In this document: piece by piece, positions 1 through 64,000 of the stretch
Layout of the letters: each line of letters opens with the position of its first letter
How positions within the stretch are numbered: position 1 is the stretch's first letter
Assembly (NCBI RefSeq): GCF_029201565.1
Contig: NZ_CP104002.1
Span: forward strand, 3,675,001-3,739,000
Source: Devosia sp. SD17-2
GTDB lineage: Bacteria; Pseudomonadota; Alphaproteobacteria; Rhizobiales; Devosiaceae
DNA length: 64,000 nt
Direction of reading: 5' to 3'
Notes under the pieces: model-generated
Told to the model about the DNA's origin: nothing
Seen by the model: the letters and a program-made list of their open reading frames with translations, nothing else
Databases searched by the model: none
Translations under genes and position numbers: made by a program

Positions 1-326
1 CTTTTCGCATGTCGCCCCCTGCGCTGGCCGGCGCGCTGCCAATCGCGCACCGCATTGAGCGTGATGCGATAGACCCAGGAGGAAAAGGCGCTGCGCCCAT
101 CGAAGCCGGAAATGGCCCCGCCAAGTTTTATGCAGACATCCTGGGCGATATCCTCGGCATCGTCGCGATTGCCGCACCAGCGCCAGGCGGTCCGATAGAT
201 GCGGTCGTAATGGGTTTCCAAAAGCTCGGCAAAAGCATCGGAGTCCCCGTTCTGCGCGCGCCGGACCAGCGCCTCGGCTAGTGCCGTTGCGGGATCGAGC
301 GGTGGTGCGGCAGTCAGTCCCATCAT
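1..326 (-). CDS. ECF-type RNA polymerase sigma factor, N-terminal part (runs off the window edge)
   Basis: The minus strand is open from ATG codons at 326 and 323 to the window edge, so the C-terminal part is missing. The translation carries sigma-70 region 2 features: a DAFAELLETHYDRIYRTAW-like helix, then WCGNRDDAEDIAQDV, then FSSWVYRITLNAVRDWQR. These are the core-binding and -10 recognition helices of extracytoplasmic-function sigma factors. Region 4 would lie outside the window. It is transcribed away from the small membrane gene at 477. The cognate anti-sigma factor and the signal it answers to cannot be seen. The first ATG pair has no strong ribosome site close by, so the exact start is uncertain. 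Confidence 0.85.
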   Translation of the reverse strand, partial: MMGLTAAPPLDPATALAEALVRRAQNGDSDAFAELLETHYDRIYRTAWRWCGNRDDAEDIAQDVCIKLGGAISGFDGRSAFSSWVYRITLNAVRDWQRAGQRRGRHAK

Positions 327-476
327 GGCAGCATGCACATCTGGCCTCTTTGGCTTAATTAGAGGCTAAGACGCCGGCGCCGGAAACTTCCTTTGGGTCG
401 GGGCCGAGATATTTTTGTGAAGCTGTGCACGGGGGCCTATAGAAGGCTGACGTCGACGCTGCGAAAGGCCAAGATC

Positions 477-665
477 ATGACAGACAAGCCAGAGAGCCCG
501 TTCAAACTCAATTCAACACGGATTATCATTCTGGCGCTGGGCGCGCTGGTGCTGCTGATCAGCATCTCGATGTTTTCGGGCGGGCTGGGGACGTATAATG
601 CGCTCAAGGAAGCCGCCAATGCGGCCAAAACGCCGAGTGCCGAGCAGGTGGAGCCGGCGCAGTAG
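477..665 (+). CDS. Small single-span membrane protein of unknown function (62 aa)
   Basis: I start this frame at ATG 477 because a GAAAGG ribosome site sits about nine bases upstream. The frame is open further upstream only from a TTG at 393. The product has a short polar N-terminus, one hydrophobic segment at about residues 15-33 (IIILALGALVLLISI), and a charged, Ala-rich tail ending in Gln. I do not recognise a family. It is divergent from the sigma factor gene at the window edge, so an accessory envelope protein is possible, but no function can be assigned. Confidence 0.5.
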   Translation: MTDKPESPFKLNSTRIIILALGALVLLISISMFSGGLGTYNALKEAANAAKTPSAEQVEPAQ

Positions 666-690
666 GTTTTTGTGTGTTTGAAGGGGATTA

Positions 691-1020
691 CCCCCACCTA
701 GCCTCCCCCTGGCAGGGGGAGGGACGCATCGGGGAGGCGGAAGCCCCTCATGACTTCACGACTATCTCAGAGTGATGGATTGGCGGCGGCGGGGCCTCGG
801 GCCTTAAGCAGCATTTCTTTTGCGGCGGGGTTCCCCTCACCCTGACCCTCTCCCCGGAGGGGCGAGGGGACGGTGAAGCTGAGGGTTTTGTGGGGCGGAA
901 GCGGCGGACACCCCCACCCCAACCCTCCCCACAAGGGGGAGGGAGCCTTCGGTGGCTCACCGGCATCGCGGCACACTGGATGGGCTCCTCCCCCCTATCA
1001 GGGGGAGGTCAGGTGGGGGT
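691..1020. repeat. Cluster of GC-rich palindromic intergenic repeats
   Basis: This gene-free stretch contains several imperfect inverted repeats built from the same unit: a CCCCCACC arm, a palindromic core such as CTCCCCCTGGCAGGGGGAG (702-720), and a GGTGGGGG arm. Further units occur at about 910-947 and 985-1020. Related copies lie at 31168-31281 and 39882-39928, and a half copy abuts the IS element near 42600. They resemble bacterial REP/mosaic intergenic repeats. They are not coding, although they generate spurious short frames on both strands. Confidence 0.75.
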
Positions 1021-1022
1021 TT

Positions 1023-2174
1023 TCAGGCCACCAGGGCCTGGGGCACTGCTTCAGCAATAAAGCCGCCGCCTAAAACTTCTGAGGTCTGGCTGTCGTCGGT
1101 GTAGAAGACGCAGGCCTGGCCGGGGGAGATGCCGTATTCGCCTGAGACGAGGGTGACGTAGACTTCCCCGTCCTGCATCTGGATGACGGCAGGCTGTGGG
1201 CCGCGGGTAGAGCGGACTTTGACTTCCACAGGGGCGCCATTGCCGGCGCTGGCTTCGGCGAGCGGGACGCTGCCCAGCCAGTTGACGTTGCGCAGGCGCA
1301 CCGTGTGGGTCTTTAGCGCTTCGCGCGGGCCGACGATGACACGGCCGGTGCGGTGATCGAGTTTGACCACATAGAGTGGTTCGCCCGCGGCGACGCCGAG
1401 ACCCTTGCGCTGGCCGATGGTGTAATTGACGATGCCGTCATGGGTGCCGAGCACACGACCGTCGAGATGGACGATTTCGCCGGTCGCCATGGCTTCGGGG
1501 TGCATCTTGCGGATGATGTCGGCATATTTGCCCTGCGGCACGAAGCAGATGTCCTGGCTGTCGTGCTTTTCGGCGATCTCGAGACCCATGTCGCGGGCCA
1601 ACTCACGCACTTCGGCCTTGCCCATGCCGCCCAGGGGGAAGCGCAGGAAATCGAGCTGTTCCTGGGTGGTGGCGAAGAGGAAATAGGTCTGATCCCGCTC
1701 GCTGTCGACGGGACGGAAGAGCTGGCGGCGGCCATCGTCGCCAAGGCGCGACTGGACGTAATGGCCCGTGGCCAAGACGTCGGCGCCGAGATCGCGCGCA
1801 ACCGTCATCAGGTCGACGAACTTCACGGACTGGTTGCAGGCAATGCAGGGAACCGGGGTTTCGCCCTGCTGATAGGCATTGGCGAAGGGTTCAATGACCG
1901 AGGCCTTGAAGCGCTCCTCATAGTCGAGAACGTAGTGGGGAATGCCCAGCTTGGCGGCGACGCGGCGGGCATCGTGGATGTCCTGACCGGCGCAGCAGGC
2001 ACCCTTGCGATGGGTGGCCTCGCCATGATCGTAAAGCTGGAGAGTGATGCCCACGACTTCATAGCCCTGGCGGGCGAGCAGGCCGGCAACGACGGAAGAG
2101 TCAACGCCCCCGGACATGGCGACAACAACGCGCGTGTCCTCTGGACGCTTGGCGATATCAAGCGAATTCAACAT
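1023..2174 (-). CDS. mnmA: tRNA-specific 2-thiouridylase MnmA
   Basis: MnmA uses ATP and a relayed sulfur to make 2-thiouridine at the wobble position (U34) of tRNA Lys, Glu and Gln. The 383-residue product has the expected length. It shows the PP-loop [14 protein letters not shown] near residue 20, the first catalytic cysteine in [12 protein letters not shown], the second in DSQDICFVP, and the [17 protein letters not shown] central domain before the beta-barrel C-terminus. ATG 2174 has an AGAGGA ribosome site just upstream. It stands alone on the minus strand, opposite the flagellar genes. Confidence 0.97.
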
Positions 2175-2391
2175 GTTTGTCCTCTATCCGGTTGGGTTCA
2201 AGGGCCAGCGGATTGATGGGGAGTGCTCATACGCGTTTTGGCGGGAGGCTGCAACGGCGGACCCGGCAGGAATTGCCGGGAGTTGAGCGCTAATTGCCTG
2301 TAACGGATTGGAGCGCAACCGCGCTGACATTTGCAACACCTTGTTTCTCAATCAGAATTTTCTGGGATCGCGAGTTGGCAAGGGGATTGCA

Positions 2392-3810
2392 TTGCGTTTG
2401 CAGAATAGGACTATCGAGAGGCGCTCGGCTTTGGCATCACATCTGACACTTCTTTCCGCATTTGGTGCCGCGCCGGTAAAGCCTGTCGCTCCGGTTGCGA
2501 ACAAGGCAGATGCGCGGGACGACGCGTTTGCCCGGCTGGTCGAACCAGAAGCAAAGCCGGCAGACAACAAGCCTGCCGACACGGCCGCTGCACCGGCAAA
2601 GACTGCTGACCGGGATGCGCCGCCGCCCAAGAACGATGCTGTGTCAGGCGAGCCAGCGACCGTCGCCGAGGCTGTCCCGGGTGAAGCAGACGACGCTGCC
2701 GAAACGGAGACGCCGCTCTCCGAGGCTCTGCTCGAAGCGCTTGCCGCTGTCGTGTCCACCCTGGGTGGGCAGGCCGAAGGCAGCCCGCTCAAGGATATCG
2801 AGGACGCGCTGGGTGAACTGGCCGATGCCATGGGCATCGACATGGCCAGCCTCATCCAGCAGCTGCAGAAACTGGCCGAGGCCAATGGAGCCGTCGCCGG
2901 TGGCCAGGGTGACGCCGATGGCGAGCTGCTCGCCAAGCTGACCGACTTCCTGGCCAAGGCGCTCGGCACCGACGCCGAAACCCTCGACCCGGAAATCCAG
3001 GCGAACCTCAGCCGGCTCGTCGATGCGGCCAAGAAGTTTGCCCAGATGGTGCCGACCGAGCCAGAGCTGGCCGAGCCGACACTCAAGCTTTCCGAGCCGG
3101 TGCTGACCGGCAAGGCCGAGGATGGTGCTGCGACCGATGGCAAGTCCAAGGACGCGGTGTCTGACAAGGAACCGGGCCAGCGCGCTGCGCCCGAGGCCGC
3201 GCTGCGTGCCGAGCGTCCCGCCGGCGCAGATGCGGGGCGCCCTGCCCCCAATCCGGCGGCCAATGGCGCCGATGGAGCCGAGCTCAACCTCGTCCAGCAG
3301 AGCCCGACCGATGTGGCCAAGCTGCCGACGGACACCTCGGCCGCCGTGCCGCGCGTGGTTCAGGCCGGCTACCAGACCAGCCAGCAGCAGATCAATCTGC
3401 CGCAGATCGCCTTTGAAATGGCGCGGCAGGTGGACGGCGGCAATACGCGCTTCCAGATCCGCCTCGATCCGCCCGAACTGGGCCGCATCGACGTTAAGCT
3501 CGATATCGACGCCAATGGCCAGGTCAATGCCAGGCTGACGGTGGAAAAGGCCGAAACGCTCGATCTGATGCAGCGCGACCAGCGCGCGCTTGAACGGGCG
3601 CTGCAGCAGGCCGGGCTCGACGCCAGCAAGACCAATCTCGAATTCTCGCTCAAGCAGAACCCGTTTGCCGGCGACCAGAATGACCATCCCGAACGCGAGG
3701 GCGGCGTGGCCGACCAGGGCGAAGCGGGAACCGAAGACAGCGAGGCTCCGCCCGCCGTCACCCTTTATCGTGGGGCGCTGCAAGCCAGCGGCCTCAACAT
3801 TGTCGCCTAA
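2392..3810 (+). CDS. fliK: Flagellar hook-length control protein FliK
   Basis: FliK measures hook length during export and switches the flagellar secretion apparatus from hook to filament substrates. The N-terminal two thirds is low complexity, rich in Ala, Asp, Lys and Pro, as usual for the FliK ruler region. The C-terminal domain contains the family signature FQIRLDPPELGRIDVKLDID followed by ARLTVEKAETLDLMQRDQRALERALQQAG. I choose TTG 2392 because AAGGGG lies six bases upstream; the frame is also open from TTG 2308, which has no such site. It is followed by flgD after 12 bases, the usual hook-assembly pairing. Confidence 0.88.
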   Translation: MRLQNRTIERRSALASHLTLLSAFGAAPVKPVAPVANKADARDDAFARLVEPEAKPADNKPADTAAAPAKTADRDAPPPKNDAVSGEPATVAEAVPGEADDAAETETPLSEALLEALAAVVSTLGGQAEGSPLKDIEDALGELADAMGIDMASLIQQLQKLAEANGAVAGGQGDADGELLAKLTDFLAKALGTDAETLDPEIQANLSRLVDAAKKFAQMVPTEPELAEPTLKLSEPVLTGKAEDGAATDGKSKDAVSDKEPGQRAAPEAALRAERPAGADAGRPAPNPAANGADGAELNLVQQSPTDVAKLPTDTSAAVPRVVQAGYQTSQQQINLPQIAFEMARQVDGGNTRFQIRLDPPELGRIDVKLDIDANGQVNARLTVEKAETLDLMQRDQRALERALQQAGLDASKTNLEFSLKQNPFAGDQNDHPEREGGVADQGEAGTEDSEAPPAVTLYRGALQASGLNIVA

Positions 3811-3822
3811 GGAAGTACAATC

Positions 3823-4524
3823 ATGATCGACGGCGTTTCCGGTTCGAGCGGCGCAGGCAATGGGGCTCTCTCCGGCTCGCGCACCACGATTGCCCAGAAT
3901 TTCGACACCTTCCTGCAGATCCTGACCACGCAGCTGAAGAACCAGAACCCGCTGGACCCGCTGGATACCAACCAGTTCACCCAGCAGCTGGTGCAGTTCA
4001 CCGGGGTCGAGCAGCAGCTCAAGACCAATGAGTTTCTCGAGAGCCTGCTCACGACCACCCAGAATACGCAGCGGTCCGACGCGGTGTCCTATATCGGCAA
4101 GCAGGTGACGGTGTCGGGCTCGACCACCCAGCTCAAGGGCAGCCACGCGCTCTGGGCCTATAATGCCGACGCCAATGTGGCCAACGCCAATATCACCATC
4201 AAGAACGCCACGGGTGACATCGTCTACTCCCAGACCGGCTCGCTGGGGATCGGGGAAGGCACCTTTGCCTGGGATGGCATCGGTTCGGACGGCACGCCCT
4301 ATCCGGACGGGCTCTATACCATCCGCATTGACGGCACCAATCTGTCAGGCAAGACCGTCAATGTCTCCACCTCCTCGGTGGGCACGGTCACGGCCGTGGA
4401 CTTCTCGGGTCGCGAGACCATGGTTACTGTCGGCGCCAGCAAGGTGCCGCTGCGCGACATTTCGGAAGTGCGCGCTGCCGAGCCGGCCAAGCCGGTCGCG
4501 GATGAAGAACCGGCCGCTTCCTGA
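3823..4524 (+). CDS. flgD: Flagellar hook assembly scaffold FlgD
   Basis: FlgD caps the growing hook and is needed for polymerisation of the hook protein FlgE. The N-terminal FlgD motif is clear (FDTFLQILTTQLKNQNPLDP, then NQFTQQLVQFTGVEQQLKTNEF, about residues 28-65). It is followed by a Tudor/Fn3-like beta domain (SLGIGEGTFAWDGIGSDG, YTIRIDG). The 233-residue length is normal. It sits 12 bases after fliK and likely shares its transcript. An inverted repeat just after the stop may end the message before sciP. Confidence 0.95.
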   Translation: MIDGVSGSSGAGNGALSGSRTTIAQNFDTFLQILTTQLKNQNPLDPLDTNQFTQQLVQFTGVEQQLKTNEFLESLLTTTQNTQRSDAVSYIGKQVTVSGSTTQLKGSHALWAYNADANVANANITIKNATGDIVYSQTGSLGIGEGTFAWDGIGSDGTPYPDGLYTIRIDGTNLSGKTVNVSTSSVGTVTAVDFSGRETMVTVGASKVPLRDISEVRAAEPAKPVADEEPAAS

Positions 4525-4531
4525 GGCGAGA

Positions 4532-4575
4532 CGCGGCGCCAGCCAGCGAAACTGGCAGTCAGCGCCGCGCAAATT
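4532..4575 (+). terminator. Possible terminator after flgD
   Basis: An eight-base perfect stem, CGCGGCGC (4532-4539) with GCGCCGCG (4562-4569), encloses a smaller CCAG/CTGG hairpin. Only a weak AAATTT tail follows, so intrinsic termination is not certain. Its place, eight bases after the flgD stop and before the sciP promoter region, fits a transcript end. Confidence 0.45.
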
Positions 4576-4728
4576 TGAGGGCCATCGGGTGTTTGACGCC
4601 CGAGGCCCCCGGGGTCAGGCGGGCGGGACCGCTGCGCCCCATCAGGGGCGTTCAGCCCCAGAACGGGTCCGAATCCCGGTCAATTGACTGAAATTTCATA
4701 GCATTCTTAACCTGTTGTAAGTTTCCCC

Positions 4729-4743
4729 TTAGGGGTCTCTTAA
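4729..4743 (+). promoter_or_regulatory. CtrA-box candidate upstream of sciP
   Basis: TTAG, seven bases, then TTAA gives a one-mismatch match to the CtrA consensus TTAA-N7-TTAA, about 52 bases before the sciP start codon. A second, weaker TTAA (4708-4711) precedes it. In Caulobacter, sciP is transcribed under CtrA control, which fits this site. The call is a visual match only. Confidence 0.5.
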
Positions 4744-4794
4744 GGCCGATACCCTATTCTCCTCACCATATGGTCAGGTTGAGTAGAGAGTAAA

Positions 4795-5073
4795 ATGACC
4801 GTACAAATGCGTCCTCGCGTAAAGTACGTTATCGGACCGGACGGCAGCCCGCTCACTATTGCGGACCTGCCTCCTCCCAATACACGCCGCTGGGTGATCC
4901 GTCGCAAGGCCGAAGTCGTGGCCGCCGTGCGTGGTGGATTGCTGAGCTTGGAAGAAGCTTGTGCTCGCTATGCTTTGAGCGTCGATGAGTTTCTGAACTG
5001 GCAGGCGGCAATCGACAAGCATGGACTGGCTGGTCTTCGGACCACCTGGATCCAGCACTATCGCGAAGGCTGA
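4795..5073 (+). CDS. sciP: CtrA inhibitor SciP (DUF1153 family)
   Basis: SciP is a small helix-turn-helix protein that binds CtrA at promoters and blocks recruitment of RNA polymerase, so CtrA-dependent genes fall silent in G1. The 92-residue product matches the family along its length, with the core RVKYVIGPDGSPLTIADLPP, RRWVIRRKAEVVAAVRGGLL, and the helical SLEEACARYALSVDEFLNWQ. It has its own probable promoter, a CtrA-box candidate upstream and a strong terminator behind it. Its position next to flagellar genes matches the Caulobacter arrangement. Identification is by recalled family sequence, not by alignment. Confidence 0.95.
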   Translation: MTVQMRPRVKYVIGPDGSPLTIADLPPPNTRRWVIRRKAEVVAAVRGGLLSLEEACARYALSVDEFLNWQAAIDKHGLAGLRTTWIQHYREG

Positions 5074-5096
5074 TAGTGTAGCCATATTCTGGCAGG

Positions 5097-5127
5097 CCCC
5101 CGCGGACACAAGTCCTGCGGGGGTTTT
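5097..5127 (+). terminator. Intrinsic terminator after sciP
   Basis: CCCCCGCGGA (5097-5106) pairs with TCCTGCGGGGG (5113-5123), with one bulged base, and is followed by TTTT. This is a strong rho-independent hairpin 24 bases past the sciP stop. Confidence 0.88.
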
Positions 5128-5142
5128 GCGTTTGTCGCGCTG

Positions 5143-5762
5143 TCAGGGCGTTTGCAAGCCGAGCGCATTGGCGCTCGCAGGGCGCGCGCGCAGGCGATCG
5201 TAGTAGGCCTTCACCGCAGGCAGGTCCGGCTTTTCGAACGGCGTGCCGAACCAGCGATGGATGGAAAGGCCCAGCGCGATATCGGCTACTGTGAAGTCCG
5301 GGCCGGCAATAAAGGCGCGGCCGTCGGCGAGCGCGTTTTCAAGCAGTTTCATTCTCGATGACCAGCGCCCGGTTGAGCGGGCGATCTCTGCCGGGTCGTC
5401 ATATCTCGGGGTCCGGCGCATCAGCGCATTGACCGCATAGCCCCATGTCGGATTGAGCTCTGAGGCCTGCCAGCCCAGCCATTGAAGAGCGTGGCAAGGT
5501 CCTGGCGGGGCGTGGGCAGAAGTTTTCCGCGCGTCTGGGCCAGGTAGACGAGAATGGCATTGCTCTCCCACATCGTTGTGCCGTCGGCATCGACAAGCAC
5601 TGGCACCTGAGCGTTGGGATTGAGCGCCAGGAACTCCGGGACATTGGGATCGCGCAGCGGCAGACCCCAGTCCTGCCGCTCATAGGGTTCCCCCAGTTCA
5701 TCGAGCGCCCAGAGCACTTTCCGGACATTTATCGACGTCAGCCGGCCAAGCACCTCGATCAC
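5143..5762 (-). pseudogene. Glutathione S-transferase family protein, frameshifted
   Basis: Two overlapping minus-strand frames together make one GST. The upstream frame starts at GTG 5762 behind a GGGGGA ribosome site. It gives the thioredoxin-like N-domain (LGRLTSINVRKVLWALDELG, NPNAQVPVLVDADGTTMWES with the conserved ES). The downstream frame, ending at 5143, gives the helical C-domain (WQASELNPTWGYAVNALMRR, FIAGPDFTVADIALGLSIHR). Reading must change frame within about 5470-5485, at the GW-x-GWQAS junction. Both halves are well conserved, so this is either a recent one-base change or a sequencing error. Related alphaproteobacterial GSTs are about 200 residues, which matches the joined length. 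Confidence 0.8.
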
Positions 5763-5825
5763 AACGCATTCTCCCCCTGTACAACTGGGCAATAATTGCC
5801 GCGCATCCCGCTTTGGGACCGGAGG

Positions 5826-5840
5826 TTAATACATTGTTTA
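5826..5840 (+). promoter_or_regulatory. CtrA-box candidate upstream of fliF
   Basis: TTAA, seven bases, then TTTA, flanked by GG and CC, is a one-mismatch match to TTAA-N7-TTAA. In Caulobacter the fliF operon is a class II flagellar operon activated directly by CtrA. The box lies only about ten bases before the GTG at 5848, so transcription should begin downstream of that codon. This favours the later fliF start at 5917. Confidence 0.55.
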
Positions 5841-5916
5841 CCATCTGGTGGGTAATTTTTGCCCAGCGGTCGACGGGGGCTCCGACGGTCGCGCTGGTCC
5901 GAACTTGAGTGGCAGC

Positions 5917-7551
5917 GTGGAAAGTCTTACCAATCTAATCAATCGCATCGGCTTGCCGCGTCTGGCAGCCATGGGCACAGTCGCTGTGCTTATCCTTGGC
6001 TTCTTCGGCTTTCTGGTGCTTCGCGCCCAGACACCGAACCTGGCACCGCTCTATAGCGGGTTGAGCCTTGAAGACTCCTCGGCCATCGTCACCGAACTGC
6101 AGACGCTCAACATTCCGTTCGAGCTGCGCGGCGAAGGCGACACCATCCTCGTCCCCCGTGACCAGATCACCACCCTGCGCATGAACCTGGCCGGCGAAGG
6201 CCTGCCCAGTCGCGGCCAGGTTGGCTATGAGATCTTCGACCAGCAGTCGACGCTGGGCGCCACCAGCTTCGTCCAGAACATCAACAATGTTCGAGCCCTC
6301 GAAGGCGAACTGGCGCGCACCATTTCCTCGCTGGCCCGGATCAAGAGTGCCCGCGTGCACCTCGTCCTGCCCGAGCGCGAACTGTTCCGCCGCGAACGCA
6401 AGGATCCATCGGCGTCGATCGTCCTGTCGGTGCGCGGTGCGCTTTCGACCGGCGAAATCCGCGCCATCCAGCACATGGTGGCGTCGGCCATCCAAGGTCT
6501 CAACCCGCAGCGCGTGTCGATCGTCGACGACGCCGGCAATCTTCTCGCCTCGGGCGCCGAGGACTCCGGGCTTGGAGCCCTCTCCGGCCAGGCCGAAGAG
6601 CGCACGCTTGGTTTTGAGAACCGCCTGCGGACCCGCGTTGAAGACATGCTGGCCAATGTGGTCGGCGCAGGCCGGGCGCGCGTCGAAGTCAGCGCAGAGC
6701 TCGACTTCAACCGCTCGACCGTGACGGCTGAAACCTTCGATCCGGACGGCCAGGTTGTCCGCTCGACCCAGATCCGTGAAGCGGCCAATGAATCGGCCAA
6801 TGCCTCGGGTCAGGTCTCGGTCGCCACCGAGCTGCCGGGTGCGTCCGACAATGCCGGCGACGGCCAGGGCGAGCGCGGCAATTCGGCCGAAGAAGTCATC
6901 AACTACGAGATTTCCAAGAAGACCGAGACCGCCGTTACCGAAGCGGGTTCGCTCAAGCGCCTGTCGGTTGCCGTGGTGGTCGATGGTGCCTATGCCGACG
7001 ATGGCGCGGGCAACATCACCTATTCGCCGCGCAGCGCCGACGAGTTGGCCCAGATCCTGACCCTGGTGCGCTCGGCAGTGGGCTATTCGGCCGACCGTGG
7101 CGACAGCGTGGAAGTGGTGAACATGCAGTTCGCCGAACGTCCCGAGCTGGCGACGCCGGGTACCGATGCCAATGCAGGCCTGCTCGACTTCACCCGCGAC
7201 GATCTGATGAACGGCGCCGAGATGGCCGTGACCCTCCTGATCGCGCTGGCCCTGATGTTCTTCGTGCTGCGTCCGCTGCTCAAGAAGGTCATGAGCCCGG
7301 AACCCGGGCCCCTGGCCCTGCCGGCCGCTGTCGAGCTGGGTCAGAACGGCACGCTTGACGCCGACGGCCAAGTGATCCCGGTCGACGAACAGCTTGCCCA
7401 CAGCGCACCGGCATCGATCGACTGGGTGTCCGACGCCAAGGCCGTGGGTGACCAGCAGATGCAGGCCCTCAAGTCAGTCGGTGAACTGATCGATGAAAAC
7501 CCCAAGCAGGCTGCGCTGGTCGTGCGCAACTGGCTCAACAACGCGGCGTAA
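5917..7551 (+). CDS. fliF: Flagellar MS-ring protein FliF
   Basis: FliF forms the MS ring in the inner membrane, the first built part of the basal body and the seat of the switch and export apparatus. An N-terminal membrane span (about residues 18-40) precedes the ring-building motifs. These include LYSGLSLEDSSAIVTELQ, GYEIFDQQSTLGATSFVQNI and RALEGELARTISSLARIKSARVHLVLPE. A second span (AVTLLIALALMFFVLRPLL) lies near the C-terminus, before the FliG-binding tail. The frame is open from GTG 5848. I prefer GTG 5917 (544 aa) because a GAG ribosome site precedes it and a CtrA box overlaps the region just before 5848. TTG 5905 is a third option. It is first in the fliF-G-H-N-flbD-flhA run. Confidence 0.95.
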   Translation: MESLTNLINRIGLPRLAAMGTVAVLILGFFGFLVLRAQTPNLAPLYSGLSLEDSSAIVTELQTLNIPFELRGEGDTILVPRDQITTLRMNLAGEGLPSRGQVGYEIFDQQSTLGATSFVQNINNVRALEGELARTISSLARIKSARVHLVLPERELFRRERKDPSASIVLSVRGALSTGEIRAIQHMVASAIQGLNPQRVSIVDDAGNLLASGAEDSGLGALSGQAEERTLGFENRLRTRVEDMLANVVGAGRARVEVSAELDFNRSTVTAETFDPDGQVVRSTQIREAANESANASGQVSVATELPGASDNAGDGQGERGNSAEEVINYEISKKTETAVTEAGSLKRLSVAVVVDGAYADDGAGNITYSPRSADELAQILTLVRSAVGYSADRGDSVEVVNMQFAERPELATPGTDANAGLLDFTRDDLMNGAEMAVTLLIALALMFFVLRPLLKKVMSPEPGPLALPAAVELGQNGTLDADGQVIPVDEQLAHSAPASIDWVSDAKAVGDQQMQALKSVGELIDENPKQAALVVRNWLNNAA

Positions 7552-7557
7552 TTGATC

Positions 7558-8631
7558 ATGGCACTGGTATCCCAATCCGCTCCCGAGAGCGCCGGAATGA
7601 CGCCGCAGCTGAAGATCGGCGGCAATGCCGAACAGCGCACCCTGCAGGGCGACGAAAAGGCCGCGGCACTGATGCTGGCGCTTGGCCCAGACCACGGCAA
7701 GCCGATCTTCGACGAAATGGACGAGCACGAAATCAAGGCGCTGTCGCGCGCCATGGTCAAGCTCGGCCCGATCACCCCGCGGATGCTGGACGAGCTGATG
7801 AGCGAGTTCGTCTCCTCCATCGCCTCGAACGGCGCGCTGCTGGGTAATTCGGACTCCACCGAACGGCTGCTGCTGAGCTTCCTGCCGCAGGATCGCGTCG
7901 ACGCCATCATGGAAGAGATCCGTGGGCCGGCCGGCCGCAACATGTGGGAAAAGCTCTCCAATGTGCAGGCCGATATCCTGGCCGCCTATCTCAAGAACGA
8001 ATATCCGCAGACCGTTGCGGTGATCCTGTCCAAGATTTCGCCCGACCATGCCTCCGAAGTCCTCGCCGTGCTGCCTGAGGAGCTGGCCATGGATGTGGTG
8101 CAGCGCATGCTGGGCCTCGACCCGGTGCAGAAGGATATTCTCGAAAAGATCGAGATGACCCTGCGGACCGAGTTCATGTCGACGCTCAACCACGCCAAGC
8201 GCCAGGACAGCCACGAGCAGATGGCGGAGATCTTCAACGCCTTCGATCGCCAGACCGAAGCGCGCTTCCTCACCAATCTGGAAGTGCAGAACCGGGAAGA
8301 CGCCGAGCGGATCAAGTCGCTCATGTTCACCTTCGAGGATCTGGTGCGGCTCGACATGTCGGCGGTCCAGACCCTGGTCTCGCGCGTCGACAAGCGCGAA
8401 CTGGCTCTCTGCCTCAAGGGGGCGAGCGACAACATCAAGGATTATTTCTACAAGAACATGTCTGCCCGCGCCGCCAAGATGCTGCAGGACGACATGGCCG
8501 GCATGGGTCCGGTGCGCCTGAAGGACGTCGACGAGGCCCAGAGCCGCATGGTTGCCACCGCCAAGGATCTGGCAGCCAAGGGCGACATCGTCATCGTCAA
8601 GTCCAAGTCCGACGACCAGATGGTTGCCTGA
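7558..8631 (+). CDS. fliG: Flagellar motor switch protein FliG
   Basis: FliG is the rotor protein that links the MS ring to the C ring and meets the stator MotA. The 357-residue product shows the N-domain (EKAAALMLALGPDHGKPIF), the middle ARM domain (YPQTVAVILSKISPDHASEVL) and the C-terminal motor domain (MFTFEDLVRLDMSAVQTLVS, then LALCLKGASDNIKDYFYKNM). The charged face that contacts the stator is present. ATG 7558 lies six bases after fliF; an in-frame TTG at 7552 is possible. The gene is followed by fliH after four bases. Confidence 0.97.
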   Translation: MALVSQSAPESAGMTPQLKIGGNAEQRTLQGDEKAAALMLALGPDHGKPIFDEMDEHEIKALSRAMVKLGPITPRMLDELMSEFVSSIASNGALLGNSDSTERLLLSFLPQDRVDAIMEEIRGPAGRNMWEKLSNVQADILAAYLKNEYPQTVAVILSKISPDHASEVLAVLPEELAMDVVQRMLGLDPVQKDILEKIEMTLRTEFMSTLNHAKRQDSHEQMAEIFNAFDRQTEARFLTNLEVQNREDAERIKSLMFTFEDLVRLDMSAVQTLVSRVDKRELALCLKGASDNIKDYFYKNMSARAAKMLQDDMAGMGPVRLKDVDEAQSRMVATAKDLAAKGDIVIVKSKSDDQMVA

Positions 8632-8635
8632 CGCC

Positions 8636-9343
8636 ATGGCCGCCCTTGCCCGCTTCACCTTCGACCTCGACCTGGCAGAGCACCCCCGCTCCGCCAAGCC
8701 GGTCGTTGCCGATGACTTCGCGCCCGAGGCCCAGCCCGAGCCCGAGTTCGTCCCCGAGCCGATCGGCGTGCCCGAGGAAGTGGTGGCCCAGATGGTCGCC
8801 CAGGCCCGCGAGGACGGCTTCAAGGAAGGCGTCAGCGCCGGGGAACGCAATGCGGCCTCGACGGCAGCCCAGACGATTGCCGCCGCAGCCGGCACGCTCG
8901 CTGCCCATACGGCGCGGATGAGCGCCTCGCTCGACGACACCATTGCGCTCTACCGGCGCGAGGCCGTGTCGCTGGCCGCCAGCGTGGGCAGCAAGCTCGC
9001 CACCAATCTGATCGCGGCGCAGCCGACCGAAGAGCTGCGGGCGCTGATCGCGGAATGCATGCCCAGCCTCAGCGGCGTGCCGCATCTGGTGATCCGCTGC
9101 CACCCCGACCTCGCCGACAGCCTGCGTGACCTCGCCACCGAGCAGATCACCTCCTCGGGCTTTGCCGGCCGGCTGGTGGTGATGGGCGATCCCGATATCC
9201 GCCTCGGCGACGGGCGGCTGGAATGGGTAGACGGCGGGCTGGTGCGCGACAGCGAAGCGCTCTCCGCCGAAATCGACAAGCAGATCAATGACTATCTGGC
9301 CGCCCTTGGTGGCCCCAACACAATTGAGGAGGGCGGCGAATGA
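8636..9343 (+). CDS. fliH: Flagellar export regulator FliH (FlbE type)
   Basis: This 235-residue protein fills the fliH/flbE place between fliG and fliN. FliH restrains the export ATPase FliI and tethers it to the C ring through FliN. The N-terminus is acidic and Pro-rich (EAQPEPEFVPEPIG). The middle is helical and Ala-rich, and the C-terminus has the FliH-like fold (VIRCHPDLADSLRDLATEQI, GRLVVMGDPDIRLGDGRLEW). ATG 8636 is four bases after the fliG stop. The stop overlaps the fliN start (ATGA), which implies coupled translation. Sequence is poorly conserved in this family, so position carries much of the call. Confidence 0.85.
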   Translation: MAALARFTFDLDLAEHPRSAKPVVADDFAPEAQPEPEFVPEPIGVPEEVVAQMVAQAREDGFKEGVSAGERNAASTAAQTIAAAAGTLAAHTARMSASLDDTIALYRREAVSLAASVGSKLATNLIAAQPTEELRALIAECMPSLSGVPHLVIRCHPDLADSLRDLATEQITSSGFAGRLVVMGDPDIRLGDGRLEWVDGGLVRDSEALSAEIDKQINDYLAALGGPNTIEEGGE

Positions 9344-9684
9344 ACCCGACCGATCCCGGTAGCGAGCTGAATGAAGAGCTGGGCATTGGCGAGATGGCTC
9401 CGCCCCAGCGTGACGACCGCGCCGAAGCCTTTGTCGAGCGCACAGCCGGCGACCTCGAGGCCGTGTTCGACGTCCCCGTTCGCGTTTCCGTCGTGCTGGG
9501 CCGCACCAAGATGCCAGTGAGCAATCTGCTCAAGATCGACACCGGCACCGTCATCGAACTCGACCGCCAGGTCGGCGAAGCGGTGGAAATCTACGTCAAT
9601 GACCGTCTCGTGGCGCGCGGTGAAATCGTGCTGGTGGAAAACCGGCTCGGCGTCACCATGACCGAGATCATCAAGGCACAATAA
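9340..9684 (+). CDS. fliN: Flagellar motor switch protein FliN
   Basis: FliN is a C-ring subunit that helps switch rotation and receives the FliH-FliI export complex. The 114-residue product ends in the SpoA domain: FDVPVRVSVVLGRTKMPVSN, TVIELDRQVGEAVEIYVNDR, VARGEIVLVENRLGVTMTEI. Its first 35 residues are acidic and variable, as usual. The start codon overlaps the fliH stop. The flbD gene follows 11 bases later. Confidence 0.97.
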   Translation: MNPTDPGSELNEELGIGEMAPPQRDDRAEAFVERTAGDLEAVFDVPVRVSVVLGRTKMPVSNLLKIDTGTVIELDRQVGEAVEIYVNDRLVARGEIVLVENRLGVTMTEIIKAQ

Positions 9685-9695
9685 GGAAGCTGACA

Positions 9696-11063
9696 ATGCG
9701 TCTCCTCATCGTCGGAGCACTGGAAGGCCAGCTCAGCCAGGCAACCAAAATGGCCATGGATGGTGGTGCACGCGTTGCCCACGCGCCTTCTATCGATATC
9801 GCCATGGCTTCCCTGCGGACCGGACGCGGCGCCGATCTGCTGCTCGTCGACGTGATGATGGACATTACCGGTCTCATCGCCGCGCTTGAAACCGAACGCA
9901 TCGCCATCCCCGTTGTCGCCTGCGGCGTCGAGACCAATGCCGCTGCCGCGGTCAACGCCATCCGCGCCGGGGCCAAGGAATATATCCCCCTGCCCCCCGA
10001 TGCCGCCCTGATTGCTGCCGTGATCCAGGCCGTTTCGCGCGAAACCGAGGACTTCCTCTATCGCGACCCGGCCATGAGCCGCGTGGTCAAGATGGCCGAG
10101 CAGATCGCCGGCTCGGACGCCTCGATCCTGATCACGGGTGAAAGCGGCACCGGCAAGGAAGTCATCGCCCGCTTCGTGCATGCCCGCTCCAAGCGCGCCA
10201 ACAAGCCGTTCATCTCGGTCAATTGCGCCGCCATCCCCGAGGCGCTGCTCGAATCGGAGCTTTTCGGCCACGAAAAGGGTGCCTTTACCGGTGCCATCGC
10301 GCGTCGCGTCGGCAAGTTCGAGGAAGCCTCCGGCGGCACGCTGCTGCTCGACGAAATCTCGGAAATGGATGTACGCCTGCAGGCCAAGCTGCTGCGCGCC
10401 ATTCAGGAACGCGTCATCGACCGCGTCGGCGGCAGCAAGCCGGTTCCGGTCGATATCCGGATCCTGGCGACCTCCAACCGCAATCTGACTGACGCTGTGC
10501 GCGAAGGCAGCTTCCGCGAGGATTTGCTGTTCCGCCTCAACGTCGTCAACCTCCGCCTGCCGGCTCTGCGCGAGCGCCCCGGCGACATCGTGGCGCTGGC
10601 CGACCATTTCGTCGCAAAATATTCCAAGGCCAATGGCCTGCCCAATCGCGAGCTTTCCGAAGAGGCGCGCCAGGCCCTGTTGCAGGCGCCCTGGCCGGGC
10701 AATGTCCGCGAGCTGGAAAACACGCTGCATCGCGCCGTGCTGCTGGCCACCGGCTCGATGATCGGTCCGGAAGCCATCGTGCTGCCGGACGGCATGGGCC
10801 TGGCTGAAGCCGCGCGGATCAACTCCCCGGCCCAGCAGCTGGCCCAGACCGCCGAAGCCATGTCGCGGGCGCTGGTCGGCCGCACCGTGGCCGAGGTGGA
10901 GCGCGAGCTCATCCTCGACACTCTCGACCATACCTGGGGCAACCGCACCCATGCGGCCAATATCCTGGGCATCTCGATCCGCACGCTGCGGAACAAGCTC
11001 AACCAGTATTCGGACGAGGGGATGACCGTTCCCGACCCCGGCGAGCGACGCAGCGTCGCCTGA
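9696..11063 (+). CDS. flbD: Sigma-54-dependent flagellar regulator FlbD
   Basis: FlbD activates late (class III/IV) flagellar genes with sigma-54 and represses fliF in Caulobacter. Residues 1-115 form a receiver-like domain that lacks the usual acidic pair near the N-terminus and the conserved Lys. An Asp remains at 52 (LLLVDVMMD). The AAA+ domain has Walker A GESGTGKE (148-155) and the sigma-54 contact loop GAFTGA (195-200). The C-terminus is a Fis-type helix-turn-helix (ANILGISIRTLRNKLNQY). The degenerate receiver is typical of FlbD, which answers to FliX instead of a kinase. No fliX is visible in the window. Confidence 0.95.
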   Translation: MRLLIVGALEGQLSQATKMAMDGGARVAHAPSIDIAMASLRTGRGADLLLVDVMMDITGLIAALETERIAIPVVACGVETNAAAAVNAIRAGAKEYIPLPPDAALIAAVIQAVSRETEDFLYRDPAMSRVVKMAEQIAGSDASILITGESGTGKEVIARFVHARSKRANKPFISVNCAAIPEALLESELFGHEKGAFTGAIARRVGKFEEASGGTLLLDEISEMDVRLQAKLLRAIQERVIDRVGGSKPVPVDIRILATSNRNLTDAVREGSFREDLLFRLNVVNLRLPALRERPGDIVALADHFVAKYSKANGLPNRELSEEARQALLQAPWPGNVRELENTLHRAVLLATGSMIGPEAIVLPDGMGLAEAARINSPAQQLAQTAEAMSRALVGRTVAEVERELILDTLDHTWGNRTHAANILGISIRTLRNKLNQYSDEGMTVPDPGERRSVA

Positions 11064-11134
11064 ACCAAAATTCCTGGAGCCTCCCTTCCCCGGAAGGGGG
11101 GCTCTGACTTCCTCAGGCCCACCGGACCTTTATC

Positions 11135-13291
11135 ATGACCGATCTTACCCCTGCATCACGCCCGGGCTTTTCGCTTCCAGCCGTGAAAAGCGTCATGGAC
11201 ATGCTGCGCTCTGGCGACATTGCGCTCGCCACCGGCGTGATGGGGCTGATCGTCATCCTGATCGTGCCGCTGCCGTCCATCATCGTGGACATGCTGCTGG
11301 CGATCTCGATCGTCTTTTCGGTGATGATCCTGATGACGGCGCTGTTCATCCAGAAGCCGCTGGAGTTCTCGTCGTTTCCCACGGTGCTGCTGATCGCCAC
11401 CATGCTGCGGCTTGGCCTGAACCTCGCCACCACGCGCCTCATCCTTTCGGAAGGCCATAACGGCACGGCTGCAGCCGGTCACGTCATCGAAGCCTTCGGC
11501 AATTTCGTGACGGGCGGCAATTTCATCATCGGTATCGTGATTTTCATCATCCTCGTGATCGTGAACTTCATCGTCATCACCAAGGGCTCGGGCCGTATCG
11601 CTGAAGTGGCCGCGCGCTTCAGCCTCGACGCCATGCCGGGCAAGCAGATGGCCATCGATGCCGATCTTTCGGCTGGCCTGATCGACGAAGACACCGCCAA
11701 GAAGCGCCGCGCCGAACTAGAAGGCGAAAGCGCCTTTTTCGGTAACATGGACGGCGCCTCCAAATTCGTGCGCGGCGACGCCATTGCCGGCCTTATCATC
11801 ACCTTCATCAACGTCGCCGCCGGCATGGCCATCGGCATCATGCAGGAAGGCCTCAGCGTCCAGGAAGCGGGCAATGTCTATACGCTGCTGACCATCGGCG
11901 ATGGTCTCGTCAGCCAGATCCCCGCCCTCATCGTTTCGACCGCTGCCGGTATCCTGGTCTCGAAGTCGGGCGTCACCGGCGCCGCCGACAAGGCTCTCTC
12001 CCAGCAGTTCGCCGGCTATCCGCGCGCTCTGGGCATGGCCTCCGCTGTGATGGCGGCCCTCGCCCTGCTGCCGGGCATGCCGCTTGTGCCCTTCCTGGCT
12101 CTCTCGGGTGGCGTGGGCTACGCCGCCTACCGTGCCGGCAAGTCCAAGGCTGCACGTGAGGTCGTTGAAAAGACCAAGGCCGCAGTCGACGCTGCCCCCG
12201 CCGGCGCGCCGGGCGCTCCGGGTGCTGCAAATGCGCCGGGTCGCGCTGCCGAGCCGCCGATCTCCGACAGCCTCAAGATCGACGATCTCAAGCTGGAACT
12301 GGGCTATGGCCTGCTCGGCCTCGTCAAGGAAGATGAAACCGGCACTGACCGCCTGACCGAGCAGATCAAGGCACTGCGCCGCCAGCTGGCGCTCGACCTC
12401 GGTTTCGTCATGCCGCCGGTGCGCATCCTCGATAACATGCAGCTCGAACCCAATGACTATAAGGTTCGCATCAAGGAAGTGGAGGCGGGCCACGGCCAGA
12501 TCCACGCCAACCTTCTGATGGTCATGGATCCCTATGGCAACCAGATCGACCTGCCGGGCCATCAGACCACCGAGCCGACCTTCGGCCTGCCAGCGACCTG
12601 GATCGATCCGGCGCTGCGCGATGAAGCCGAGCTGCGCGGCCTCTCGATCATCGATCCCTCGACCGTGATCTCGACCCATCTGACCGAAGTGCTCAAGGCC
12701 AATGTCGCCGAGCTCTTGAGCTACGCCAATGTGCAGAGCCTGCTCTCGGGCCTGCCCAAGGAACAGCAGAAGCTGGTGGAAGACATCGTCCCCAGCCAGA
12801 TCACCGTGTCGGGCGTGCAGCGCGTGCTGCAGGCGCTGCTGGCCGAGCGCATCTCGATCCGCGATCTCTCGACCATTCTCGAGGGCATTGCCGAGATCGC
12901 CGGACCCGGTCGCTCGATCCAGGCCATTTCCGAGCATGTGCGCAGTCGTCTGGCGCGCCAGATCTGCGCCACCAACCTCGGGCCGGACGGCAATCTGCCG
13001 CTCCTCACGCTTTCGCCGCAGTGGGAACGCGACTTCGCCGAAGCCATGGTTGGCGAAGGCGAAAACAGGCACCTCGCCATGGCGCCGAGCCGCCTGCAGC
13101 AGTTCATCGCCTCGATCGGCGCCGCCTTTGAAAAGGCAGCACAGCAGGGCGAACTGCCAGTGCTGATCACCTCGCCGTCCATCCGCCCGCATGTGCGCTC
13201 GATCATCGAGCGGTTCCGCCCGCAGACGGTCGTCATGAGCCAGAACGAAGTGCATCCGCGCGTCCGCCTGCGGACTGTTGGCAGCGTTTAA
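11135..13291 (+). CDS. flhA: Flagellar export gate protein FlhA
   Basis: FlhA is the large export gate of the flagellar type III apparatus, passing substrates using the proton motive force. The N-terminal half has about eight membrane spans (for example MGLIVILIVPLPSIIVDMLL) and the FHIPEP-type signature region PTVLLIATMLRLGLNLATTR. After an Ala/Pro-rich linker (APAGAPGAPGAANAPG) comes the cytosolic domain that binds chaperones and FliH-FliI. The 718-residue length is normal. It follows flbD by 71 bases, with a small GC hairpin between them. It probably ends the fliF operon. Confidence 0.97.
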   Translation: MTDLTPASRPGFSLPAVKSVMDMLRSGDIALATGVMGLIVILIVPLPSIIVDMLLAISIVFSVMILMTALFIQKPLEFSSFPTVLLIATMLRLGLNLATTRLILSEGHNGTAAAGHVIEAFGNFVTGGNFIIGIVIFIILVIVNFIVITKGSGRIAEVAARFSLDAMPGKQMAIDADLSAGLIDEDTAKKRRAELEGESAFFGNMDGASKFVRGDAIAGLIITFINVAAGMAIGIMQEGLSVQEAGNVYTLLTIGDGLVSQIPALIVSTAAGILVSKSGVTGAADKALSQQFAGYPRALGMASAVMAALALLPGMPLVPFLALSGGVGYAAYRAGKSKAAREVVEKTKAAVDAAPAGAPGAPGAANAPGRAAEPPISDSLKIDDLKLELGYGLLGLVKEDETGTDRLTEQIKALRRQLALDLGFVMPPVRILDNMQLEPNDYKVRIKEVEAGHGQIHANLLMVMDPYGNQIDLPGHQTTEPTFGLPATWIDPALRDEAELRGLSIIDPSTVISTHLTEVLKANVAELLSYANVQSLLSGLPKEQQKLVEDIVPSQITVSGVQRVLQALLAERISIRDLSTILEGIAEIAGPGRSIQAISEHVRSRLARQICATNLGPDGNLPLLTLSPQWERDFAEAMVGEGENRHLAMAPSRLQQFIASIGAAFEKAAQQGELPVLITSPSIRPHVRSIIERFRPQTVVMSQNEVHPRVRLRTVGSV

Positions 13292-13302
13292 GAAGGCACG
13301 GA

Positions 13303-13317
13303 TTAATACTGGAATAA
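13303..13317 (+). promoter_or_regulatory. Weak CtrA-box candidate before the GGDEF gene
   Basis: TTAA, seven bases, then ATAA gives a partial match to TTAA-N7-TTAA about 75 bases before the start codon of the interrupted GGDEF gene. With only half the site perfect, this could be chance in an AT-rich spacer. Confidence 0.3.
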
Positions 13318-13391
13318 CCTAATAGTGCGGCGCAGTTTTTTATTGTCATTATCGTGCTACATTAACGTGTGTCTACGTAATGGGGTGCGCG

Positions 13392-15290
13392 ATGGAAGGG
13401 TCAGTCAGACGTAAGCGACGCATATCGCTGACCGCTTTTCTGAGCTTTGTCATACTGACTGCCCTGGCGCCGCCGCTGCTGCTGCTGGCCCTGGTGGTGT
13501 TCCGCACCGCCGAGACAGACCGCGCCGCAGCGCTGACTATTCTGGTCGACAATTCCAAGGTCATCGCATCCATGGTTCATGGCGCGCTGGTCTCCGATGT
13601 GGAAGTGCTCAAGACGGTGGGGTCCCACGTCAACGAACTGCACACCGACCTCGAAAGCGAACTCGATCTCATCACCTAACACTTCCGCGGCGAGGCCGTG
13701 GTTCTTTCCGACACATCGGCAGACACCAGCCCGGACCGGCCCTGGACAGTATCGAACCTCCTCGACATCAATCCCGGCGAGAGCGCCAAGCTGGTCTTCG
13801 AGGTGCCTCTGGCAGACGGCACCGGCGACCAGATGCGGGTGACGGCCGATTCCACGGCTGTGTCGGGAAAGATATCGTTTGGCGAAATGGAGAACCAGAC
13901 GCTGGTGGCCGTGGTCGTCGGCAATGGCAATATGATTACCCGCTCGACGGAAGCGGCGGAAAACCTCGGCAAGCGCGTTCCCACCTGGGAAGCCCTGCTT
14001 GCGGTGGGCGCTCCATCAGACGCTTTCGACGCCATCGCTTTTAATGGCACGCCGATCTCGTTCGGGTTTTCCAGCATTGAAGGTACACCGGGCTGGGTCG
14101 TCGTGGTCGGCATGCCCAAGGCCATTCTCGATGCCCGCTGGCAGAACCCGCTGCGCGCCTTCGGCATCGGCGTGATCGTTGCCATTCTCGTGGCGGTGCT
14201 GCTGTCCTTCTTCCTGTCCCGGCGCATCACCGGACCAATCCGAGCGATGGTGGCCCGTTCGGAGGCCATCGCGCAGAATACCAAGGCTGCCCTGCCCCCG
14301 GCGCCCGAAACCATCGTCGATGAGCTCGAAACGCTCTACAATGCGCAGGTCAATTCCCATCAGCGCCTGACCGAGCGCGCCAATGAGCTCGAGTTGTCGA
14401 GCAAGCGCTATCGCGCCGTCTCCAAGGTTGGAGCCATGGTGACCTGGCGCGCCGACAATCGCGGCAAGGTGCTGGAAATTGAAGGCTGGGAAGACTTCAC
14501 CGGACGGCCAGCGGACAGCGCCCTTGGCCGCAACTGGTCCGAGCAGATCCATGAGGAAGACCTGCCCAACCTTCTCGAGACCCTCGAAAACGCCGCCCGC
14601 ACCGGCGACGCGACGGTGACCGCCGAGGCGCGCGTGCGTGGCAGGAACCAGAGCTGGGTCTGGATCACGCTGAGGGCGGCGGTGATCTTTGACGCCCAGG
14701 GCGTTCCAGCCGAATGGATCGGCACGCTGGAAGACATCGACGACCGCAAGCGCATGCAGCTGCGGATCAGCCACATGGCCTATCATGACCATCTGACTGG
14801 CCTGCCCAACCGCATCAGCCTTGCCGAACATTTTGAGCAATTGCTGCACCCGTCCAATGCCGGGCAGTCCTGCGCGCTGCTCTATATCGACCTCGACAAA
14901 TTCAAGCAGGCGAACGACACCTTTGGCCACGCCGCCGGCGATGCCCTGCTCAAGGAGGTCGGCACACGGCTTGTGGCGGTGCTGCGCAAGAACGACCTCG
15001 CGGCGCGCCTGGGTGGTGACGAGTTTGCGGTGGTGCTCGGCAACCTCGAGAACCCGGATTACTCCCAGCTGGTGGCGACGCGTATCGTCAAGTCGCTCTC
15101 CATGCCGTTCGAGATCGACGGGAACCGGATCGAGATCGGCGCCAGCGTCGGTATCGCCATGTTCATCACCGGCGAGCTGTCGATCGAGCATGTGCAGTTC
15201 GAGGCCGACCAGGCGCTCTATCGTGCCAAGACAAGCGGTCGCAACCGCTGGTCGTTCTCGAAAAGCGAAGAAGACGAACGGCGCGCCTGA
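13392..15290 (+). pseudogene. Membrane PAS-GGDEF diguanylate cyclase interrupted by an in-frame stop
   Basis: One long frame runs from ATG 13392 (also open from ATG 13380) to 15290, apart from a single TAA at 13677-13679. Protein similarity of the two halves continues across it: ...ELDLIT, stop, HFRGEAVVLSDT.... The product would have a membrane span (about residues 12-35), a periplasmic sensor region, a second span (AFGIGVIVAILVAVLLSFFL), HAMP-like and PAS segments, and a GGDEF domain with intact GGDEF and an RKND inhibitory site five residues before it. Such enzymes make cyclic di-GMP. A CAA-to-TAA change would explain the stop. The downstream part could still be made from an internal start such as GTG 13698, but it would lose its sensor and first span. 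Confidence 0.75.
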
Positions 15291-15386
15291 TGGTTCGACC
15301 GCCTGATTGTCGGGCGGAGTGTCAGCGCCTCGCTCTGGCGCTTGAAGGCGATTGAGCCCAAAAGCGTAGCGCGCTATGAGCGGAGG

Positions 15387-15845
15387 ATGGACCAGATCAC
15401 CATTCTTCGCGCACCCGTTTTTTCCACATTGTGCAACGCCGCCTTCCGGCTGCGACGCGCCGTCTTCGTCTGGGAGCAGAAGGTTCCCGAGGAAGAAGAG
15501 CACGACAGCTATGACCTCACCGCCACCCATATCGTGGCGGTGGCGGAGGGCGAGGTCGTGGGCACGCTTCGCCTCATCGCCATGGATGAACACATCAAGA
15601 TCGGCCGCGTGGCTGTGGACGGACAGTGGCGCGGCAAGGGCATCGCGCGGAAGATGATCACCGCGGCGCAGGACTACTGCCGGACGCAGGGCCGGGACCG
15701 GTTTTTCCTCACAGCCCAGTCGGACAAGCTGGTGCTCTATGAAAAGCTCGGCTTCGTCGCTTTTGGCCCGGAATTCATGGATGGCGGCATGCCGCATCGG
15801 GCGATGCGCGACTATGACAAGGACAGCGCCATCCTCGTCGATTAA
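15387..15845 (+). CDS. GNAT family N-acetyltransferase (ElaA/YjcF-like)
   Basis: The 152-residue product has the GNAT fold: AFRLRRAVFVWEQKVPEEEE at the N-terminus, HIVAVAEGEVVGTLRLI, and the acetyl-CoA binding motif GRVAVDGQWRGKGIARKMI (Q/RxxGxG/A). It continues through FFLTAQSDKLVLYEKLGF. The arrangement is closest to the YjcF/ElaA type of small acetyltransferase, whose substrates are mostly unknown. I start at ATG 15387 because GGAGG is directly upstream. It stands alone after the GGDEF gene. Its last codons overlap a perfect CtrA box. Confidence 0.88.
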   Translation: MDQITILRAPVFSTLCNAAFRLRRAVFVWEQKVPEEEEHDSYDLTATHIVAVAEGEVVGTLRLIAMDEHIKIGRVAVDGQWRGKGIARKMITAAQDYCRTQGRDRFFLTAQSDKLVLYEKLGFVAFGPEFMDGGMPHRAMRDYDKDSAILVD

Positions 15846-15856
15846 CGATGGCTTAA
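15842..15856 (+). promoter_or_regulatory. Perfect CtrA box
   Basis: TTAA-CGATGGC-TTAA, followed by C, is an exact match to the full CtrA consensus TTAA-N7-TTAA. It overlaps the stop codon of the GNAT gene. No protein gene begins within 350 bases downstream. The first transcript it could drive is the structured stretch at 15902-16062, and beyond that the PRC-barrel gene at 16214. This is the best CtrA match noticed in the window. Confidence 0.65.
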
Positions 15857-15901
15857 CGCATTAACCCGAGTTCGACTCAACTGCCACAGAACTTACGCTA
15901 T

Positions 15902-16062
15902 GGTGGGCTTGTCGCTCGAAGAGCGCGTCCGTTGCCGGGCGACAGCACATGTGTGGTGTCTGTGGGCAAGAACGCGAATTCTTGCCCATCGCAGGACGCG
16001 ACTAAACCGCCAGGGAGGCGGAAAAGGGCCGGCACCGTCTTAGCGCGGGAGCCGGCCTTTTC
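15902..16062 (+). ncRNA. Candidate structured small RNA with its own terminator
   Basis: This stretch between the GNAT and PRC-barrel genes has no good reading frame but folds well on paper. A perfect ten-base stem, TGGGCAAGAA (15963-15972) with TTCTTGCCCA (15979-15988), has a six-base loop. It is enclosed by CGCGTCC (15924-15930) with GGACGCG (15994-16000). A final hairpin GGCCGGC (16027-16033) with GCCGGCC (16051-16057) followed by TTTT looks like an intrinsic terminator. A perfect CtrA box lies about 45 bases before the proposed 5' end. I do not recognise 6S, SRP, RNase P or tmRNA features. It could instead be a long leader of the downstream gene, but the terminator argues for a separate RNA. 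Confidence 0.45.
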
Positions 16063-16213
16063 AATGGTTCCAAAATCGACGGCAAATTTGCTCGGGAACG
16101 TCTGCTCGGGTCGCGACGTTGTGAAACCATAACGGGCCGCACGGCGCTTTTACCGGCAAGTTCCAGCACCGCACGGCCCTGTTCATGTCAACGATGAACC
16201 TTTGGAGCCTACA

Positions 16214-17254
16214 ATGATCCGCACGCTTTTGACCACTACCGCTATTGCTGTGCTCATGGGGTCGTCCGCCTTCGCACAGGCCACGACGACACCTGCTCCG
16301 GCAACCGATGGCCAGGCGGTTGAAGCTCCGGCTGCAACCGATGGCGTGACCGGCAGCGATCTCAATACCGGCGCCGCGCAGACCACCGACATCAACGAGC
16401 CTTGGGATATGTCGGCCGGCTATGTGGCCGCAGACACCGACAATCTTGGTTCGCGCCTGATGGGCCAGCCTGTCTATTCCAGCACCGGTGACGATGCTGA
16501 GGAAATCGGCACGATCAACGATCTTGTTTTCTCGGCTGAAGGCGAGATCACCGCTGTGGTGATCGGCGTCGGCGGCTTCCTGGGTATCGGTGAAAAGTCG
16601 GTCGCCGTGGACTTTGGCTCGCTGGAGTTCACTCTCGCAGCCGACAATACCGAACGCTGGGTGCTTCCCACCACGGCCGACGCGCTGACCAATGCCCCTG
16701 ACTTCGTCTGGGCCGAGGATGAGCCGGTTGACGTCAATGCTGGCGGCGCCATGGCTCCGGCACCTGGCGCTGCCGTGACCCCTGCCCCGGCGGGTGACGC
16801 CATGGCTCCGGCACCTGGCGCTGTCGTGACCCCTGCTCCGGCGGGTGACGCAATGGCTCCCGCGGTGACGACCGACAATACTGCCGCCGCCCCCGGTGGA
16901 ATTGTTCCGCGTGAAGGCTATGCCACGATCGAGCGTCAGGCCCTGACGACGGATAACCTCACCGGTGCAACCGTGATCGGCCCGAACAACGAAGATATCG
17001 CTGAAGTCGGCGACATCCTGCTCGACCAGTCCGGCCAGATCGAAGCCATGCTGATCGACTTCGGTGGCTTCCTCGGGATCGGGCAGAAGCGCGTGGCTGT
17101 TGGCCTCGACAACATCGACTTCGCCTCCAATGAGAACGGCGATATCGTGGTCCATACCGACTTTACCCGCGAGCAGCTTGAAGCCGCTCCCGAGTACAAC
17201 GAAGAGACCTATGCCACCGACCCGGCCATGCGCGTGAACGACACCGCCATGTAA
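16214..17254 (+). CDS. Exported double PRC-barrel domain protein
   Basis: A signal peptide (LLTTTAIAVLMGSSAFA, then QATT) points to the periplasm. Two PRC-barrel units follow: residues about 78-160 (MGQPVYSSTGDDAEEIGTIN ... VVIGVGGFLGIGEKSVAVDF) and about 240-330 (TGATVIGPNNEDIAEVGDIL ... LIDFGGFLGIGQKRVAVGLD). They are joined by a Pro/Ala linker made of a 51-base tandem repeat. PRC-barrel proteins of this exported kind are common in Hyphomicrobiales, but their role is not established. Envelope or stress functions are guesses. I start at ATG 16214. A bidirectional terminator separates it from the convergent fliJ. Confidence 0.85.
   Translation: MIRTLLTTTAIAVLMGSSAFAQATTTPAPATDGQAVEAPAATDGVTGSDLNTGAAQTTDINEPWDMSAGYVAADTDNLGSRLMGQPVYSSTGDDAEEIGTINDLVFSAEGEITAVVIGVGGFLGIGEKSVAVDFGSLEFTLAADNTERWVLPTTADALTNAPDFVWAEDEPVDVNAGGAMAPAPGAAVTPAPAGDAMAPAPGAVVTPAPAGDAMAPAVTTDNTAAAPGGIVPREGYATIERQALTTDNLTGATVIGPNNEDIAEVGDILLDQSGQIEAMLIDFGGFLGIGQKRVAVGLDNIDFASNENGDIVVHTDFTREQLEAAPEYNEETYATDPAMRVNDTAM
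16748..16861 (+). repeat. 51-base tandem repeat coding the linker of the PRC-barrel protein
   Basis: Two nearly identical 51-base units (16748-16798 and 16799-16849) and the start of a third encode repeats of GDAMAPAPGAAVTPAPA type. The few differences are synonymous or conservative. The unit is in frame, so copy number can change without breaking the gene. Confidence 0.85.
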
Positions 17255-17320
17255 TCGGCTCGACTGCCCGGCACCGCCGGCGCAGGAAGGGTTGTCGGGT
17301 TCGCACTCCCCGAACCCAAC

Positions 17321-17350
17321 AAAAAAGGCCCGCCCTACGGCGGGCCTTTT
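17321..17350. terminator. Bidirectional terminator between the PRC-barrel gene and fliJ
   Basis: GGCCCGCC (17327-17334) and GGCGGGCC (17339-17346) form a perfect stem with a four-base loop. AAAAAA precedes it and TTTT follows it, so it can stop transcripts from either side of this convergent pair. Confidence 0.9.
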
Positions 17351-17373
17351 CCTTGATCGGATGACCAAAAATT

Positions 17374-17787
17374 CTATCTGCCGCGATGGCGCAGGCGGGC
17401 GACTTCGTCGTAGCCTTCCTGTTCGAGCTTGTTCTGCTCATCGCGTTCACGCTGATGTTCGCGCTGGTCGAGCAGTTCGACCTTCTTGAGATCCTCGAGC
17501 GCCTCGGCCAGTTCGTCCTGGGCGGTTTCGAGCTTGCCGCGCATGTCGTTGGCGGAGGCAAGCAGATTGTCCCGGCGCTGCAATGCAGCCTTGGCAAAGG
17601 TGGAATAGGCGAAGTGCGCCACATCCGAAATGCCAGTCTTATTCTGTTCGATTTCGATCTGCTGGTCGAGCTCGGCAGCCATGCGCTCGAAGTCAGCGAC
17701 CATCATTTCGATCTGCATGACCTGGCGGCGCTTCTCGTCCACCGTGAACTTCTTGAGCCTGATGAGACTCTCGCTGCGCGATTTCAA
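17374..17787 (-). CDS. fliJ: Flagellar export protein FliJ
   Basis: FliJ is a coiled-coil stalk that sits in the FliI hexamer and couples export to the proton gradient through FlhA. The 137-residue product is almost wholly helical and charged (SLIRLKKFTVDEKRRQVMQI, DELAEALEDLKKVELLDQRE). It sits directly downstream of fliI on the same strand, separated by 56 bases. Sequence identity in this family is low, so the call rests on size, coiled-coil character and gene order. Confidence 0.88.
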   Translation of the reverse strand: MKSRSESLIRLKKFTVDEKRRQVMQIEMMVADFERMAAELDQQIEIEQNKTGISDVAHFAYSTFAKAALQRRDNLLASANDMRGKLETAQDELAEALEDLKKVELLDQREHQRERDEQNKLEQEGYDEVARLRHRGR

Positions 17788-17843
17788 GACCTGTACTCCT
17801 TACACATCAAGTCAGTTCCGGACCGGCTCTTCCGGATCCGCCG

Positions 17844-19172
17844 TCAGACCTGCGCATCAGCCTCGGCGATGATTTGACGGAGGCGTTCATAGCCCTCCGC
17901 AATCGTCGTCGTTTCCTCCCTCTGCTGGCTCAAAAAAGCCTCCAGCGTGGGATTGATGGCGATGGCACGGTCCACCTTCGGATCTGACCCTTTGCGGTAA
18001 GCCCCCAGCCGGATCAGCTCCTCCATGTCCGAATAAATGGACATGAGCTCCCTCGCACGCGCCAGAACCGGCCGAAAATCGGCCGGAACACACCCTGGCA
18101 TGGTGCGCGAGATGGACCGAAGCACGTTCACCGCGGGGTAGCGTCCCCGTTCGGCAATACCGCGCTCCATCACGATGTGCCCATCAAGAATACCGCGTAC
18201 GGCGTCCGCAATGGGCTCATTGTGATCATCACCTTCCACCAAAACGGTAAAAAGTCCGGTAATAGAACCGGTAGAAGGCGTGCCAGGGCCGGCACGCTCG
18301 AGAAGACGGGGCAATTCAGTGAAAACGGTCGGTGGATAACCCTTGGCTGTGGGGGGTTCGCCAATGGAAAGCCCGATTTCACGCTGCGCCATGGCAAAGC
18401 GGGTAAGGCTGTCCATCATGCAGAGGACGCGCTTGCCCTCGTCCCGAAAAAACTCCGAGAGCGAGAGCGAGATATAGGCTGCCTGCCGGCGCATGAGCGC
18501 AGCCTCGTCCGACGTGGCGACGACAACCACAGCGCGCTTGAGACCCTCCTCGCCCAGATATTCCTGGATGAACTCATGCACCTCGCGGCCGCGCTCGCCG
18601 ATGAGGCCAATGACCGAGACGTCGACATTGGTGTTGCGCGCCAGCATGGACATGAGAACGGACTTGCCGACGCCGGAGCCGGCAAAGATGCCCATGCGCT
18701 GACCTTCGCAGAGCGTGGTGAAGGTGTTGAGCGTGCGCACGCCAAGATCAAGGGGATCACCGACACGGACACGGTCGTGGGCGGCGAGAGGCGATTGGCG
18801 CAAGGGATAGGCACGCGCACCGCGCGCGAGGGGGCCCAGACCATCAATGGGTTCGCCATTTGCATTGATGGTCCGCCCCAGCCAGCTCATGGCGGGATTG
18901 ACCGAGCCGTCATGACGCTTGAACACGGCCCTGCAGCCGAGGCGAACGCCGCTGAGCTCGCCAAAGGGAAGGCAGAGCGCGTGGCCGTCGCGGAAACCGA
19001 TGATCTCGGCCGCGAGCGTGCCACCCTCGGCGCCCTCGATCATGACCCGGCCGCCAACGCGCAGTTCGCGCACGGGGCCGACCACCTCGATCAGGAGTCC
19101 CTGCACGGATTTGACGCGGCCGAAAACCTCGACATCGTCTATGGCATCGATAGCCGAGATCAGCGCCTTCAT
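17844..19172 (-). CDS. fliI: Flagellum-specific export ATPase FliI
   Basis: FliI is the ATPase that feeds rod, hook and filament subunits into the export gate. The product has the F1-beta-like fold with Walker A AGSGVGKS (164-171), Walker B in [20 protein letters not shown], and the [20 protein letters not shown] segment typical of FliI. I use ATG 19172 (442 aa); a TTG at 19184 is possible. It leads the fliI-fliJ pair and is divergent from ctrA across a 430-base regulatory spacer. In alphaproteobacteria this adjacency of fliI and ctrA is common. Confidence 0.97.
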
Positions 19173-19221
19173 GGGCGTCCGCAATCCTAGGGGTTAACGC
19201 ATATGGTTTCCGACGGAGGTC

Positions 19222-19493
19222 GAATCGTCGGGCCTTCGAATCGGAAGATAACCGAATGTTTACCATTTTTCGCTATCTGCTGATCGATTGGCCTTTCGGT
19301 GGGATTTCTGTCCACAGGCCCCGATTTGGCTGCAAAGGGCCGGATTGCTTGAGTCCCGGGAGTCGTTTGCAATACCTTCTTAATGTGTTGGATTAAGAAA
19401 TTTTCAGCTAATTTATCTCGAATTTTCAACGATTTAGACTTAATTCACCTTACCCACCTTTGCGTATTGCCGAACGGAATTAAACTTTGTTAA
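19222..19493 (+). promoter_or_regulatory. ctrA upstream control region with three GANTC sites and a CtrA-like site
   Basis: The spacer between fliI and ctrA is AT-rich and holds GANTC sequences at 19222 (GAATC), 19238 (GAATC) and 19351 (GAGTC). GANTC is the target of the cell-cycle methyltransferase CcrM, whose methylation state times ctrA transcription in Caulobacter. A TTAA-N6-TTAAC site at 19480-19494, close to the start codon, may allow CtrA to act on its own promoter, although its spacing is one base short of consensus. Which promoter fires cannot be told from the sequence. Confidence 0.5.
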
Positions 19494-19600
19494 CTATTAG
19501 GGCTTAGGCTTCAGTCATATCCAGTAGGGTTGGGGCGCGATGGGCGTGCTTGTCCTCCGTAGCGCGGGTTCCAGCAGGAACGAATGACAAGGGGAATATA

Positions 19601-20308
19601 ATGCGGGTACTCCTTATTGAGGACGATAGCGCGACTGCGCAGAGCATCGAACTGATGCTCAAGTCCGAAAGTTTTAACGTCTACACCACCGATCTGGGTG
19701 AGGAAGGCGTCGATCTCGGTAAACTATACGACTACGATATCATTTTGCTCGACCTTAACCTTCCCGACATGAGCGGGTACGAGGTGCTGCGCACGCTGCG
19801 CGTGGCCAAGGTCCAGACACCAATCCTGATCCTCTCCGGCCTCGCCGGCATTGAGGACAAGGTTCGCGGGCTCGGCTTCGGTGCCGACGACTACATGACC
19901 AAGCCGTTCCACAAGGACGAACTCGTGGCCCGCATCCACGCCATCGTCCGTCGCTCGAAGGGCCATGCCCAGTCGGTGATTTCGACGGGCGATCTGATGG
20001 TCAACCTCGACACCAAGACCGTCGAAGTCCAGGGCGCACGGGTGCACCTGACGGGCAAGGAATACCAGATGCTGGAGCTGCTTTCGCTCCGCAAGGGTAC
20101 GACGCTGACCAAGGAAATGTTCCTCAACCATCTTTATGGTGGCATGGACGAGCCCGAACTCAAGATCATCGACGTGTTCATCTGCAAGCTGCGCAAGAAG
20201 CTCTCTGTTGCGACCGGCGGCAAGAACTACATCGAAACCGTCTGGGGCCGCGGCTATGTGCTGCGCGAGCCCGACGCGGACGAAGGCTACAGCGAAAACG
20301 TCGCCTGA
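19601..20308 (+). CDS. ctrA: Cell-cycle master response regulator CtrA
   Basis: CtrA is the essential OmpR-type regulator of the alphaproteobacterial cell cycle. It controls flagella, division and, in some species, replication. The 235-residue product begins [20 protein letters not shown], has the phospho-acceptor Asp51 ([12 protein letters not shown]), Lys in [20 protein letters not shown], and the winged-helix effector ([33 protein letters not shown]). ATG 19601 follows a GGGGAA ribosome site. Phosphate should come through ChpT, which is encoded 3.2 kb away. The C-terminus ends in NVA, compatible with Ala-Ala-type degron tails being absent or changed here. A terminator follows. Confidence 0.99.
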
Positions 20309-20340
20309 TCCCACACTCAAGGCCACTCACGAATTTCAAA

Positions 20341-20369
20341 AGCCCCGCGCTCACCAGCGCGGGGCTTTT
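20341..20369 (+). terminator. Intrinsic terminator after ctrA
   Basis: AGCCCCGCGCT (20341-20351) pairs perfectly with AGCGCGGGGCT (20356-20366) around a CACC loop. AAA precedes the stem and TTTT closes it. Confidence 0.92.
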
Positions 20370-20456
20370 GCCATGGCGCATTCCCCATGATCAGCTAGGC
20401 TCGGAACCGTGCAAGCGCCTGCACGTTTGCCTAAGCAACCATTGGGGGAAGCCAAC

Positions 20457-21650
20457 ATGTCCGACCTGTCGAAGCGCCTGCGCGAACCGCTCGTTCTGAC
20501 CGTCCTCATCATCGCCGTGGCGGGCTGGCTCGCCTTCTTTGCCATGTGGATCAACAGTTTCGGCGAGGCGGATCGTCTGAGTGGCGAAATCACCACCCTG
20601 ACCGCCCAGCGCGACGAGGCCAATCGCGTGCTCGACCAGCGCGAACAAACCGATGGCTCCATCGAGGCACTGACAACGGAATTGGCTGCCCTCGAGGCCC
20701 AGCGCACCGAGGCGACGGCCGGGCTCGAAACCGCAACCGCCACATTCCAGTCCCGCCAGGATGAGCTCGATACGCTTACCGAGACACTGGCGACCCGAAC
20801 CGAGGAAGCAGCCACGGCCGAAAAGGCCCTAGCCGATGCCACAACCCGGACCGAAGAACTGGCCGGACGCCAGGCTGCCCTCCAGACCGAGATCGACAGC
20901 TCCGAACAGCAGCTCAATGACGTCGGCACACGCCTCGAAGACGCCCGGCGTCAGGAGCAGACCGCCACTGCCAATCTCGCCCAGATCGCGACAGAAGCGG
21001 CGAGCGCCACGGCCAGCCTTGCCGAAACGCAAAGCCAGCTGCAGGCGGCTCGAAGCGAGCTGACCACAACGCAGCAGCAGCTTGCCGATGCCTCGGCCCA
21101 GACCGAAGCGGCAGGCGCCCAGCTCGCGACGCTGCAGTCCCAGGTCAGCGAACTCGAAACACGGCGCGACGCGCTGGAGCGTGATGTTGCCGGCTATGAG
21201 CAGCAATTGGCGACGCTTCAGCCGCAGGTGGAGGAGCTGACCGCAAATCTGGCCCAGCGCTCGAGCGAACTCGAAGCGGTTGAAGGCGAAATTGCGCAGG
21301 CCATTCCCGCCCCAACCGCAGCTGCACCATCCGATGCACCAGCCGATATGGCCGCGAGCGGAACCTACAGGGTTCTGGCCGAGGGACAGGGCAATGGCAT
21401 CTCGCTTGCCCTTTCCGAGGACGGCAGCTTCGACATGCAAGATCGCCTCAGCCGCACGGTGTCGGGCCGCTATACGATGTCGGCAGATCAACTCGTGCTG
21501 TCGGACGCTACCGGACGCATGGGCAATGCCAGCTTCCCCATGACCTGCCCGGTGGAGCAGGACGAAACAGGGCTGAGCATTGGCGATGCGCCTGACTGCG
21601 CGCTTTCGGGCCTGCGCTTTGATCGCGTCGAGCCGGAAGCTACCCCCTGA
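20457..21650 (+). CDS. Membrane-anchored coiled-coil protein of unknown function
   Basis: The 397-residue product has one membrane span near the N-terminus (LVLTVLIIAVAGWLAFFAMW, about residues 12-32). A long periplasmic coiled coil rich in Glu, Gln, Thr and Ala follows (about 40-290). The C-terminal domain is about 90 residues of beta character (GTYRVLAEGQGNGISLALSE, GRYTMSADQLVLSDATGRMG) with two Cys. The beta part reads like a lipocalin-type or META-like fold, but I cannot name a family. ATG 20457 has a GGGGGAAG ribosome site. It lies in the ctrA neighbourhood with its own transcript after the ctrA terminator. A structural envelope role is possible; no function is assigned. Confidence 0.75.
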   Translation: MSDLSKRLREPLVLTVLIIAVAGWLAFFAMWINSFGEADRLSGEITTLTAQRDEANRVLDQREQTDGSIEALTTELAALEAQRTEATAGLETATATFQSRQDELDTLTETLATRTEEAATAEKALADATTRTEELAGRQAALQTEIDSSEQQLNDVGTRLEDARRQEQTATANLAQIATEAASATASLAETQSQLQAARSELTTTQQQLADASAQTEAAGAQLATLQSQVSELETRRDALERDVAGYEQQLATLQPQVEELTANLAQRSSELEAVEGEIAQAIPAPTAAAPSDAPADMAASGTYRVLAEGQGNGISLALSEDGSFDMQDRLSRTVSGRYTMSADQLVLSDATGRMGNASFPMTCPVEQDETGLSIGDAPDCALSGLRFDRVEPEATP

Positions 21651-21813
21651 CGGCAGCGCATTGGCGCCCCTGTCGAAATGCAAGCACGCCATTCGTCTGG
21701 AAGGTGAACGCGGAACCGGGACTGCCCATCGGCAGCATCGGTTCCGCCCCTTGACGGTCGCGAGCAATTCCTGATGCTCTGGTGTTTCCTATTGGCCAGA
21801 AAAGAGCGGCCCG

Positions 21814-23094
21814 ATGAGCAACGACCGCAGCGAGACCGACCGCGCCATCAGTGCGGTCTGGCGCGTCGAGCAGGCGCGGCTGATTGCCGGGCTGACGCGG
21901 CTCGTACGCGATATTTCGCTGGCAGAGGAACTGGCCCAGGAGGCGCTGATGGCAGCGCTGCGCACCTGGCCGGACCGCGGCGTGCCGAACAATCCGGGCG
22001 CCTGGCTGATGCAGGCGGGCAAGCGCAAGGCGATCGACTATTTCCGGCACCGCAAAATGGCGGCTGGCAAGCTCGAGGAAATGGGCAGGAGCCTCGAGGA
22101 GGACATGCCCGATAGCGAGACCACGATTCATGAGCATCTCGACGACGAGGTCGGCGACGATCTCCTGCGGCTGATTTTTACCTCCTGCCACCCCATCCTG
22201 CCGGCCGAAAGCCGTGTGGCGCTGACCCTGCGGCTGATCGGCGGGCTCACCACCGAGGAGATCGCGCGGGCGTTTCTGGCCAATGAGCCGACCATCGGCC
22301 AGCGCATCGTGAGGGCCAAGCGGACTATCGCGGAAGCCGGGGTGCCGTTTGAAGTGCCCGGCGGGGCGGAACGGACCGAGCGGCTCTCGGCGGTGCTCGG
22401 CGTGCTCTATCTTATTTTCAACGAGGGCTATGCGGCCACCGCGGGCGAGGACTGGATGCGGCCGCAAATGTGCGAGGAGGCCATGCGCCTGGGGCGCATT
22501 CTCGCCGGACTGATGCCAGACGAGCCGGAGGTGCACGGGCTCCTCGCGCTCATGGAAATCCAGCATTCGCGCGCTGCTGCACGGACCAATGCCAAGGGCG
22601 AGCCGGTGCTGCTGCTCGAACAGAACCGGGCGCTGTGGGACCAGCTGATGATCCGCCGGGGCATGGCCGGGCTCGATCGGGTGACGCAACTGGGCGGGGC
22701 GACCGGGCCCTATGCGCTGCAGGCGGCGATTGCGGCGTGCCACGCGCGGGCGCGCACGGCTGAGGAAACGGACTGGCCGCGCATTGCCGCGCTCTATCGG
22801 GTGCTCGCCGGGGTGATGCCCTCCCCCGTGGTCGAGCTCAATCGGGCGGTTGCGGTGTCGATGGCGGAGGGGCCGGATGCGGGGCTGCGCATCATCGAGC
22901 GGATCGCTGCAAGCGGCACGCTCGACAATTATCACCTGTTCTACGGGGTGCGCGGGGATTTCCTGCGCAAGCTAGGACGCCATACCGAGGCCAATCTCGA
23001 TTTCCTCAAGGCCGCGGAAATGACGCGCAACGAGCGTGAACGCTCCTATCTCAGGGGACGAGCGGCGGAAACGTCCGGGCAGGACGCCGACTGA
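21814..23094 (+). CDS. ECF42-type RNA polymerase sigma factor with C-terminal helical extension
   Basis: At 426 residues this is far longer than usual ECF sigma factors and fits the DUF6596-containing (SigJ/ECF42-like) group. Region 2 is seen in RLIAGLTRLVRDISLAEELA, with NPGAWLMQAGKRKAIDYFRH. Region 4 follows in TLRLIGGLTTEEIARAFLAN. The extension (LGVLYLIFNEGYAATAGEDW, EVHGLLALMEIQHSRAAART, then Ala-rich TPR-like helices) is characteristic. ECF42 genes are usually paired with a small YCII/DGPF-domain gene, but none is seen next to this one. The extension is thought to replace the anti-sigma factor in control. ATG 21814 follows a weak ribosome site. Confidence 0.88.
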   Translation: MSNDRSETDRAISAVWRVEQARLIAGLTRLVRDISLAEELAQEALMAALRTWPDRGVPNNPGAWLMQAGKRKAIDYFRHRKMAAGKLEEMGRSLEEDMPDSETTIHEHLDDEVGDDLLRLIFTSCHPILPAESRVALTLRLIGGLTTEEIARAFLANEPTIGQRIVRAKRTIAEAGVPFEVPGGAERTERLSAVLGVLYLIFNEGYAATAGEDWMRPQMCEEAMRLGRILAGLMPDEPEVHGLLALMEIQHSRAAARTNAKGEPVLLLEQNRALWDQLMIRRGMAGLDRVTQLGGATGPYALQAAIAACHARARTAEETDWPRIAALYRVLAGVMPSPVVELNRAVAVSMAEGPDAGLRIIERIAASGTLDNYHLFYGVRGDFLRKLGRHTEANLDFLKAAEMTRNERERSYLRGRAAETSGQDAD

Positions 23095-23103
23095 GCGAAG
23101 GCC

Positions 23104-23469
23104 TCAGGCAGCCGCGACCTGCTCGAACTTGGCTTCGAGCAGCACCCGGTCGAAGGGCTTCATCATGTAATCATCGGCGCCCGCCCTGAGGGCCATGGCG
23201 ACGGCGCCGATGTCGTTTTCGACAGTGCAGTAAATGACACGGGGCTTTTCGCCACCAACGAAGGCGCGGAGAAGCTTGAGAAATTCCAGCCCGCCCATGA
23301 TGGGCATGCTCCAGTCGAGCAGGATGGCGTCCGGCATTTCCTGCCGGCACTTTTCAAAGGCCTCCTGGCCGTCCTCGGCTTCATCGACGATATAGTCGAG
23401 GTCTTCGAGGATGCGACGGGCCACTTTGCGCACGACACTGGAATCGTCAACGATCAGGCAGCTGCGCAT
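23104..23469 (-). CDS. Single-domain CheY-like response regulator next to chpT
   Basis: A stand-alone receiver of 121 residues: acidic pair Asp8-Asp9 (CLIVDDSSVVRKVARRIL), phospho-acceptor Asp52 (LLDWSMPIMGG), Thr82 (YCTVEND) and Lys104 (MMKPFD). No output domain follows. It lies directly downstream of chpT on the same strand, 75 bases away, as in other Hyphomicrobiales. It may therefore take phosphate from ChpT or a hybrid kinase. It is not a clear CpdR or DivK by sequence. The frame is open upstream to 23514, but ATG 23469 begins the fold properly and follows a GGAGG-like site. Confidence 0.85.
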   Translation of the reverse strand: MRSCLIVDDSSVVRKVARRILEDLDYIVDEAEDGQEAFEKCRQEMPDAILLDWSMPIMGGLEFLKLLRAFVGGEKPRVIYCTVENDIGAVAMALRAGADDYMMKPFDRVLLEAKFEQVAAA

Positions 23470-23544
23470 AACGATCCTCCGGGCAGAACTATCCGCCCGG
23501 ATTATGGACCGCAAACGGTTGGAGAATGGTTAGCGAAATGCCAA

Positions 23545-24294
23545 TCATTCGCCCGACGTGGCGGACGCATCCGGAGCGTCCGGGGTGGTCGCTGCGGGAG
23601 CGTCTGCGGCCGCCGGCGCGACTTCAGCATCCTTGGCCTTGGGGACGGCTGTGAAGAAGAACTGGTCGTTCTCGAGGCCGATGTTGATTTCCATGTCGGT
23701 CATGCGGGCGAGCAGGCCCGTGTAGAAAGGCTGGATGCCGCGCGCGTCGACAAAGCCTTCTTCCGGCATGCCGGAGAGGAGGCCAGCTGCGCCCGACGGC
23801 ACGAGCGTCTTCTGACGCTTTTCCGGATCGCTCTTCGAGGTGAACTCGAAACGCTCTTCGCCGGCCGCCCCGATGATCCTGGCGGTCACCGTGCCACCAC
23901 GCGGCACCGAACCGGCTGCGATCAGCAGCATGTTCATGAACAGCTTGGCCTTGTGCTTGGGCAGCAGGATCAGCGGCACCTGCCAGTCGAGATCTGCCTT
24001 TTCGACATCGAACTGGATGCGGGCGACGCGCTCGCATTCACGCGTGTCGATGTCGGTACCGGAGGTCGAGGACGCGCCATAGGCGAGGCGGGCAAACTCG
24101 AGCTTGGCGCGGCTCTGCTTGGCGGCATTGGCGATCAACTCACGCGCATCGCCAGCCATCTCGCCCTGATTGGGGTCGGCCAGAACTTCCAGACCGTTCC
24201 CGATCGCGCCGATGGGGTTGATGAGGTCGTGGCAGACTCTGGAGCAGAGCATGGCCGCGAGATCGGTTGCCTTGAGCTCAATAATATCGGCCAT
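23545..24294 (-). CDS. chpT: Histidine phosphotransferase ChpT
   Basis: ChpT passes phosphate from the hybrid kinase CckA to CtrA and CpdR. The 249-residue product has the ChpT signature SRVCHDLINPIGAIGNGLEV with phospho-accepting His22, followed by a degenerate kinase-like ATPase fold (VPLILLPKHKAKLFMNMLLI). The last 35 residues are an Ala/Pro/Asp-rich tail not typical of the core domain. It is the first gene of a minus-strand pair with the CheY-like receiver, close to ctrA itself, so the whole CtrA branch short of CckA is encoded together. Confidence 0.95.
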   Translation of the reverse strand: MADIIELKATDLAAMLCSRVCHDLINPIGAIGNGLEVLADPNQGEMAGDARELIANAAKQSRAKLEFARLAYGASSTSGTDIDTRECERVARIQFDVEKADLDWQVPLILLPKHKAKLFMNMLLIAAGSVPRGGTVTARIIGAAGEERFEFTSKSDPEKRQKTLVPSGAAGLLSGMPEEGFVDARGIQPFYTGLLARMTDMEINIGLENDQFFFTAVPKAKDAEVAPAAADAPAATTPDAPDASATSGE

Positions 24295-24365
24295 GGGTGG
24301 GGTCTCCGAGCGCCCGTCGGGCGAGAATCAGTCAGTGGGACAATAATGGGCGAGGCGTCGCCGCA

Positions 24366-24863
24366 CTACCGGGTGGAAAGTGTTTTGGACAATGCCGGCC
24401 AATTGGCCAGCCCCTGGCGGGCTGCTGCATCGGGCGACAGGAGGAAGGCTTCACGGTTAGAAGCCGAGTAAAACAGGAACAGCCGCTGCTTGAAGACGGT
24501 GTAGATCGCCGGGTCTGAATCGGACACGAAGCCGCGCGCCATGCTCATCGCGCCATGGCCACCATATTGAGGCACATAGATTTCCGGGGCACGCTTGAAG
24601 TTTTCAAGATTGGCCGCGTTGGCGAAGTGCCAGGGGGCACCCATCCATTCGGTCTCAAATTCCGGCCGACCCGGCAGAGGGGCCGGATCAGTAAAATAGG
24701 ACACCGGATCCATGCCGCCGATTGCCACGCCCGTCAGCGGATCAGTGACGATATAGCTCACCACCGACTGGGCCTGCGCGGTCTGAACCATGGCGGCAAA
24801 GAGGCCCAATAGCGGCAGCAACAGGGCCAGCATGGTTAAGATTTGTTTAGAGATATGCGTCAT
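24366..24863 (-). CDS. Exported YHS-domain protein
   Basis: The 165-residue product has a signal peptide (ILTMLALLLPLLGLFAAMVQ, cleavage after AQA). A YHS domain follows: GVAIGGMDPVSYFTDPAPLP, then EFETEWMGAPWHFANAANLE and YVPQYGGHGAMSMARG. YHS domains occur in metal-handling and tyrosinase-cofactor proteins. In this family the metal-binding Cys is often replaced, and no Cys is seen here. ATG 24863 is chosen for the signal peptide. It is divergent from the EipA-like gene, with a 98-base spacer holding a CtrA-like site. Confidence 0.82.
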   Translation of the reverse strand: MTHISKQILTMLALLLPLLGLFAAMVQTAQAQSVVSYIVTDPLTGVAIGGMDPVSYFTDPAPLPGRPEFETEWMGAPWHFANAANLENFKRAPEIYVPQYGGHGAMSMARGFVSDSDPAIYTVFKQRLFLFYSASNREAFLLSPDAAARQGLANWPALSKTLSTR

Positions 24864-24915
24864 TATCGCGCTCAGGATCGGCAGGTCAGCATGAGGTGAA
24901 TTTGCCGCAAAGACC

Positions 24916-24930
24916 TTAAGGTCTTCGTAA
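24916..24930 (+). promoter_or_regulatory. CtrA-box candidate before the EipA-like gene
   Basis: TTAA, seven bases, then GTAA followed by C is a one-mismatch match to TTAA-N7-TTAA, 32 bases before the start of the EipA-like gene. The first half sits in the perfect palindrome GACCTTAAGGTC. In Brucella, eipA is reported to be activated directly by CtrA, which makes this site plausible. Confidence 0.45.
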
Positions 24931-24961
24931 CCGCCACGATCGTCGCCGTTGGGAGAATTCA

Positions 24962-25531
24962 ATGCTGAAGCGTCTGGCCCGGATCGCTACCCTGATTATC
25001 GCCTTTGCCTTGCCGGCTGCCCCGGTGATGGCCCAGGGATCGCTGAGCGACACCTATTCCGGTGAAGAACTGGTCGAAAGCGGCCGCGAATTTTTTGGCT
25101 CTGCCGCGCAGGGCCTTGCCTCGGTGGTGGAGCGGGCTGTCAGCCAGTTCGGCCTGCCCAATGGCTATGTGCTCGGCGAAGAAGCCGGTGGCGCACTTTT
25201 TGTCGGCGCCAAATACGGTGAAGGCACGCTCCACACCCGCAATGCCGGGCAGTACTCGCTGTTCTGGCAGGGTCCAAGCATCGGCTTTGACGTCGGCGGG
25301 GACGGCTCGAAAGTGATGATGCTGGTCTATAACCTCAACACCATCCAGGACATCCTGGGCCGTTATCCCGGCGTTGATGGTTCGGCCTATGTCTTCGGCG
25401 GGCTTGGCATGACGGTGGTCAAGCGCGGCAATGTGGTGGTCGTGCCCATCCGCTCCGGCGTTGGCGCGCGGCTCGGCATCAATGTGGGCTATCTCAACTT
25501 CACCAACCAGCCCACCTGGAACCCGTTCTGA
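24962..25531 (+). CDS. eipA: EipA-family envelope integrity protein (DUF1134)
   Basis: EipA is a periplasmic, small beta-barrel protein needed for envelope stress resistance in Brucella. The 189-residue product has a signal peptide (LIIAFALPAAPVMA, then QGS). The DUF1134 core follows: GEELVESGREFFGSAAQGLA, GYVLGEEAGGALFVGAKYGE, GTLHTRNAGQYSLFWQGPSI, and the C-terminal GARLGINVGYLNFTNQPTWN. Length and order fit the family. The gene has its own promoter region with a CtrA-like box and stands near ctrA and chpT. The symbol is by family resemblance. Confidence 0.88.
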   Translation: MLKRLARIATLIIAFALPAAPVMAQGSLSDTYSGEELVESGREFFGSAAQGLASVVERAVSQFGLPNGYVLGEEAGGALFVGAKYGEGTLHTRNAGQYSLFWQGPSIGFDVGGDGSKVMMLVYNLNTIQDILGRYPGVDGSAYVFGGLGMTVVKRGNVVVVPIRSGVGARLGINVGYLNFTNQPTWNPF

Positions 25532-25727
25532 TCGCGCCCATTGCGGTAGGGTCTTGGCGGTAAAGTCTTGCACAGCCGGGGCGTTCGCTCCGGCTTTGTC
25601 GTGACGGGGCGGCACAAAGTGGGTTAGGGTCCGGGACTGGCGGGACCCGCCAGACGGGCCCAGCGTCGCCAAATACAGGATGGAGCCTCTTCGGCGCCGC
25701 CTGCGGTTACGGTTGGAGTATTGCGTG

Positions 25728-26684
25728 ATGCTGATCGAAAACTTGATGTATTTCGCCCTGGGCGTGCTGGCTGCCGGCCTTGTCGCGCTCATCATCATGC
25801 CGGCCGTGTGGAAGCGGGCCGTCCGCCTGACCAAGCGCCGGATCGAAGCGGCAACACCCATTACCCTGGCTGAATTCCGCGCTGACAAGGATCAGCTGCG
25901 GGCCGAATTCGCTCTCACCACGCGGCGGCTGGAAATGAATGTCGAGGCGCTGCGCCAGCGGCTGGCCGAGCAGGTGAGCGCCGCCAGCCAGAAGAGCACC
26001 GACCTCGGGGCACTGCAGATCGAACGCGAGAAGCACCTAGGCATTGTCCGGGAGTTCGAAAAGCGCGAAATCGAAATGCGGGCCCGCATTATCGAGCTCG
26101 AAAAAGAAACGACCGACCTCGCCCAGCGCCTGCGCATGCGCGAGCGGGAAGCCGAGACGCGTCGCACCGAGATGGACGAGCTGCGCTCAGGCGTGAACAG
26201 CCAGCCCATGGCTGCGGCTGTGCCCGAAGATCTCGAGGACGCCGAAGCGCGGATGGCGAGCGCGGAAAACCAGCTCAATGCCCTGCTCGCCGAGACTGAC
26301 GGACCGGAAAAAGGCCCCGATGGGACGCGTGACGACAGATTGCTGGCCGACCGGCTGGGCCTTGAGGACGAGGTGGAAAAGCTGCGCGTCAGCGTGATGG
26401 ATGTGCAGAGCGCCATCCTATCGGGCTGGGACAGCAACACGCTCGATCGCGGCGCGCTGCGCGCCCAGCTCAACGCCATTGCCACCAGCGTCAGCCGGCT
26501 GGTCTATGCACCCGAACCGCAGGCGGCGACCGCCGCGCCGGAAGAGGAGAGCCTTTTCGCGCGCGTGCAGCGCTTTGCCGACGACGGGGAAAGCGAAGAT
26601 GTGATCGAGCATCAACCGGCCCAGCCGCGCGGCGGCACATTGGCCGACCGACTGGCTGCAGTTCGGGAAATCCAGGGCCGCTAG
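25728..26684 (+). CDS. N-terminally anchored coiled-coil protein of unknown function
   Basis: The 318-residue product begins with a membrane span (LMYFALGVLAAGLVALIIMP). A basic stretch (VWKRAVRLTKRRIEAATPIT) follows, then a long charged coiled coil (about residues 45-170) and an acidic, low-complexity tail. Proteins of this make-up are common in Hyphomicrobiales and are annotated only as hypothetical. ATG 25728 has GGAG eight bases upstream; ATG 25680 would add 16 basic residues before the span. It precedes a convergent small membrane gene by nine bases. No function can be assigned. Confidence 0.72.
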   Translation: MLIENLMYFALGVLAAGLVALIIMPAVWKRAVRLTKRRIEAATPITLAEFRADKDQLRAEFALTTRRLEMNVEALRQRLAEQVSAASQKSTDLGALQIEREKHLGIVREFEKREIEMRARIIELEKETTDLAQRLRMREREAETRRTEMDELRSGVNSQPMAAAVPEDLEDAEARMASAENQLNALLAETDGPEKGPDGTRDDRLLADRLGLEDEVEKLRVSVMDVQSAILSGWDSNTLDRGALRAQLNAIATSVSRLVYAPEPQAATAAPEEESLFARVQRFADDGESEDVIEHQPAQPRGGTLADRLAAVREIQGR

Positions 26685-26693
26685 CGGTCGGGC

Positions 26694-27047
26694 TTAGCGG
26701 CGCCCGATCTCGATGGTGCGGATGAGTTCGCCCGTGCCGGCATCAAACACTGCAAGGCTCACACTGCCATTGAGGCTGTAAGTCACCTGAATGGTGCCAT
26801 CGGTGGACAGCGCGGAGACCACTTCCGCCTCGGCTGGCACCAGAACCGCGGCAGTTTGTGGCGGGGGCGGGCTATCGCGGTTGAGCCGATAGACAAGCGC
26901 GAAGCCAACGGCCATAAAGCCGACCAACATGATGCCGATCGAAAAAGCGAAGGATCGGCGCGCCTTTCCAAAAGCAGCAGCCGCCTCGGGCGAGATCTTT
27001 GCATCTGCCGGGTTGACGTTGTTGCCGGACTTTTCAGGATCACTCAT
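26694..27047 (-). CDS. Small bitopic membrane protein of unknown function (117 aa)
   Basis: The product has a polar N-terminus, one membrane span (FAFSIGIMLVGFMAVGFALV, about residues 33-52), and a periplasmic tail with a beta-strand repeat (GTIQVTYSLNGSVSLAVFDA, then TIEIGRR). The tail resembles a short PQQ/YncE-like strand set, but this is weak. Its ATG overlaps the rluD-like start codon on the other strand (CAT 27045-27047 against ATG 27046-27048). No ribosome site is visible ahead of it, so leaderless translation or a later start is possible. Confidence 0.6.
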   Translation of the reverse strand: MSDPEKSGNNVNPADAKISPEAAAAFGKARRSFAFSIGIMLVGFMAVGFALVYRLNRDSPPPPQTAAVLVPAEAEVVSALSTDGTIQVTYSLNGSVSLAVFDAGTGELIRTIEIGRR

Positions 27048-28074
27048 GGCAGAAGACACCGATTTCGAATTCGAGGGCGAGCCGGTCGAGGTAGTCGTCG
27101 ATGAAATCAACGCCGGTGGTCGGCTCGATGCCGTCCTGGCCAAGGAGCATGACGTGCTCAGCCGAAGCCGGATCAAGGATCTTATCCTGTCCGGCGCCGT
27201 CTCCATCGACGGCAAGACCGTCAGCGAACCCAAATATCGCCTGAAGACCGGCGAGACAATCGTCCTTCTTGCCCCACCCCCTGAAGATCCAGAGCCGCAG
27301 GGCCAGGATATCCCGCTCGACATCCTCTATGAGGACGACGATCTCATCGTCATCAACAAGCCGGTGGGCATGGTGGTGCACCCTGCGCCGGGCTCGCGGG
27401 ACGGCACACTGGTCAATGCGCTGATCTTTCATTGCGGCGATAGCCTCAAGGGCATTGGCGGGGTCAGGCGGCCCGGCATCGTGCACCGGCTCGACAAGGA
27501 TACGTCGGGCGTGATGGTGGCAGCCAAGACTGAGCAGGCGCACCGCCATCTCTCCGCACAGTTTGCCGACCATGGCCGCACCGGCCCGCTGCACCGCGCC
27601 TATACCGCTTTCGCCTGGGGCATGACCAATGGCGGCGTTGGAACTGTCGACGTGCCGCTGGGGCGCGATCCCGCCAATCGGCTCAAGCAGGCTGTCCGCA
27701 AGGAGGGTCGCGAGGCGATTACTCATTATGCCGTCGAAGCGCGCTATGGCGACGAGGGCTGGGACATCACCCGGATCCAATGCCAGCTCGAGACCGGGCG
27801 CACGCACCAGATCCGTGTCCACATGGCCTATATCGGCCATCCGCTGGTTGCAGACCCTGTCTATGCCTCGGGCTATGCCACCAAGATCAACAAGCTTCCA
27901 GAAGAGCTCGCAGAGATCGTCCGAGGCCTTGGCCGGCAGGCGCTGCATGCGGCCGAGCTGGGCTTCGAGCACCCGAGCACGGGCGAAGAGATGATGTTCG
28001 AGGCCGAGCTTCCCGACGACCTCGCGGCGCTCGAAGAAGCGCTTGGCCAGTATAATCGGGCTATCGCACGATAG
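27046..28074 (+). CDS. rluD: RluA-family 23S rRNA pseudouridine synthase (RluD-like)
   Basis: These enzymes turn uridines in 23S rRNA (helix 69 for RluD) or tRNA into pseudouridine. The 342-residue product has an N-terminal S4 RNA-binding domain (GRLDAVLAKEHDVLSRSRIK) and the catalytic motif GIVHRLDKDTSGVMVAAKT, with the catalytic Asp at 150. The C-terminal motif is LETGRTHQIRVHMAYIGHPL. An S4 domain and this length point to RluD more than RluA or RluC. I start at ATG 27046; the frame is open further upstream, but that part is antisense to the neighbouring gene. CAGGA acts as ribosome site. Confidence 0.92.
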   Translation: MAEDTDFEFEGEPVEVVVDEINAGGRLDAVLAKEHDVLSRSRIKDLILSGAVSIDGKTVSEPKYRLKTGETIVLLAPPPEDPEPQGQDIPLDILYEDDDLIVINKPVGMVVHPAPGSRDGTLVNALIFHCGDSLKGIGGVRRPGIVHRLDKDTSGVMVAAKTEQAHRHLSAQFADHGRTGPLHRAYTAFAWGMTNGGVGTVDVPLGRDPANRLKQAVRKEGREAITHYAVEARYGDEGWDITRIQCQLETGRTHQIRVHMAYIGHPLVADPVYASGYATKINKLPEELAEIVRGLGRQALHAAELGFEHPSTGEEMMFEAELPDDLAALEEALGQYNRAIAR

Positions 28075-28208
28075 GCTGAGAGCGATTCACCCAAGGGTGA
28101 ACGAACCAAATGGCGCCCGGCCGCGTAATGATTGTGTAACCGAAGCGCCGGAAAACAACGGCTGCGGGAACTCTGTCCAATTTGTAACGTTGGATAGAGC
28201 TTCAGCCT

Positions 28209-28236
28209 CTTAAATTCGCCAAAGTGCCCCCTATAT
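28209..28236 (+). promoter_or_regulatory. Sigma-32-like promoter of rpoH
   Basis: CTTAAAT (28209-28215), an 11-base spacer, and CCCCCTATATAT (from 28227) resemble the heat-shock consensus CTTGAAA-N11..16-CCCCATNT. It lies about 90 bases before the rpoH start codon. If real, rpoH is under its own control, as known in several alphaproteobacteria. Confidence 0.55.
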
Positions 28237-28325
28237 ATGGCGGTACATTCGCGGCTTGTGCCAGTCTGGACAAGTCTCGGAGTTCCGCCCGCGCAATGCG
28301 GGGGATGCTGAAAGGGGGTGCGTCC

Positions 28326-29192
28326 ATGGCCCAAACAAATCTGCCTGTTCTTTCCGCCGAAGGCGGACTGTCGCGTTATCTGCAGGAAATCCGGAAGTTT
28401 CCAATGTTGGAAGCGGACGAGGAGTACATGCTGGCAAAGCGCTACAAGGAACACGAAGATCCCGGCGCCGCCCAGAAACTCATTACCAGCCATCTGCGTC
28501 TGGTCGCCAAGATCGCCATGGGCTATCGCGGCTATGGCCTGCCGATCTCCGAGGTGATCTCGGAAGGCAATGTGGGCCTGATGCATGCGGTCAAGCGCTT
28601 CGAGCCCGAAAAGGGCTTCCGTCTCGCGACCTATGCGATGTGGTGGATCCGCGCCGCCATCCAGGAATATGTTCTGCGCTCGTGGAGCCTCGTCAAAATC
28701 GGCACCACAGCGGCGCAAAAGCGTTTGTTCTTCAACCTGCGCAAGGTGAAGGGACAGATCGCGGCTCTCGAAGAGGGGAGCCTGCATCCGGACCAGATCA
28801 AGCAGATCGCGACGACGCTCAAGGTGACCGAGCAGGACGTTGTGTCGATGAACGCTCGCCTCTCCGGCGATGCGTCCCTCAACTCGCCCATGCGAGCAGA
28901 CGAGGGCTCGTCGGAATGGCAGGACTGGCTGGTCGATGACACGCCGGATGCCGAAACAACTCTGGGCGAAACCCAGGAGTTCGACGAGCGCATGGGCCTT
29001 CTTACCCAGGCCATGGATGTGCTCAATGATCGGGAGCGCGCTATTTTCCAGGCGCGGCGCCTGCAGGAGAACCCGTCGACGCTCGAGGAGCTGGCGCAGC
29101 AATATGAGGTCAGCCGCGAGCGTATCCGGCAGATCGAAGTCCGCGCCTTTGAAAAGGTGCAGGAAGCGGTGCGCGAGGCTGCACACAGCTGA
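28326..29192 (+). CDS. rpoH: Heat-shock sigma factor RpoH (sigma-32)
   Basis: RpoH directs RNA polymerase to heat-shock promoters (chaperones and proteases). The 288-residue product contains region 2 (LRLVAKIAMGYRGYGLPISE, GLMHAVKRFEPEKGFRLATY, AMWWIRAAIQEYVLRSWSLV), the diagnostic RpoH box QKRLFFNLR, and region 4 (LNDRERAIFQARRLQENPST, YEVSRERIRQIEVRAFEKVQ). ATG 28326 is preceded by AAAGGGGG. A sigma-32-like promoter lies upstream and a strong terminator follows, so it is a single-gene unit. Hyphomicrobiales often have two rpoH genes; which copy this is cannot be told here. Confidence 0.97.
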   Translation: MAQTNLPVLSAEGGLSRYLQEIRKFPMLEADEEYMLAKRYKEHEDPGAAQKLITSHLRLVAKIAMGYRGYGLPISEVISEGNVGLMHAVKRFEPEKGFRLATYAMWWIRAAIQEYVLRSWSLVKIGTTAAQKRLFFNLRKVKGQIAALEEGSLHPDQIKQIATTLKVTEQDVVSMNARLSGDASLNSPMRADEGSSEWQDWLVDDTPDAETTLGETQEFDERMGLLTQAMDVLNDRERAIFQARRLQENPSTLEELAQQYEVSRERIRQIEVRAFEKVQEAVREAAHS

Positions 29193-29212
29193 CCGGCCGA
29201 AACCAATCTACA

Positions 29213-29248
29213 AGCCCTCGCGTCGAACCGGCGCGGGGGCTTTTTTTT
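29213..29248 (+). terminator. Intrinsic terminator after rpoH
   Basis: AGCCCTCGCG (29213-29222) pairs with CGCGGGGGCT (29232-29241), with one G-T pair, followed by a run of eight T. A strong rho-independent terminator. Confidence 0.93.
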
Positions 29249-29264
29249 GTGCGGCAGGCCAAAA

Positions 29265-29954
29265 TTATAGCGCCATAAGGTCCCAGAGGCGCTCCTTGCC
29301 GAGGATCAGAAGCCAGGGCGTATCATCTTCCGGGACGATTTCCACCAGCCCGCCCGTGCCTTCATTCGAGGTTCCGAGGAGGCCGCCGGGCACGAGCTGG
29401 AGTTTATCCATCGGGTAGTAGAGCCCGGTGGAGCGCACAAAGCTTATCGGAAGCAGCGGGTGAATGGAGACCCGCTCGCGCACGCCGGCATCGAAGCTGA
29501 CCGGGCCGGTCGCCGCCAGCGCCACATCCACTTCGTCGACGACAAGCAGGCGTCGCGTCGGCGCAAATTGCAACACGGCGCTCAGCGCGGCGAGTGTATG
29601 GTCGAGGCGCTTGCCGGTCATGCCGAGTGCCAGGGTGACCGGTGCGCTGGTGGAATAGAGCGTTTTCTGGAAATCGGTAGTGATCTGTTCCGGGATGTGG
29701 AGCACGCGGGTACGCGCCTCCCACCCCGCACGATCGCGCACCGAATCCAGATCGCCGATGATGGCTTCCGGCACGAGGCCGGCATCGCCGATGACATCGG
29801 CTCCGCCATCGGCGCCGATCAGGGCGACGCCGCGGGCGGTGAGGTCGTGGAGAAGCGCGGGGTCGACGGCACCGCCTCCAACGATGGCAATGGGGCGTTC
29901 GAAGGCGAGCAGCGGGTGTGGCGCCGCGCCTGAGCTGGGGTCTTGCACAGTCAA
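29265..29954 (-). CDS. thiN: Thiamin pyrophosphokinase
   Basis: This enzyme makes thiamin pyrophosphate from salvaged thiamin and ATP. The 229-residue product has the family motifs VALIGADGGADVIGDAGLVP, EAIIGDLDSVRDRAGWEART, QITTDFQKTLYSTSAPVTLA and LGMTGKRLDHTLAALSAVLQ. The C-terminal beta-sandwich holds the thiamin pocket. It is divergent from the thiBPQ transporter genes, whose leader has a TPP riboswitch, so uptake and activation of thiamin are side by side. The kinase gene itself shows no riboswitch on its own strand. Confidence 0.92.
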   Translation of the reverse strand: MTVQDPSSGAAPHPLLAFERPIAIVGGGAVDPALLHDLTARGVALIGADGGADVIGDAGLVPEAIIGDLDSVRDRAGWEARTRVLHIPEQITTDFQKTLYSTSAPVTLALGMTGKRLDHTLAALSAVLQFAPTRRLLVVDEVDVALAATGPVSFDAGVRERVSIHPLLPISFVRSTGLYYPMDKLQLVPGGLLGTSNEGTGGLVEIVPEDDTPWLLILGKERLWDLMAL

Positions 29955-29983
29955 TGATCTCTCAATAAGGTCTGCATCGTCTC

Positions 29984-30064
29984 GCTGGGGTGTTCCGGTT
30001 GCTGCCGGAGCTGAGAGTTACCCATTGAACCTGAACCAGGTCATGCTGGCGGAGGAAGTTCGAG
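29984..30064 (+). promoter_or_regulatory. TPP riboswitch (THI element) upstream of thiB
   Basis: The conserved blocks of the thiamin pyrophosphate riboswitch appear in order: GGGGTG, CTGAGAGTTACCC, GAACCTGAACCAGGTCATGC, and TGGCGGAGGAAG. Downstream, CCCTTC (30104-30109) can pair with GAAGGG (30129-30134), which includes the thiB ribosome site. This suggests that TPP binding blocks translation. No intrinsic terminator is evident before thiB. Confidence 0.95.
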
Positions 30065-30142
30065 ATGGCAAGGGCGCCGTTTCGCGTCCTCACCATTGAC
30101 ACACCCTTCTCACATGACCGCAAACGTTGAAGGGATGATCGC

Positions 30143-31150
30143 ATGATCAAATCCACCTCCATGGCGCTTGCGGTCCTTTTCGGACTGTCCGCGGCACCCA
30201 TCCTCGCCCAGGATGTGCCCACGCTCACCATCTATACCTATGACGGCTTCGCCTCCGAGTGGGGCCCGGGGGCCAAGCTCTCGGAGGGTTTTGAGGCCAT
30301 CTGCGGCGGCTGCAAGGTCAACTGGATCGCGGCCGACAGCTCGATCGGCACACTGCGCCGCGTTCAGCTCGAAGGCGACACGACAGAAGCCGATCTGATC
30401 GTCGGGCTCGATACGGCCATTGCCGGTGAAGCGCGGGCGACGGGGCTTTTCGCCGATCACGGAATTGATCTCTCGGGCCTCGACCTTCCGGGCGAGTGGA
30501 CCGACGCACAGTTCGTGCCGTTCGACTATTCGCACTTTGCCTTCGTCTATGACGCGGATGTCGTGGCCAATCCGCCCCGTTCCTTCGAGGAGCTGATCGC
30601 CCTGCCCGAGGACTTCAAGATCGTGGTGCAGGACCCGCGCTCGGCGACGCCCGGCCTTGGGCTCGTGCTCTGGATAAAGGCCGCCTATGGCGACCGTGCG
30701 GCGGAAATCTGGGCCGGTCTCAAGCCGCACATCCTGACGGTGACGCGGGACTGGAGCGACTCTTATTCGCTATTCCTCGATGGCGAGGCGGACATGGCGC
30801 TCTCCTACACCACGTCGCCGGCTTATCACCGGATCGACGAGAACGATGACAGCATCCACGCTGCTTTATTCGACGAGGGCCACTACCCGCAGATCGAAGT
30901 GGCAGGCATTCTGAAATCCTCGGACCAGCAGGAACTTGCCAAGCAATTCCTCGCCTGGTTTGCATCGGCCGAGGGCCAGAAGATCATCCCGACAACCAAC
31001 TGGATGTTCCCAGTGGTGGACCTCGGCGATGATCTCGATCCGGCCTTTGCTACCCTGCCCCAGCCGGAAAAGACGCTGACGCTGAGCGACGAAGACATAA
31101 TCGCCAACAGCTCCGCCTGGATCGACGAGATGCTGGCGGCGGTGCAGTAG
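30143..31150 (+). CDS. thiB: Thiamin ABC transporter, periplasmic binding protein ThiB
   Basis: ThiB captures thiamin, its phosphate and TPP in the periplasm for import by ThiPQ. The 335-residue product has a signal peptide (SMALAVLFGLSAAPILA, then QDVP). ThiB motifs follow: LTIYTYDGFASEWGPGAKLS, FEAICGGCKVNW, DLIVGLDTAIAGEARATGLF and the PFDYSHFAFVYD strand. Length is normal. The gene lies behind the TPP riboswitch and leads the thiBPQ unit, although a 166-base spacer with palindromic repeats separates it from thiP. Confidence 0.95.
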   Translation: MIKSTSMALAVLFGLSAAPILAQDVPTLTIYTYDGFASEWGPGAKLSEGFEAICGGCKVNWIAADSSIGTLRRVQLEGDTTEADLIVGLDTAIAGEARATGLFADHGIDLSGLDLPGEWTDAQFVPFDYSHFAFVYDADVVANPPRSFEELIALPEDFKIVVQDPRSATPGLGLVLWIKAAYGDRAAEIWAGLKPHILTVTRDWSDSYSLFLDGEADMALSYTTSPAYHRIDENDDSIHAALFDEGHYPQIEVAGILKSSDQQELAKQFLAWFASAEGQKIIPTTNWMFPVVDLGDDLDPAFATLPQPEKTLTLSDEDIIANSSAWIDEMLAAVQ

Positions 31151-31167
31151 CGGCGATTGTCGAGGCT

Positions 31168-31281
31168 CACCCCCTCCTAGCCTCCCCCTGAGAAGGGGGA
31201 GGGACTTTCGAGTTTGTCACATGGTCTGCGAGCCACCAGCGTACTCCTCCCCCTTTCTTAGGGGGAGGTCGGGTGGGGGTA
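31168..31281. repeat. Palindromic intergenic repeat inside the thi operon
   Basis: Two facing units lie between thiB and thiP: CCTCCCCCTGAGAAGGGGGA (about 31183-31202) and CTCCCCCTTTCTTAGGGGGAG (about 31248-31268), ending in a GGTGGGGGT arm. They belong to the same family as the copies at 691-1020 and 39882-39928. Such hairpins may stabilise the upstream thiB message over the permease message. Confidence 0.72.
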
Positions 31282-31316
31282 TACGCAAACAGCGCTCCTG
31301 ATGAGGGGAACCCGCG

Positions 31317-32921
31317 ATGGCATCAAAAATGTTGACCCTTCTGCCGCCTCGTCCGCTGCGCATCGCTGCAGCGTGGGTGCTTGCGTTGGCCATCACCGCG
31401 CTCATCGTGGCTGTCCTGTGGGCAATCCTTGCAGCAGCCGGTGATGGTGCTGGCAATTCGCGCGTCGACATTGCCCATCTCGTGCGCATGACCACGATCC
31501 AGGCCGGATTGACCACTGTCCTGTCTCTGGGCGTGGGCATGGCGCTGGCCTGGGCACTCAACCGGCTCCGCTTTCCCGGGCGCGACCTCATCGTGGGGCT
31601 GTTTGCCGCCGCGATCGTCACCCCGGGCATGGTGGTCGCCTTTGGCCTTCTGTCGATCTGGGGCCGCAATGGCTGGATCAACGAAGCCAGCCGGGCGCTG
31701 TTCGGCTTTTCGCTGGGCAATCCGGCCTTCGGACTTTCCGGCATCCTGCTGGCGCACGTTATTCTCGACGGCGCCTTTGCCGCCCGCATCCTGCTTGCCC
31801 GGCTTGACGCCATCCCTGAACCCAGGCTCAAGGTTGGCCAATCGCTGGGGCTGTCGGCGTGGAAGCGGTTCGGCCTCATCGACTGGCCGGCGATGCGGGG
31901 AAGCCTGCCGGGACTGGGCGCCATCATCTTCCTCCTTGCCTTCACCAGTTTCCCCATCGTGCTGCTGCTGGGAGGCGGGCCCGCCAACCAGACGCTGGAA
32001 GTGGCGATCTATTCGGCGGTGCGGCAGGATTTTGACCTTGTCGGTGCGGTGCGGCTGGCGGTGACACAGATTGCCGTCTGTTCGCTGGTCATTCTGCTCG
32101 CCTCTGCGGTCCCGCCCGTGCCCACGGCGCTGGGGCGTTCGGCCCAGCCGCGCTGGCAGGACGGGGCAATAGCGCGCAGCCTGCAATGGCTGGTGCTTGT
32201 CATCGCCTGCATCGGCTTTGCGCTGCCGCTGGTGTCCGTGCTCATCGATGGGTTCGGGTCAGGTCTCCTCCGCGTCCTCGGCCAGGCCACATTCTGGAAC
32301 GCAGCGCTCACCAGCCTCATTATCGGGGTCAGTTCGGCTGTCCTGACGCTCATCCTGGCACTGACCCTGTCGCTGGGGCGCGCGGCCATTCCCGGTCGCG
32401 GCGCGCGGACGATTTTGGGCGCACCGACCTTTGCCTACCTCGCCGTTCCCGCTGTGGTGCTCTCCCTGGGGTTTTTCCTGCTGGTGCGGCAGATGGGTTT
32501 TGCCCCAGGACAGGCAGCCCCCATTGTCGTCGTCATCGCCAACGCCCTGCTCGCCCTGCCCTTTGCGGTGGCCACACTGGGACCGCCCCTCGATGCCGTG
32601 GCCCGCACCCGCGGAAAGCTCATTCGCTCGCTCGGCCTCTCGGGCTGGCAACAATTCCGGCGCGTGGAGTTTCCCCTGCTCGGCAAGGATATCGGCCTGA
32701 TGCTGGCCTTGGCCTTCTGCTTCTCCCTGGGAGATCTCGGGGTCATCGCCCTCTTCGGCACGCAGGATTTTCAAACCCTGCCACTGATGATGTTCCGCGC
32801 GCTCGGGGCCTATCGCAGCAATGACGCCGCCGCCATTGCCGCCTTGCTGCTCGTCGGCACAATCATCGCCTTTGTCGGCTTGCCACGAATTTTTGAAAGA
32901 ATAGCCCATGCTGCGCGCTGA
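31317..32921 (+). CDS. thiP: Thiamin ABC transporter, permease ThiP
   Basis: ThiP is a double-length permease of 534 residues with two repeats of the binding-protein-dependent transport domain and about twelve spans. Each half ends with an EAA-type loop for the ATPase: SLGLSAWKRFGLIDWPAMRG in the first and SLGLSGWQQFRRVEFPLLGK in the second. ATG 31317 has GAGGGG upstream. The stop lies 14 bases inside thiQ, so the two are translationally coupled. Confidence 0.95.
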   Translation: MASKMLTLLPPRPLRIAAAWVLALAITALIVAVLWAILAAAGDGAGNSRVDIAHLVRMTTIQAGLTTVLSLGVGMALAWALNRLRFPGRDLIVGLFAAAIVTPGMVVAFGLLSIWGRNGWINEASRALFGFSLGNPAFGLSGILLAHVILDGAFAARILLARLDAIPEPRLKVGQSLGLSAWKRFGLIDWPAMRGSLPGLGAIIFLLAFTSFPIVLLLGGGPANQTLEVAIYSAVRQDFDLVGAVRLAVTQIAVCSLVILLASAVPPVPTALGRSAQPRWQDGAIARSLQWLVLVIACIGFALPLVSVLIDGFGSGLLRVLGQATFWNAALTSLIIGVSSAVLTLILALTLSLGRAAIPGRGARTILGAPTFAYLAVPAVVLSLGFFLLVRQMGFAPGQAAPIVVVIANALLALPFAVATLGPPLDAVARTRGKLIRSLGLSGWQQFRRVEFPLLGKDIGLMLALAFCFSLGDLGVIALFGTQDFQTLPLMMFRALGAYRSNDAAAIAALLLVGTIIAFVGLPRIFERIAHAAR

Positions 32922-33555
32922 TGACTTGAGCTTTGCCCATCCCGGGCAGTCCCTGCCCTATCAGTTCAGCTTCGAAGCCCAGCCGGGCGAAGTCACGGCG
33001 ATTTCCGGGGCCAGCGGGTCGGGCAAGTCGACGCTGCTTGATCTCATCGCCGGGTTTCTCGCGCCACGCAGCGGTACCCTCAGCCTTGATGGCATCGATC
33101 TCCTGCCGCTGGCTCCGGAGCAAAGACCCGTCTCGCTCCTCCTGCAGTCGGACAATCTCTTCGAGCATTTGAGCGCGCGGGAAAATGTCGAGCTCGGGCT
33201 ACCGCGGGGCACCGCGAAGTCGACCGGGCGGGCGGAGGCGGAGAAGGCACTCGCCGGCGTGGGTCTAGCCGATTTCGCCGACAAGTCGGCCTCGACCCTG
33301 TCGGGCGGGCAGAAGCAGCGCGTTGCCCTTGCCCGCACGCTGTTGCGGGACCGGCCCATCCTCCTCCTCGACGAGCCGTTTTCGGCGCTCGATGACGAGA
33401 CGCGAGTGACGATAAGGGATCTCGTCGGGACGCTGACGCGGGAGCAGAACTGGCACACGATCCTCGTCAGCCACCATGCCGACGATGTCGATGCCCTCGC
33501 CAGCCGGCGCTATCGCCTGATCGATGGGCGCCTGCAGGGCGGCGCAGCCCAATGA
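32908..33555 (+). CDS. thiQ: Thiamin ABC transporter, ATPase ThiQ
   Basis: The 215-residue ATPase drives thiamin import. It has Walker A GASGSGKSTLLDLIAGF, the Q-loop region SLLLQSDNLFEHLSARENVE, the signature LSGGQKQRVALARTLL, Walker B ILLLDEPFSALDDE and the switch His in SHHADD. The short length is typical of ThiQ. It overlaps thiP by 14 bases and ends the thi unit, just before a hairpin shared with the convergent neighbour. Confidence 0.95.
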   Translation: MLRADDLSFAHPGQSLPYQFSFEAQPGEVTAISGASGSGKSTLLDLIAGFLAPRSGTLSLDGIDLLPLAPEQRPVSLLLQSDNLFEHLSARENVELGLPRGTAKSTGRAEAEKALAGVGLADFADKSASTLSGGQKQRVALARTLLRDRPILLLDEPFSALDDETRVTIRDLVGTLTREQNWHTILVSHHADDVDALASRRYRLIDGRLQGGAAQ

Positions 33556-33585
33556 AAAAAGCCGCCCCTTGTTTCCAAGGAGCGG
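33555..33585 (-). terminator. Terminator for the 33593-35686 gene (minus strand)
   Basis: GCCGCCCCTTG (33561-33571) pairs with CAAGGAGCGGC (33575-33585), with one mismatch. Read on the minus strand it is followed by TTTTTT, a good intrinsic terminator for the convergent hypothetical gene. It also sits directly after thiQ, but lacks a T run in that direction. Confidence 0.82.
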
Positions 33586-33592
33586 CCCTAAC

Positions 33593-35686
33593 TTATTCTG
33601 CCCAGCGGGCAAAAACCTTTTCGAAGAGGGCCTGGGCCTCCTCATCCTTCTCAAGCGTCAGGATGGCGTTGCGACCCGTGCCATAGATAACGGCGAGATC
33701 GACCCAGCGACGGCTCTCGAGGAGGCCGACATTGGTCGCGGCATCTTCCGGCGACGCGCTCAGCGCGAAGAGGAAGGAATTGCCGACGATGCGGGCCGAG
33801 GCACCGACCAGCGGCGTGCCGGGAACCAGCTCTTCATCCTTGAGCAACACACCCGGAAGGCTCGAAATCGAGCCACCGATGAAGGTATCGGGGATGTTGA
33901 AGGCCACTTCCATCAAATGGGAAGCGGGCAGGCTCGGATCGGCATTCTTGCGAATGGTCACGCCGACGCTTAGATTGCGCGCCGGAATGCTGGCCTGGGC
34001 GACAAGCGTGGGCAGGCCCACCTCATCGACACCCTCTTCCCAATCCACCGTACCCGAGAAGGGCACAGCACCGGTGCGGCCGTCGGCCGAAGCTTCGAGC
34101 AGCAGTGACTGGCTGCCGGCCAGCACGGCCGGATCGACGGAAGCCGCGGGATCATTGGCCGCGATGGTGGTGTCGTCGCCCGAGAGCCGTTCCTCGGTCT
34201 TTTCCGCGCCGTTAAGCGAAGGAAGAGCGGTTTCGGCGCCTGTCGGGGTGACAGGTTCGGGCGTGGGCTCAAGGCGGTCATCTGCCTCGAGGCCTTCGAG
34301 CGCAGTCGTCGGCTCTCCCGGCGTATTTGTCGCGGTATTGCCCGGACCGGTTCCGGTTTCGCTGTTTACGCCCGTCTCAACGGCAGGCTGTGGGCCATCA
34401 AGCGATGGTGTCGGCGCAACAATCGGGACGTCGACGTTCTGGGTCACAGGGGCCTGGGCCGTTCCGAACATCTGATCGAGATCGACATAGCCTTCGCGCC
34501 AGGCCCAGAAGCCCGCCCCGCCGACACCGGCCAAAAGGAGTGCGAAGACAACGAGGAAAATGGTGAGGCCGGCCGAGGAGCGGCGCTCGGTTTCCGCTTC
34601 GGCCACTGCAAAGCCGCTGTCGTCTACGGCCAGCGCATCGCCGAGGGCGTCGCGCTTTTGCTCCTGGGTGTCGGTGCCCGAAGTGGCCTCGCCGCGGGCT
34701 TCGCGGTCCAGCGTCTCAATGGCGCGTTCGATGGCGCCTTCGGCCTCGCGGGCTTCGTCAGCCTCGACCTCGACTTCACGCACGCTGGACAGCGCGGCTT
34801 CAACCGGCGCGTCCTCGGCGAGAACGGGTTCGAAATTGGTCTGGCGCGCCAGCGCGGCATTGCCGGAGATGACGGGTTCTACCCGCGCGATCGCCGGCGA
34901 CATGGCCGCCGAATTGCCAAGGCCCTTCAAGCTTCCATCGCGCGGGGACGAAGGCCCTGCGGTCTTGAGCGGAATGGGCTGTCGCGTGGACGCGGGGAAG
35001 ACGACCGGAGGCGCGACCGGCTCGTCGGATTTTTTGTCTTCGGATTTCTTACCGTCGAGGGCCGTGGGCTCTGGCGCTAAATCCGGCGTGGCCTTGAGTT
35101 CGGGCTCGGGAGCGGCATTTACCGCGCCGGATGCGTTGATCGTCTCGACCTTTGCGCCGGTGACGCTGGCCGCCTCGCCGATAATGGCTTCGATCGAGAG
35201 TATATCGCTTTCGGGCGATTGCGGCTTGGTCTCTGGTGACGGTGCGGCCTCAACCTTCGGGGCCGGCGGTTCGGGCTTGGCCACCTTTGCAATCGGCTCG
35301 GGCGCCTGACGCGGCTTTTCGACCGGAGGCGTCACGACCGGCTTTGGCGCGGAGGCGACGACCGGTGGAGGCTCGGGCACGACGGGATCGGGCGCGGCCG
35401 GAGCTTGCGCGACCTGGGGTGCAGGAGCAGTAGGCTTGGCCGCGAGCATAGCTTCGCGACCAAGAGAAATGACGGCCTCGCTGGCCTCTTGCTCAACCTG
35501 ACGGATACAGTCTTCGAGCTGCAGTCGATGTTGCGTGATTTCGCGGGCCGGCAGAGGGGGCTGGATAGCCCGCAGCTGCCCGACCAGAGCCGAACGCGCC
35601 TTCTCGTAGACCGCGCGCCGCGCGGCCCCATTGTTTTCCGGCAGCGCCGAAATAGCGCGGCGCAACAGCTCCTTATAATCCGCCAT
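33593..35686 (-). CDS. Large Pro/Ala-rich single-span membrane protein of unknown function
   Basis: The 697-residue product has a helical N-terminus (ELLRRAISALPENNGAARRA, RLQLEDCIRQVEQEASEAVI) and then a long disordered region rich in Pro, Ala and Glu. One membrane span (LTIFLVVFALLLAGVGGAGF, about residues 376-395) is followed by a second low-complexity stretch. The C-terminal domain of about 190 residues has beta character (SVGVTIRKNADPSLPASHLM, VAFNIPDTFIGGSISSLPGV). The N-terminus should be cytoplasmic and the beta domain periplasmic. It resembles uncharacterised proteins found beside purA in Hyphomicrobiales. No function is assigned. Confidence 0.8.
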   Translation of the reverse strand: MADYKELLRRAISALPENNGAARRAVYEKARSALVGQLRAIQPPLPAREITQHRLQLEDCIRQVEQEASEAVISLGREAMLAAKPTAPAPQVAQAPAAPDPVVPEPPPVVASAPKPVVTPPVEKPRQAPEPIAKVAKPEPPAPKVEAAPSPETKPQSPESDILSIEAIIGEAASVTGAKVETINASGAVNAAPEPELKATPDLAPEPTALDGKKSEDKKSDEPVAPPVVFPASTRQPIPLKTAGPSSPRDGSLKGLGNSAAMSPAIARVEPVISGNAALARQTNFEPVLAEDAPVEAALSSVREVEVEADEAREAEGAIERAIETLDREARGEATSGTDTQEQKRDALGDALAVDDSGFAVAEAETERRSSAGLTIFLVVFALLLAGVGGAGFWAWREGYVDLDQMFGTAQAPVTQNVDVPIVAPTPSLDGPQPAVETGVNSETGTGPGNTATNTPGEPTTALEGLEADDRLEPTPEPVTPTGAETALPSLNGAEKTEERLSGDDTTIAANDPAASVDPAVLAGSQSLLLEASADGRTGAVPFSGTVDWEEGVDEVGLPTLVAQASIPARNLSVGVTIRKNADPSLPASHLMEVAFNIPDTFIGGSISSLPGVLLKDEELVPGTPLVGASARIVGNSFLFALSASPEDAATNVGLLESRRWVDLAVIYGTGRNAILTLEKDEEAQALFEKVFARWAE

Positions 35687-35735
35687 TGGCTAGTTGGTAC
35701 TCACAATTGCAGCAAGGGTCTTGTATCAAAGTTTA

Positions 35736-37025
35736 TCAATCTTGGAATGGGTCAACCACAAGGATCGTGTCGGCGCGTTCCGGGCTGGTGGAGAGCAGTG
35801 CGACAGGTGCGCCGATCAGCTCTTCAATGTAGCGGACGTATTTGACCGCCTGTGCCGGCAATTCGGCCCAGCTGCGTGCGCCGGCTGTGGTCTCGGACCA
35901 ACCCTCCAAGGTTTCGTAGATCGGCTTAACGCGGGCTTGTGCCCCCATTGAGGCGGGCAGATAATCGATACGTGATCCGTCCAGCTCGTAACCAACGCAG
36001 ACCTTGATCTCTTTCAGGCCATCAAGAACGTCGAGCTTTGTCAGGGCGATACCGGTGATGCCGGAGGTCTTGACGGTCTGGCGCACCAGCACGGCATCGA
36101 ACCAGCCGCAGCGACGCGCGCGACCGGTGTTGACGCCGACCTCGCGACCGACGGTGGCCAGATGACGGCCGATCTCGTCATCGAGTTCGCAGGGGAACGG
36201 GCCTTCGCCGACGCGCGTCGTATAGGCCTTGGTGATGCCCAGCACATAGCCTATGGCCGTGGGGCCAAGGCCCGAGCCGGCAGCAGCCTGACCGGCGACC
36301 GTGTTGGACGAGGTCACAAACGGATAGGTGCCGTGGTCGTTGTCGAGCAGAGCGCCCTGGGCGCCTTCGAAGAGGATGCGGGCGCCATCGCGACGCTTCT
36401 CTTCCAGCACGCGCCAGACCTGGTCCATGAACGGCAGGATCTCGCCGGCGATCGAGGTCAGTTCCTCGTAGATCACATCGGCGGAAATCTCGTTGAGGCC
36501 CATGCCACGACGCAGCGCGTTGTGGTGGGTCAGGAGGCGTTCGATCTTGGGCATGAGCGTTTCGGGCTCGCTCAGATCGATAAGGCGGATAGCGCGACGG
36601 CCAACCTTGTCTTCATAGGCTGGGCCGATGCCGCGACGGGTTGTGCCGATCTTGAGACCGGAATTGCCGTCTTCGCGGATCGCATCGAGTTCGCGGTGGA
36701 GCGAGAGAATCAGCGGGGCATTGTCAGCAATGCGCAGGATCTCAGGGGTGATCGTCACGCCCTGGCCACGCAGCTTCGCCATTTCGGCTACGAAATGGTG
36801 CGGATCGACGACCACGCCATTGCCGATGACCGAGAGCTTGCCCTGGACAAGACCAGACGGCAGCAGGGCCAGCTTGTAGCTTACCCCATCGATAACCAAG
36901 GTATGGCCGGCATTGTGGCCCCCGTGGAAACGCACAACAACATCGGCACGTTCGCTGAGCCAATCAACGATCTTGCCCTTGCCCTCGTCACCCCATTGCG
37001 AGCCGACGACAACCACATTCGCCAT
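35736..37025 (-). CDS. purA: Adenylosuccinate synthetase PurA
   Basis: PurA joins IMP and aspartate with GTP to form adenylosuccinate, the first step towards AMP. The 429-residue product begins [20 protein letters not shown], with the P-loop-like GDEGKGK and its catalytic Asp. It has the signature [15 protein letters not shown], the switch region [20 protein letters not shown] and the base-binding TKLDVL near the C-terminus. Length is normal. It is the upstream neighbour of the hypothetical membrane gene, 49 bases away, and may be co-transcribed with it. Confidence 0.98.
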
Positions 37026-37182
37026 AATCTAGTCTTTCCCAAGAGAACGCGAAAAAGTCGGGTTTGGCCTCGTGCCAACCCTTCCTCAAAATTTGGACGT
37101 CTGTCCCCCCGGCCACTTTGTCGGGTTTGATTGTGGCCGAATAACTGCTAAGTCCGATTGTCCTTACATCACTGGCGCCACG

Positions 37183-38139
37183 ATGACAAAGCCGCATCGA
37201 GACGAAAATCGCGGCATATCCGCGCCTTTACTCGACCAGCCCTACTTATTGCTGGTCCTGGCCCCGCTATTCTGGGGTGGAAATGTGGTCGCGGCCAAGC
37301 TGGTCGTCGGGGAAATCGACCCATTCATGTTGCTGGCGAGCCGATGCGTTCTGGCGACGCTGTTCATTTTCCCCTTCGCGTGGAAGCACTTGCAGCGCGA
37401 CTGGGCCGTCGTCCGGGCACACTGGCCGATCCTCATGGCCTATGGCGCTATCGGTTATGCGCTGTTCAATGGGCTCCTCTATGTGGGGCTGCAAAGCACA
37501 AGCGGGGTCAATTCGGCGATCGTGCAGGCCTCTTTGCCCCTGATGATTCTGGGCTGTAATTTCATCGTGTTCCGGGTGCGGGCGCGCTGGCTGCAGATCG
37601 TGGGCGTGCTGCTGGCCATTTCCGGGGTATTGCTGACCGCCACCCATGGCGACGCCTCGCGAATCCTAACGCTCGACTTCAACATCGGCGACATTTTCGT
37701 CATCCTCGCCTGCTTTGCCTACACCGGCTACACGCTGGCCCTGCGCTTCCGCCCGAAAATGAATGTCATGAGCTTCATGGCCGTGTCGTTTTCCGGCGCC
37801 GCGGCTACGGCCGTCGTCATGCTGTTTGCCTTCCGGGACGGTTTTGCCGAGGTGGCAGGCCTGGGCAGCGCCTCGCTCACCGTGTGGGCGGTCATCGCTT
37901 ATGTCGCGATCTTCCCCTCCATGTTCAGCCAGGTCGCCTATGCCCGCGGCGTGGAGCTGGTGGGGGCCAATCGCGCCGCGCCGAGCCACAATCTCATCCC
38001 GGTCTTCGGCACTCTGGGGTCGGTGATCATCCTCGGCGAAAGCCTTGAGGGCTACCACTTCCTCGCCGCCGCGATCATCATCGCAGGCATCGTCCTAGCC
38101 GAATATTCGGCGCGGCGGAAAGTCAGTTCACCGGCATAA
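37183..38139 (+). CDS. EamA/DMT-family transporter
   Basis: The 318-residue product has ten predicted membrane spans in two EamA repeats. The first begins LLLVLAPLFWGGNVVAAKLV with the ASRCVLATLFIFPFAW segment. The second begins DIFVILACFAYTGYTLALRF and ends SVIILGESLEGYHFLAAAII. Members export amino acids, nucleobases or other metabolites, and the substrate cannot be read from sequence. I start at ATG 37183; the upstream extension is antisense to the purA leader. It is divergent from purA and converges on serA across a shared terminator. Confidence 0.9.
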   Translation: MTKPHRDENRGISAPLLDQPYLLLVLAPLFWGGNVVAAKLVVGEIDPFMLLASRCVLATLFIFPFAWKHLQRDWAVVRAHWPILMAYGAIGYALFNGLLYVGLQSTSGVNSAIVQASLPLMILGCNFIVFRVRARWLQIVGVLLAISGVLLTATHGDASRILTLDFNIGDIFVILACFAYTGYTLALRFRPKMNVMSFMAVSFSGAAATAVVMLFAFRDGFAEVAGLGSASLTVWAVIAYVAIFPSMFSQVAYARGVELVGANRAAPSHNLIPVFGTLGSVIILGESLEGYHFLAAAIIIAGIVLAEYSARRKVSSPA

Positions 38140-38168
38140 AAAAGGCCGGCGTCGCGGCGCCGGCCTTT
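38137..38168. terminator. Bidirectional terminator between the EamA gene and serA
   Basis: AAAGGCCGGCG (38141-38151) pairs perfectly with CGCCGGCCTTT (38158-38168). An A run precedes it, giving six T on the minus strand for serA. Confidence 0.9.
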
Positions 38169-38190
38169 CAGTATGTGGAAGCAAAAAGCC

Positions 38191-39774
38191 TCAGAACTTG
38201 AGGGCTTTAGCCTGCTTAACGCCATCCAGCGCAGCAATCTCGCCGAGCTGCTGCTCGGTCAAGGTGCCATCGATGGACACGAGCGCGATGGCGTCGCCAC
38301 CGACTTCGGCACGGCCAAGGTTGAAGTTGGCGATATTGATGCCAAGCGTGCCGAGCAGCGTGCCGAGACGGCCGATATGGCCCGGCTTGTCCTCATTGGT
38401 GACATAGAGCATGGACGGGGTGAGCTCCGCTTCCATGTTGATGTCCTTGACCTGAATGATGCGCGGCTTGCCATTGACAAAGAGCGTACCGGCAAGGGCG
38501 CGCACCTGGCGCTCGGTGGTCACGGTCAGACGTATGTAGCCTTCATAGGCGCCCTGCTGATCGCGGGTGGTGGTTTCCACCACAATGCCGCGATCCTTGG
38601 CGATCTGCGGGGCCGAGACCATGTTGATGTCGCCAAGCGATGGCTTGAGGACGCCATTGATGGCGGCGGCGACCATGGGGCGGATGTTGAGACCGGCCGG
38701 GGTGCCTTCGAATTCGATCTTGATGCCCGAGATCGAGGTCTCGGTCAGCTGGCCGGCAAAGGAGCCAATGGCCTCGGCAAGCTTCACCCACGGGGTGATC
38801 AGCGGCGCTTCTTCAGCCGAAATCGACGGGAAATTCAACGCGTTAGTGATCTCGCCGGTCATCAGGTAAGCCGAGATCTGCTCGGCCACCTGGAGCGCCA
38901 CGTTCTCCTGGGCTTCGGTGGTCGAAGCGCCGAGGTGGGGGGTGCAGATGACGTTGGGGAGTTCGAACAGCGGGTTGTTCTCGGCCGGCTCGACGAGGAA
39001 GACGTCGAGGGCGGCGCCGGCCACGTGACCGGACTTAAGTGCTTGATAAAGCGCGTCTTCGTCGATCAGACCACCGCGGGCGCAGTTGATGATCCGGACG
39101 CCTTTTTTGGTCTTGGCGAGGTTTTCGGCGTTGAGGATGTTGCGCGTGGCGTCGATCAGCGGAGTGTGCAGAGTAATAAAATCTGCGCGCGCAAGAAGAT
39201 CGTCAAGCTCAACCTTTTCAACACCGAGCGCCTGCGCGCGTTCCGGGGTCAGGAACGGGTCGAATGCAATAACCTTCATACGAAGACCAATAGCACGATC
39301 AGCAACGATCGAGCCAATATTGCCAGCACCGATCAGGCCGAGAGTTTTATTGGTGACTTCGACGCCCATGAAGCGGTTCTTCTCCCACTTGCTGGCGCGG
39401 GTGGAAGCATCTGCTTCGGGAAGCTGGCGGGCCAGGGCCATCATCATGGCAATGGCGTGCTCGGCAGTCGTGATCGAGTTACCGAAGGGCGTGTTCATCA
39501 CAATGATGCCCTTCTTGGTCGCAGCCGGAATATCGACGTTGTCGACACCAATACCGGCGCGCCCAACGACCTTCAGATTGGTCGCAGCAGCAATGATCTT
39601 CTCGGTTACTTTTGTCGCCGAGCGAATAGCGAGGCCATCATACTGACCAATAACTTCGAGAAGCTTCTCTTTGTCCTTGCCCAGATCGGGGAGATAGTCG
39701 ACCTCGACACCGTTGTCCTTGAAGATCTGGACGGCGGTTGGGCTCAGTTTGTCCGAAACGAGAACTTTTGGCAT
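38191..39774 (-). CDS. serA: D-3-phosphoglycerate dehydrogenase SerA
   Basis: SerA oxidises 3-phosphoglycerate, the first step to serine. The 527-residue product is the long type: a catalytic/NAD domain with TLGLIGAGNIGSIVADRAIG, the RGGLIDEDALYQAL strand and the active-site His in VICTPHLGAST. An intervening ASB domain follows, then a C-terminal ACT domain (VTNEDKPGHIGRLGTLLGTL) that usually senses serine. It lies downstream of serC, and the spacer holds a palindromic repeat that may trim the message. Confidence 0.98.
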   Translation of the reverse strand: MPKVLVSDKLSPTAVQIFKDNGVEVDYLPDLGKDKEKLLEVIGQYDGLAIRSATKVTEKIIAAATNLKVVGRAGIGVDNVDIPAATKKGIIVMNTPFGNSITTAEHAIAMMMALARQLPEADASTRASKWEKNRFMGVEVTNKTLGLIGAGNIGSIVADRAIGLRMKVIAFDPFLTPERAQALGVEKVELDDLLARADFITLHTPLIDATRNILNAENLAKTKKGVRIINCARGGLIDEDALYQALKSGHVAGAALDVFLVEPAENNPLFELPNVICTPHLGASTTEAQENVALQVAEQISAYLMTGEITNALNFPSISAEEAPLITPWVKLAEAIGSFAGQLTETSISGIKIEFEGTPAGLNIRPMVAAAINGVLKPSLGDINMVSAPQIAKDRGIVVETTTRDQQGAYEGYIRLTVTTERQVRALAGTLFVNGKPRIIQVKDINMEAELTPSMLYVTNEDKPGHIGRLGTLLGTLGINIANFNLGRAEVGGDAIALVSIDGTLTEQQLGEIAALDGVKQAKALKF

Positions 39775-39881
39775 GGGTGAAAGCCTTTTTGGGTGTCACG
39801 CCAGGCGTGACCGCAGAGGGGAATTGGTTAGCAGACTGTTAGCGCTGACAGCGCCGAAGTGAGAATTCGGAGGCCAAGAAG

Positions 39882-39928
39882 ACCCCCACCTGGCCTCCCC
39901 CTGAAGGAGGGGGAGGTTGGGTGGGGGT
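39882..39928. repeat. Palindromic repeat between serC and serA
   Basis: One compact unit: arm CCCCCACCTGGCCTCCCCCT, a short centre, and arm AGGGGGAGGTTGGGTGGGGG. The two arms are near-perfect reverse complements with two G-T positions. It is the cleanest example of the repeat family in the window. Confidence 0.8.
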
Positions 39929-39937
39929 GTTCAGAAC

Positions 39938-41119
39938 TCAGGCAGCAACCTTGAGGGCGGCCTTTTCTTCGGCGAAGGCCCAGTCGAGCCATGGGGTCAG
40001 CGCGGCAAGGTCGGACGCTTCGATGGTCGAGCCGGCCCAGATGCGGAGGCCCGCGGGGGCATCCTTGTAGGAGCCGAAATCATAGCCGACGCCGAGCTTG
40101 TCGAGACGGGCCACGATGGCCTTGGCAAAGGCGGCCTGGCCATCGGCGTCGAGCGCGGTGATGGCGGGGTCGACGATGGAGAGGCAGACCGAAGTGTTCG
40201 AGCGGGTGGCCGGATTCTTGGCGAGGAAATCGACCCAGTCGGTCTTGGCGACCCAGTCAGCCAGCACCTTGAAGTTGGCGTCGGCGCGAGCCTGCAGGAC
40301 CGCGAGACCGCCGACGTCCTTGCCCCAGTTCATGGCGTCGATAGCGTCTTCAATGCAGATCATCGAGACGGTGTTGATCGTTTCGGCCTTGAAGATGCCT
40401 TCGATCAGCTTGCCGCCCTTGGTCATGCGGAAAATCTTGGGCAGCGGACGGTCGGGCTTGAAGGTCTCAAGGCGTTCGACAGCGCGCGGCGAGAGAATGA
40501 GAATGCCGTGAGCAGCTTCACCGCCGAGGGCCTTCTGCCAGGAGAAGGTGACAACGTCGAGTTTTGCGAAATCGAGCTTCTGGGCGAAGGCTGCCGAGGT
40601 GGCGTCGCAGATGGTGAGGCCAGCGCGGTCGGCCGGGATCCAGTCAGCATTCGGGACGCGGACGCCCGAGGTGGTGCCGTTCCAGGTAAAGACCACGTCG
40701 CGGTTGAAATCGACCTGGGTGAGATCGGGCAGATCCCCGTAGGCGGCTTCGATGACGCGGACGTCGTCGAGCTTGAGTTGCTTCTGAACGTCGGTGACCC
40801 AGCCGGCACCAAAGGATTCCCAGGCGAGCATGTCGACGCCCCGAGCGCCCAGAGCGCTCCAGAGGAACATTTCGACGGCGCCGGTATCGGAAGCGGGGAC
40901 AATGCCGATGCGGTAATCGGCGGGAACTTCGAGGAGTTCGCGGGTCAGGTCGATTGCCTGCTGGATGCGAGCCTTGGCGGGCTTGGCGCGGTGCGAGCGA
41001 CCGGTGAGCGCATTGGCGAGCGCTTCAACCGTCCAGCCTGGACGCTTGGCACATGGGCCCGACGAAAAATTGGGGTTTGCCGGTTTAACCGTCGGCGCGG
41101 CAAAAGGCGTATCAGCCAT
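39938..41119 (-). CDS. serC: Phosphoserine aminotransferase SerC
   Basis: SerC transaminates 3-phosphohydroxypyruvate to phosphoserine. The 393-residue product matches the alphaproteobacterial form: [20 protein letters not shown] at the start, FAGW-type region [20 protein letters not shown], and the PLP lysine in [15 protein letters not shown]. The middle domain carries [20 protein letters not shown]. It is the first gene of the serC-serA unit. A tandem-hairpin leader that looks like the serC RNA motif lies directly upstream. Confidence 0.97.
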
Positions 41120-41146
41120 ATTCAGCGACCCTCCCAGGTCTATGCG

Positions 41147-41197
41147 CCTCTCGTTAGGGAGAGGTGTCCTGAGGCCGCAGATACTCCCACTGAGGGA
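41147..41197 (-). promoter_or_regulatory. Candidate serC-motif leader RNA
   Basis: Ahead of serC on the minus strand are two adjacent small hairpins: TCCC-TCAGT-GGGA (41197-41185) and CCTCTC-CCTAAC-GAGAGG (41164-41147). The serC RNA motif described for alphaproteobacteria is a conserved leader upstream of serC made of tandem hairpins. Position and shape agree; I cannot check the motif's consensus bases. A role in serine-responsive control is inferred from the family only. Confidence 0.45.
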
Positions 41198-41232
41198 CGC
41201 TCGTCAATGAGTCTTTTTCGGCCGGCAGGGAT

Positions 41233-41895
41233 TCAATCCGAAGGAGCGGCGACAGCCGGGCTGACCGCGGCGCGACCGAGTTCGGTGAGGGCATAGATGC
41301 CGCGGCTTTCGCGAATAAACCAGCCGTAGACATTGCTGCGCAGAATGGTCGGGGCGCGTTCGACGATGGATTTCAATTGCTTGGGACTTTGCGGCCCGGC
41401 CAGCAGGGCCGTGGCGCAAAGAATGGCGTCCTGCCGGTAGGCGGTCATGATCGGCTTGCCGCGCCCGCCGCCGATCTGCGGATCGCCGCGCCGACGCTTG
41501 TGCTCGTCGAGCAGGCGCGAGCGGCGCTTGCTGTCTTTGCGCGGGGTGGGCGCAAAGGGCGCGAGGATCACTTCCACATGGCCGGTGGCGGAGACGGTGA
41601 GCAACCCAAAACCGAGACGCCGGCAGAGATTGCGGAAGCGCGCATCGTGCTCGCGCCCCCTGCCCGTCTTCGCGGCGCGGGCGGCGAGCCAGACCTCATC
41701 GCAAAAGGCAGCGCGCTTGACGCCCTGCATGACCAGCTCAAGATTGAACGCCAGCTTCATTTCGCAGACGATCACAACCGGCGGATCGCCCTCCAGCACG
41801 CCGACAAGGTCACAATCATTGATCTCGCCTTTGACGGCATACCCCGCGCTTTCCATGAAGGATTTTAGAGGGAGATAAAGATCCGTCTCAGCCAT
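41233..41895 (-). CDS. DUF2161 family protein (putative PD-(D/E)XK-like)
   Basis: The 220-residue product has the DUF2161 features: LYLPLKSFMESAGYAVKGEI, DCDLVGVLEGDPPVVIVCEM with K following (a D-x(n)-E-x-K pattern), and FNLELVMQGVKRAAFCDEVW. The middle is basic (RKDSKRRSRLLDEHKRRRGD). The C-terminal part has winged-helix character (ILRSNVYGWFIRESRGIYAL). The D...ExK set suggests a nuclease-like fold, but no activity is established for the family. ATG 41895 starts the fold; the frame is open to 42000 with Pro-rich, unlikely sequence. It is a single gene. Confidence 0.85.
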   Translation of the reverse strand: MAETDLYLPLKSFMESAGYAVKGEINDCDLVGVLEGDPPVVIVCEMKLAFNLELVMQGVKRAAFCDEVWLAARAAKTGRGREHDARFRNLCRRLGFGLLTVSATGHVEVILAPFAPTPRKDSKRRSRLLDEHKRRRGDPQIGGGRGKPIMTAYRQDAILCATALLAGPQSPKQLKSIVERAPTILRSNVYGWFIRESRGIYALTELGRAAVSPAVAAPSD

Positions 41896-42025
41896 TGCGC
41901 TCGGGGTTTTGGGTTTTTGGGTTCTTGGGGCGGTGTAGCTGAGTCTTGGGGGATGAGGGAGCGATTGGGGGACGGCGAGATGGGGGTGGTTAGCTGCCAT
42001 ATCGGTGCGTGGGAGCGAATGGCGG

Positions 42026-42502
42026 CTATATGGGCAAGGCTGCCGCTTTTTTCGCGTTAAGTAGGTGTGCTTTTAGGCCGGCAGGATAAAGCTGGGGCTG
42101 CCCTGTCCCGTCCAGCCTATCCAATGCAAACCACTCCGCGAAGCATCCCACTCCGCTATCCTCGTTGAATGTGATGCGGCTCTGTCCGGCAAAGGTGTCC
42201 GGCGGAAACTGCACATCGAATATCGCCAGTATCTCGTGCCCAAGTTCGCCTTCATGGGTGTAGATGTTCTGCGTGAAGGTAGGGCCACCTACGATGTTCA
42301 CCTCTATCCCAAGTTCTTCCTGAAACTCTCGGATGAGGGCCGCTTCGGCCGTTTCACCAAACTCGACGGTGCCGCCAAGCGGGCGAACGCCCTTCAGCCG
42401 CCCAGCATCATCATAAACTTCAGATGCAAGGAGACGGTCGCCTCGCCACTGCAGGCCCAGAGCTTTGAAACGGATTGTAGATGCGGGGCGCCATGTGTGC
42501 AT
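42026..42502 (-). CDS. Nudix hydrolase
   Basis: The 158-residue product has a complete Nudix box: G-TVEFG-E-TAEAALI-REFQEELGI fits GX5EX7REUXEEXGU. The N-terminal strand is ALGLQWRGDRLLASEVYDDA and the C-terminal part is typical (EWFALDRLDGTGQPQLYPAG). Nudix enzymes cleave nucleoside diphosphates linked to other groups, and the substrate here is unknown. It is close to the IS element but is intact. Its start ATG 42502 is in a region of somewhat lower GC than the flagellar block. Confidence 0.93.
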   Translation of the reverse strand: MHTWRPASTIRFKALGLQWRGDRLLASEVYDDAGRLKGVRPLGGTVEFGETAEAALIREFQEELGIEVNIVGGPTFTQNIYTHEGELGHEILAIFDVQFPPDTFAGQSRITFNEDSGVGCFAEWFALDRLDGTGQPQLYPAGLKAHLLNAKKAAALPI

Positions 42503-42621
42503 GCAGATGGATTAAGTTGGATACTGATCGTCCGCAATGGGGTTGAAGCTGCCATTCATGGTGAGAGGCTTGGATGACCGATTTGGGGTCGACAGCCGCC
42601 CCCTCACCTCCCCCTTCCTAG

Positions 42622-43473
42622 GCGGTGTGGACGAAGTGGATTCCCAAATCAGCTAATCGCTGATTCAACGCTGTTCTTTGCGGAGAGCAGCGTTGGTTCG
42701 GGGTTTGATGTCAGATGCAGAGTGGGCCTTCTTCGAACCGTTCGTGGTGGAGAAGGGTCCGAGACGAGGTCGGCGGCCGCGTGATCATCGGCTGGTGCTG
42801 GATGGGGTGTTCTGGATAGCCCGCACGGGAACCGCCTGGCGGGATCTGCACAGCCATTTTGGCCCATGGAACTCAGTCTATCGCCAGTTCCGGCGTTGGA
42901 CGCAGGCGGGGATCTGGGATGTGATGCTGGAGGCCTTGAACGAGACGGGAGCGGGTAACGATAGCGTTCAGATGATCGACTCTACCATCATCCGCGCCCA
43001 TCAGCACGCCGCCGGCGCGCTAAAAAAGGGGATGCGGACCAAAGTCTTGGCCGCTCTCGTGGTGGTTTCTCGACCAAGATCCACCTCCGCAGCAACGCTC
43101 TCGGCCTCCCTGTCGCGGTCACGCTGAGCGGCGGACAGGTCTCCGACGTGAAAGGCTACGTGCCGATCATGGACCAGCCCGGTCCGAGACCCTGCGTGCT
43201 GCTCGCCGACAAGGGATACGACGCCGACTTCATCCTGGCTGACCTGGAGGCCCGCGGCGTGGCCGCTGTCATCCCGGCCAAACGAAACCGCAAGGTTCAG
43301 TCCGTTATCGACGGCCATATCTATGCCTTGAGAAACCTCGTCGAGCGATGCTTCTCAAAGCTCAAGCACAGCCGCCGCTTAGCCACGCGATACGACAAAA
43401 CCGCCGATAGCTTCCTCGGCTTCGTTCTCGTCGCGTCGATCCGGTTGTGGGTCAGACACTTTGTCCACACAAC
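42622..43473 (+). mobile_element. IS5-family insertion sequence (IS427-like), copy 1
   Basis: Terminal inverted repeats match: left GCGGTGTGGACGAAGTG, right (reverse complement) GTTGTGTGGACAAAGTG. CTAG flanks both ends (42618-42621 and 43474-43477), as expected for a CTAG target in this group. The left flank, CCCCTCACCTCCCCCTTCCTAG, looks like half of the palindromic intergenic repeat, so the element seems to have landed in one. It carries one two-frame transposase. A second element with related ends lies at 60751-61597. Confidence 0.88.
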
Positions 43474-43477
43474 CTAG
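42708..43477 (+). CDS. IS5-family transposase, made by a -1 frameshift
   Basis: Frame one (from ATG 42708, or TTG 42678) gives MSDAEWAFFEPFVVEKGPRR, WRDLHSHFGPWNSVYRQFRR and the first catalytic Asp in VQMIDSTIIRAHQH. The second frame gives GRSRGGFSTKIHLRSNALGL, the second Asp in CVLLADKGYDADFIL and the Glu in ALRNLVERCFSKLKHSRRLA. The frames join by a -1 shift at the A AAA AAG run (43022-43028), a classic slippery sequence. Together they give a full DDE transposase. The stop codon TAG is part of the flanking CTAG, outside the inverted repeat. Confidence 0.88.
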
Positions 43478-43623
43478 CACTCTCCGCCTCAACCCGCTAA
43501 ACAGCAACGGCATCGAGAATTTGTTTTGTGACCCCCAAAATCATTGACGGGTGGGCATGACGATTGCAACGATGCCGGACTTCGTTTTGCCGCGGCTGCT
43601 GAACCACAGCAAACGGAGCACGC

Positions 43624-43978
43624 TATGAACACCTCCTTTTCACCGGCAAATGCCGGGCGACTGTCTATTGCGGTCGCAGGCCTTGCCACCACACCCGTTT
43701 TTCATCCCGGCAAGCCGGTTCCCGTTGGCGCCTTCGTGGCCGAAGCGTGCGCCCTCGTCACTTGATGGTTGGCGGGTGATCGGGCGGTCGACTTCAACAC
43801 GCTTTCGGCGCACCATCCCAAGCGTCTGCTGTGGGCCAGCGACTGGCCCCATACCGAGATGTTCGAAGCTGTGCCCGAGGACGACGACCTCATTGCACTG
43901 AGCCTCTCGGTTGTGCCGCGGAGCGATCAGGCTGCGGTCTTTGCAGACAACGCAAAAGCGCTCTATTTCGCGCATTGA
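43624..43978 (+). pseudogene. Remnant of an amidohydrolase family 2 gene
   Basis: One frame, broken by TGA at 43763-43765, ends in a clear amidohydrolase C-terminus: HPKRLLWASDWPHTEMFEAV and VFADNAKALYFAH. The SDWPHT segment carries the metal-site Asp of 2-pyrone-4,6-dicarboxylate hydrolase (LigI)-like enzymes. The upstream part (from ATG 43624, PVFHPGKPVPVGAFVAEACA) is short. It lacks the N-terminal metal motif, so most of the gene is missing. It lies 150 bases from the IS end. The deletion probably accompanied IS activity. Confidence 0.6.
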
Positions 43979-44119
43979 TTTCGCCCCGCAGTCCCGCCCC
44001 ATGGACACCGCAGGCAAGGTGATGAGAAATCAGCGAAAAAGGGCTTCTGCTGGCGTTGCCAAGTGCGTGGATGGAAGCGATACCTGACTGCAAGACTACG
44101 CCTATGAGGGAATACGAAG

Positions 44120-45334
44120 TTGAGCGTCGAAGACAAATTCAAAAATCTTGGAATTGACAACGCACCGGGCCAGGAGGTTCGCCAGCAGGCTGCCGATGCG
44201 CTGAATGCCCTGGTGCGGGGCGAGGCCCTGCCCGGCGCGCTGGTCGACTTCTCGCACGGCGATGTCGACGCCTTCACGCCGCCGCCCGGCTCGTTCGAGG
44301 AATTTACCCGCGCTGTCGAAGCCGGTGGCAAGCAGGCCTATACCGAATATCGCGGGTCGGCCGATATCCGCGCTCAGCTCGCGGCGCATCTGAGTGATTT
44401 CACCGGGGCGGATATCTCGCCGGATCTCGGCGTCATCATCACCCCCGGCACGCAGGGTGCACTGTTCCTGGCCGTCGCTTCGACGGTTTCGACCGGCGAC
44501 AAGGTGGCGATTGTGCAGCCGGACTATTTTGCCAACCGCAAGCTGGTGGAATTCTTTGGCGGCGAGATCATGCCGATCCGCATGGATTATCTCGGGTCGG
44601 ACGAAAAGGCGGGGCTTGATCTCGAGCAGTTGCGGGCCGCCTTTGCGGCGGGCGCGCGGACGTTCCTCTTCTCCAATCCCAACAATCCGACCGGCGCTGT
44701 CTATTCGGCAGACGAGATTGCCCAGATCGTTGCGCTGGCCAAGGAATTCGACGCGACGGTGATCGCCGACCAGCTCTATTCGCGCCTCCGCTACGAGGAC
44801 CAGGCCTATACCCATATCTGCGCCAGCGATCTCAACGACAACAAGATCCTGACCATCATGGGGCCGTCCAAGACCGAGTCGCTGAGCGGCTATCGGCTGG
44901 GCGTGGCTTTCGGCTCGCCAGAGATCATCGCGCGGATGGAAAAGCTGCAGGCCATCGTGTCGCTGCGCGCCTCGGGCTATAATCAGGCGGTGTTGCGGAC
45001 CTGGTTCAACGAGCCGGAAGGCTGGATGGACGAGCGCATTGCCGCACACGAGGCCATTCGCGACGATCTGCTGGCCATTTTCCGCGATGTCGGGATGGCG
45101 ACGCGTACGCCGCAGGCAGGCAGCTATGTGTTCCCGACGCTGCCGAAACTGGCGATCGGCCTCACTGATTTCGTCAAACTGCTGCGCCAGCAGGCCAATG
45201 TGATCGTGACCCCCGGCACCGAATTCGGCCCGCATGACCACAGCATTCGCCTCAATTATTCGCAGGACCATCAGGCGGCGGTCGCGGCAGCGCATCGCAT
45301 CGTCGAGATGGCCAAGCGCTACAGCGCGGAGTGA
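44120..45334 (+). CDS. PLP-dependent aminotransferase, class I/II
   Basis: The 404-residue product is a fold-type I enzyme. It has the TPGTQGALFLAVASTVSTGD cofactor region, FLFSNPNNPTGAVYSADEIA, Asp and Tyr in VIADQLYSRLRYEDQAY, and the Schiff-base Lys in MGPSKTESLSGYRLGVAFGS. It ends with EFGPHDHSIRLNYSQDH, which includes the carboxylate-binding Arg. The start is TTG 44120, preceded by TGAGGG. It is five bases ahead of a RidA-family gene and surely co-transcribed with it. The substrate is unknown; the pairing suggests an amino acid whose conversion releases reactive imines. Confidence 0.92.
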   Translation: MSVEDKFKNLGIDNAPGQEVRQQAADALNALVRGEALPGALVDFSHGDVDAFTPPPGSFEEFTRAVEAGGKQAYTEYRGSADIRAQLAAHLSDFTGADISPDLGVIITPGTQGALFLAVASTVSTGDKVAIVQPDYFANRKLVEFFGGEIMPIRMDYLGSDEKAGLDLEQLRAAFAAGARTFLFSNPNNPTGAVYSADEIAQIVALAKEFDATVIADQLYSRLRYEDQAYTHICASDLNDNKILTIMGPSKTESLSGYRLGVAFGSPEIIARMEKLQAIVSLRASGYNQAVLRTWFNEPEGWMDERIAAHEAIRDDLLAIFRDVGMATRTPQAGSYVFPTLPKLAIGLTDFVKLLRQQANVIVTPGTEFGPHDHSIRLNYSQDHQAAVAAAHRIVEMAKRYSAE

Positions 45335-45339
45335 TCGAT

Positions 45340-45768
45340 ATGGCCAGCAATGCCCCCCCGCCGCAGGGAAAATATGTTCCGGCCAAGCGCCACGGCGATC
45401 TGATCTTTGTCTCGGGCATGACGCCCCGGCAGAACGGGCAGCTGATCTATGCCGGCAAGGTGAGCGCCGACACCGATCCGGAGCGGCTGCGCGCCGCGAC
45501 GGAGCTGTCGACGCAGAATGTGTTGTCGGCGGCACGGGCGATCCTTGCGCCGGGCGAGGCCCTTGTCGGGACCTTGAACCTGACCGTCTATGTCAACGCC
45601 GAGGCGAGCTACACGACGCACCCAAAGGTCGCGGATTTTGCGTCGGCTTATCTTGAAGCCGAGTTTGCGGGCGATCTGCCGAGCCGCGCCGCGGTGGGCG
45701 TTGCCTCGCTGCCGTCCGACGCTTCGGTGGAAGTCTCCGCCGTAATGATCGTGGGATCGGCGGCCTGA
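45340..45768 (+). CDS. RidA-family (Rid/YjgF) protein
   Basis: Rid proteins hydrolyse enamine/imine intermediates made by PLP enzymes. The 142-residue product has the family pattern YVPAKRHGDLIFVSGMTPRQ, LSTQNVLSAARAILAPGEAL, NLTVYVNAEASYTTHPKVAD and LPSRAAVGVASLPSDASVEV. The Arg in SRAAVG is the substrate-carboxylate Arg of active Rid proteins. It is slightly longer than RidA itself, closer to the Rid4-7 subgroups. It follows the aminotransferase by five bases, a meaningful partnership. Confidence 0.92.
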   Translation: MASNAPPPQGKYVPAKRHGDLIFVSGMTPRQNGQLIYAGKVSADTDPERLRAATELSTQNVLSAARAILAPGEALVGTLNLTVYVNAEASYTTHPKVADFASAYLEAEFAGDLPSRAAVGVASLPSDASVEVSAVMIVGSAA

Positions 45769-45775
45769 CTGCTTT

Positions 45776-45805
45776 TATCGGCGGGACCGCGTGGCCCCGC
45801 CGATA
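45776..45805. terminator. Hairpin between the RidA gene and the convergent APH-like gene
   Basis: TATCGGCGGG (45776-45785) and CCCGCCGATA (45796-45805) form a perfect ten-base stem. There is no T run after it on the plus strand and only a short one on the minus strand. The position between convergent genes supports a shared transcript end. Confidence 0.6.
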
Positions 45806-45819
45806 CGAGATTTTCGAGT

Positions 45820-46737
45820 TCAGCCCTCCGTCGCGAGCAGTCGCGCGAGGGCGGCTTTCCCCGGCGGCCCCCAGGTCGGTTTCCCACCGGGCCGGCCGTG
45901 GACGCCATTATCGCCAATGATGAGGCAGGTCAGCGCCTTGCCGAGGGCCCAGCCGCGGGCGCGGCGCACAGTGGCGTCATCAGGCGCGGGCGTATAGGCG
46001 CTGTGAAATGCATTCATGCAGCCGTCGGGCAGGAGCAGCCAGGCAGCGGCGAGATCGCAGGCCGGATCGCCGACGCAGAGATCGCCGAAATCGATGATCC
46101 CGCAAATATTGCCGTCGCTGGTGAGAACATTGGCGGGATGGAGATCGGCGTGAAGCCAGACCGGCGGACCGAACCACGCCGGGGCAGCGAGAGCATCACC
46201 CCAGACCGCGAGAAGCCGCTCGGGATCGGCAATCAAGCCGCGATCGCTCGCCTCCGCCAAGGTGCGGCGGAGGCCCTGATCTATTGCTGCGAGCGGCCCG
46301 CCGCGACCATCCCGACTGACGGGCCCATTGTCCGGCGCCGGCTGATGCAGCGCCGCGAGAAAGGCTGCCAGGGTTTGGGCGGCGTCGGCGCGTCGCGTCA
46401 CGTGCGCCCTGTCTGCGGGCTCTCCCGGCAGCCAGCGGGTGACGATCCAGCTGCGCGGGAAGAGCGCGGTGGGTTGACCAAGCCGGATCGGCACCGGGAT
46501 CGGCAGCGGTAGGTGGGCGGCAAGGCCCGGCAGGAAGGCGTATTCCTTGAGAAGCAGCGCGTCGGCGCCCGGCGTGGACCAGGGCAGCCTGACGGCGAGA
46601 TCCTCGCCCAGCCGCCACATCTGATTGTCCCAACCGAGCGCGCCGGGACGGATGGGGAGATCGGCGAGGTCGGGGTGTTGCTCGCGTAGAATGGCCGCGA
46701 CCAGATCCGCATCGACCTCCTGACGTCCATCGGTCAT
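45820..46737 (-). CDS. Aminoglycoside/choline kinase-like phosphotransferase (APH family)
   Basis: The 305-residue product has the APH kinase fold: PGALGWDNQMWRLGEDLAVR with the phosphate-loop region, WIVTRWLPGEPADRAHV (hinge), the catalytic loop WLHADLHPANVLTSDG and the metal Asp in GIIDFGDLCVGDPACDLA. It is closest to the macrolide-2'-phosphotransferase-like branch. Most chromosomal members have no proven role in drug resistance, so resistance should not be assumed. ATG 46737 starts the fold; the frame is open further upstream. Confidence 0.88.
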   Translation of the reverse strand: MTDGRQEVDADLVAAILREQHPDLADLPIRPGALGWDNQMWRLGEDLAVRLPWSTPGADALLLKEYAFLPGLAAHLPLPIPVPIRLGQPTALFPRSWIVTRWLPGEPADRAHVTRRADAAQTLAAFLAALHQPAPDNGPVSRDGRGGPLAAIDQGLRRTLAEASDRGLIADPERLLAVWGDALAAPAWFGPPVWLHADLHPANVLTSDGNICGIIDFGDLCVGDPACDLAAAWLLLPDGCMNAFHSAYTPAPDDATVRRARGWALGKALTCLIIGDNGVHGRPGGKPTWGPPGKAALARLLATEG

Positions 46738-47000
46738 ACGGCCCCTCCCCCGGGATTTTCGATCAGCATCCGCACTCTGAGCGCGGATGACTATCAACAC
46801 CACCATGGCCAGATGATGAGCGATGAGGCGCATTCCAAGCCGTCTCGGAGCCGTACGCAGGTGAAGGGCAAGCCTAACCATCAATTAAATTGTAGGTGGA
46901 TATGCCTCATTTTAAATAAAAATTAATTGTGGGCGTACCATCCTCATTAAGCACGGCGAAGCTCCGTTGCTTGTTATTTCCAGGAAGGAAAGCACCACAC

Positions 47001-49829
47001 ATGTCCGATATTTCTCTTTCGAAGGCCGTTCGCGCGAACCTTCTCAGCCTGCAGAACACCGCCGAAATGATGAACAAGACGCAGTCGCGTCTTGCCACCG
47101 GCAACAAGGTGAACTCTGCGCTGGACAACCCGTCCAACTTCTTCACCGCCTCGGCTCTGAACAGCCGCGCCGCCGACATGAGCAATCTGCTAGACTCGAT
47201 GGCATCGGGCATCAAGGTCATCGAGGCTGCCGACAAGGGCATCACCGCGATCACCAAGAATATCGAGCAGATGCAATCCTCACTGCGCCAGGCTCGCCAG
47301 GACAAGACGTTCCAGACGGCGAACTTCGACGTCACGAAGGACAGCGTTCTGAACATTGGCGGCGGCCAATTTGGCGAAATGAACAGCATCAAGCTGGGCA
47401 CCGCAACGGCGGGGGTTTCGTCGGCGATCAAGACGGAAGACATCTACAACGGCCCTGCGGTTACCGCCGTTGCGACAGACGCCGATGGAGAAGGTGCTGG
47501 CGCTCGGACCGTTCTCGACCTCGATAACGTGGCCGATCTGGCTGGCAAGTCGATCAAGGTCGACGGAAAGACGGTGTCTTTCGCCGCAACCGACAATACT
47601 GTTGCCTTGGCCGCTCAAAAACTGAGCGATGTGCTCGGTGCTGACTACACCGTCACCGCTGGTGCTGCTGCTGGTGACGAAAACAAAATCGTCATCGAAA
47701 ATGCCAAGGTCACTGGCTACGCTTCCAAGTCTCCCGTGGTGGAACTTGGTGCAGCCGCCGCCGGCAAGGCCAGTGCATCGTTCACCTACAATGCGGCTCT
47801 TCTTGGAGCAGGCGTGAATGTCGGATCGCACACGATCAACGTTAGTGGCCCGGCGACTGCAGGCGACTTTGTAGCGAGCCTGCAAACGCAGCTCAACGAG
47901 GCCGAAGACGGTCGCTACTCGGTTTCACTTGATGCCGACACCAACGTCATTACGGTTACGGACAATCAGGCTGGGGTCGGCGACGTCATTCTGACGGGCG
48001 GCGCTTTTGGTACTGCAGCCTTACCCGCGACGACCACCGCCGCCGGTGGTGCCATCGTTGATGATGCAAGCCTGCAGGATCTCGTCGGTTCCACCATCAC
48101 ATTGACCCCAGCCACCGGGCCGGCGGTCAACGTCACTGTCACTGGCACAACGACGATCGCGGACCTTAACGCGAATGGCTTCCAGGCCGAGTATGGCGCC
48201 GAGGGTATCAACTTTCGCCGTAATGACCTTCAGTCGTTCACGGTGTCAGTCAGCCGCACTGCCGACACGACGCCGGAGGTTGTGTCACCTTCAACATCGG
48301 CGGCAGGCGCGGGTCGCGCTGACGCTGCAGCGTTGGAAGCTGCTCGTAACACTGCTGTTACAGACCATGGCCCTGCCACTCTTGGCTCCATCACGCTAAC
48401 TGCTGGTGCCAATACGGCGACGATCAATCTTACTGATGATCTCTCGGACCCTGCCAACTTTGCCGACAAGCTCACTGCAGCTGGATTTGCCATAAACTAT
48501 GATGCTACGGACGGAATCACCTTCAGCCGTGCCGATGGTGAGGACTTCACTGTCTCCTACACGGGGCTTGGCGGTAACGACGTTTTCGGCGCAGCGTCGG
48601 GCACATCCATCGGTGGTGTAACTGCAGCTGATGTCGCCGCTGCCCAGGCTGTATTGAACGCTGATGCCTTGCAAGATGCCGCAGACCATGCCGAAGCACT
48701 TGGCTATACCGGTGCTTCCACAGCCGCTGCTAGTTCGGCCGGTGGTTCTGCCGCAGTCCCTGCCACGATCACTGTCACCCAAGTTCCTGGCACGGCAGGC
48801 GTAACCTCCAAGGCAACTGCGGCTGCCTCGGACGAGATCACTATCACTTACGGCAACAAGACCGCCGACATCAAGGTCACTGGAGCTGACGCTTCCGGCG
48901 ATCGCAGCGCGATTGCAAAGTCAATTAACGACCAGCTGAAAACTGCTGGGATGGATAATCTGGAGGCCAGCTTCGACAATGAAGGCAAGCTATCCATTTC
49001 GGCGAAGAACGCAGAAGCCATCGCACTGACAGTTACTGGCGCTCAGGCCGAGGAAATCTTTGGTTCTGATACCAAGATGACCAACACTGGCTCAGCCACT
49101 GTGTCGGGCTACAACTCGAAGAACGCCGTCGACATGTTTGTCGAGGAAATCAACCGGAACCCTGCCACGGCAGGGAAAATCCGCGCCTCGAACGACAATG
49201 GCAAGCTGCGTATCGAAAACCTGTCGACACAGGCACTTGATATCAGCCACGATGCCGACGGTGACGGGGTCCTGAATCCAGTATCTTCAAAGATCGCCGG
49301 CAACTCAGTTCGCGCCAATCTTTCCAAGCAGTTCAACGATCTGCGCGACCAGCTGGACAAGTTCGCTGACGACTCGTCGTTCAACGGCATCAACCTGCTG
49401 CGTGGCGACAAGCTGACGATCACCTTCAATGAATCCGGATCGTCTGCGATCCAGATTCAGGCCAAGGACAAGGACGGCAACGAACGTCCGATCACGGCAG
49501 CAAACCTCAATATCGAGTTCCTCAATGAAGAAGATCTCGATACGGACGAGAAGATCGATAAGCTGCTAACTGGTCTTCAAAATGCCCTGACTGAACTCCG
49601 CTCGCAGGCTTCGACCTTCGGTTCGAACCTGTCTTCGGTCGAAAACCGTCAGAACTTTACCAAGAACATGATCAACACGCTGGAAACCGGCGCGGCGAAC
49701 CTGACCTTGGCGGATACCAACGAAGAAGCCGCAAACCTTCTGGCGCTCCAGACCCGTCAGCAGCTGTCGTCTTCGGCACTGTCGATGGCCAGCCAGCAGG
49801 ACCAGGCTGTGCTGCAGCTCCTGCGTTAA
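47001..49829 (+). CDS. fliC: Flagellin with a very large central insert (942 aa)
   Basis: The filament protein has typical D0/D1 ends: N-terminal ISLSKAVRANLLSLQNTAEM, RLATGNKVNSALDNPSNFFT, GIKVIEAADKGITAITKNIE, and C-terminal AANLTLADTNEEAANLLALQ, QQLSSSALSMASQQDQAVLQ. Between them lie over 650 residues, rich in Thr, Ala, Gly and Asp. They contain several flagellin-type IN-like modules, for example GSTITLTPATGPAVNVTVTG with GFQAEYGAEGINFRRND, and a repeat of it at GSITLTAGANTATINLTDDL. Alphaproteobacterial flagellins are commonly 270-450 residues, so this is unusually long. ATG 47001 follows AGGAAGG. FlbT is encoded just downstream. Confidence 0.95.
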   Translation: MSDISLSKAVRANLLSLQNTAEMMNKTQSRLATGNKVNSALDNPSNFFTASALNSRAADMSNLLDSMASGIKVIEAADKGITAITKNIEQMQSSLRQARQDKTFQTANFDVTKDSVLNIGGGQFGEMNSIKLGTATAGVSSAIKTEDIYNGPAVTAVATDADGEGAGARTVLDLDNVADLAGKSIKVDGKTVSFAATDNTVALAAQKLSDVLGADYTVTAGAAAGDENKIVIENAKVTGYASKSPVVELGAAAAGKASASFTYNAALLGAGVNVGSHTINVSGPATAGDFVASLQTQLNEAEDGRYSVSLDADTNVITVTDNQAGVGDVILTGGAFGTAALPATTTAAGGAIVDDASLQDLVGSTITLTPATGPAVNVTVTGTTTIADLNANGFQAEYGAEGINFRRNDLQSFTVSVSRTADTTPEVVSPSTSAAGAGRADAAALEAARNTAVTDHGPATLGSITLTAGANTATINLTDDLSDPANFADKLTAAGFAINYDATDGITFSRADGEDFTVSYTGLGGNDVFGAASGTSIGGVTAADVAAAQAVLNADALQDAADHAEALGYTGASTAAASSAGGSAAVPATITVTQVPGTAGVTSKATAAASDEITITYGNKTADIKVTGADASGDRSAIAKSINDQLKTAGMDNLEASFDNEGKLSISAKNAEAIALTVTGAQAEEIFGSDTKMTNTGSATVSGYNSKNAVDMFVEEINRNPATAGKIRASNDNGKLRIENLSTQALDISHDADGDGVLNPVSSKIAGNSVRANLSKQFNDLRDQLDKFADDSSFNGINLLRGDKLTITFNESGSSAIQIQAKDKDGNERPITAANLNIEFLNEEDLDTDEKIDKLLTGLQNALTELRSQASTFGSNLSSVENRQNFTKNMINTLETGAANLTLADTNEEAANLLALQTRQQLSSSALSMASQQDQAVLQLLR

Positions 49830-49843
49830 TCGCCAAAAAATCT

Positions 49844-49873
49844 CCGGGGGCGGCTCAGTCGCCCCCGGTTTTT
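49844..49873 (+). terminator. Intrinsic terminator after the flagellin gene
   Basis: CCGGGGGCG (49844-49852) pairs perfectly with CGCCCCCGG (49860-49868), followed by five T. Strong stop between flagellin and flbT, implying that flbT has its own promoter or relies on readthrough. Confidence 0.92.
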
Positions 49874-49897
49874 GATTCTCAACTCCCTGGTGCACCG

Positions 49898-50305
49898 ATG
49901 ACCCTCAAAATTACCCTGAAGCCTGGCGAGAGCTTTTTTGTCGGTCGTGCAGAGGTTTTTGCCCAGGGAAATTCAGTGACGCATCTCTTCGTGCGCGGCG
50001 ACGCAGCCGTGTTGCGCGACGAAGACTATATGCGCGAGGAAGACGCGGACACCAATGCCAAGCGCCTGCACTTCGTTTTGCAGCAGATGTATCTGACCGG
50101 CGACATGCGCGCCCGTCACGTGGAATATTTCTCGCTGGTCCAGGCCCTGATCGCGGAAAACCCCGACACCAACGCCATGGTGGCCGACCTCAACCAGTTG
50201 CTAATCGAGGGGCAGTTCTACAAGGCCATCAAGCTGGCCAAGTGCCTCAACAACACCAATCTCACCCGCAATGTGACCCGGCGGCGCATGGCAGCGGCAG
50301 GGTAG
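49898..50305 (+). CDS. flbT: Flagellin mRNA regulator FlbT
   Basis: FlbT binds flagellin mRNA leaders and controls their translation and stability as the hook is completed. The 135-residue product fits the family: MTLKITLKPGESFFVGRAEV, LFVRGDAAVLRDEDYMREED, LQQMYLTGDMRARHVEYFSL and LNQLLIEGQFYKAIKLAKCL. It follows flagellin by 68 bases, including a terminator. The usual partner gene flaF is not found between or beside them in this window. Confidence 0.93.
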   Translation: MTLKITLKPGESFFVGRAEVFAQGNSVTHLFVRGDAAVLRDEDYMREEDADTNAKRLHFVLQQMYLTGDMRARHVEYFSLVQALIAENPDTNAMVADLNQLLIEGQFYKAIKLAKCLNNTNLTRNVTRRRMAAAG

Positions 50306-50311
50306 ACCGCC

Positions 50312-50911
50312 TCATGCAGAAGGGTGGCGATAGAGCAAGGCGAACTTCGTCCGGTTATCGGCGCCGAACTTGCGCAGAAGGCTTTTGACGTGGACCTTGA
50401 CCGTCCCCAGTTGCATCGACAGACGATCGGCGATCTCCTTGTCGGTCATGCCCGAGGCGACCAGTTGGGCCACATCGGTTTCACGGCGCGTCAGCGGCGT
50501 CGGCAGGGGTTGGCGCAGCAATTCCGGCGACACGAATTTATGGCCGGCCAGAATCAGCTTTATCGCATGAACCAGGGGCTCACCGCCCATTGTCTTGCTC
50601 AACCAGCCCGCCGCGCCCCGATCCAGGGCCTGGGCCACGGCCCGAGGGTCGGAACTTCCCGAAAGTATAGCCACCGGAATATCTGGGTGGCGTGTGGAAA
50701 TAAGAGCAAGTGCGTCAAGTCCATTCATATCGGGCATGACATAGTCTACCATGACCATGGAAAAACGTTCTGCATCAAGGGTATCGAGCGCTTCGGGCAC
50801 CGAGCCAACGGCCCGGAAATCCATGGTGTTTTCGAGCGAACGCAACATGAAGACCAGCGCATCGCTGAACAACAGATGATCGTCGACGAACAGAATTTTC
50901 TGTATAGACAT
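50312..50911 (-). CDS. NarL/LuxR-type response regulator
   Basis: The 199-residue product has a receiver domain (acidic pair Asp10-Asp11 in KILFVDDHLLFSDALVFML, phospho-acceptor Asp56 in VDYVMPDMNGLDAL). A LuxR helix-turn-helix follows (LTRRETDVAQLVASGMTDKE, LGTVKVHVKSLLRKFGADNR). It is divergent from a MASE1 histidine kinase, with start codons about 45 bases apart, so they form a probable two-component pair. It ends six bases from the convergent flbT. Whether it acts on motility genes nearby is unknown. Confidence 0.92.
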   Translation of the reverse strand: MSIQKILFVDDHLLFSDALVFMLRSLENTMDFRAVGSVPEALDTLDAERFSMVMVDYVMPDMNGLDALALISTRHPDIPVAILSGSSDPRAVAQALDRGAAGWLSKTMGGEPLVHAIKLILAGHKFVSPELLRQPLPTPLTRRETDVAQLVASGMTDKEIADRLSMQLGTVKVHVKSLLRKFGADNRTKFALLYRHPSA

Positions 50912-50956
50912 AGGGTTAGACCAATACTGAATTCCCCCATCAATAGATTCAAAGCT

Positions 50957-52483
50957 GTGCTTTGGTCCATAGTATTATCGGCGGTGTGGCTTGCCTCGTT
51001 CCGCCTGGGGGACTTTCTGACCTTCTTCAGGACCTATTCGAGCACCTGGTTTTTACCCAGCGGCGTGACACTTGCCATCGTCCTGGTTGCGCCGGGCTGG
51101 ATGAAGATCAGTCCGCTGGTCGCCAACCTTCTCCTCGCCTTTCCGGCGGTGCGCTGGGTGCTGGGCGTCGAAGTGGAAAACGATTATGAGCCCGTCATCC
51201 ATGGCATCAGGCTCTATCTCGTCTACGGCGGCGCGGCTCTCGTCCTCACCCGCCTGTTCCAGATAGACCTTCCCTTCCGGTCGCTGCGCGACAATCAGTG
51301 GCTGATTGCCGCGGCCCTCGGTGCCGCGACCATCGCCACGACAAGCGGCATTGGGCTGCATATTCTGGCGGGCAATATGTCGCTGGCCGAAGGCCTCAGT
51401 ATTGCCGCCTCATGGTGGCTGGGAGACGCGATTGGCGCCATCGTCGTGCCGCCACTGCTCGTGCCGGTATTGATGGCGGGGCTGGGGCTGTCGGTCGGCG
51501 GCTGGCAATGGCCAAAGCCCAGCGCCCTGGCCATCCAGAGTCTGAGCCTGGCGCTTGTTCTGTCCGCCTGCGCGGCAGCAAGCACGGTTCACGCCAATTT
51601 CTGGTACCTTGCCATCATTCCCATTCTGATCTTCGCCCTCAACCGCGGCTATAGCCACGCGGTGACGGCGGTGTTCCTGACCAATCTGCTCTCGCCGCTG
51701 GTGGTCCTGACGATTGCCGACGCCAACGAGGCGATGACAATGGCGCCGCTTCTCCTCACCGCTTCGGTGGCGGGACTTCTCATCGGCGCGGCAATCTCGG
51801 ACCGCAACGCCGTTCTCGAAGGGCTGGAGGAAACCGTTGCTCTGCGCACGCAGGAGCTCGAGGAGGCCTATCAGGCCCAGCGCCATCTGGTGCGCACCAT
51901 CGGCCATGACCTGCGCCAGCCGGTTGAGGCGCTCCGGCACATGCTGGGCACGCTCAAACGCCAGTTGCGCGGCAGCGCAGCAGAAGTGCCCGTCGAGCAG
52001 GCGAGAGTGCTCAGCACACTCGCCTCGGAGATGCTGACCAAGACGCTGACCTACGCCCGGCTCGACGCCGGCAAGCACGTGCTGCAGATCACCGACTTCA
52101 CCGCCGACACGCTCTTTGGCCGCCTTGAAGCCGTTTTTGGCCCTCTGGCCCGTCGAAAGGCGATCACCATAGAATGGGAAGGCAGCCACACGGCCATCCG
52201 CTCGGATGAAGGGCTTATTTTCCAGGTTCTGGCCAACCATCTGGACAATGCCCTGCGCGTCTCACCGGCAGGCGCGTCGATTGCAGTCTCGGTCCAGGCT
52301 GAAGGCGAGGGCATAGCCCTCTCCGTTTCGGACGCGTTCGAGGCCAACACGACAGCCGCCGAGGGGGCGGCAGGTCTCGGGATGAGCATTATCAGACACG
52401 CCAGCACCCTGCTGGGCGGCCAGCTTATTTCCGAGCGGAACCGTCGCGGCATCATCATTCCTTACCCCGATGGGGGTAGTTAA
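50957..52483 (+). CDS. MASE1-domain sensor histidine kinase
   Basis: The N-terminal 270 residues are a MASE1 membrane sensor with about eight spans (SSTWFLPSGVTLAIVLVAPG, ASWWLGDAIGAIVVPPLLVP). The kinase core has the H-box LVRTIGHDLRQPVEALRHML (phospho-His about residue 317), the N-box VLANHLDNALRVSPAGASIA and a short G-box GAAGLGMSIIRHA. Many MASE1 signals are unknown. I use GTG 50957 as start. ATG 50876 is also in frame and would overlap the 5' end of the divergent regulator gene by 36 bases. The likely partner is the LuxR-type regulator at 50312-50911. Confidence 0.88.
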   Translation: MLWSIVLSAVWLASFRLGDFLTFFRTYSSTWFLPSGVTLAIVLVAPGWMKISPLVANLLLAFPAVRWVLGVEVENDYEPVIHGIRLYLVYGGAALVLTRLFQIDLPFRSLRDNQWLIAAALGAATIATTSGIGLHILAGNMSLAEGLSIAASWWLGDAIGAIVVPPLLVPVLMAGLGLSVGGWQWPKPSALAIQSLSLALVLSACAAASTVHANFWYLAIIPILIFALNRGYSHAVTAVFLTNLLSPLVVLTIADANEAMTMAPLLLTASVAGLLIGAAISDRNAVLEGLEETVALRTQELEEAYQAQRHLVRTIGHDLRQPVEALRHMLGTLKRQLRGSAAEVPVEQARVLSTLASEMLTKTLTYARLDAGKHVLQITDFTADTLFGRLEAVFGPLARRKAITIEWEGSHTAIRSDEGLIFQVLANHLDNALRVSPAGASIAVSVQAEGEGIALSVSDAFEANTTAAEGAAGLGMSIIRHASTLLGGQLISERNRRGIIIPYPDGGS

Positions 52484-52556
52484 TTTTCTCTTAATTTTCC
52501 GGGAAGGGCCCGGTTTTAACCTAGCATGTACGGGATCGGTTTCGGGGGAAACGATA

Positions 52557-52817
52557 ATGACGAGAACCTTGGCGCGAGATATTCTTGCGTTCAATTTGCG
52601 CGAGATTTGTGCGGAACGCGGCCTCGATGCATCCGCATTGGCACGGGATCTCGGCTGGACACCCAGCAAAATCGAGACTGCCATGTCGGGCTCATCCGAT
52701 CTCGAGCTGGATGACCTCACGCAACTCGCGCTGACACTGCGTGTGCCGGCGCATATCCTGCTGACGGCCTCGAGCGCGACGACGGCCCATACCATGGTTG
52801 CTATGTCTGCCGGTTGA
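52557..52817 (+). CDS. Small helix-turn-helix protein (86 aa)
   Basis: The product reads as a Cro/CI-like helix-turn-helix: FNLREICAERGLDASALARD, LGWTPSKIETAMSGSSDLEL, DDLTQLALTLRVPAHILLTA. ATG 52557 follows a GGGGGAAA ribosome site. It has no partner domain. It lies 74 bases after the kinase gene and before a second small XRE gene, and may form a transcript with the latter. Targets are unknown. Confidence 0.75.
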   Translation: MTRTLARDILAFNLREICAERGLDASALARDLGWTPSKIETAMSGSSDLELDDLTQLALTLRVPAHILLTASSATTAHTMVAMSAG

Positions 52818-52876
52818 TTGCTGACAGGAAACCACTACGATGGCGCCATTACGTGAGTCTGGACGCTATTTGATTT

Positions 52877-53158
52877 ATGGACAGTCGAGAACTTGTGGGC
52901 TGGAACATGCGGCGATTGCGCATGGACCGCGGCGTGTCTCAAGGCAAGCTGGCCGAACTGGCAGGCATTGATCGCACCTATGTCAGCCGCCTCGAGCGCA
53001 CAATAGAAAACCCATCCATTGGCATCCTCGACAAGATTGCGGTGGCACTCGGCGTGCCGATTGCTGATCTGTTCACGCCGCCCGATGGTGAGGCAACCAA
53101 GCTGCCGCCACTCAAGGCTGGCCGGCCGGTAAAGGTCACGACGCCCGACAAGGGTTAG
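52877..53158 (+). CDS. XRE-family transcriptional regulator (93 aa)
   Basis: A compact repressor-like protein with a clear helix-turn-helix: VGWNMRRLRMDRGVSQGKLA, ELAGIDRTYVSRLERTIENP, IGILDKIAVALGVPIADLFT. A short basic/Pro tail follows. Such single-domain regulators are common next to small operons or controller proteins of restriction systems. No such partner is seen here; a tRNA gene on the other strand comes next. A terminator-like hairpin lies 48 bases past the stop. Confidence 0.9.
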   Translation: MDSRELVGWNMRRLRMDRGVSQGKLAELAGIDRTYVSRLERTIENPSIGILDKIAVALGVPIADLFTPPDGEATKLPPLKAGRPVKVTTPDKG

Positions 53159-53205
53159 AACCGCGCTGAGCGCCGCGAGCGCGCAATTGTCGTTGAAAAG
53201 TACCC

Positions 53206-53238
53206 AAGGCTGCAGATTGTCTCTGCGGCCTTTTCTTT
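53206..53238 (+). terminator. Terminator after the XRE gene
   Basis: AAGGCTGCAGA (53206-53216) pairs with TCTGCGGCCTT (53222-53232), with one mismatch pair, followed by TTCTTTT. Confidence 0.78.
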
Positions 53239-53355
53239 TGCGCTGAAGGGTGCGGCTTGCCCGACCGCGCACCACGCCACGCCAGGCGCACGCCGACACG
53301 CTAGACGTCTGCCCGACAGCAGGAACAACAGCAGCGATGTGAAGGGAGGGAGAAG

Positions 53356-53431
53356 TGGTGCCCGAGACCGGAATCGAACCAGTGACACGCGGATTTTCAA
53401 TCCGCTGCTCTACCAACTGAGCTACTCGGGC
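53356..53431 (-). tRNA. tRNA-Phe (anticodon GAA)
   Basis: The minus strand folds as a full tRNA of 76 nt including an encoded CCA. Acceptor GCCCGAG pairs with CTCGGGC, and the D-arm region is GCTCAGTTGGTAGAGC. The anticodon stem GCGGA/TCCGC holds loop TTGAAAA (anticodon GAA), and the T-loop is TTCGATT. No introns or changes seen. Confidence 0.97.
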
Positions 53432-53731
53432 AACTGACTTAAGCAGTGGTTTCCGCTAAGACATGGGCCTTATAGGAGATCGTTTTTCTCCGCGCAAGCG
53501 CGAAAACGGGGTGTGGAAAAGATGTTTGCCGGGAAGCGATTATCGCGCTTGAAGACCCCGCCGGCACCGGCGTTTGAGGGGGCCACTGGCGCCCTTTATC
53601 GGAGAGCGGGGGCAAGCCCACGACGAGCGCATAGAAAGCCGCCCTGCCCGCCTGTGAGGACGGGCAGGGCGGAGAAAAGCTTCAATGGCGGGAAAAATCG
53701 TGCGCAGGGCGCGGGGAGCGTTTGCCGAGGG

Positions 53732-53911
53732 CTATTGCTCGCCCTCCTCCGCATCAGGGAGCGGCTCGTCGTCCCGCGCCGGGATGACATAGGCACCGGT
53801 GAGCCAACGGTTGAGATCGACGTCAGCGCAGCGCTTGGAGCAGAAGGGCTTGAATTTCTCCACTGCGGGCTTGCCGCAGATGGGGCATTTGCGAAGTGGG
53901 GTTTCGCTCAT
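53732..53911 (-). CDS. yacG: Zinc-binding protein YacG (DNA gyrase inhibitor)
   Basis: The 59-residue product has the YacG zinc site: [20 protein letters not shown] gives C-x2-C and C-x3-C, followed by [13 protein letters not shown]. YacG binds GyrB and inhibits gyrase in E. coli. Its ATG shares its A with the TGA stop of maf upstream (translational coupling). The C-terminus is acidic, as usual for the family. Confidence 0.93.
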
Positions 53912-54549
53912 CACACGCCCGACAGGTTGGACTGGTTGAGCCAGTTGAAATAGACGGGATAGCCCTCGCCGGCGAGAAGCTGGGTGGTCTCGTTGAGAGG
54001 CAGGCCGACCACGCCGGAATAGGAACCGGACAGTTTGACGACAAAGGAGCCGGCGATGCCCTGGATGGCATAGCCGCCGGCCTTGTCGCGCCACTCGGCG
54101 CTGGCGAGATAGGCTTCCATTTCGCGGGTGGAAAGGCGCTTGAACCTCAAACGCGTCTCGACGAGACGTTGGCGCTTGGCGCCGGAGGGGGTGAGCAGCG
54201 TCACCCCGGTATAGACGCGATGCGCCCGGCCCGAGAGCAGGCGCAGGCATTCCGTTGCCTCCTCCATGGTCTCGGCCTTTGGCAAAACGCGGCGGCCGAC
54301 GGCAACCACGGTATCGGCGGCCAGCACCAGGGCATTGTTGCCAAAGCCGGCGACACGAGCCTTGTGCTGGGCCGTCAGGGCCTTGAGCTCGGAGAGGCGC
54401 ATGGCCAGCTTGCGCGGCAATTCGCCCTTCTCCGGGGTCTCGTCGACATGAGCCGGCACAAGGTGCTCAGGCTCGATACCGATCTGGTTGAGGAGCGCCA
54501 AACGGCGGGGCGAGGCGGATGCCAGGATCAGATCCGGACGGCTAGCCAT
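53911..54549 (-). CDS. maf: Maf-family nucleotide pyrophosphatase
   Basis: Maf enzymes hydrolyse non-canonical or pyrimidine nucleoside triphosphates and can affect septation. The 212-residue product has the signature [20 protein letters not shown], the catalytic [20 protein letters not shown], and [20 protein letters not shown] near the C-terminus. ATG 54549 is chosen to begin the fold ([16 protein letters not shown]). It sits in the infA-maf-yacG order common in Hyphomicrobiales and overlaps yacG by one base. Confidence 0.95.
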
Positions 54550-54651
54550 TGCTTTGTGCTCCGGGAGGAGTTGGGCCCTGCGCATGGCTCAGGGCATTCG
54601 TCGCTCAAAACGATCCGGCGGATCGTCTTGCCCACCGCGAGGTGGTCGCGA

Positions 54652-54870
54652 TCACTTGAAGCGATAGGTGATGCGACCCTTGGTCAGGTCGTATGGGGTC
54701 ATTTCGCACAAGACCTTGTCGCCCGCGAGAACGCGGATGCGGTTCTTGCGCATGCGACCGGCAGTGTGAGCGATGATCTCGTGTTCGTTCTCAAGCTTGA
54801 CCCGGAAGGTCGCGTTGGGAAGCAATTCGGTGACCACGCCCGGGAATTCGAGCACTTCTTCTTTGGCCAT
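54652..54870 (-). CDS. infA: Translation initiation factor IF-1
   Basis: The 72-residue product is a complete IF-1: [71 protein letters not shown]. This OB-fold protein binds the A site of the 30S subunit. A strong AGGAGA ribosome site precedes ATG 54870. It lies between the UPF0262/phosphatase fusion gene and maf. Confidence 0.99.
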
Positions 54871-54947
54871 ACTTTCTCCTGGGAAGACCCCGTGCAGGCA
54901 TGGATGAGCCCGGCCGGAGCCAAAAATTTGGCGGAACCTACTGCAAT

Positions 54948-55907
54948 TCAGGCGCTTTGTGAACCACCGGAAACCAAAGGTTCCAAACGATCGCGTACGC
55001 GACGCCGCAAGGTGTCGCGCAGATCACGATACGCACTGAGGATTACGTCCCGACTTCCCTCTATCAGAGACGGATCGGAAACGCTCCATTTCTCGACGGC
55101 ACCGGCCTCCAGCCCCTTGCGAAGCACGGCCTCAGGCGCGTCTTCGGACAGGGTAATAACCAGATCGAACCGGTTTGCGACGAGTTCGTCGAGAATATGG
55201 GGTGTATGCACGCTCATATCAATGCCGATTTCTTCCATGACCTCATGGACGAACTGATCGGCCTTGCCGCCATTGACCCCCACCGAGCGGGCAATGATGC
55301 GCCCGGGGAAGGCCTGGCGGGCGAGAGCGGCGGCAATGGGCGAGCGCACTGAGTTCATCGAACAGACGAATAGCACGCTGGGGAGCGCGCTCGTCGCCTC
55401 ATCGATTCGGCTGGCATAGGGCTGGACCGCGCAGATGAGGGTGAACAAACGCCGCGCCGTGGCGAGATCGATGATGATCTTGTTGGTGAGGCGGGTGCGC
55501 AGGAGTTCAGCCGCCTCGTTGTGGAGACCCCGCCGCGCCATATCGACGGTTTCGATCTGAAACGGCTGGGCCGAGCGGATTGCCTCGTAATAGGCGTCGC
55601 GAATGCGGAAATAGTCGCGAATGAGCCGCCGGAACGGGGTCAGCGACAGATAATGGGCGGCGATAGGATTGAAGGTTTCGGGGTCGCGCACGTCGAGCAC
55701 GATGAAATTGCCGATGATCGAGACGTGCAGCGCATAGGGGCCCTTGGCCGCGACGCGGGCCGGCTTGAAGGAATTATCCTCCAGCAGATCATAGATGGCG
55801 ATGCGCCACTCGTGCACCTCGTCGGGATTGATCGAGGTGATGGTGTTGGGGTCGAGCGTGACTGTGACCAGCCTGTCCTGGTCGGTCACGTCCGTTTCTG
55901 TCCCCAT
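54948..55907 (-). CDS. Fusion of UPF0262 and a low-molecular-weight protein tyrosine phosphatase
   Basis: Residues 1-160 match UPF0262 ([60 protein letters not shown]). Residues 175-319 are a LMW-PTP/arsenate reductase-like domain, with the CX5R loop at Cys182-Arg188 ([15 protein letters not shown]) and the catalytic Asp278 in a DP pair. In other Hyphomicrobiales I recall these as two neighbouring genes between hisD and infA; here they form one frame without a stop. ATG 55907 lies eight bases after hisD. A TTG at 55919 would overlap hisD by four bases. The function of UPF0262 is unknown. Confidence 0.88.
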
Positions 55908-55915
55908 GGAAATAC

Positions 55916-57208
55916 TCAATGGTTGAGCCGTATGGAAATGGAGCGACCGTGGCCGTCCAGCGCCTCAACCTCGGCGATGGTGACCGCCGCATCGGCGAGC
56001 GCGGCCAGCGAGGCGGGATCGCATCCCAGGATCGAGGTGCGCTTGACGAAATCGAGCACGCCGAGGCCGGAGGCAAAGCGGGCCGAGCGGGCCGTGGGCA
56101 GCACATGGTTGGAGCCGCCGACATAATCGCCAATGGCTTCGGGCGTGTGGTGGCCGAGGAACAGCGCACCGGCATGGCGGATCTTTGGGAGCAGCGCCTG
56201 GGGATCGTCCACCGCCAGTTCGACATGTTCGGAGGCAATGCGATTGGCGAGCTCGACGGCTTCATCGAGGGAGGCGACCGTGATGATGGCGCCGAACTCT
56301 TCCCAGCCTTCGCGCGCGATCTCTTCTTTCGGCAGCAGCGCCAGCTGGCGATCGACCTCGGCGGCGACGGCATCGGCCAGCGCGGGATCGGTGGTCACGA
56401 GAATGGACTGGGCCCCTGCCCCGTGTTCGGCCTGAGCGATCAGGTCCGCAGCCACCCAGGCGGGATTGGCCGAGCGATCAGCAATCACCAGCACTTCGGA
56501 GGGGCCGGCGATCATGTCGATGCCCACCTGACCGAACACCTGGCGCTTGGCGGTGGCGACATAGGCATTGCCGGGGCCGACGATCTTGTCGACGCGGGCC
56601 ACGGTGTCGGTGCCATAGGCGAGAGCCGCAACGGCCTGGGCGCCGCCCATGCGGTAGATTTCGGTAATGCCGGCGATTTTTGCCGCGGCGAGAATGGCGG
56701 ATGCCAGCTGCCCATTGGGAGTCGGCACAACCATGGCGATGCGCGAGACACCCGCGACATGGGCCGGCACTGCGTTCATCAGCACCGAGGAGGGGTAGGA
56801 GGCAAGGCCACCAGGGACATAGAGCCCGACGGCATCGACAGGCGTCCAGCGCGTGCCCAGGGTCACGCCAAGGGCATCGGTATAGATGTGATCGACAGGC
56901 TTCTGCTTTTCGTGATGGGCCTTGATGCGGTCGTGCGCCAGCTGGAGGGCCGCAATCACCTCGGGGGAGACGCTGGCCGCAGCCGCGTCGATCTCGTCCT
57001 GGGTGAAGCGCAGCGTCTCGGCCGTGACATTGGCGCGGTCGAACTTGTTGGTGAGCTCAACCACTGCCTCATCCCCGCGGGCGCGAACATCGGCGATGAT
57101 GGCGGCGACCGTGTCCCCGACCTCCTGGGACGATTCGCGCTTGCCCGCGAGCAGGTCGACAAAGCGGGCTTCGAAATCAGGCGCGGCGCTATCGAGGCGA
57201 AGAGGCAT
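55916..57208 (-). CDS. hisD: Histidinol dehydrogenase HisD
   Basis: HisD carries out the last two steps of histidine synthesis, oxidising histidinol to histidine with NAD. The 430-residue product shows VDAVGLYVPGGLASYPSSVL, the DKIVGPGNAYVATAKRQVFG signature, GPSEVLVIADRSANPAWVAA with zinc ligands, and SNHVLPTARSARFASGLGVL. Length is normal. It is first of the hisD, UPF0262/phosphatase, infA run. No other his genes are in the window. Confidence 0.98.
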   Translation of the reverse strand: MPLRLDSAAPDFEARFVDLLAGKRESSQEVGDTVAAIIADVRARGDEAVVELTNKFDRANVTAETLRFTQDEIDAAAASVSPEVIAALQLAHDRIKAHHEKQKPVDHIYTDALGVTLGTRWTPVDAVGLYVPGGLASYPSSVLMNAVPAHVAGVSRIAMVVPTPNGQLASAILAAAKIAGITEIYRMGGAQAVAALAYGTDTVARVDKIVGPGNAYVATAKRQVFGQVGIDMIAGPSEVLVIADRSANPAWVAADLIAQAEHGAGAQSILVTTDPALADAVAAEVDRQLALLPKEEIAREGWEEFGAIITVASLDEAVELANRIASEHVELAVDDPQALLPKIRHAGALFLGHHTPEAIGDYVGGSNHVLPTARSARFASGLGVLDFVKRTSILGCDPASLAALADAAVTIAEVEALDGHGRSISIRLNH

Positions 57209-57331
57209 CGGGTCTCCGAATGGGACTTGAGTAGATGAGGCGATCTATCCCCAAGGCGAATGAAATCGCAAGGTTTTTGGGACTTTTGTGCTTTCGGGAC
57301 AGCGGAGTTTGCGGACCAGCGCCGGAAGGGT

Positions 57332-57748
57332 TCACACCCCGCTGCGAAAGATAAGCTCGGGGTCGCCCTCATCAAGCCCTTCAATAACGCCCATCCGGGT
57401 GAAGCCGAATTGGGCGAGAAGATTTCGCATCGGCGCATTGGACAGATTGGTGGAGGTCCAGAGAATTGCCCCCGGCTGGGCGTCAAGCGCGTGGACCAGC
57501 AGAGCGCGGCCAATGCCACGACGGCGGAAGGCCGGAGCAACCATCAGCATTTCGAGAAAATTCCGGCCGAAGAAATGCGGATGAACCACCGCATAGCCGG
57601 CCAGCGCGCCATCGATCTCCGCAGCGGAGCACCACCCTGCCCCGACCCATTGGGCAATGGATCGGGCGCGATCCACGCTCCGGGCTGCGATCGGGTCGAG
57701 CGCGAGGAGCGTGGCAATATCGTCTGGTCCGGCAGGGCGGACGCGCAT
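57332..57748 (-). CDS. GNAT family N-acetyltransferase (138 aa)
   Basis: The small product has the GNAT core: VRPAGPDDIATLLALDPIAA at the start, AEIDGALAGYAVVHPHFFGR, and the acetyl-CoA loop MLMVAPAFRRRGIGRALLVH (R-x-x-G-x-G/A). It ends in the NLSNAPMRNLLAQFGFTRMG strand typical of the fold. Substrate unknown. It ends before hisD and lies three bases after pgk on the same strand, so it is probably co-transcribed with pgk. Confidence 0.88.
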   Translation of the reverse strand: MRVRPAGPDDIATLLALDPIAARSVDRARSIAQWVGAGWCSAAEIDGALAGYAVVHPHFFGRNFLEMLMVAPAFRRRGIGRALLVHALDAQPGAILWTSTNLSNAPMRNLLAQFGFTRMGVIEGLDEGDPELIFRSGV

Positions 57749-57751
57749 GGA

Positions 57752-58954
57752 TTATTTCTTGAGCGCTTCCACGCCCGGCAGGGGCTTGCCTTCCATCCAT
57801 TCAAGGAAAGCGCCACCGGCCGTCGACACATAGGTCAGCGCATCCTTGACCCCGGCATGGGCGAGAGCGCCCACCGTATCGCCGCCACCGGCCACAGACA
57901 CGAGATGCCCGTCATGGGTGCGCTTGGCGACATGCTTGGCGATGGCCACGGTGCCGGCATCGAAGGGCTCCATTTCGAAGGCGCCGACCGGGCCATTCCA
58001 CACCACGGTATTGGCATCGTCGATGGCGCCGAGAATGCGCTCGATCGAGGACGGGCCGATGTCGAGAATCATGCCATCGGGATCGATCGCATCGACACCA
58101 TAAAGACGGGTCGGGGAATTGGCCTTGAAATGCCAGGACACCACCGCGTCGATCGGCAGGATAATGGCGCAATTGGATTTTTCGGCCTTTTCCATGATGC
58201 GGCGGGCGGTATCGGCGAGATCCTTTTCGGCCAGAGACTTGCCGACCCCATAACCCTGGGCATGGAGGAAGGTGTTGGCCATGCCGCCGCCGATGACGAG
58301 GCCATCGACCTTGGTGACGAGGTTTTCGAGCAGATCGATCTTGGAGGACACCTTGGCGCCGCCCACAATGGCGACCACAGGCTTTTTGGGCTTGCCAAGA
58401 CCGGCTTCAAGCGCCTCGAGCTCGGCCTGCATGGCAAGGCCGGCAGCGGCCGGCAGGAGGCGGGCCAGCGCTTCGGTCGAGGCATGGGCGCGGTGCGCCG
58501 CCGAGAAGGCGTCGTTGACATAGACATCGCCCAGGCTCGCCATGCGCTTTGCCAGCTCGACGTCGTTGGCTTCCTCGCCGGGGTGGAATCGGGTGTTTTC
58601 CATCACCAGCACCGAGCCGGCCGGGGCCGCTTCGATCGCGGCCTTGGCGTCGCTCACATCGACCCAGTCGGTGGCAACAAAGCCAACGGGATGGCCGGTT
58701 TCGTCGGCGACGGCGCCACAAACCTGCTCGAGCGAGAACTCGGGATCGATCTTACCCTTGGGGCGGCCGAAATGGCTGAGCAGCACGACCTTGGCGTCAT
58801 GCTTGACGATGGCGCGAATGGTGGGAACCAGGCGCTCGATGCGGGTGGCATCGGTGATTTCGCCATTTGCCACCGGCACGTTGAGATCGGCGCGGAGCAG
58901 CACGACCTTATTGGTGAGATCGAGTTCGTCGAGGGTTTTGAAACTGTCGCTCAT
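57752..58954 (-). CDS. pgk: Phosphoglycerate kinase
   Basis: Pgk transfers phosphate from 1,3-bisphosphoglycerate to ADP in glycolysis. The 400-residue product contains [60 protein letters not shown] and the C-terminal [20 protein letters not shown] with [20 protein letters not shown]. Length and motifs are normal. No gap or fba gene is adjacent in the window. Confidence 0.98.
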
Positions 58955-59068
58955 GGTGCTGCTCCGGTCAAAGAATGTCTGACGGTGGGTTAGCAGAGTG
59001 CCACGGCGGGCGGAAGCTGGGGAGTGAGAAAACTCTGGCGGGGATTTCTCCGGGGTCGGGACGTCCGG

Positions 59069-60004
59069 TCACCGCGCCGCGATTGCCCTGCAACGCTCCA
59101 GCACCCAGCCCACGAAGGCTGTGTCGCCGTCGGTGGCCGCGTCGTAGAGGGCCTGAAGCCCGATGCGGAGCTGATAACAGGTCAGTTTTTCCGTCTCGTA
59201 GAGCCGCGGATCGGCACGGGTCTCGAAATAGAGCGCCTGCGCTTCCATGCACGCCAGCCAACTGCGCCAGAAGAAGATATTGGCGACATCATATAAGGGG
59301 TCGCCCAGCATGGCCTCCGACCAGTCGATGACGCCCGTGATCGCGCCGCCGGCGGCCAGCACATTGTTGGAGCCGAAATCACCGTGCACGAGCCGGGCGA
59401 CGTCAGGACATTTCGGCGCCAGTCGCTGGACGATTTCGAGAAGCGGCTGCACCGCCTCGGGCGATATAATGTGTGACACGGCCGCCCAGTCGAACACCGC
59501 AGGATCGGCGATGGCGGCGAGATAGTCGCGCCAATGCGTAAAATCCCCGCGCCCGTCCGCTGCGAACGCACCAAAGCCGTCGAGCACGGAGACATTTGTC
59601 GCCGCCATGGCGTCCATGGTGGCGGCAAGCGCCGCGCCCAGATCTGCAGCCTCCGCGCCTAGAGCTTGCAGCGTCTCACCGGGGGCACGGACAGATATAG
59701 AGAGCCAATGATCGCCGAACGGTTCGATCGATAGCACCGCTGGCACCGGCAGGGCCTCGGAAGCAAAATGGCGATGGGCAAAACCGTCCTTGTCGAAGCC
59801 CAGGCGGGACCGGTTGACCCGGCAGATCAGCGCCGCGCCATCGCCTCTGAACCCGAACGCCTGAGACTCATCCCCCTCCGCCAGCCGCTCGAACCGCTCC
59901 ACCCCACCGAAGCGGGCACGCAGAACGGCTTCAATCTGCGCAGGCGCAAACTCGGGCTTCCTCACGCGGCTCCATCCGATTGTGGGAAAAGATTTCGCCA
60001 CCAT
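59069..60004 (-). CDS. APH-family phosphotransferase
   Basis: A second APH-fold kinase of 311 residues, with the catalytic loop RLVHGDFGSNNVLAAGG (HGD) and the metal Asp in GVIDWSEAMLGDPLYDVANI. The helical C-terminus is typical of hygromycin-B/choline kinase-like members (FFWRSWLACMEAQALYFETR). The natural substrate is unknown, and resistance should not be assumed. ATG 60004 is used; another ATG lies at 60016. It is the last gene before the tRNA-Thr fragment, so it belongs to the core chromosome. Confidence 0.88.
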   Translation of the reverse strand: MVAKSFPTIGWSRVRKPEFAPAQIEAVLRARFGGVERFERLAEGDESQAFGFRGDGAALICRVNRSRLGFDKDGFAHRHFASEALPVPAVLSIEPFGDHWLSISVRAPGETLQALGAEAADLGAALAATMDAMAATNVSVLDGFGAFAADGRGDFTHWRDYLAAIADPAVFDWAAVSHIISPEAVQPLLEIVQRLAPKCPDVARLVHGDFGSNNVLAAGGAITGVIDWSEAMLGDPLYDVANIFFWRSWLACMEAQALYFETRADPRLYETEKLTCYQLRIGLQALYDAATDGDTAFVGWVLERCRAIAAR

Positions 60005-60086
60005 AACCGATCGCAACGCGAGCGCGAGCGAAGGACGCGAAAAACCATCCCGGGACGGGCAGCAAGTACATGATATAAGGGAGGAA

Positions 60087-60131
60087 TGGTGCTGCCGGAC
60101 AGGATTGAACTGTCGGCCTCTCCCTTACCAA
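60087..60131 (-). other. 3' fragment of tRNA-Thr(GGT): integration (att) site
   Basis: The minus strand reads as the 3' part of a tRNA: anticodon loop TTGGTAA (anticodon GGT), 3' anticodon strand GGGAG, variable loop AGGCC, T-arm GACAG-TTCAATC-CTGTC, acceptor strand CGGCAGC and ACCA. Upstream of the anticodon loop the match stops: the bases that should form the 5' strand of the anticodon stem are unrelated. A cut exactly in the anticodon loop is the hallmark of tyrosine-recombinase integration into a tRNA gene. Orientation puts the integrated element to the right of this fragment. Confidence 0.82.
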
Positions 60132-60179
60132 CTTTGGTGATATACGCTGAAGGGCATAGTTCTACTGAACTTCTGTCCC

Positions 60180-60201
60180 TGCGTGCTAGATGCGTGCTAA
60201 C
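60180..60201 (+). repeat. 11-base tandem repeat near the att site
   Basis: TGCGTGCTAGA is followed at once by TGCGTGCTAAC. Short direct repeats 50-70 bases from the crossover site often serve as integrase arm-binding sites. This role is inferred from position only. Confidence 0.4.
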
Positions 60202-60373
60202 TTCCCGGAAAGTCTGACGCGAGCATCAGAATGCGGTTGACGGTTCAATCTTGGCAATACCGTTCAGCTCCTCGGCCTGCTTTACACCCCGTCACGTAGA
60301 CTTTTCAGCAATCGCCCAATCGAACTTTGCCGGTCCGGCATGCGGGCGGTCACGCTATGTGCCATTACTGAAC

Positions 60374-60558
60374 TTAAGCCGGCCGATAGAGACGACTTCG
60401 CCTTTTTTCGTTCAATGTGCAGTCCTTGCGCATGTTGCGCTGAATTTCTTCGATAGACGGAGTGACCTTTAGCAGCTTCTCGTTGCTGAGGCGCTCTGTT
60501 CTAGCGCATGCCTGATTGTGGTTAGCAGGGTTGTAACAGGCTCGACTGGATCGGACAT
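60374..60558 (-). other. Possible decayed small gene in the island
   Basis: The gene-free stretch 60132-60750 shows only one hint of past coding. On the minus strand, ATG 60558 opens a frame beginning MSDPVEPVTTLLTTIRHALE that stops at 60469. A different frame then reads EKLLKVTPSIEEIQRNMRKD to a stop at 60374. Joined by a frameshift they would make about 60 residues. I recognise no family. The rest of the stretch appears to hold nothing else. Confidence 0.25.
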
Positions 60559-60750
60559 GGCTTGTGGTCGGGCCTATTTCGATAGGTCAGGACAGCAGCA
60601 AGTTGATCAGCAAGCGTACCTTGGTTGCGCGGCATGGCCCCTCTTTAACCTGGCGAATGGCGCCACCTGCACCTGACTGTCTCTTGGGGTCCGCGATTTA
60701 TTTCGGTCGAGGAGAAGCGTGAGCGAAAATCTGCGGAACGAGACAACTAG

Positions 60751-61597
60751 GTCCTGTTGACAAACTGGATTCCCAAATCGGGTTTGCCGTGATTCAAGAC
60801 TGCTTTTTAGGAGGCGGTTTTGGCGCGTGGGGATTTGTCGGACGCAGAGTGGCGGCTCATTGGGGAGCTCTTGCCGGCTGAGCGAGGGCGCAAGTCCCGA
60901 CCAGCGCAAGATAACCGTCGATATCTGAACGGCATGCTCCATGTTCTGCGAGTTGGCTGCCCCTGGCGCGACATGCATGAGCGCTATGGCAAGTGGAACT
61001 CAGTCTATGTGCGCTTCCGTCGCTGGGCCGAGCAAGGGGTGTGGGATGCCTTGCTTGAGACCCTGGTCGAACTCGGGCTCACCGATGACTGGCAGCACAT
61101 GATCGACAGCACCACGGTGCGCGGCCACTCTCAGGCAGCGGGCGCTAAAGGGGGACTTATAAGGAGGCTTTTGGTCGATCACGCGGCGGCTTTACGTGCA
61201 AAATCCACGCCCGCACAGACGGTCAAGGACGCCCTCTTGGCTTTGTCCTCACAGGCGGAGAAACATCCGACTATGCAGCCGTTCCTGCCTTGATGGCCAT
61301 GCCGGTTGGCAAGCCGCGATTGCTCCTGGCCGACAAGGGCTATGATGGTGACGCCGTGCGCCAGGATCTACTCCTGAGCGGCATCGTTCCGGTGATCCCA
61401 CCAAAAACCAACCGCAAGAACCCGCCACCATGCGACTTCAAGGCCTACAAAGACCGCAACCGCATCGAGCGCATGTTCAACAGGCTCAAGCAGTTCAGGC
61501 GCATCGCCACACGCTTCGACAAAACAGCAACGTCCTTCGCGGCCTTCCTCGCCCTAGCCGCCGCAAGGATATGGATGCCACACTTTGTCAACAGAGC
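60751..61597 (+). mobile_element. IS5-family insertion sequence, copy 2
   Basis: Inverted ends match: left GTCCTGTTGACAAACTG, right (reverse complement) GCTCTGTTGACAAAGTG. CTAG stands at both borders (60747-60750 and 61598-61601). Just inside the left end, TGGATTCCCAAATC is shared with the element at 42622-43473, so the two are relatives but not copies of one sequence. It lies inside the proposed island. Confidence 0.88.
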
Positions 61598-61601
61598 CTA
61601 G
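60820..61601 (+). CDS. IS5-family transposase, made by a -1 frameshift
   Basis: The first frame gives GDLSDAEWRLIGELLPAERG, CPWRDMHERYGKWNSVYVRF and the catalytic Asp in QHMIDSTTVRGHSQAAG. The second gives AFGRSRGGFTCKIHARTDGQ, the next Asp in LLLADKGYDGDAV and Glu in YKDRNRIERMFNRLKQFRRI. The change of frame is -1, near the AAAGGGGGA run at 61147-61155. The reading conserves protein similarity right through. It is a full DDE transposase if the shift occurs. The TAG stop is supplied by the flanking CTAG. Confidence 0.85.
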
Positions 61602-61659
61602 ACAAACCACTGTCACTGCGACATTTTAAAGATCATCTTACGAATGCGGGAGTTTCACT

Positions 61660-64000
61660 GTGGGGGCGGTTCGGCTGTTTATGCATCTGTCGGCGTTTAT
61701 CTTCCTTTTGTCTGGAAGCGCAGTCAATGCACAAGTTCTGGCTCCGCTCCAACTCCTTAGCGAGATTGATGCTGAAGGATTTTTTGTCCCGGGAAGTGAC
61801 ACGGAAAACATTCCTGCCTCTAACCTTGCCAGCCTAGTGGATGACCTAGGTTTTGCTAATGGATTTGCGCCTTCTCTGATTGGGTTTGCTATCAATCGCG
61901 AGGCTACCAACTCACTCAATGATTTCTGTTCGGCCTTAGATGAAAACTGGAATTCCCTCCTCCGGCGACACGTCTACGATGCCGTGCTCAACGAGGCAGT
62001 CAAGCTGGGTGTAATCCCCAGAACTGAGGTATTGGGGTACACTCGTGGCGCCCAAACCGAGTTGGATGCGATAGCTGCCGGCCACGCGGTTTTGAAACAG
62101 TACGCTGATCAGGCTCGAACAATCATGGATACCCATGAGAGAGATGAAGCGCTCATCGGACAGATAGGCGAATTTTGCTATCGCCCTTCAGACATATTCA
62201 CTTACCAATCTTGGCCAGGCGTAAACGATCTTGAGTGTGATGATCACGACGTCTACTCAGATGAGTTCGCGCGTATAGCACCGTTCGTTCCGAGCAGCTT
62301 ATTCGACTTCCTTCTGACGCAGGAAGTCGATCAGTTCGAACTCGAATGCGCACAGATCGGGCTAGATCTGGCTTACAAGGAGTTTGCGTCACTGAGTGTT
62401 AAGCGCTCCAGAATTTATCGAGGGGATCTTCGCGGCGCAGTTGGTTCTCGTCTCGAGATCAGCGGGTCCGTCGTATACAATGGTATCGACGCATCATCCT
62501 CGGCTTTCTCCGAGGCTCGACTGGTAAACAGCGACTTTCTACATACGATCGACTTCTCGGAAGCCACCATCTCAGGAAGCATCACCCTCCGCAACCTCGA
62601 CGCTGAGGCAGAGAACGATGCCCGTTCAGTCCACATGCATGGCGCCTCCGTAGCGGGAAGTTTGACGATCGATAGTTCCAAGTTTGTGGGAGAGGTTTAT
62701 CTCGGGGTCACCCGACTTGGTGCCCTTCGAATTGAAGATGTCGATGTTGTAGGACTCTTGAACTTGTGGGGCGCTGCGGTGGAGGGCTACACATTCATCG
62801 GTCAGTCAGGGCACAGCAAGTTTACAGGTGGCTTACATGCCTTCTATTTCTCAAGCGAAGACCTGCAGATCAGCAATGTAGAAACTACGAATATAACGCT
62901 CACATCTTCCAGCATAAGAGGTACCTCATGGTTCGAGAACATCATGTCATCTGGGTATATCTCGCTCAGAAATGCTCGACTTTTTAACATCGAGGTGTCC
63001 GATACGGCGGCTTCGAGCCTTTGGCTAAAAGACGCCGCAGTGGAAGGCGCTGTCGTGCTCAACGACGCTTCGTTTAAAGTACTTCATGCTGGAGGGATGA
63101 CCGCAAGAAGCTTCAATGTGAACAGCTCAAATGAAAGGCCGCAGTTGCAGCCACTGGTCGATTGCGGGATCACGCGGTCATCTGACAGCTATGGCCAGTA
63201 TGCGTGCTTAGATCGCGCAGATCTTTCCAGCGTGATCATCGAGGGTAATGCGTCGATAGGCGGATTCATACGTAACCAGGTCAACTTGAGTTCGAGCATA
63301 ATAGGTGGGCAACTCCAGATCGCTGGGCCGACAACCAACTTTGCCGATGCCGGTTGCGTAATCGCCAAAGATCTCCAAACTGACACGCTTGTAATAAATC
63401 TCGATAGCTCCTCCACAGGCACTCGCGTTAGGGGTCCGGTCTACGTCGATCTTCATGGCGCGGAGTTTAGAGTGTTAGGCAATCCGACGGGGAGTGAGGT
63501 CGGGGGACACAGAGTGGGAGGCGTCCTCGCGAAATTCCTCGCACCACTTGACGCGCGTTGCGACGAAAATGGCTTTGTTTCCGGTGAAGCGTCCGACGCC
63601 AGATATCAGCCACTTGTCTATGATGCCCTAGCCAGTGGATATGAGCGCAGTGGAGAATTGGATCTCGCCCGGTCTATCAAGGTCGAGAAGAACCGCGCTT
63701 ATGCCTCGGCTCTGGCCTGGGGCGACGATTGGTCGTCTGCGTTTCTGCCCGCTGTCACGAAAGGCTTCTACTATGTCGCAGACATCGTTAGCGGCTACGG
63801 CTACGAGAACCTCAAGGCGCTTGTTTTTCTAATCATATTGACGGCTGTGGGCGCCCTGTTGGGTTGGATCGGCGAAGCCCAGCTGACCCGGTGGCGAGAC
63901 TATGTGTTACGAAAGCTGAGGCTATCCCGGCTAGTAAATAAACCTAGCAGGGGGCGCAGTTCCGGTGGAGAAACGATACGCGGCCGAAGGGCGCCTGGCT
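61660..64000 (+). CDS. Large exported beta-helix-like protein with C-terminal membrane segment (runs off the window)
   Basis: One unbroken frame runs from GTG 61660 (GGGAG ribosome site eight bases before; ATG 61681 is also possible) to the window end, 780 codons without a stop. A signal peptide (FMHLSAFIFLLSGSAVNA, then QV) opens it. A helical domain follows to about residue 230, including a pair of acidic helices and several Cys. About 350 residues then have the short-period pattern of a parallel beta-helix/pentapeptide-like repeat (DFSEATISGSITLRNLDAEA, ASVAGSLTIDSSKFVGEVYL). Near the end, YQPLVYDALASGYERSGELD and a span at about 718-740 (LKALVFLIILTAVGALLG) precede a basic tail. Base composition is less GC-rich than the core genes. 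I know no named family for the whole. Confidence 0.85.
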   Translation, partial: MGAVRLFMHLSAFIFLLSGSAVNAQVLAPLQLLSEIDAEGFFVPGSDTENIPASNLASLVDDLGFANGFAPSLIGFAINREATNSLNDFCSALDENWNSLLRRHVYDAVLNEAVKLGVIPRTEVLGYTRGAQTELDAIAAGHAVLKQYADQARTIMDTHERDEALIGQIGEFCYRPSDIFTYQSWPGVNDLECDDHDVYSDEFARIAPFVPSSLFDFLLTQEVDQFELECAQIGLDLAYKEFASLSVKRSRIYRGDLRGAVGSRLEISGSVVYNGIDASSSAFSEARLVNSDFLHTIDFSEATISGSITLRNLDAEAENDARSVHMHGASVAGSLTIDSSKFVGEVYLGVTRLGALRIEDVDVVGLLNLWGAAVEGYTFIGQSGHSKFTGGLHAFYFSSEDLQISNVETTNITLTSSSIRGTSWFENIMSSGYISLRNARLFNIEVSDTAASSLWLKDAAVEGAVVLNDASFKVLHAGGMTARSFNVNSSNERPQLQPLVDCGITRSSDSYGQYACLDRADLSSVIIEGNASIGGFIRNQVNLSSSIIGGQLQIAGPTTNFADAGCVIAKDLQTDTLVINLDSSSTGTRVRGPVYVDLHGAEFRVLGNPTGSEVGGHRVGGVLAKFLAPLDARCDENGFVSGEASDARYQPLVYDALASGYERSGELDLARSIKVEKNRAYASALAWGDDWSSAFLPAVTKGFYYVADIVSGYGYENLKALVFLIILTAVGALLGWIGEAQLTRWRDYVLRKLRLSRLVNKPSRGRSSGGETIRGRRAPG

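Follow-up and report, generated by a model that had tools for sequence, protein, structure and literature searches.

A gene for a predicted exported, membrane-anchored beta-helix protein on a tRNA-Thr-integrated island of Devosia sp. SD17-2

The gene and the island that carries it

The window referred to here is the whole stretch of 64,000 nucleotides that was analysed, positions 3675001-3739000 of the single 4,231,113-base contig that makes up the Devosia sp. SD17-2 genome. At its right-hand end an open frame on the plus strand (61660..64000) holds codons 1-780 of an intact gene, P0001, which extends 173 bases beyond the window edge and ends at window position 64173 (L002:4174), giving a protein of 837 aa; in the genome the open frame spans 847 aa with zero internal stops. 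The start codon at 61660 is GTG, a GGGAG motif spotted by eye lies 7 bases upstream, and the GC content of the gene is 0.528. The initial annotation had described a giant protein of at least 780 residues, proposed extending the sequence to the right and named a frameshift just past the edge as the sign of a dead gene. The minimum length is borne out, the protein is large rather than giant, and the extended frame closes at 64173 with no frameshift. A dead or frameshifted gene is rejected, since the frame runs unbroken in the genome to a stop past the edge. The features at this end of the window are as follows.

60087..60131, minus strand: left attachment repeat, an exact 45-bp copy of the tRNA-Thr(GGT) 3' end, found by exact repeat search
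60747..61601, no strand assigned: IS5-family insertion sequence, with 21-bp terminal inverted repeats at 60747-60767 and 61581-61601
60820..61601, plus strand: IS5-family transposase in two overlapping frames (60820-61293 and 61290-61601), with DUF4096 and DDE_Tnp_1_2 domains
61660..64000, CDS to 64173, plus strand: P0001 gene, for a putative exported beta-helix membrane protein of 837 aa, from open-frame reading in the window and the genome

The partner of the 45-bp repeat lies at L003:7108-7152, inside an intact tRNA-Thr gene (L003:7108-7182), and the two copies are 27,020 bp apart. They flank a 27-kb island that has the P0001 gene at one end, 58 bases after the IS5-family element, and a tyrosine recombinase (L003:5641-6921) adjoining the intact tRNA-Thr at the other; GC is 0.563 in the island versus 0.624 in the preceding window DNA. 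P0001 is thus intact cargo of a tRNA-Thr-integrated genomic island, and the repeats, the recombinase and the lower GC bear out the earlier placement of the gene near an island end. It had also been called the main cargo, and is in fact one cargo gene among several. The others include a serine recombinase, two RepB-type proteins, a second phage-integrase-type protein and type I restriction-modification (R-M) genes, for a restriction subunit that carries ResIII and HSDR_N domains and for an N6_Mtase fused to a Methylase_S specificity domain. Near the type I R-M genes (L186, L003:1275-3848) is a defence candidate, L003:4594-5628, that matches PADLOC PDC-S11 with an E-value of 1.8e-126. Two further island proteins of 618 and 412 aa (L002:13999-15855 and L002:15917-17155) have no Pfam match at E 1e-4.

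The gene is variable within the species. No P0001 match was found in the same-species genome G849 (100% complete, 3% contamination), which keeps the neighbouring phosphotransferase gene at 99% identity. Synteny ends near the tRNA fragment (G849:C49:788, corresponding to window position ~60143) and different DNA follows; the start of that contig carries an IS5-like end. The island is recognised by repeats of the tRNA 3' end, an integrase beside the tRNA and absence of the gene from a relative in which the site is differently occupied rather than cleanly empty. As a separate observation, the tRNA-Thr (L003:7108-7182; window 60087-60131) resembles an integration hotspot, G849 having other DNA beside the same fragment. 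A search of 101 genomes with P0001 matched two, its own and the same-genus genome G044, which retains a C-terminal remnant only (L123:7210-7323; 40 residues at 65% identity, E 1.2e-9 when searched in a 15-kb stretch), apparently a decayed copy from a close relative. Among 397 genomes of the order, the same query matched its own genome only.

Architecture of the protein

Hydropathy along P0001 peaks at residues 4-22, 720-738 and 819-837, and the following segments can be laid out.

61660..61731, plus strand: signal-peptide-like segment, residues 1-24 (hydropathy peak 4-22; cleavage placed by eye after VNA)
61732..62391, plus strand: acidic N-terminal domain, residues 25-244 (charge and cysteine count; helices to ~172 in the model)
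62392..63519, plus strand: putative degenerate pentapeptide-type beta-helix, residues ~245-620 (Pfam match, model and periodicity)
63577..63816, plus strand: conserved helical element before span 1, with YQPLVYDALASGYERSG and SGYGY, common to five actinobacterial relatives
63817..63873, plus strand: first late membrane span, residues 720-738 (hydropathy 2.44)
63874..64000, plus strand: basic interspan loop, starting at residue 739; its remainder and span 2 (peak 819-837) lie past the window edge

Residues 26-245 contain 12 K+R against 37 D+E, with four cysteines in the N-terminal domain (Cys 90, 173, 193 and 230), and the loop (residues 740-818) contains 15 K+R against 7 D+E. The signal peptide proposed earlier is upheld as a signal-like N-terminus, judged from the first hydropathy peak; a late membrane span exists as well, except that there are two of them rather than one. 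The general description, a membrane protein that is exported, beta-helix-like and pentapeptide-type in its tail, is likewise supported, and this anatomy, together with the family relation given below, is held with high confidence.

Several observations bear on the putative beta-helix. Pfam and PADLOC scans used the 780 residues inside the window, and PF13576 (Pentapeptide_3) matches residues 268-303 with an E-value of 7.1e-4 and 20.2 bits, below the curated cut-off of 27. Hydropathy over residues 245-620 has a 5.1-residue period that was reached by 8 of 1000 shuffles, with nothing at periods of 5.0, 20 or 21; periodicity alone is weak, because the maximum of a free scan over periods in the same region was equalled in 25 of 200 shuffles. 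Structure prediction, which the initial annotation had proposed, gave a mixed outcome: the AlphaFold2 model has strands from ~203 to 606, and its mean pLDDT is only 44.9. Ten-residue blocks reach pLDDT 65-81 across most of residues 261-380, and the N-terminal domain, with helices up to about residue 172, stays below 50. A relative, P0005 (JGI), gives a good beta-helix model, in contrast to the weak one for P0001, and Foldseek returned zero matches at E 0.001 with either. Identity as an autotransporter or tailspike was considered and rejected, the structural likeness being to right-handed beta-helices in general, a shared fold only.

Family relationships and predicted orientation

Direct scans of Pfam, PADLOC, PDB, NCBIfam and PHROG with P0001 gave nothing above cut-off; NCBIfam and PHROGs yielded weak matches only, and Pfam the sub-threshold PF13576 match. 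A protein homologue search (~8,000 candidates sharing most words) and a search with region 640-837 returned P0001 itself alone, a search with the two-row alignment A3 (~8,000 word-sharing candidates) added only P0005 at E 0.58, and scans of genome contigs gave no confirmed relative. By tblastn against plasmids (E up to 10), six records were matched, all from Streptomyces or Nonomuraea, with best E-values of 7e-5 and 2e-4; the annotation beneath these matches reads 'oxidoreductase' in two cases and 'hypothetical protein' in one, two have nothing listed and one record is unannotated. In alignment A1 the C-terminal modules of five plasmid relatives and P0001 share 22 invariant columns. A profile built from the six sequences then gave matches in 27 of 397 order genomes and in 12 of 398 phylum genomes; each count includes the P0001 genome, whose scores hold by construction as P0001 sits in the profiles. 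ORFs were read at 41 profile matches, of which G073 and G275 proved to be non-members and several were fragments; G781, G227, G250, G291 and one match in G062 were left unread. P0005 in turn matched 49 plasmid records, six of which were opened, and additional searches contributed further family members.

The remaining matches mostly follow one plan, shared with P0001, whose beta-helix is a putative one: a beta-helix, a helical element (often PQPYEQLA in these relatives), a first span, a loop in which a D...P stretch of the form (F/Y)(S/T).D...P is conserved, and a second span. Such membrane-anchored PF13576-type proteins occur in Streptomyces, on rhizobial plasmids and in many alphaproteobacterial genomes, under the annotations 'oxidoreductase' and 'hypothetical protein'. 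P0001 has their conserved C-terminal module, as seen by tblastn and in alignment A1, and is placed by sequence comparison as a very divergent member of this widespread family. It had initially been assigned to no named family and a search for homologues had been suggested: direct searches still find P0001 alone and no family above cut-off, and it is the profile searches that lead to the divergent PF13576-type membrane family. P0001 differs from the majority of that family in being apparently exported and in its extra N-terminal domain of ~220 residues; the majority have no signal peptide, are more positive before span 1 and frequently have a basic end, which predicts a cytoplasmic rod.

A comparison of 58 family sequences separates 49 that have no signal peptide from nine, P0001 included, with a signal-like N-terminus. 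The count leaves out G073, G275, G820, G106 and G076, which were non-members or too short, the duplicate G823b, and G075_L122, whose C-terminus is truncated where its contig stops. N-termini were inspected by eye to decide which rows to label 'exported', with the label of G075b resting on its sister contig L122, and N-terminal hydrophobicity overlaps slightly between the groups, the exported reaching down to 2.05 and the others up to 2.10; the nine are those among the rows read rather than a census. Besides P0001 they are P0005 (JGI), proteins of Mesorhizobium onobrychidis pOM4 and Sinorhizobium meliloti M162 pSymA, and those of G096, G098, G075, G442 and G295. Of the five relatives among them that were scanned for PF13576, P0005 (87.4 bits), Mesorhizobium (53.1), S. 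meliloti (30.1) and G096 (28.8) exceed the 27-bit cut-off, and G098, at 17.1 bits, falls below it. All share with P0001 a signal-like N-terminus, a beta-helix-like body, two late spans and a loop net charge of at least 0; the C-terminal module is 15-26% identical to that of P0001 in the five of eight that were aligned, and no counterpart of the P0001 N-terminal domain was seen in them by eye.

Charge patterns of the two groups are opposite. Net charge before span 1 is -1 to +3 in the nine exported proteins against a median of +4 in the 49 (p 6.8e-5), and loop net charge is 0 to +7 against a median of -2 (p 2.9e-5), p-values that describe rather than test, as the group ranges overlap and the rows are related by descent. 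The 49 have loops with a median of 102 residues, at least two cysteines in 35 cases and ends that are often RRD or KSR, and in the exported nine the loop measures 43-85 residues and tails include SGLTQ. Because the 49 combine the lack of a signal peptide with the opposite charge pattern, their rod should be cytoplasmic. P0001 itself has the signal-like N-terminus and the rod-outside charges, as read from hydropathy and charge, and probably sits in the inner membrane with the rod pointing outwards, the reverse of most relatives examined, in which the rod seems to be intracellular. That P0001 might also have a cytoplasmic rod, its N-terminal hydrophobic stretch being an uncleaved anchor or the product of a misassigned start, would accord with the 49 members that have no signal peptide; the basic loop and acidic N-terminal domain suit a periplasmic orientation and the other eight exported rows have non-negative loops too, so that this alternative is very improbable.

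The predicted inverted topology of the exported type is the new point here, and the matches listed in the open-licence literature included none that describes a pentapeptide membrane family with inverted topology. The free tree calls for two label changes and leaves P0001, whose branch is long, and the protein of G096 apart from a clade formed by the seven others; constraining all nine to one group improves the tree by 10.48 log-likelihood units (p-AU 0.877). A single origin of the exported type would be compatible with these data and is not proven. If the charge patterns reflect real topology, the family would be a natural case of the same membrane module sitting both ways up, with the same kind of domain lying within the cell for the majority and beyond the membrane for a small number, and the inverted module would offer a clean test bed for the evolution of membrane topology.

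Known pentapeptide systems provide partial parallels. HglK-type proteins resemble P0001 in fusing a pentapeptide solenoid to membrane spans and, in the passages available from their description, differ in having four N-terminal spans and a C-terminal solenoid (PMC8145042). The Knotted Solenoid fold of Brevundimonas was considered because its nearest unknotted relatives, according to an excerpt of the source, are pentapeptide proteins whose C-terminal domain is helical (PMC13123833).

Neighbouring genes and possible roles

The best explanation as a whole, held with moderate confidence, is that P0001 is an island cargo gene for an exported beta-helix protein, anchored in the inner membrane and with a periplasmic rod. 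The signal peptide would send the chain across the inner membrane, the acidic N-terminal domain and the beta-helix rod would fold in the periplasm, and the helix would lead into span 1, followed by a cytoplasmic basic loop and by span 2 at the protein end. The product might then be a rigid periplasmic scaffold or a ligand-binding sensor, organising or reporting to membrane partners. This mechanism is tentative, and a scaffold or sensor function is the most likely one only in the sense of a best guess.

Seven exported loci are flanked on both sides (the P0001 locus, L082, L120, L124, L125, L160 and L161); Pfam was run on the neighbours at the P0001 locus, L082, L124 and L125, and at L120, L160 and L161 the neighbours were assessed by reading their ORF translations. 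Among the neighbours scanned none is an evident partner, and L120 and L161 sit amid ordinary-looking chromosomal genes. The surface or envelope-defence role first suggested for P0001, as a periplasmic shield or sensor that would block phage DNA entry or bacteriocins, can be entertained because of the island, with its type I R-M genes and PDC-S11 protein, and agrees with the low GC and with the absence of the gene from the same-species genome. The R-M and PDC-S11 genes amount to association only, however: the 780 residues match zero PADLOC-DB 2.0.0 families at E up to 1, searches of viral contigs and phages with P0001 and P0005 gave no significant relative at the sensitivity of those searches, and the chromosomal setting of L120 and L161 does not suggest defence cargo. 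A defence role is accordingly considered unlikely.

Protease-fusion genes lie upstream at two of the seven loci, both on rhizobial plasmids. The gene directly upstream on M. onobrychidis pOM4 encodes Trypsin_2 and Exo_endo_phos domains followed by a C-terminal region, and upstream on S. meliloti M162 pSymA, with two small genes between, is a protein that joins a GDSL/SGNH-like region to a caspase domain. Between the C-terminal part of the former and the N-terminal part of the latter, identity is 33% over 341 columns (E 7.8e-50). We take this shared region to be SGNH-like, going by the GDSL match of the M162 fusion, which is below the Pfam cut-off. The two genes (L124:2629-5643 and L125:1406-3322) have a hydrolase-like region in common.

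These neighbours and their shared region would speak for a conflict or signalling system in which exported rods work with cytosolic hydrolase-protease fusions, P0001 being an orphan. The arrangement is confined to two of seven loci, and neither fusion protein was matched in the P0001 genome, in searches run without a positive control, so that such a system is quite unlikely for P0001. Pentapeptide repeats are mentioned beside caspase or TRADD-N conflict proteins in passages of two papers, and the P0001 family is not described in those passages (PMC7159879, PMC8195603). A wider proposal, speculative and with a rather small chance of being right, is that a family of two-span modules has split into a common rod-inside form and a single exported, inverted clade with a periplasmic rod, that in some lineages the exported rod is the envelope-side sensor of caspase- or trypsin-fusion conflict systems, and that the island gene is a mobile member.

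A comparison can also be drawn with YjbI (PerA) of Caulobacter crescentus, presented in the passages available from its source as a secreted pentapeptide protein able to control envelope stress, in which conserved cysteine pairs flank a short secreted beta-helix at the outer membrane surface (PMC12864828). Both it and P0001 would be secreted pentapeptide-type beta-helices of an alphaproteobacterium, and that YjbI is a quadrilateral beta-helix said in the same passages to silence envelope-stress pathways would favour P0001 as a regulator of outer-membrane composition (PMC12864828). Set apart by description, YjbI has 183 residues and an outer-membrane location (PMC12864828), against 837 residues, two late spans and an accessory gene for P0001. 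As P0001 differs in size and anchoring, the likeness is analogy only, and a regulator of this kind is distinctly improbable.

Compared with these alternatives, the membrane-anchored periplasmic rod remains the preferred reading of P0001. The exported solenoids form a group whose function can be tested; one belongs to an island with defence genes, and two, from rhizobial plasmids, have protease-fusion genes nearby. Two further neighbours were noted at other exported loci. L082:9880-10773 encodes an exported-looking protein of 297 residues that has no Pfam match and overlaps the start of the exported beta-helix gene by 4 bases, and the ORF L160:8416-8931, beside another exported beta-helix gene, has a presumably bactofilin-like start, judged from its first 90 residues.
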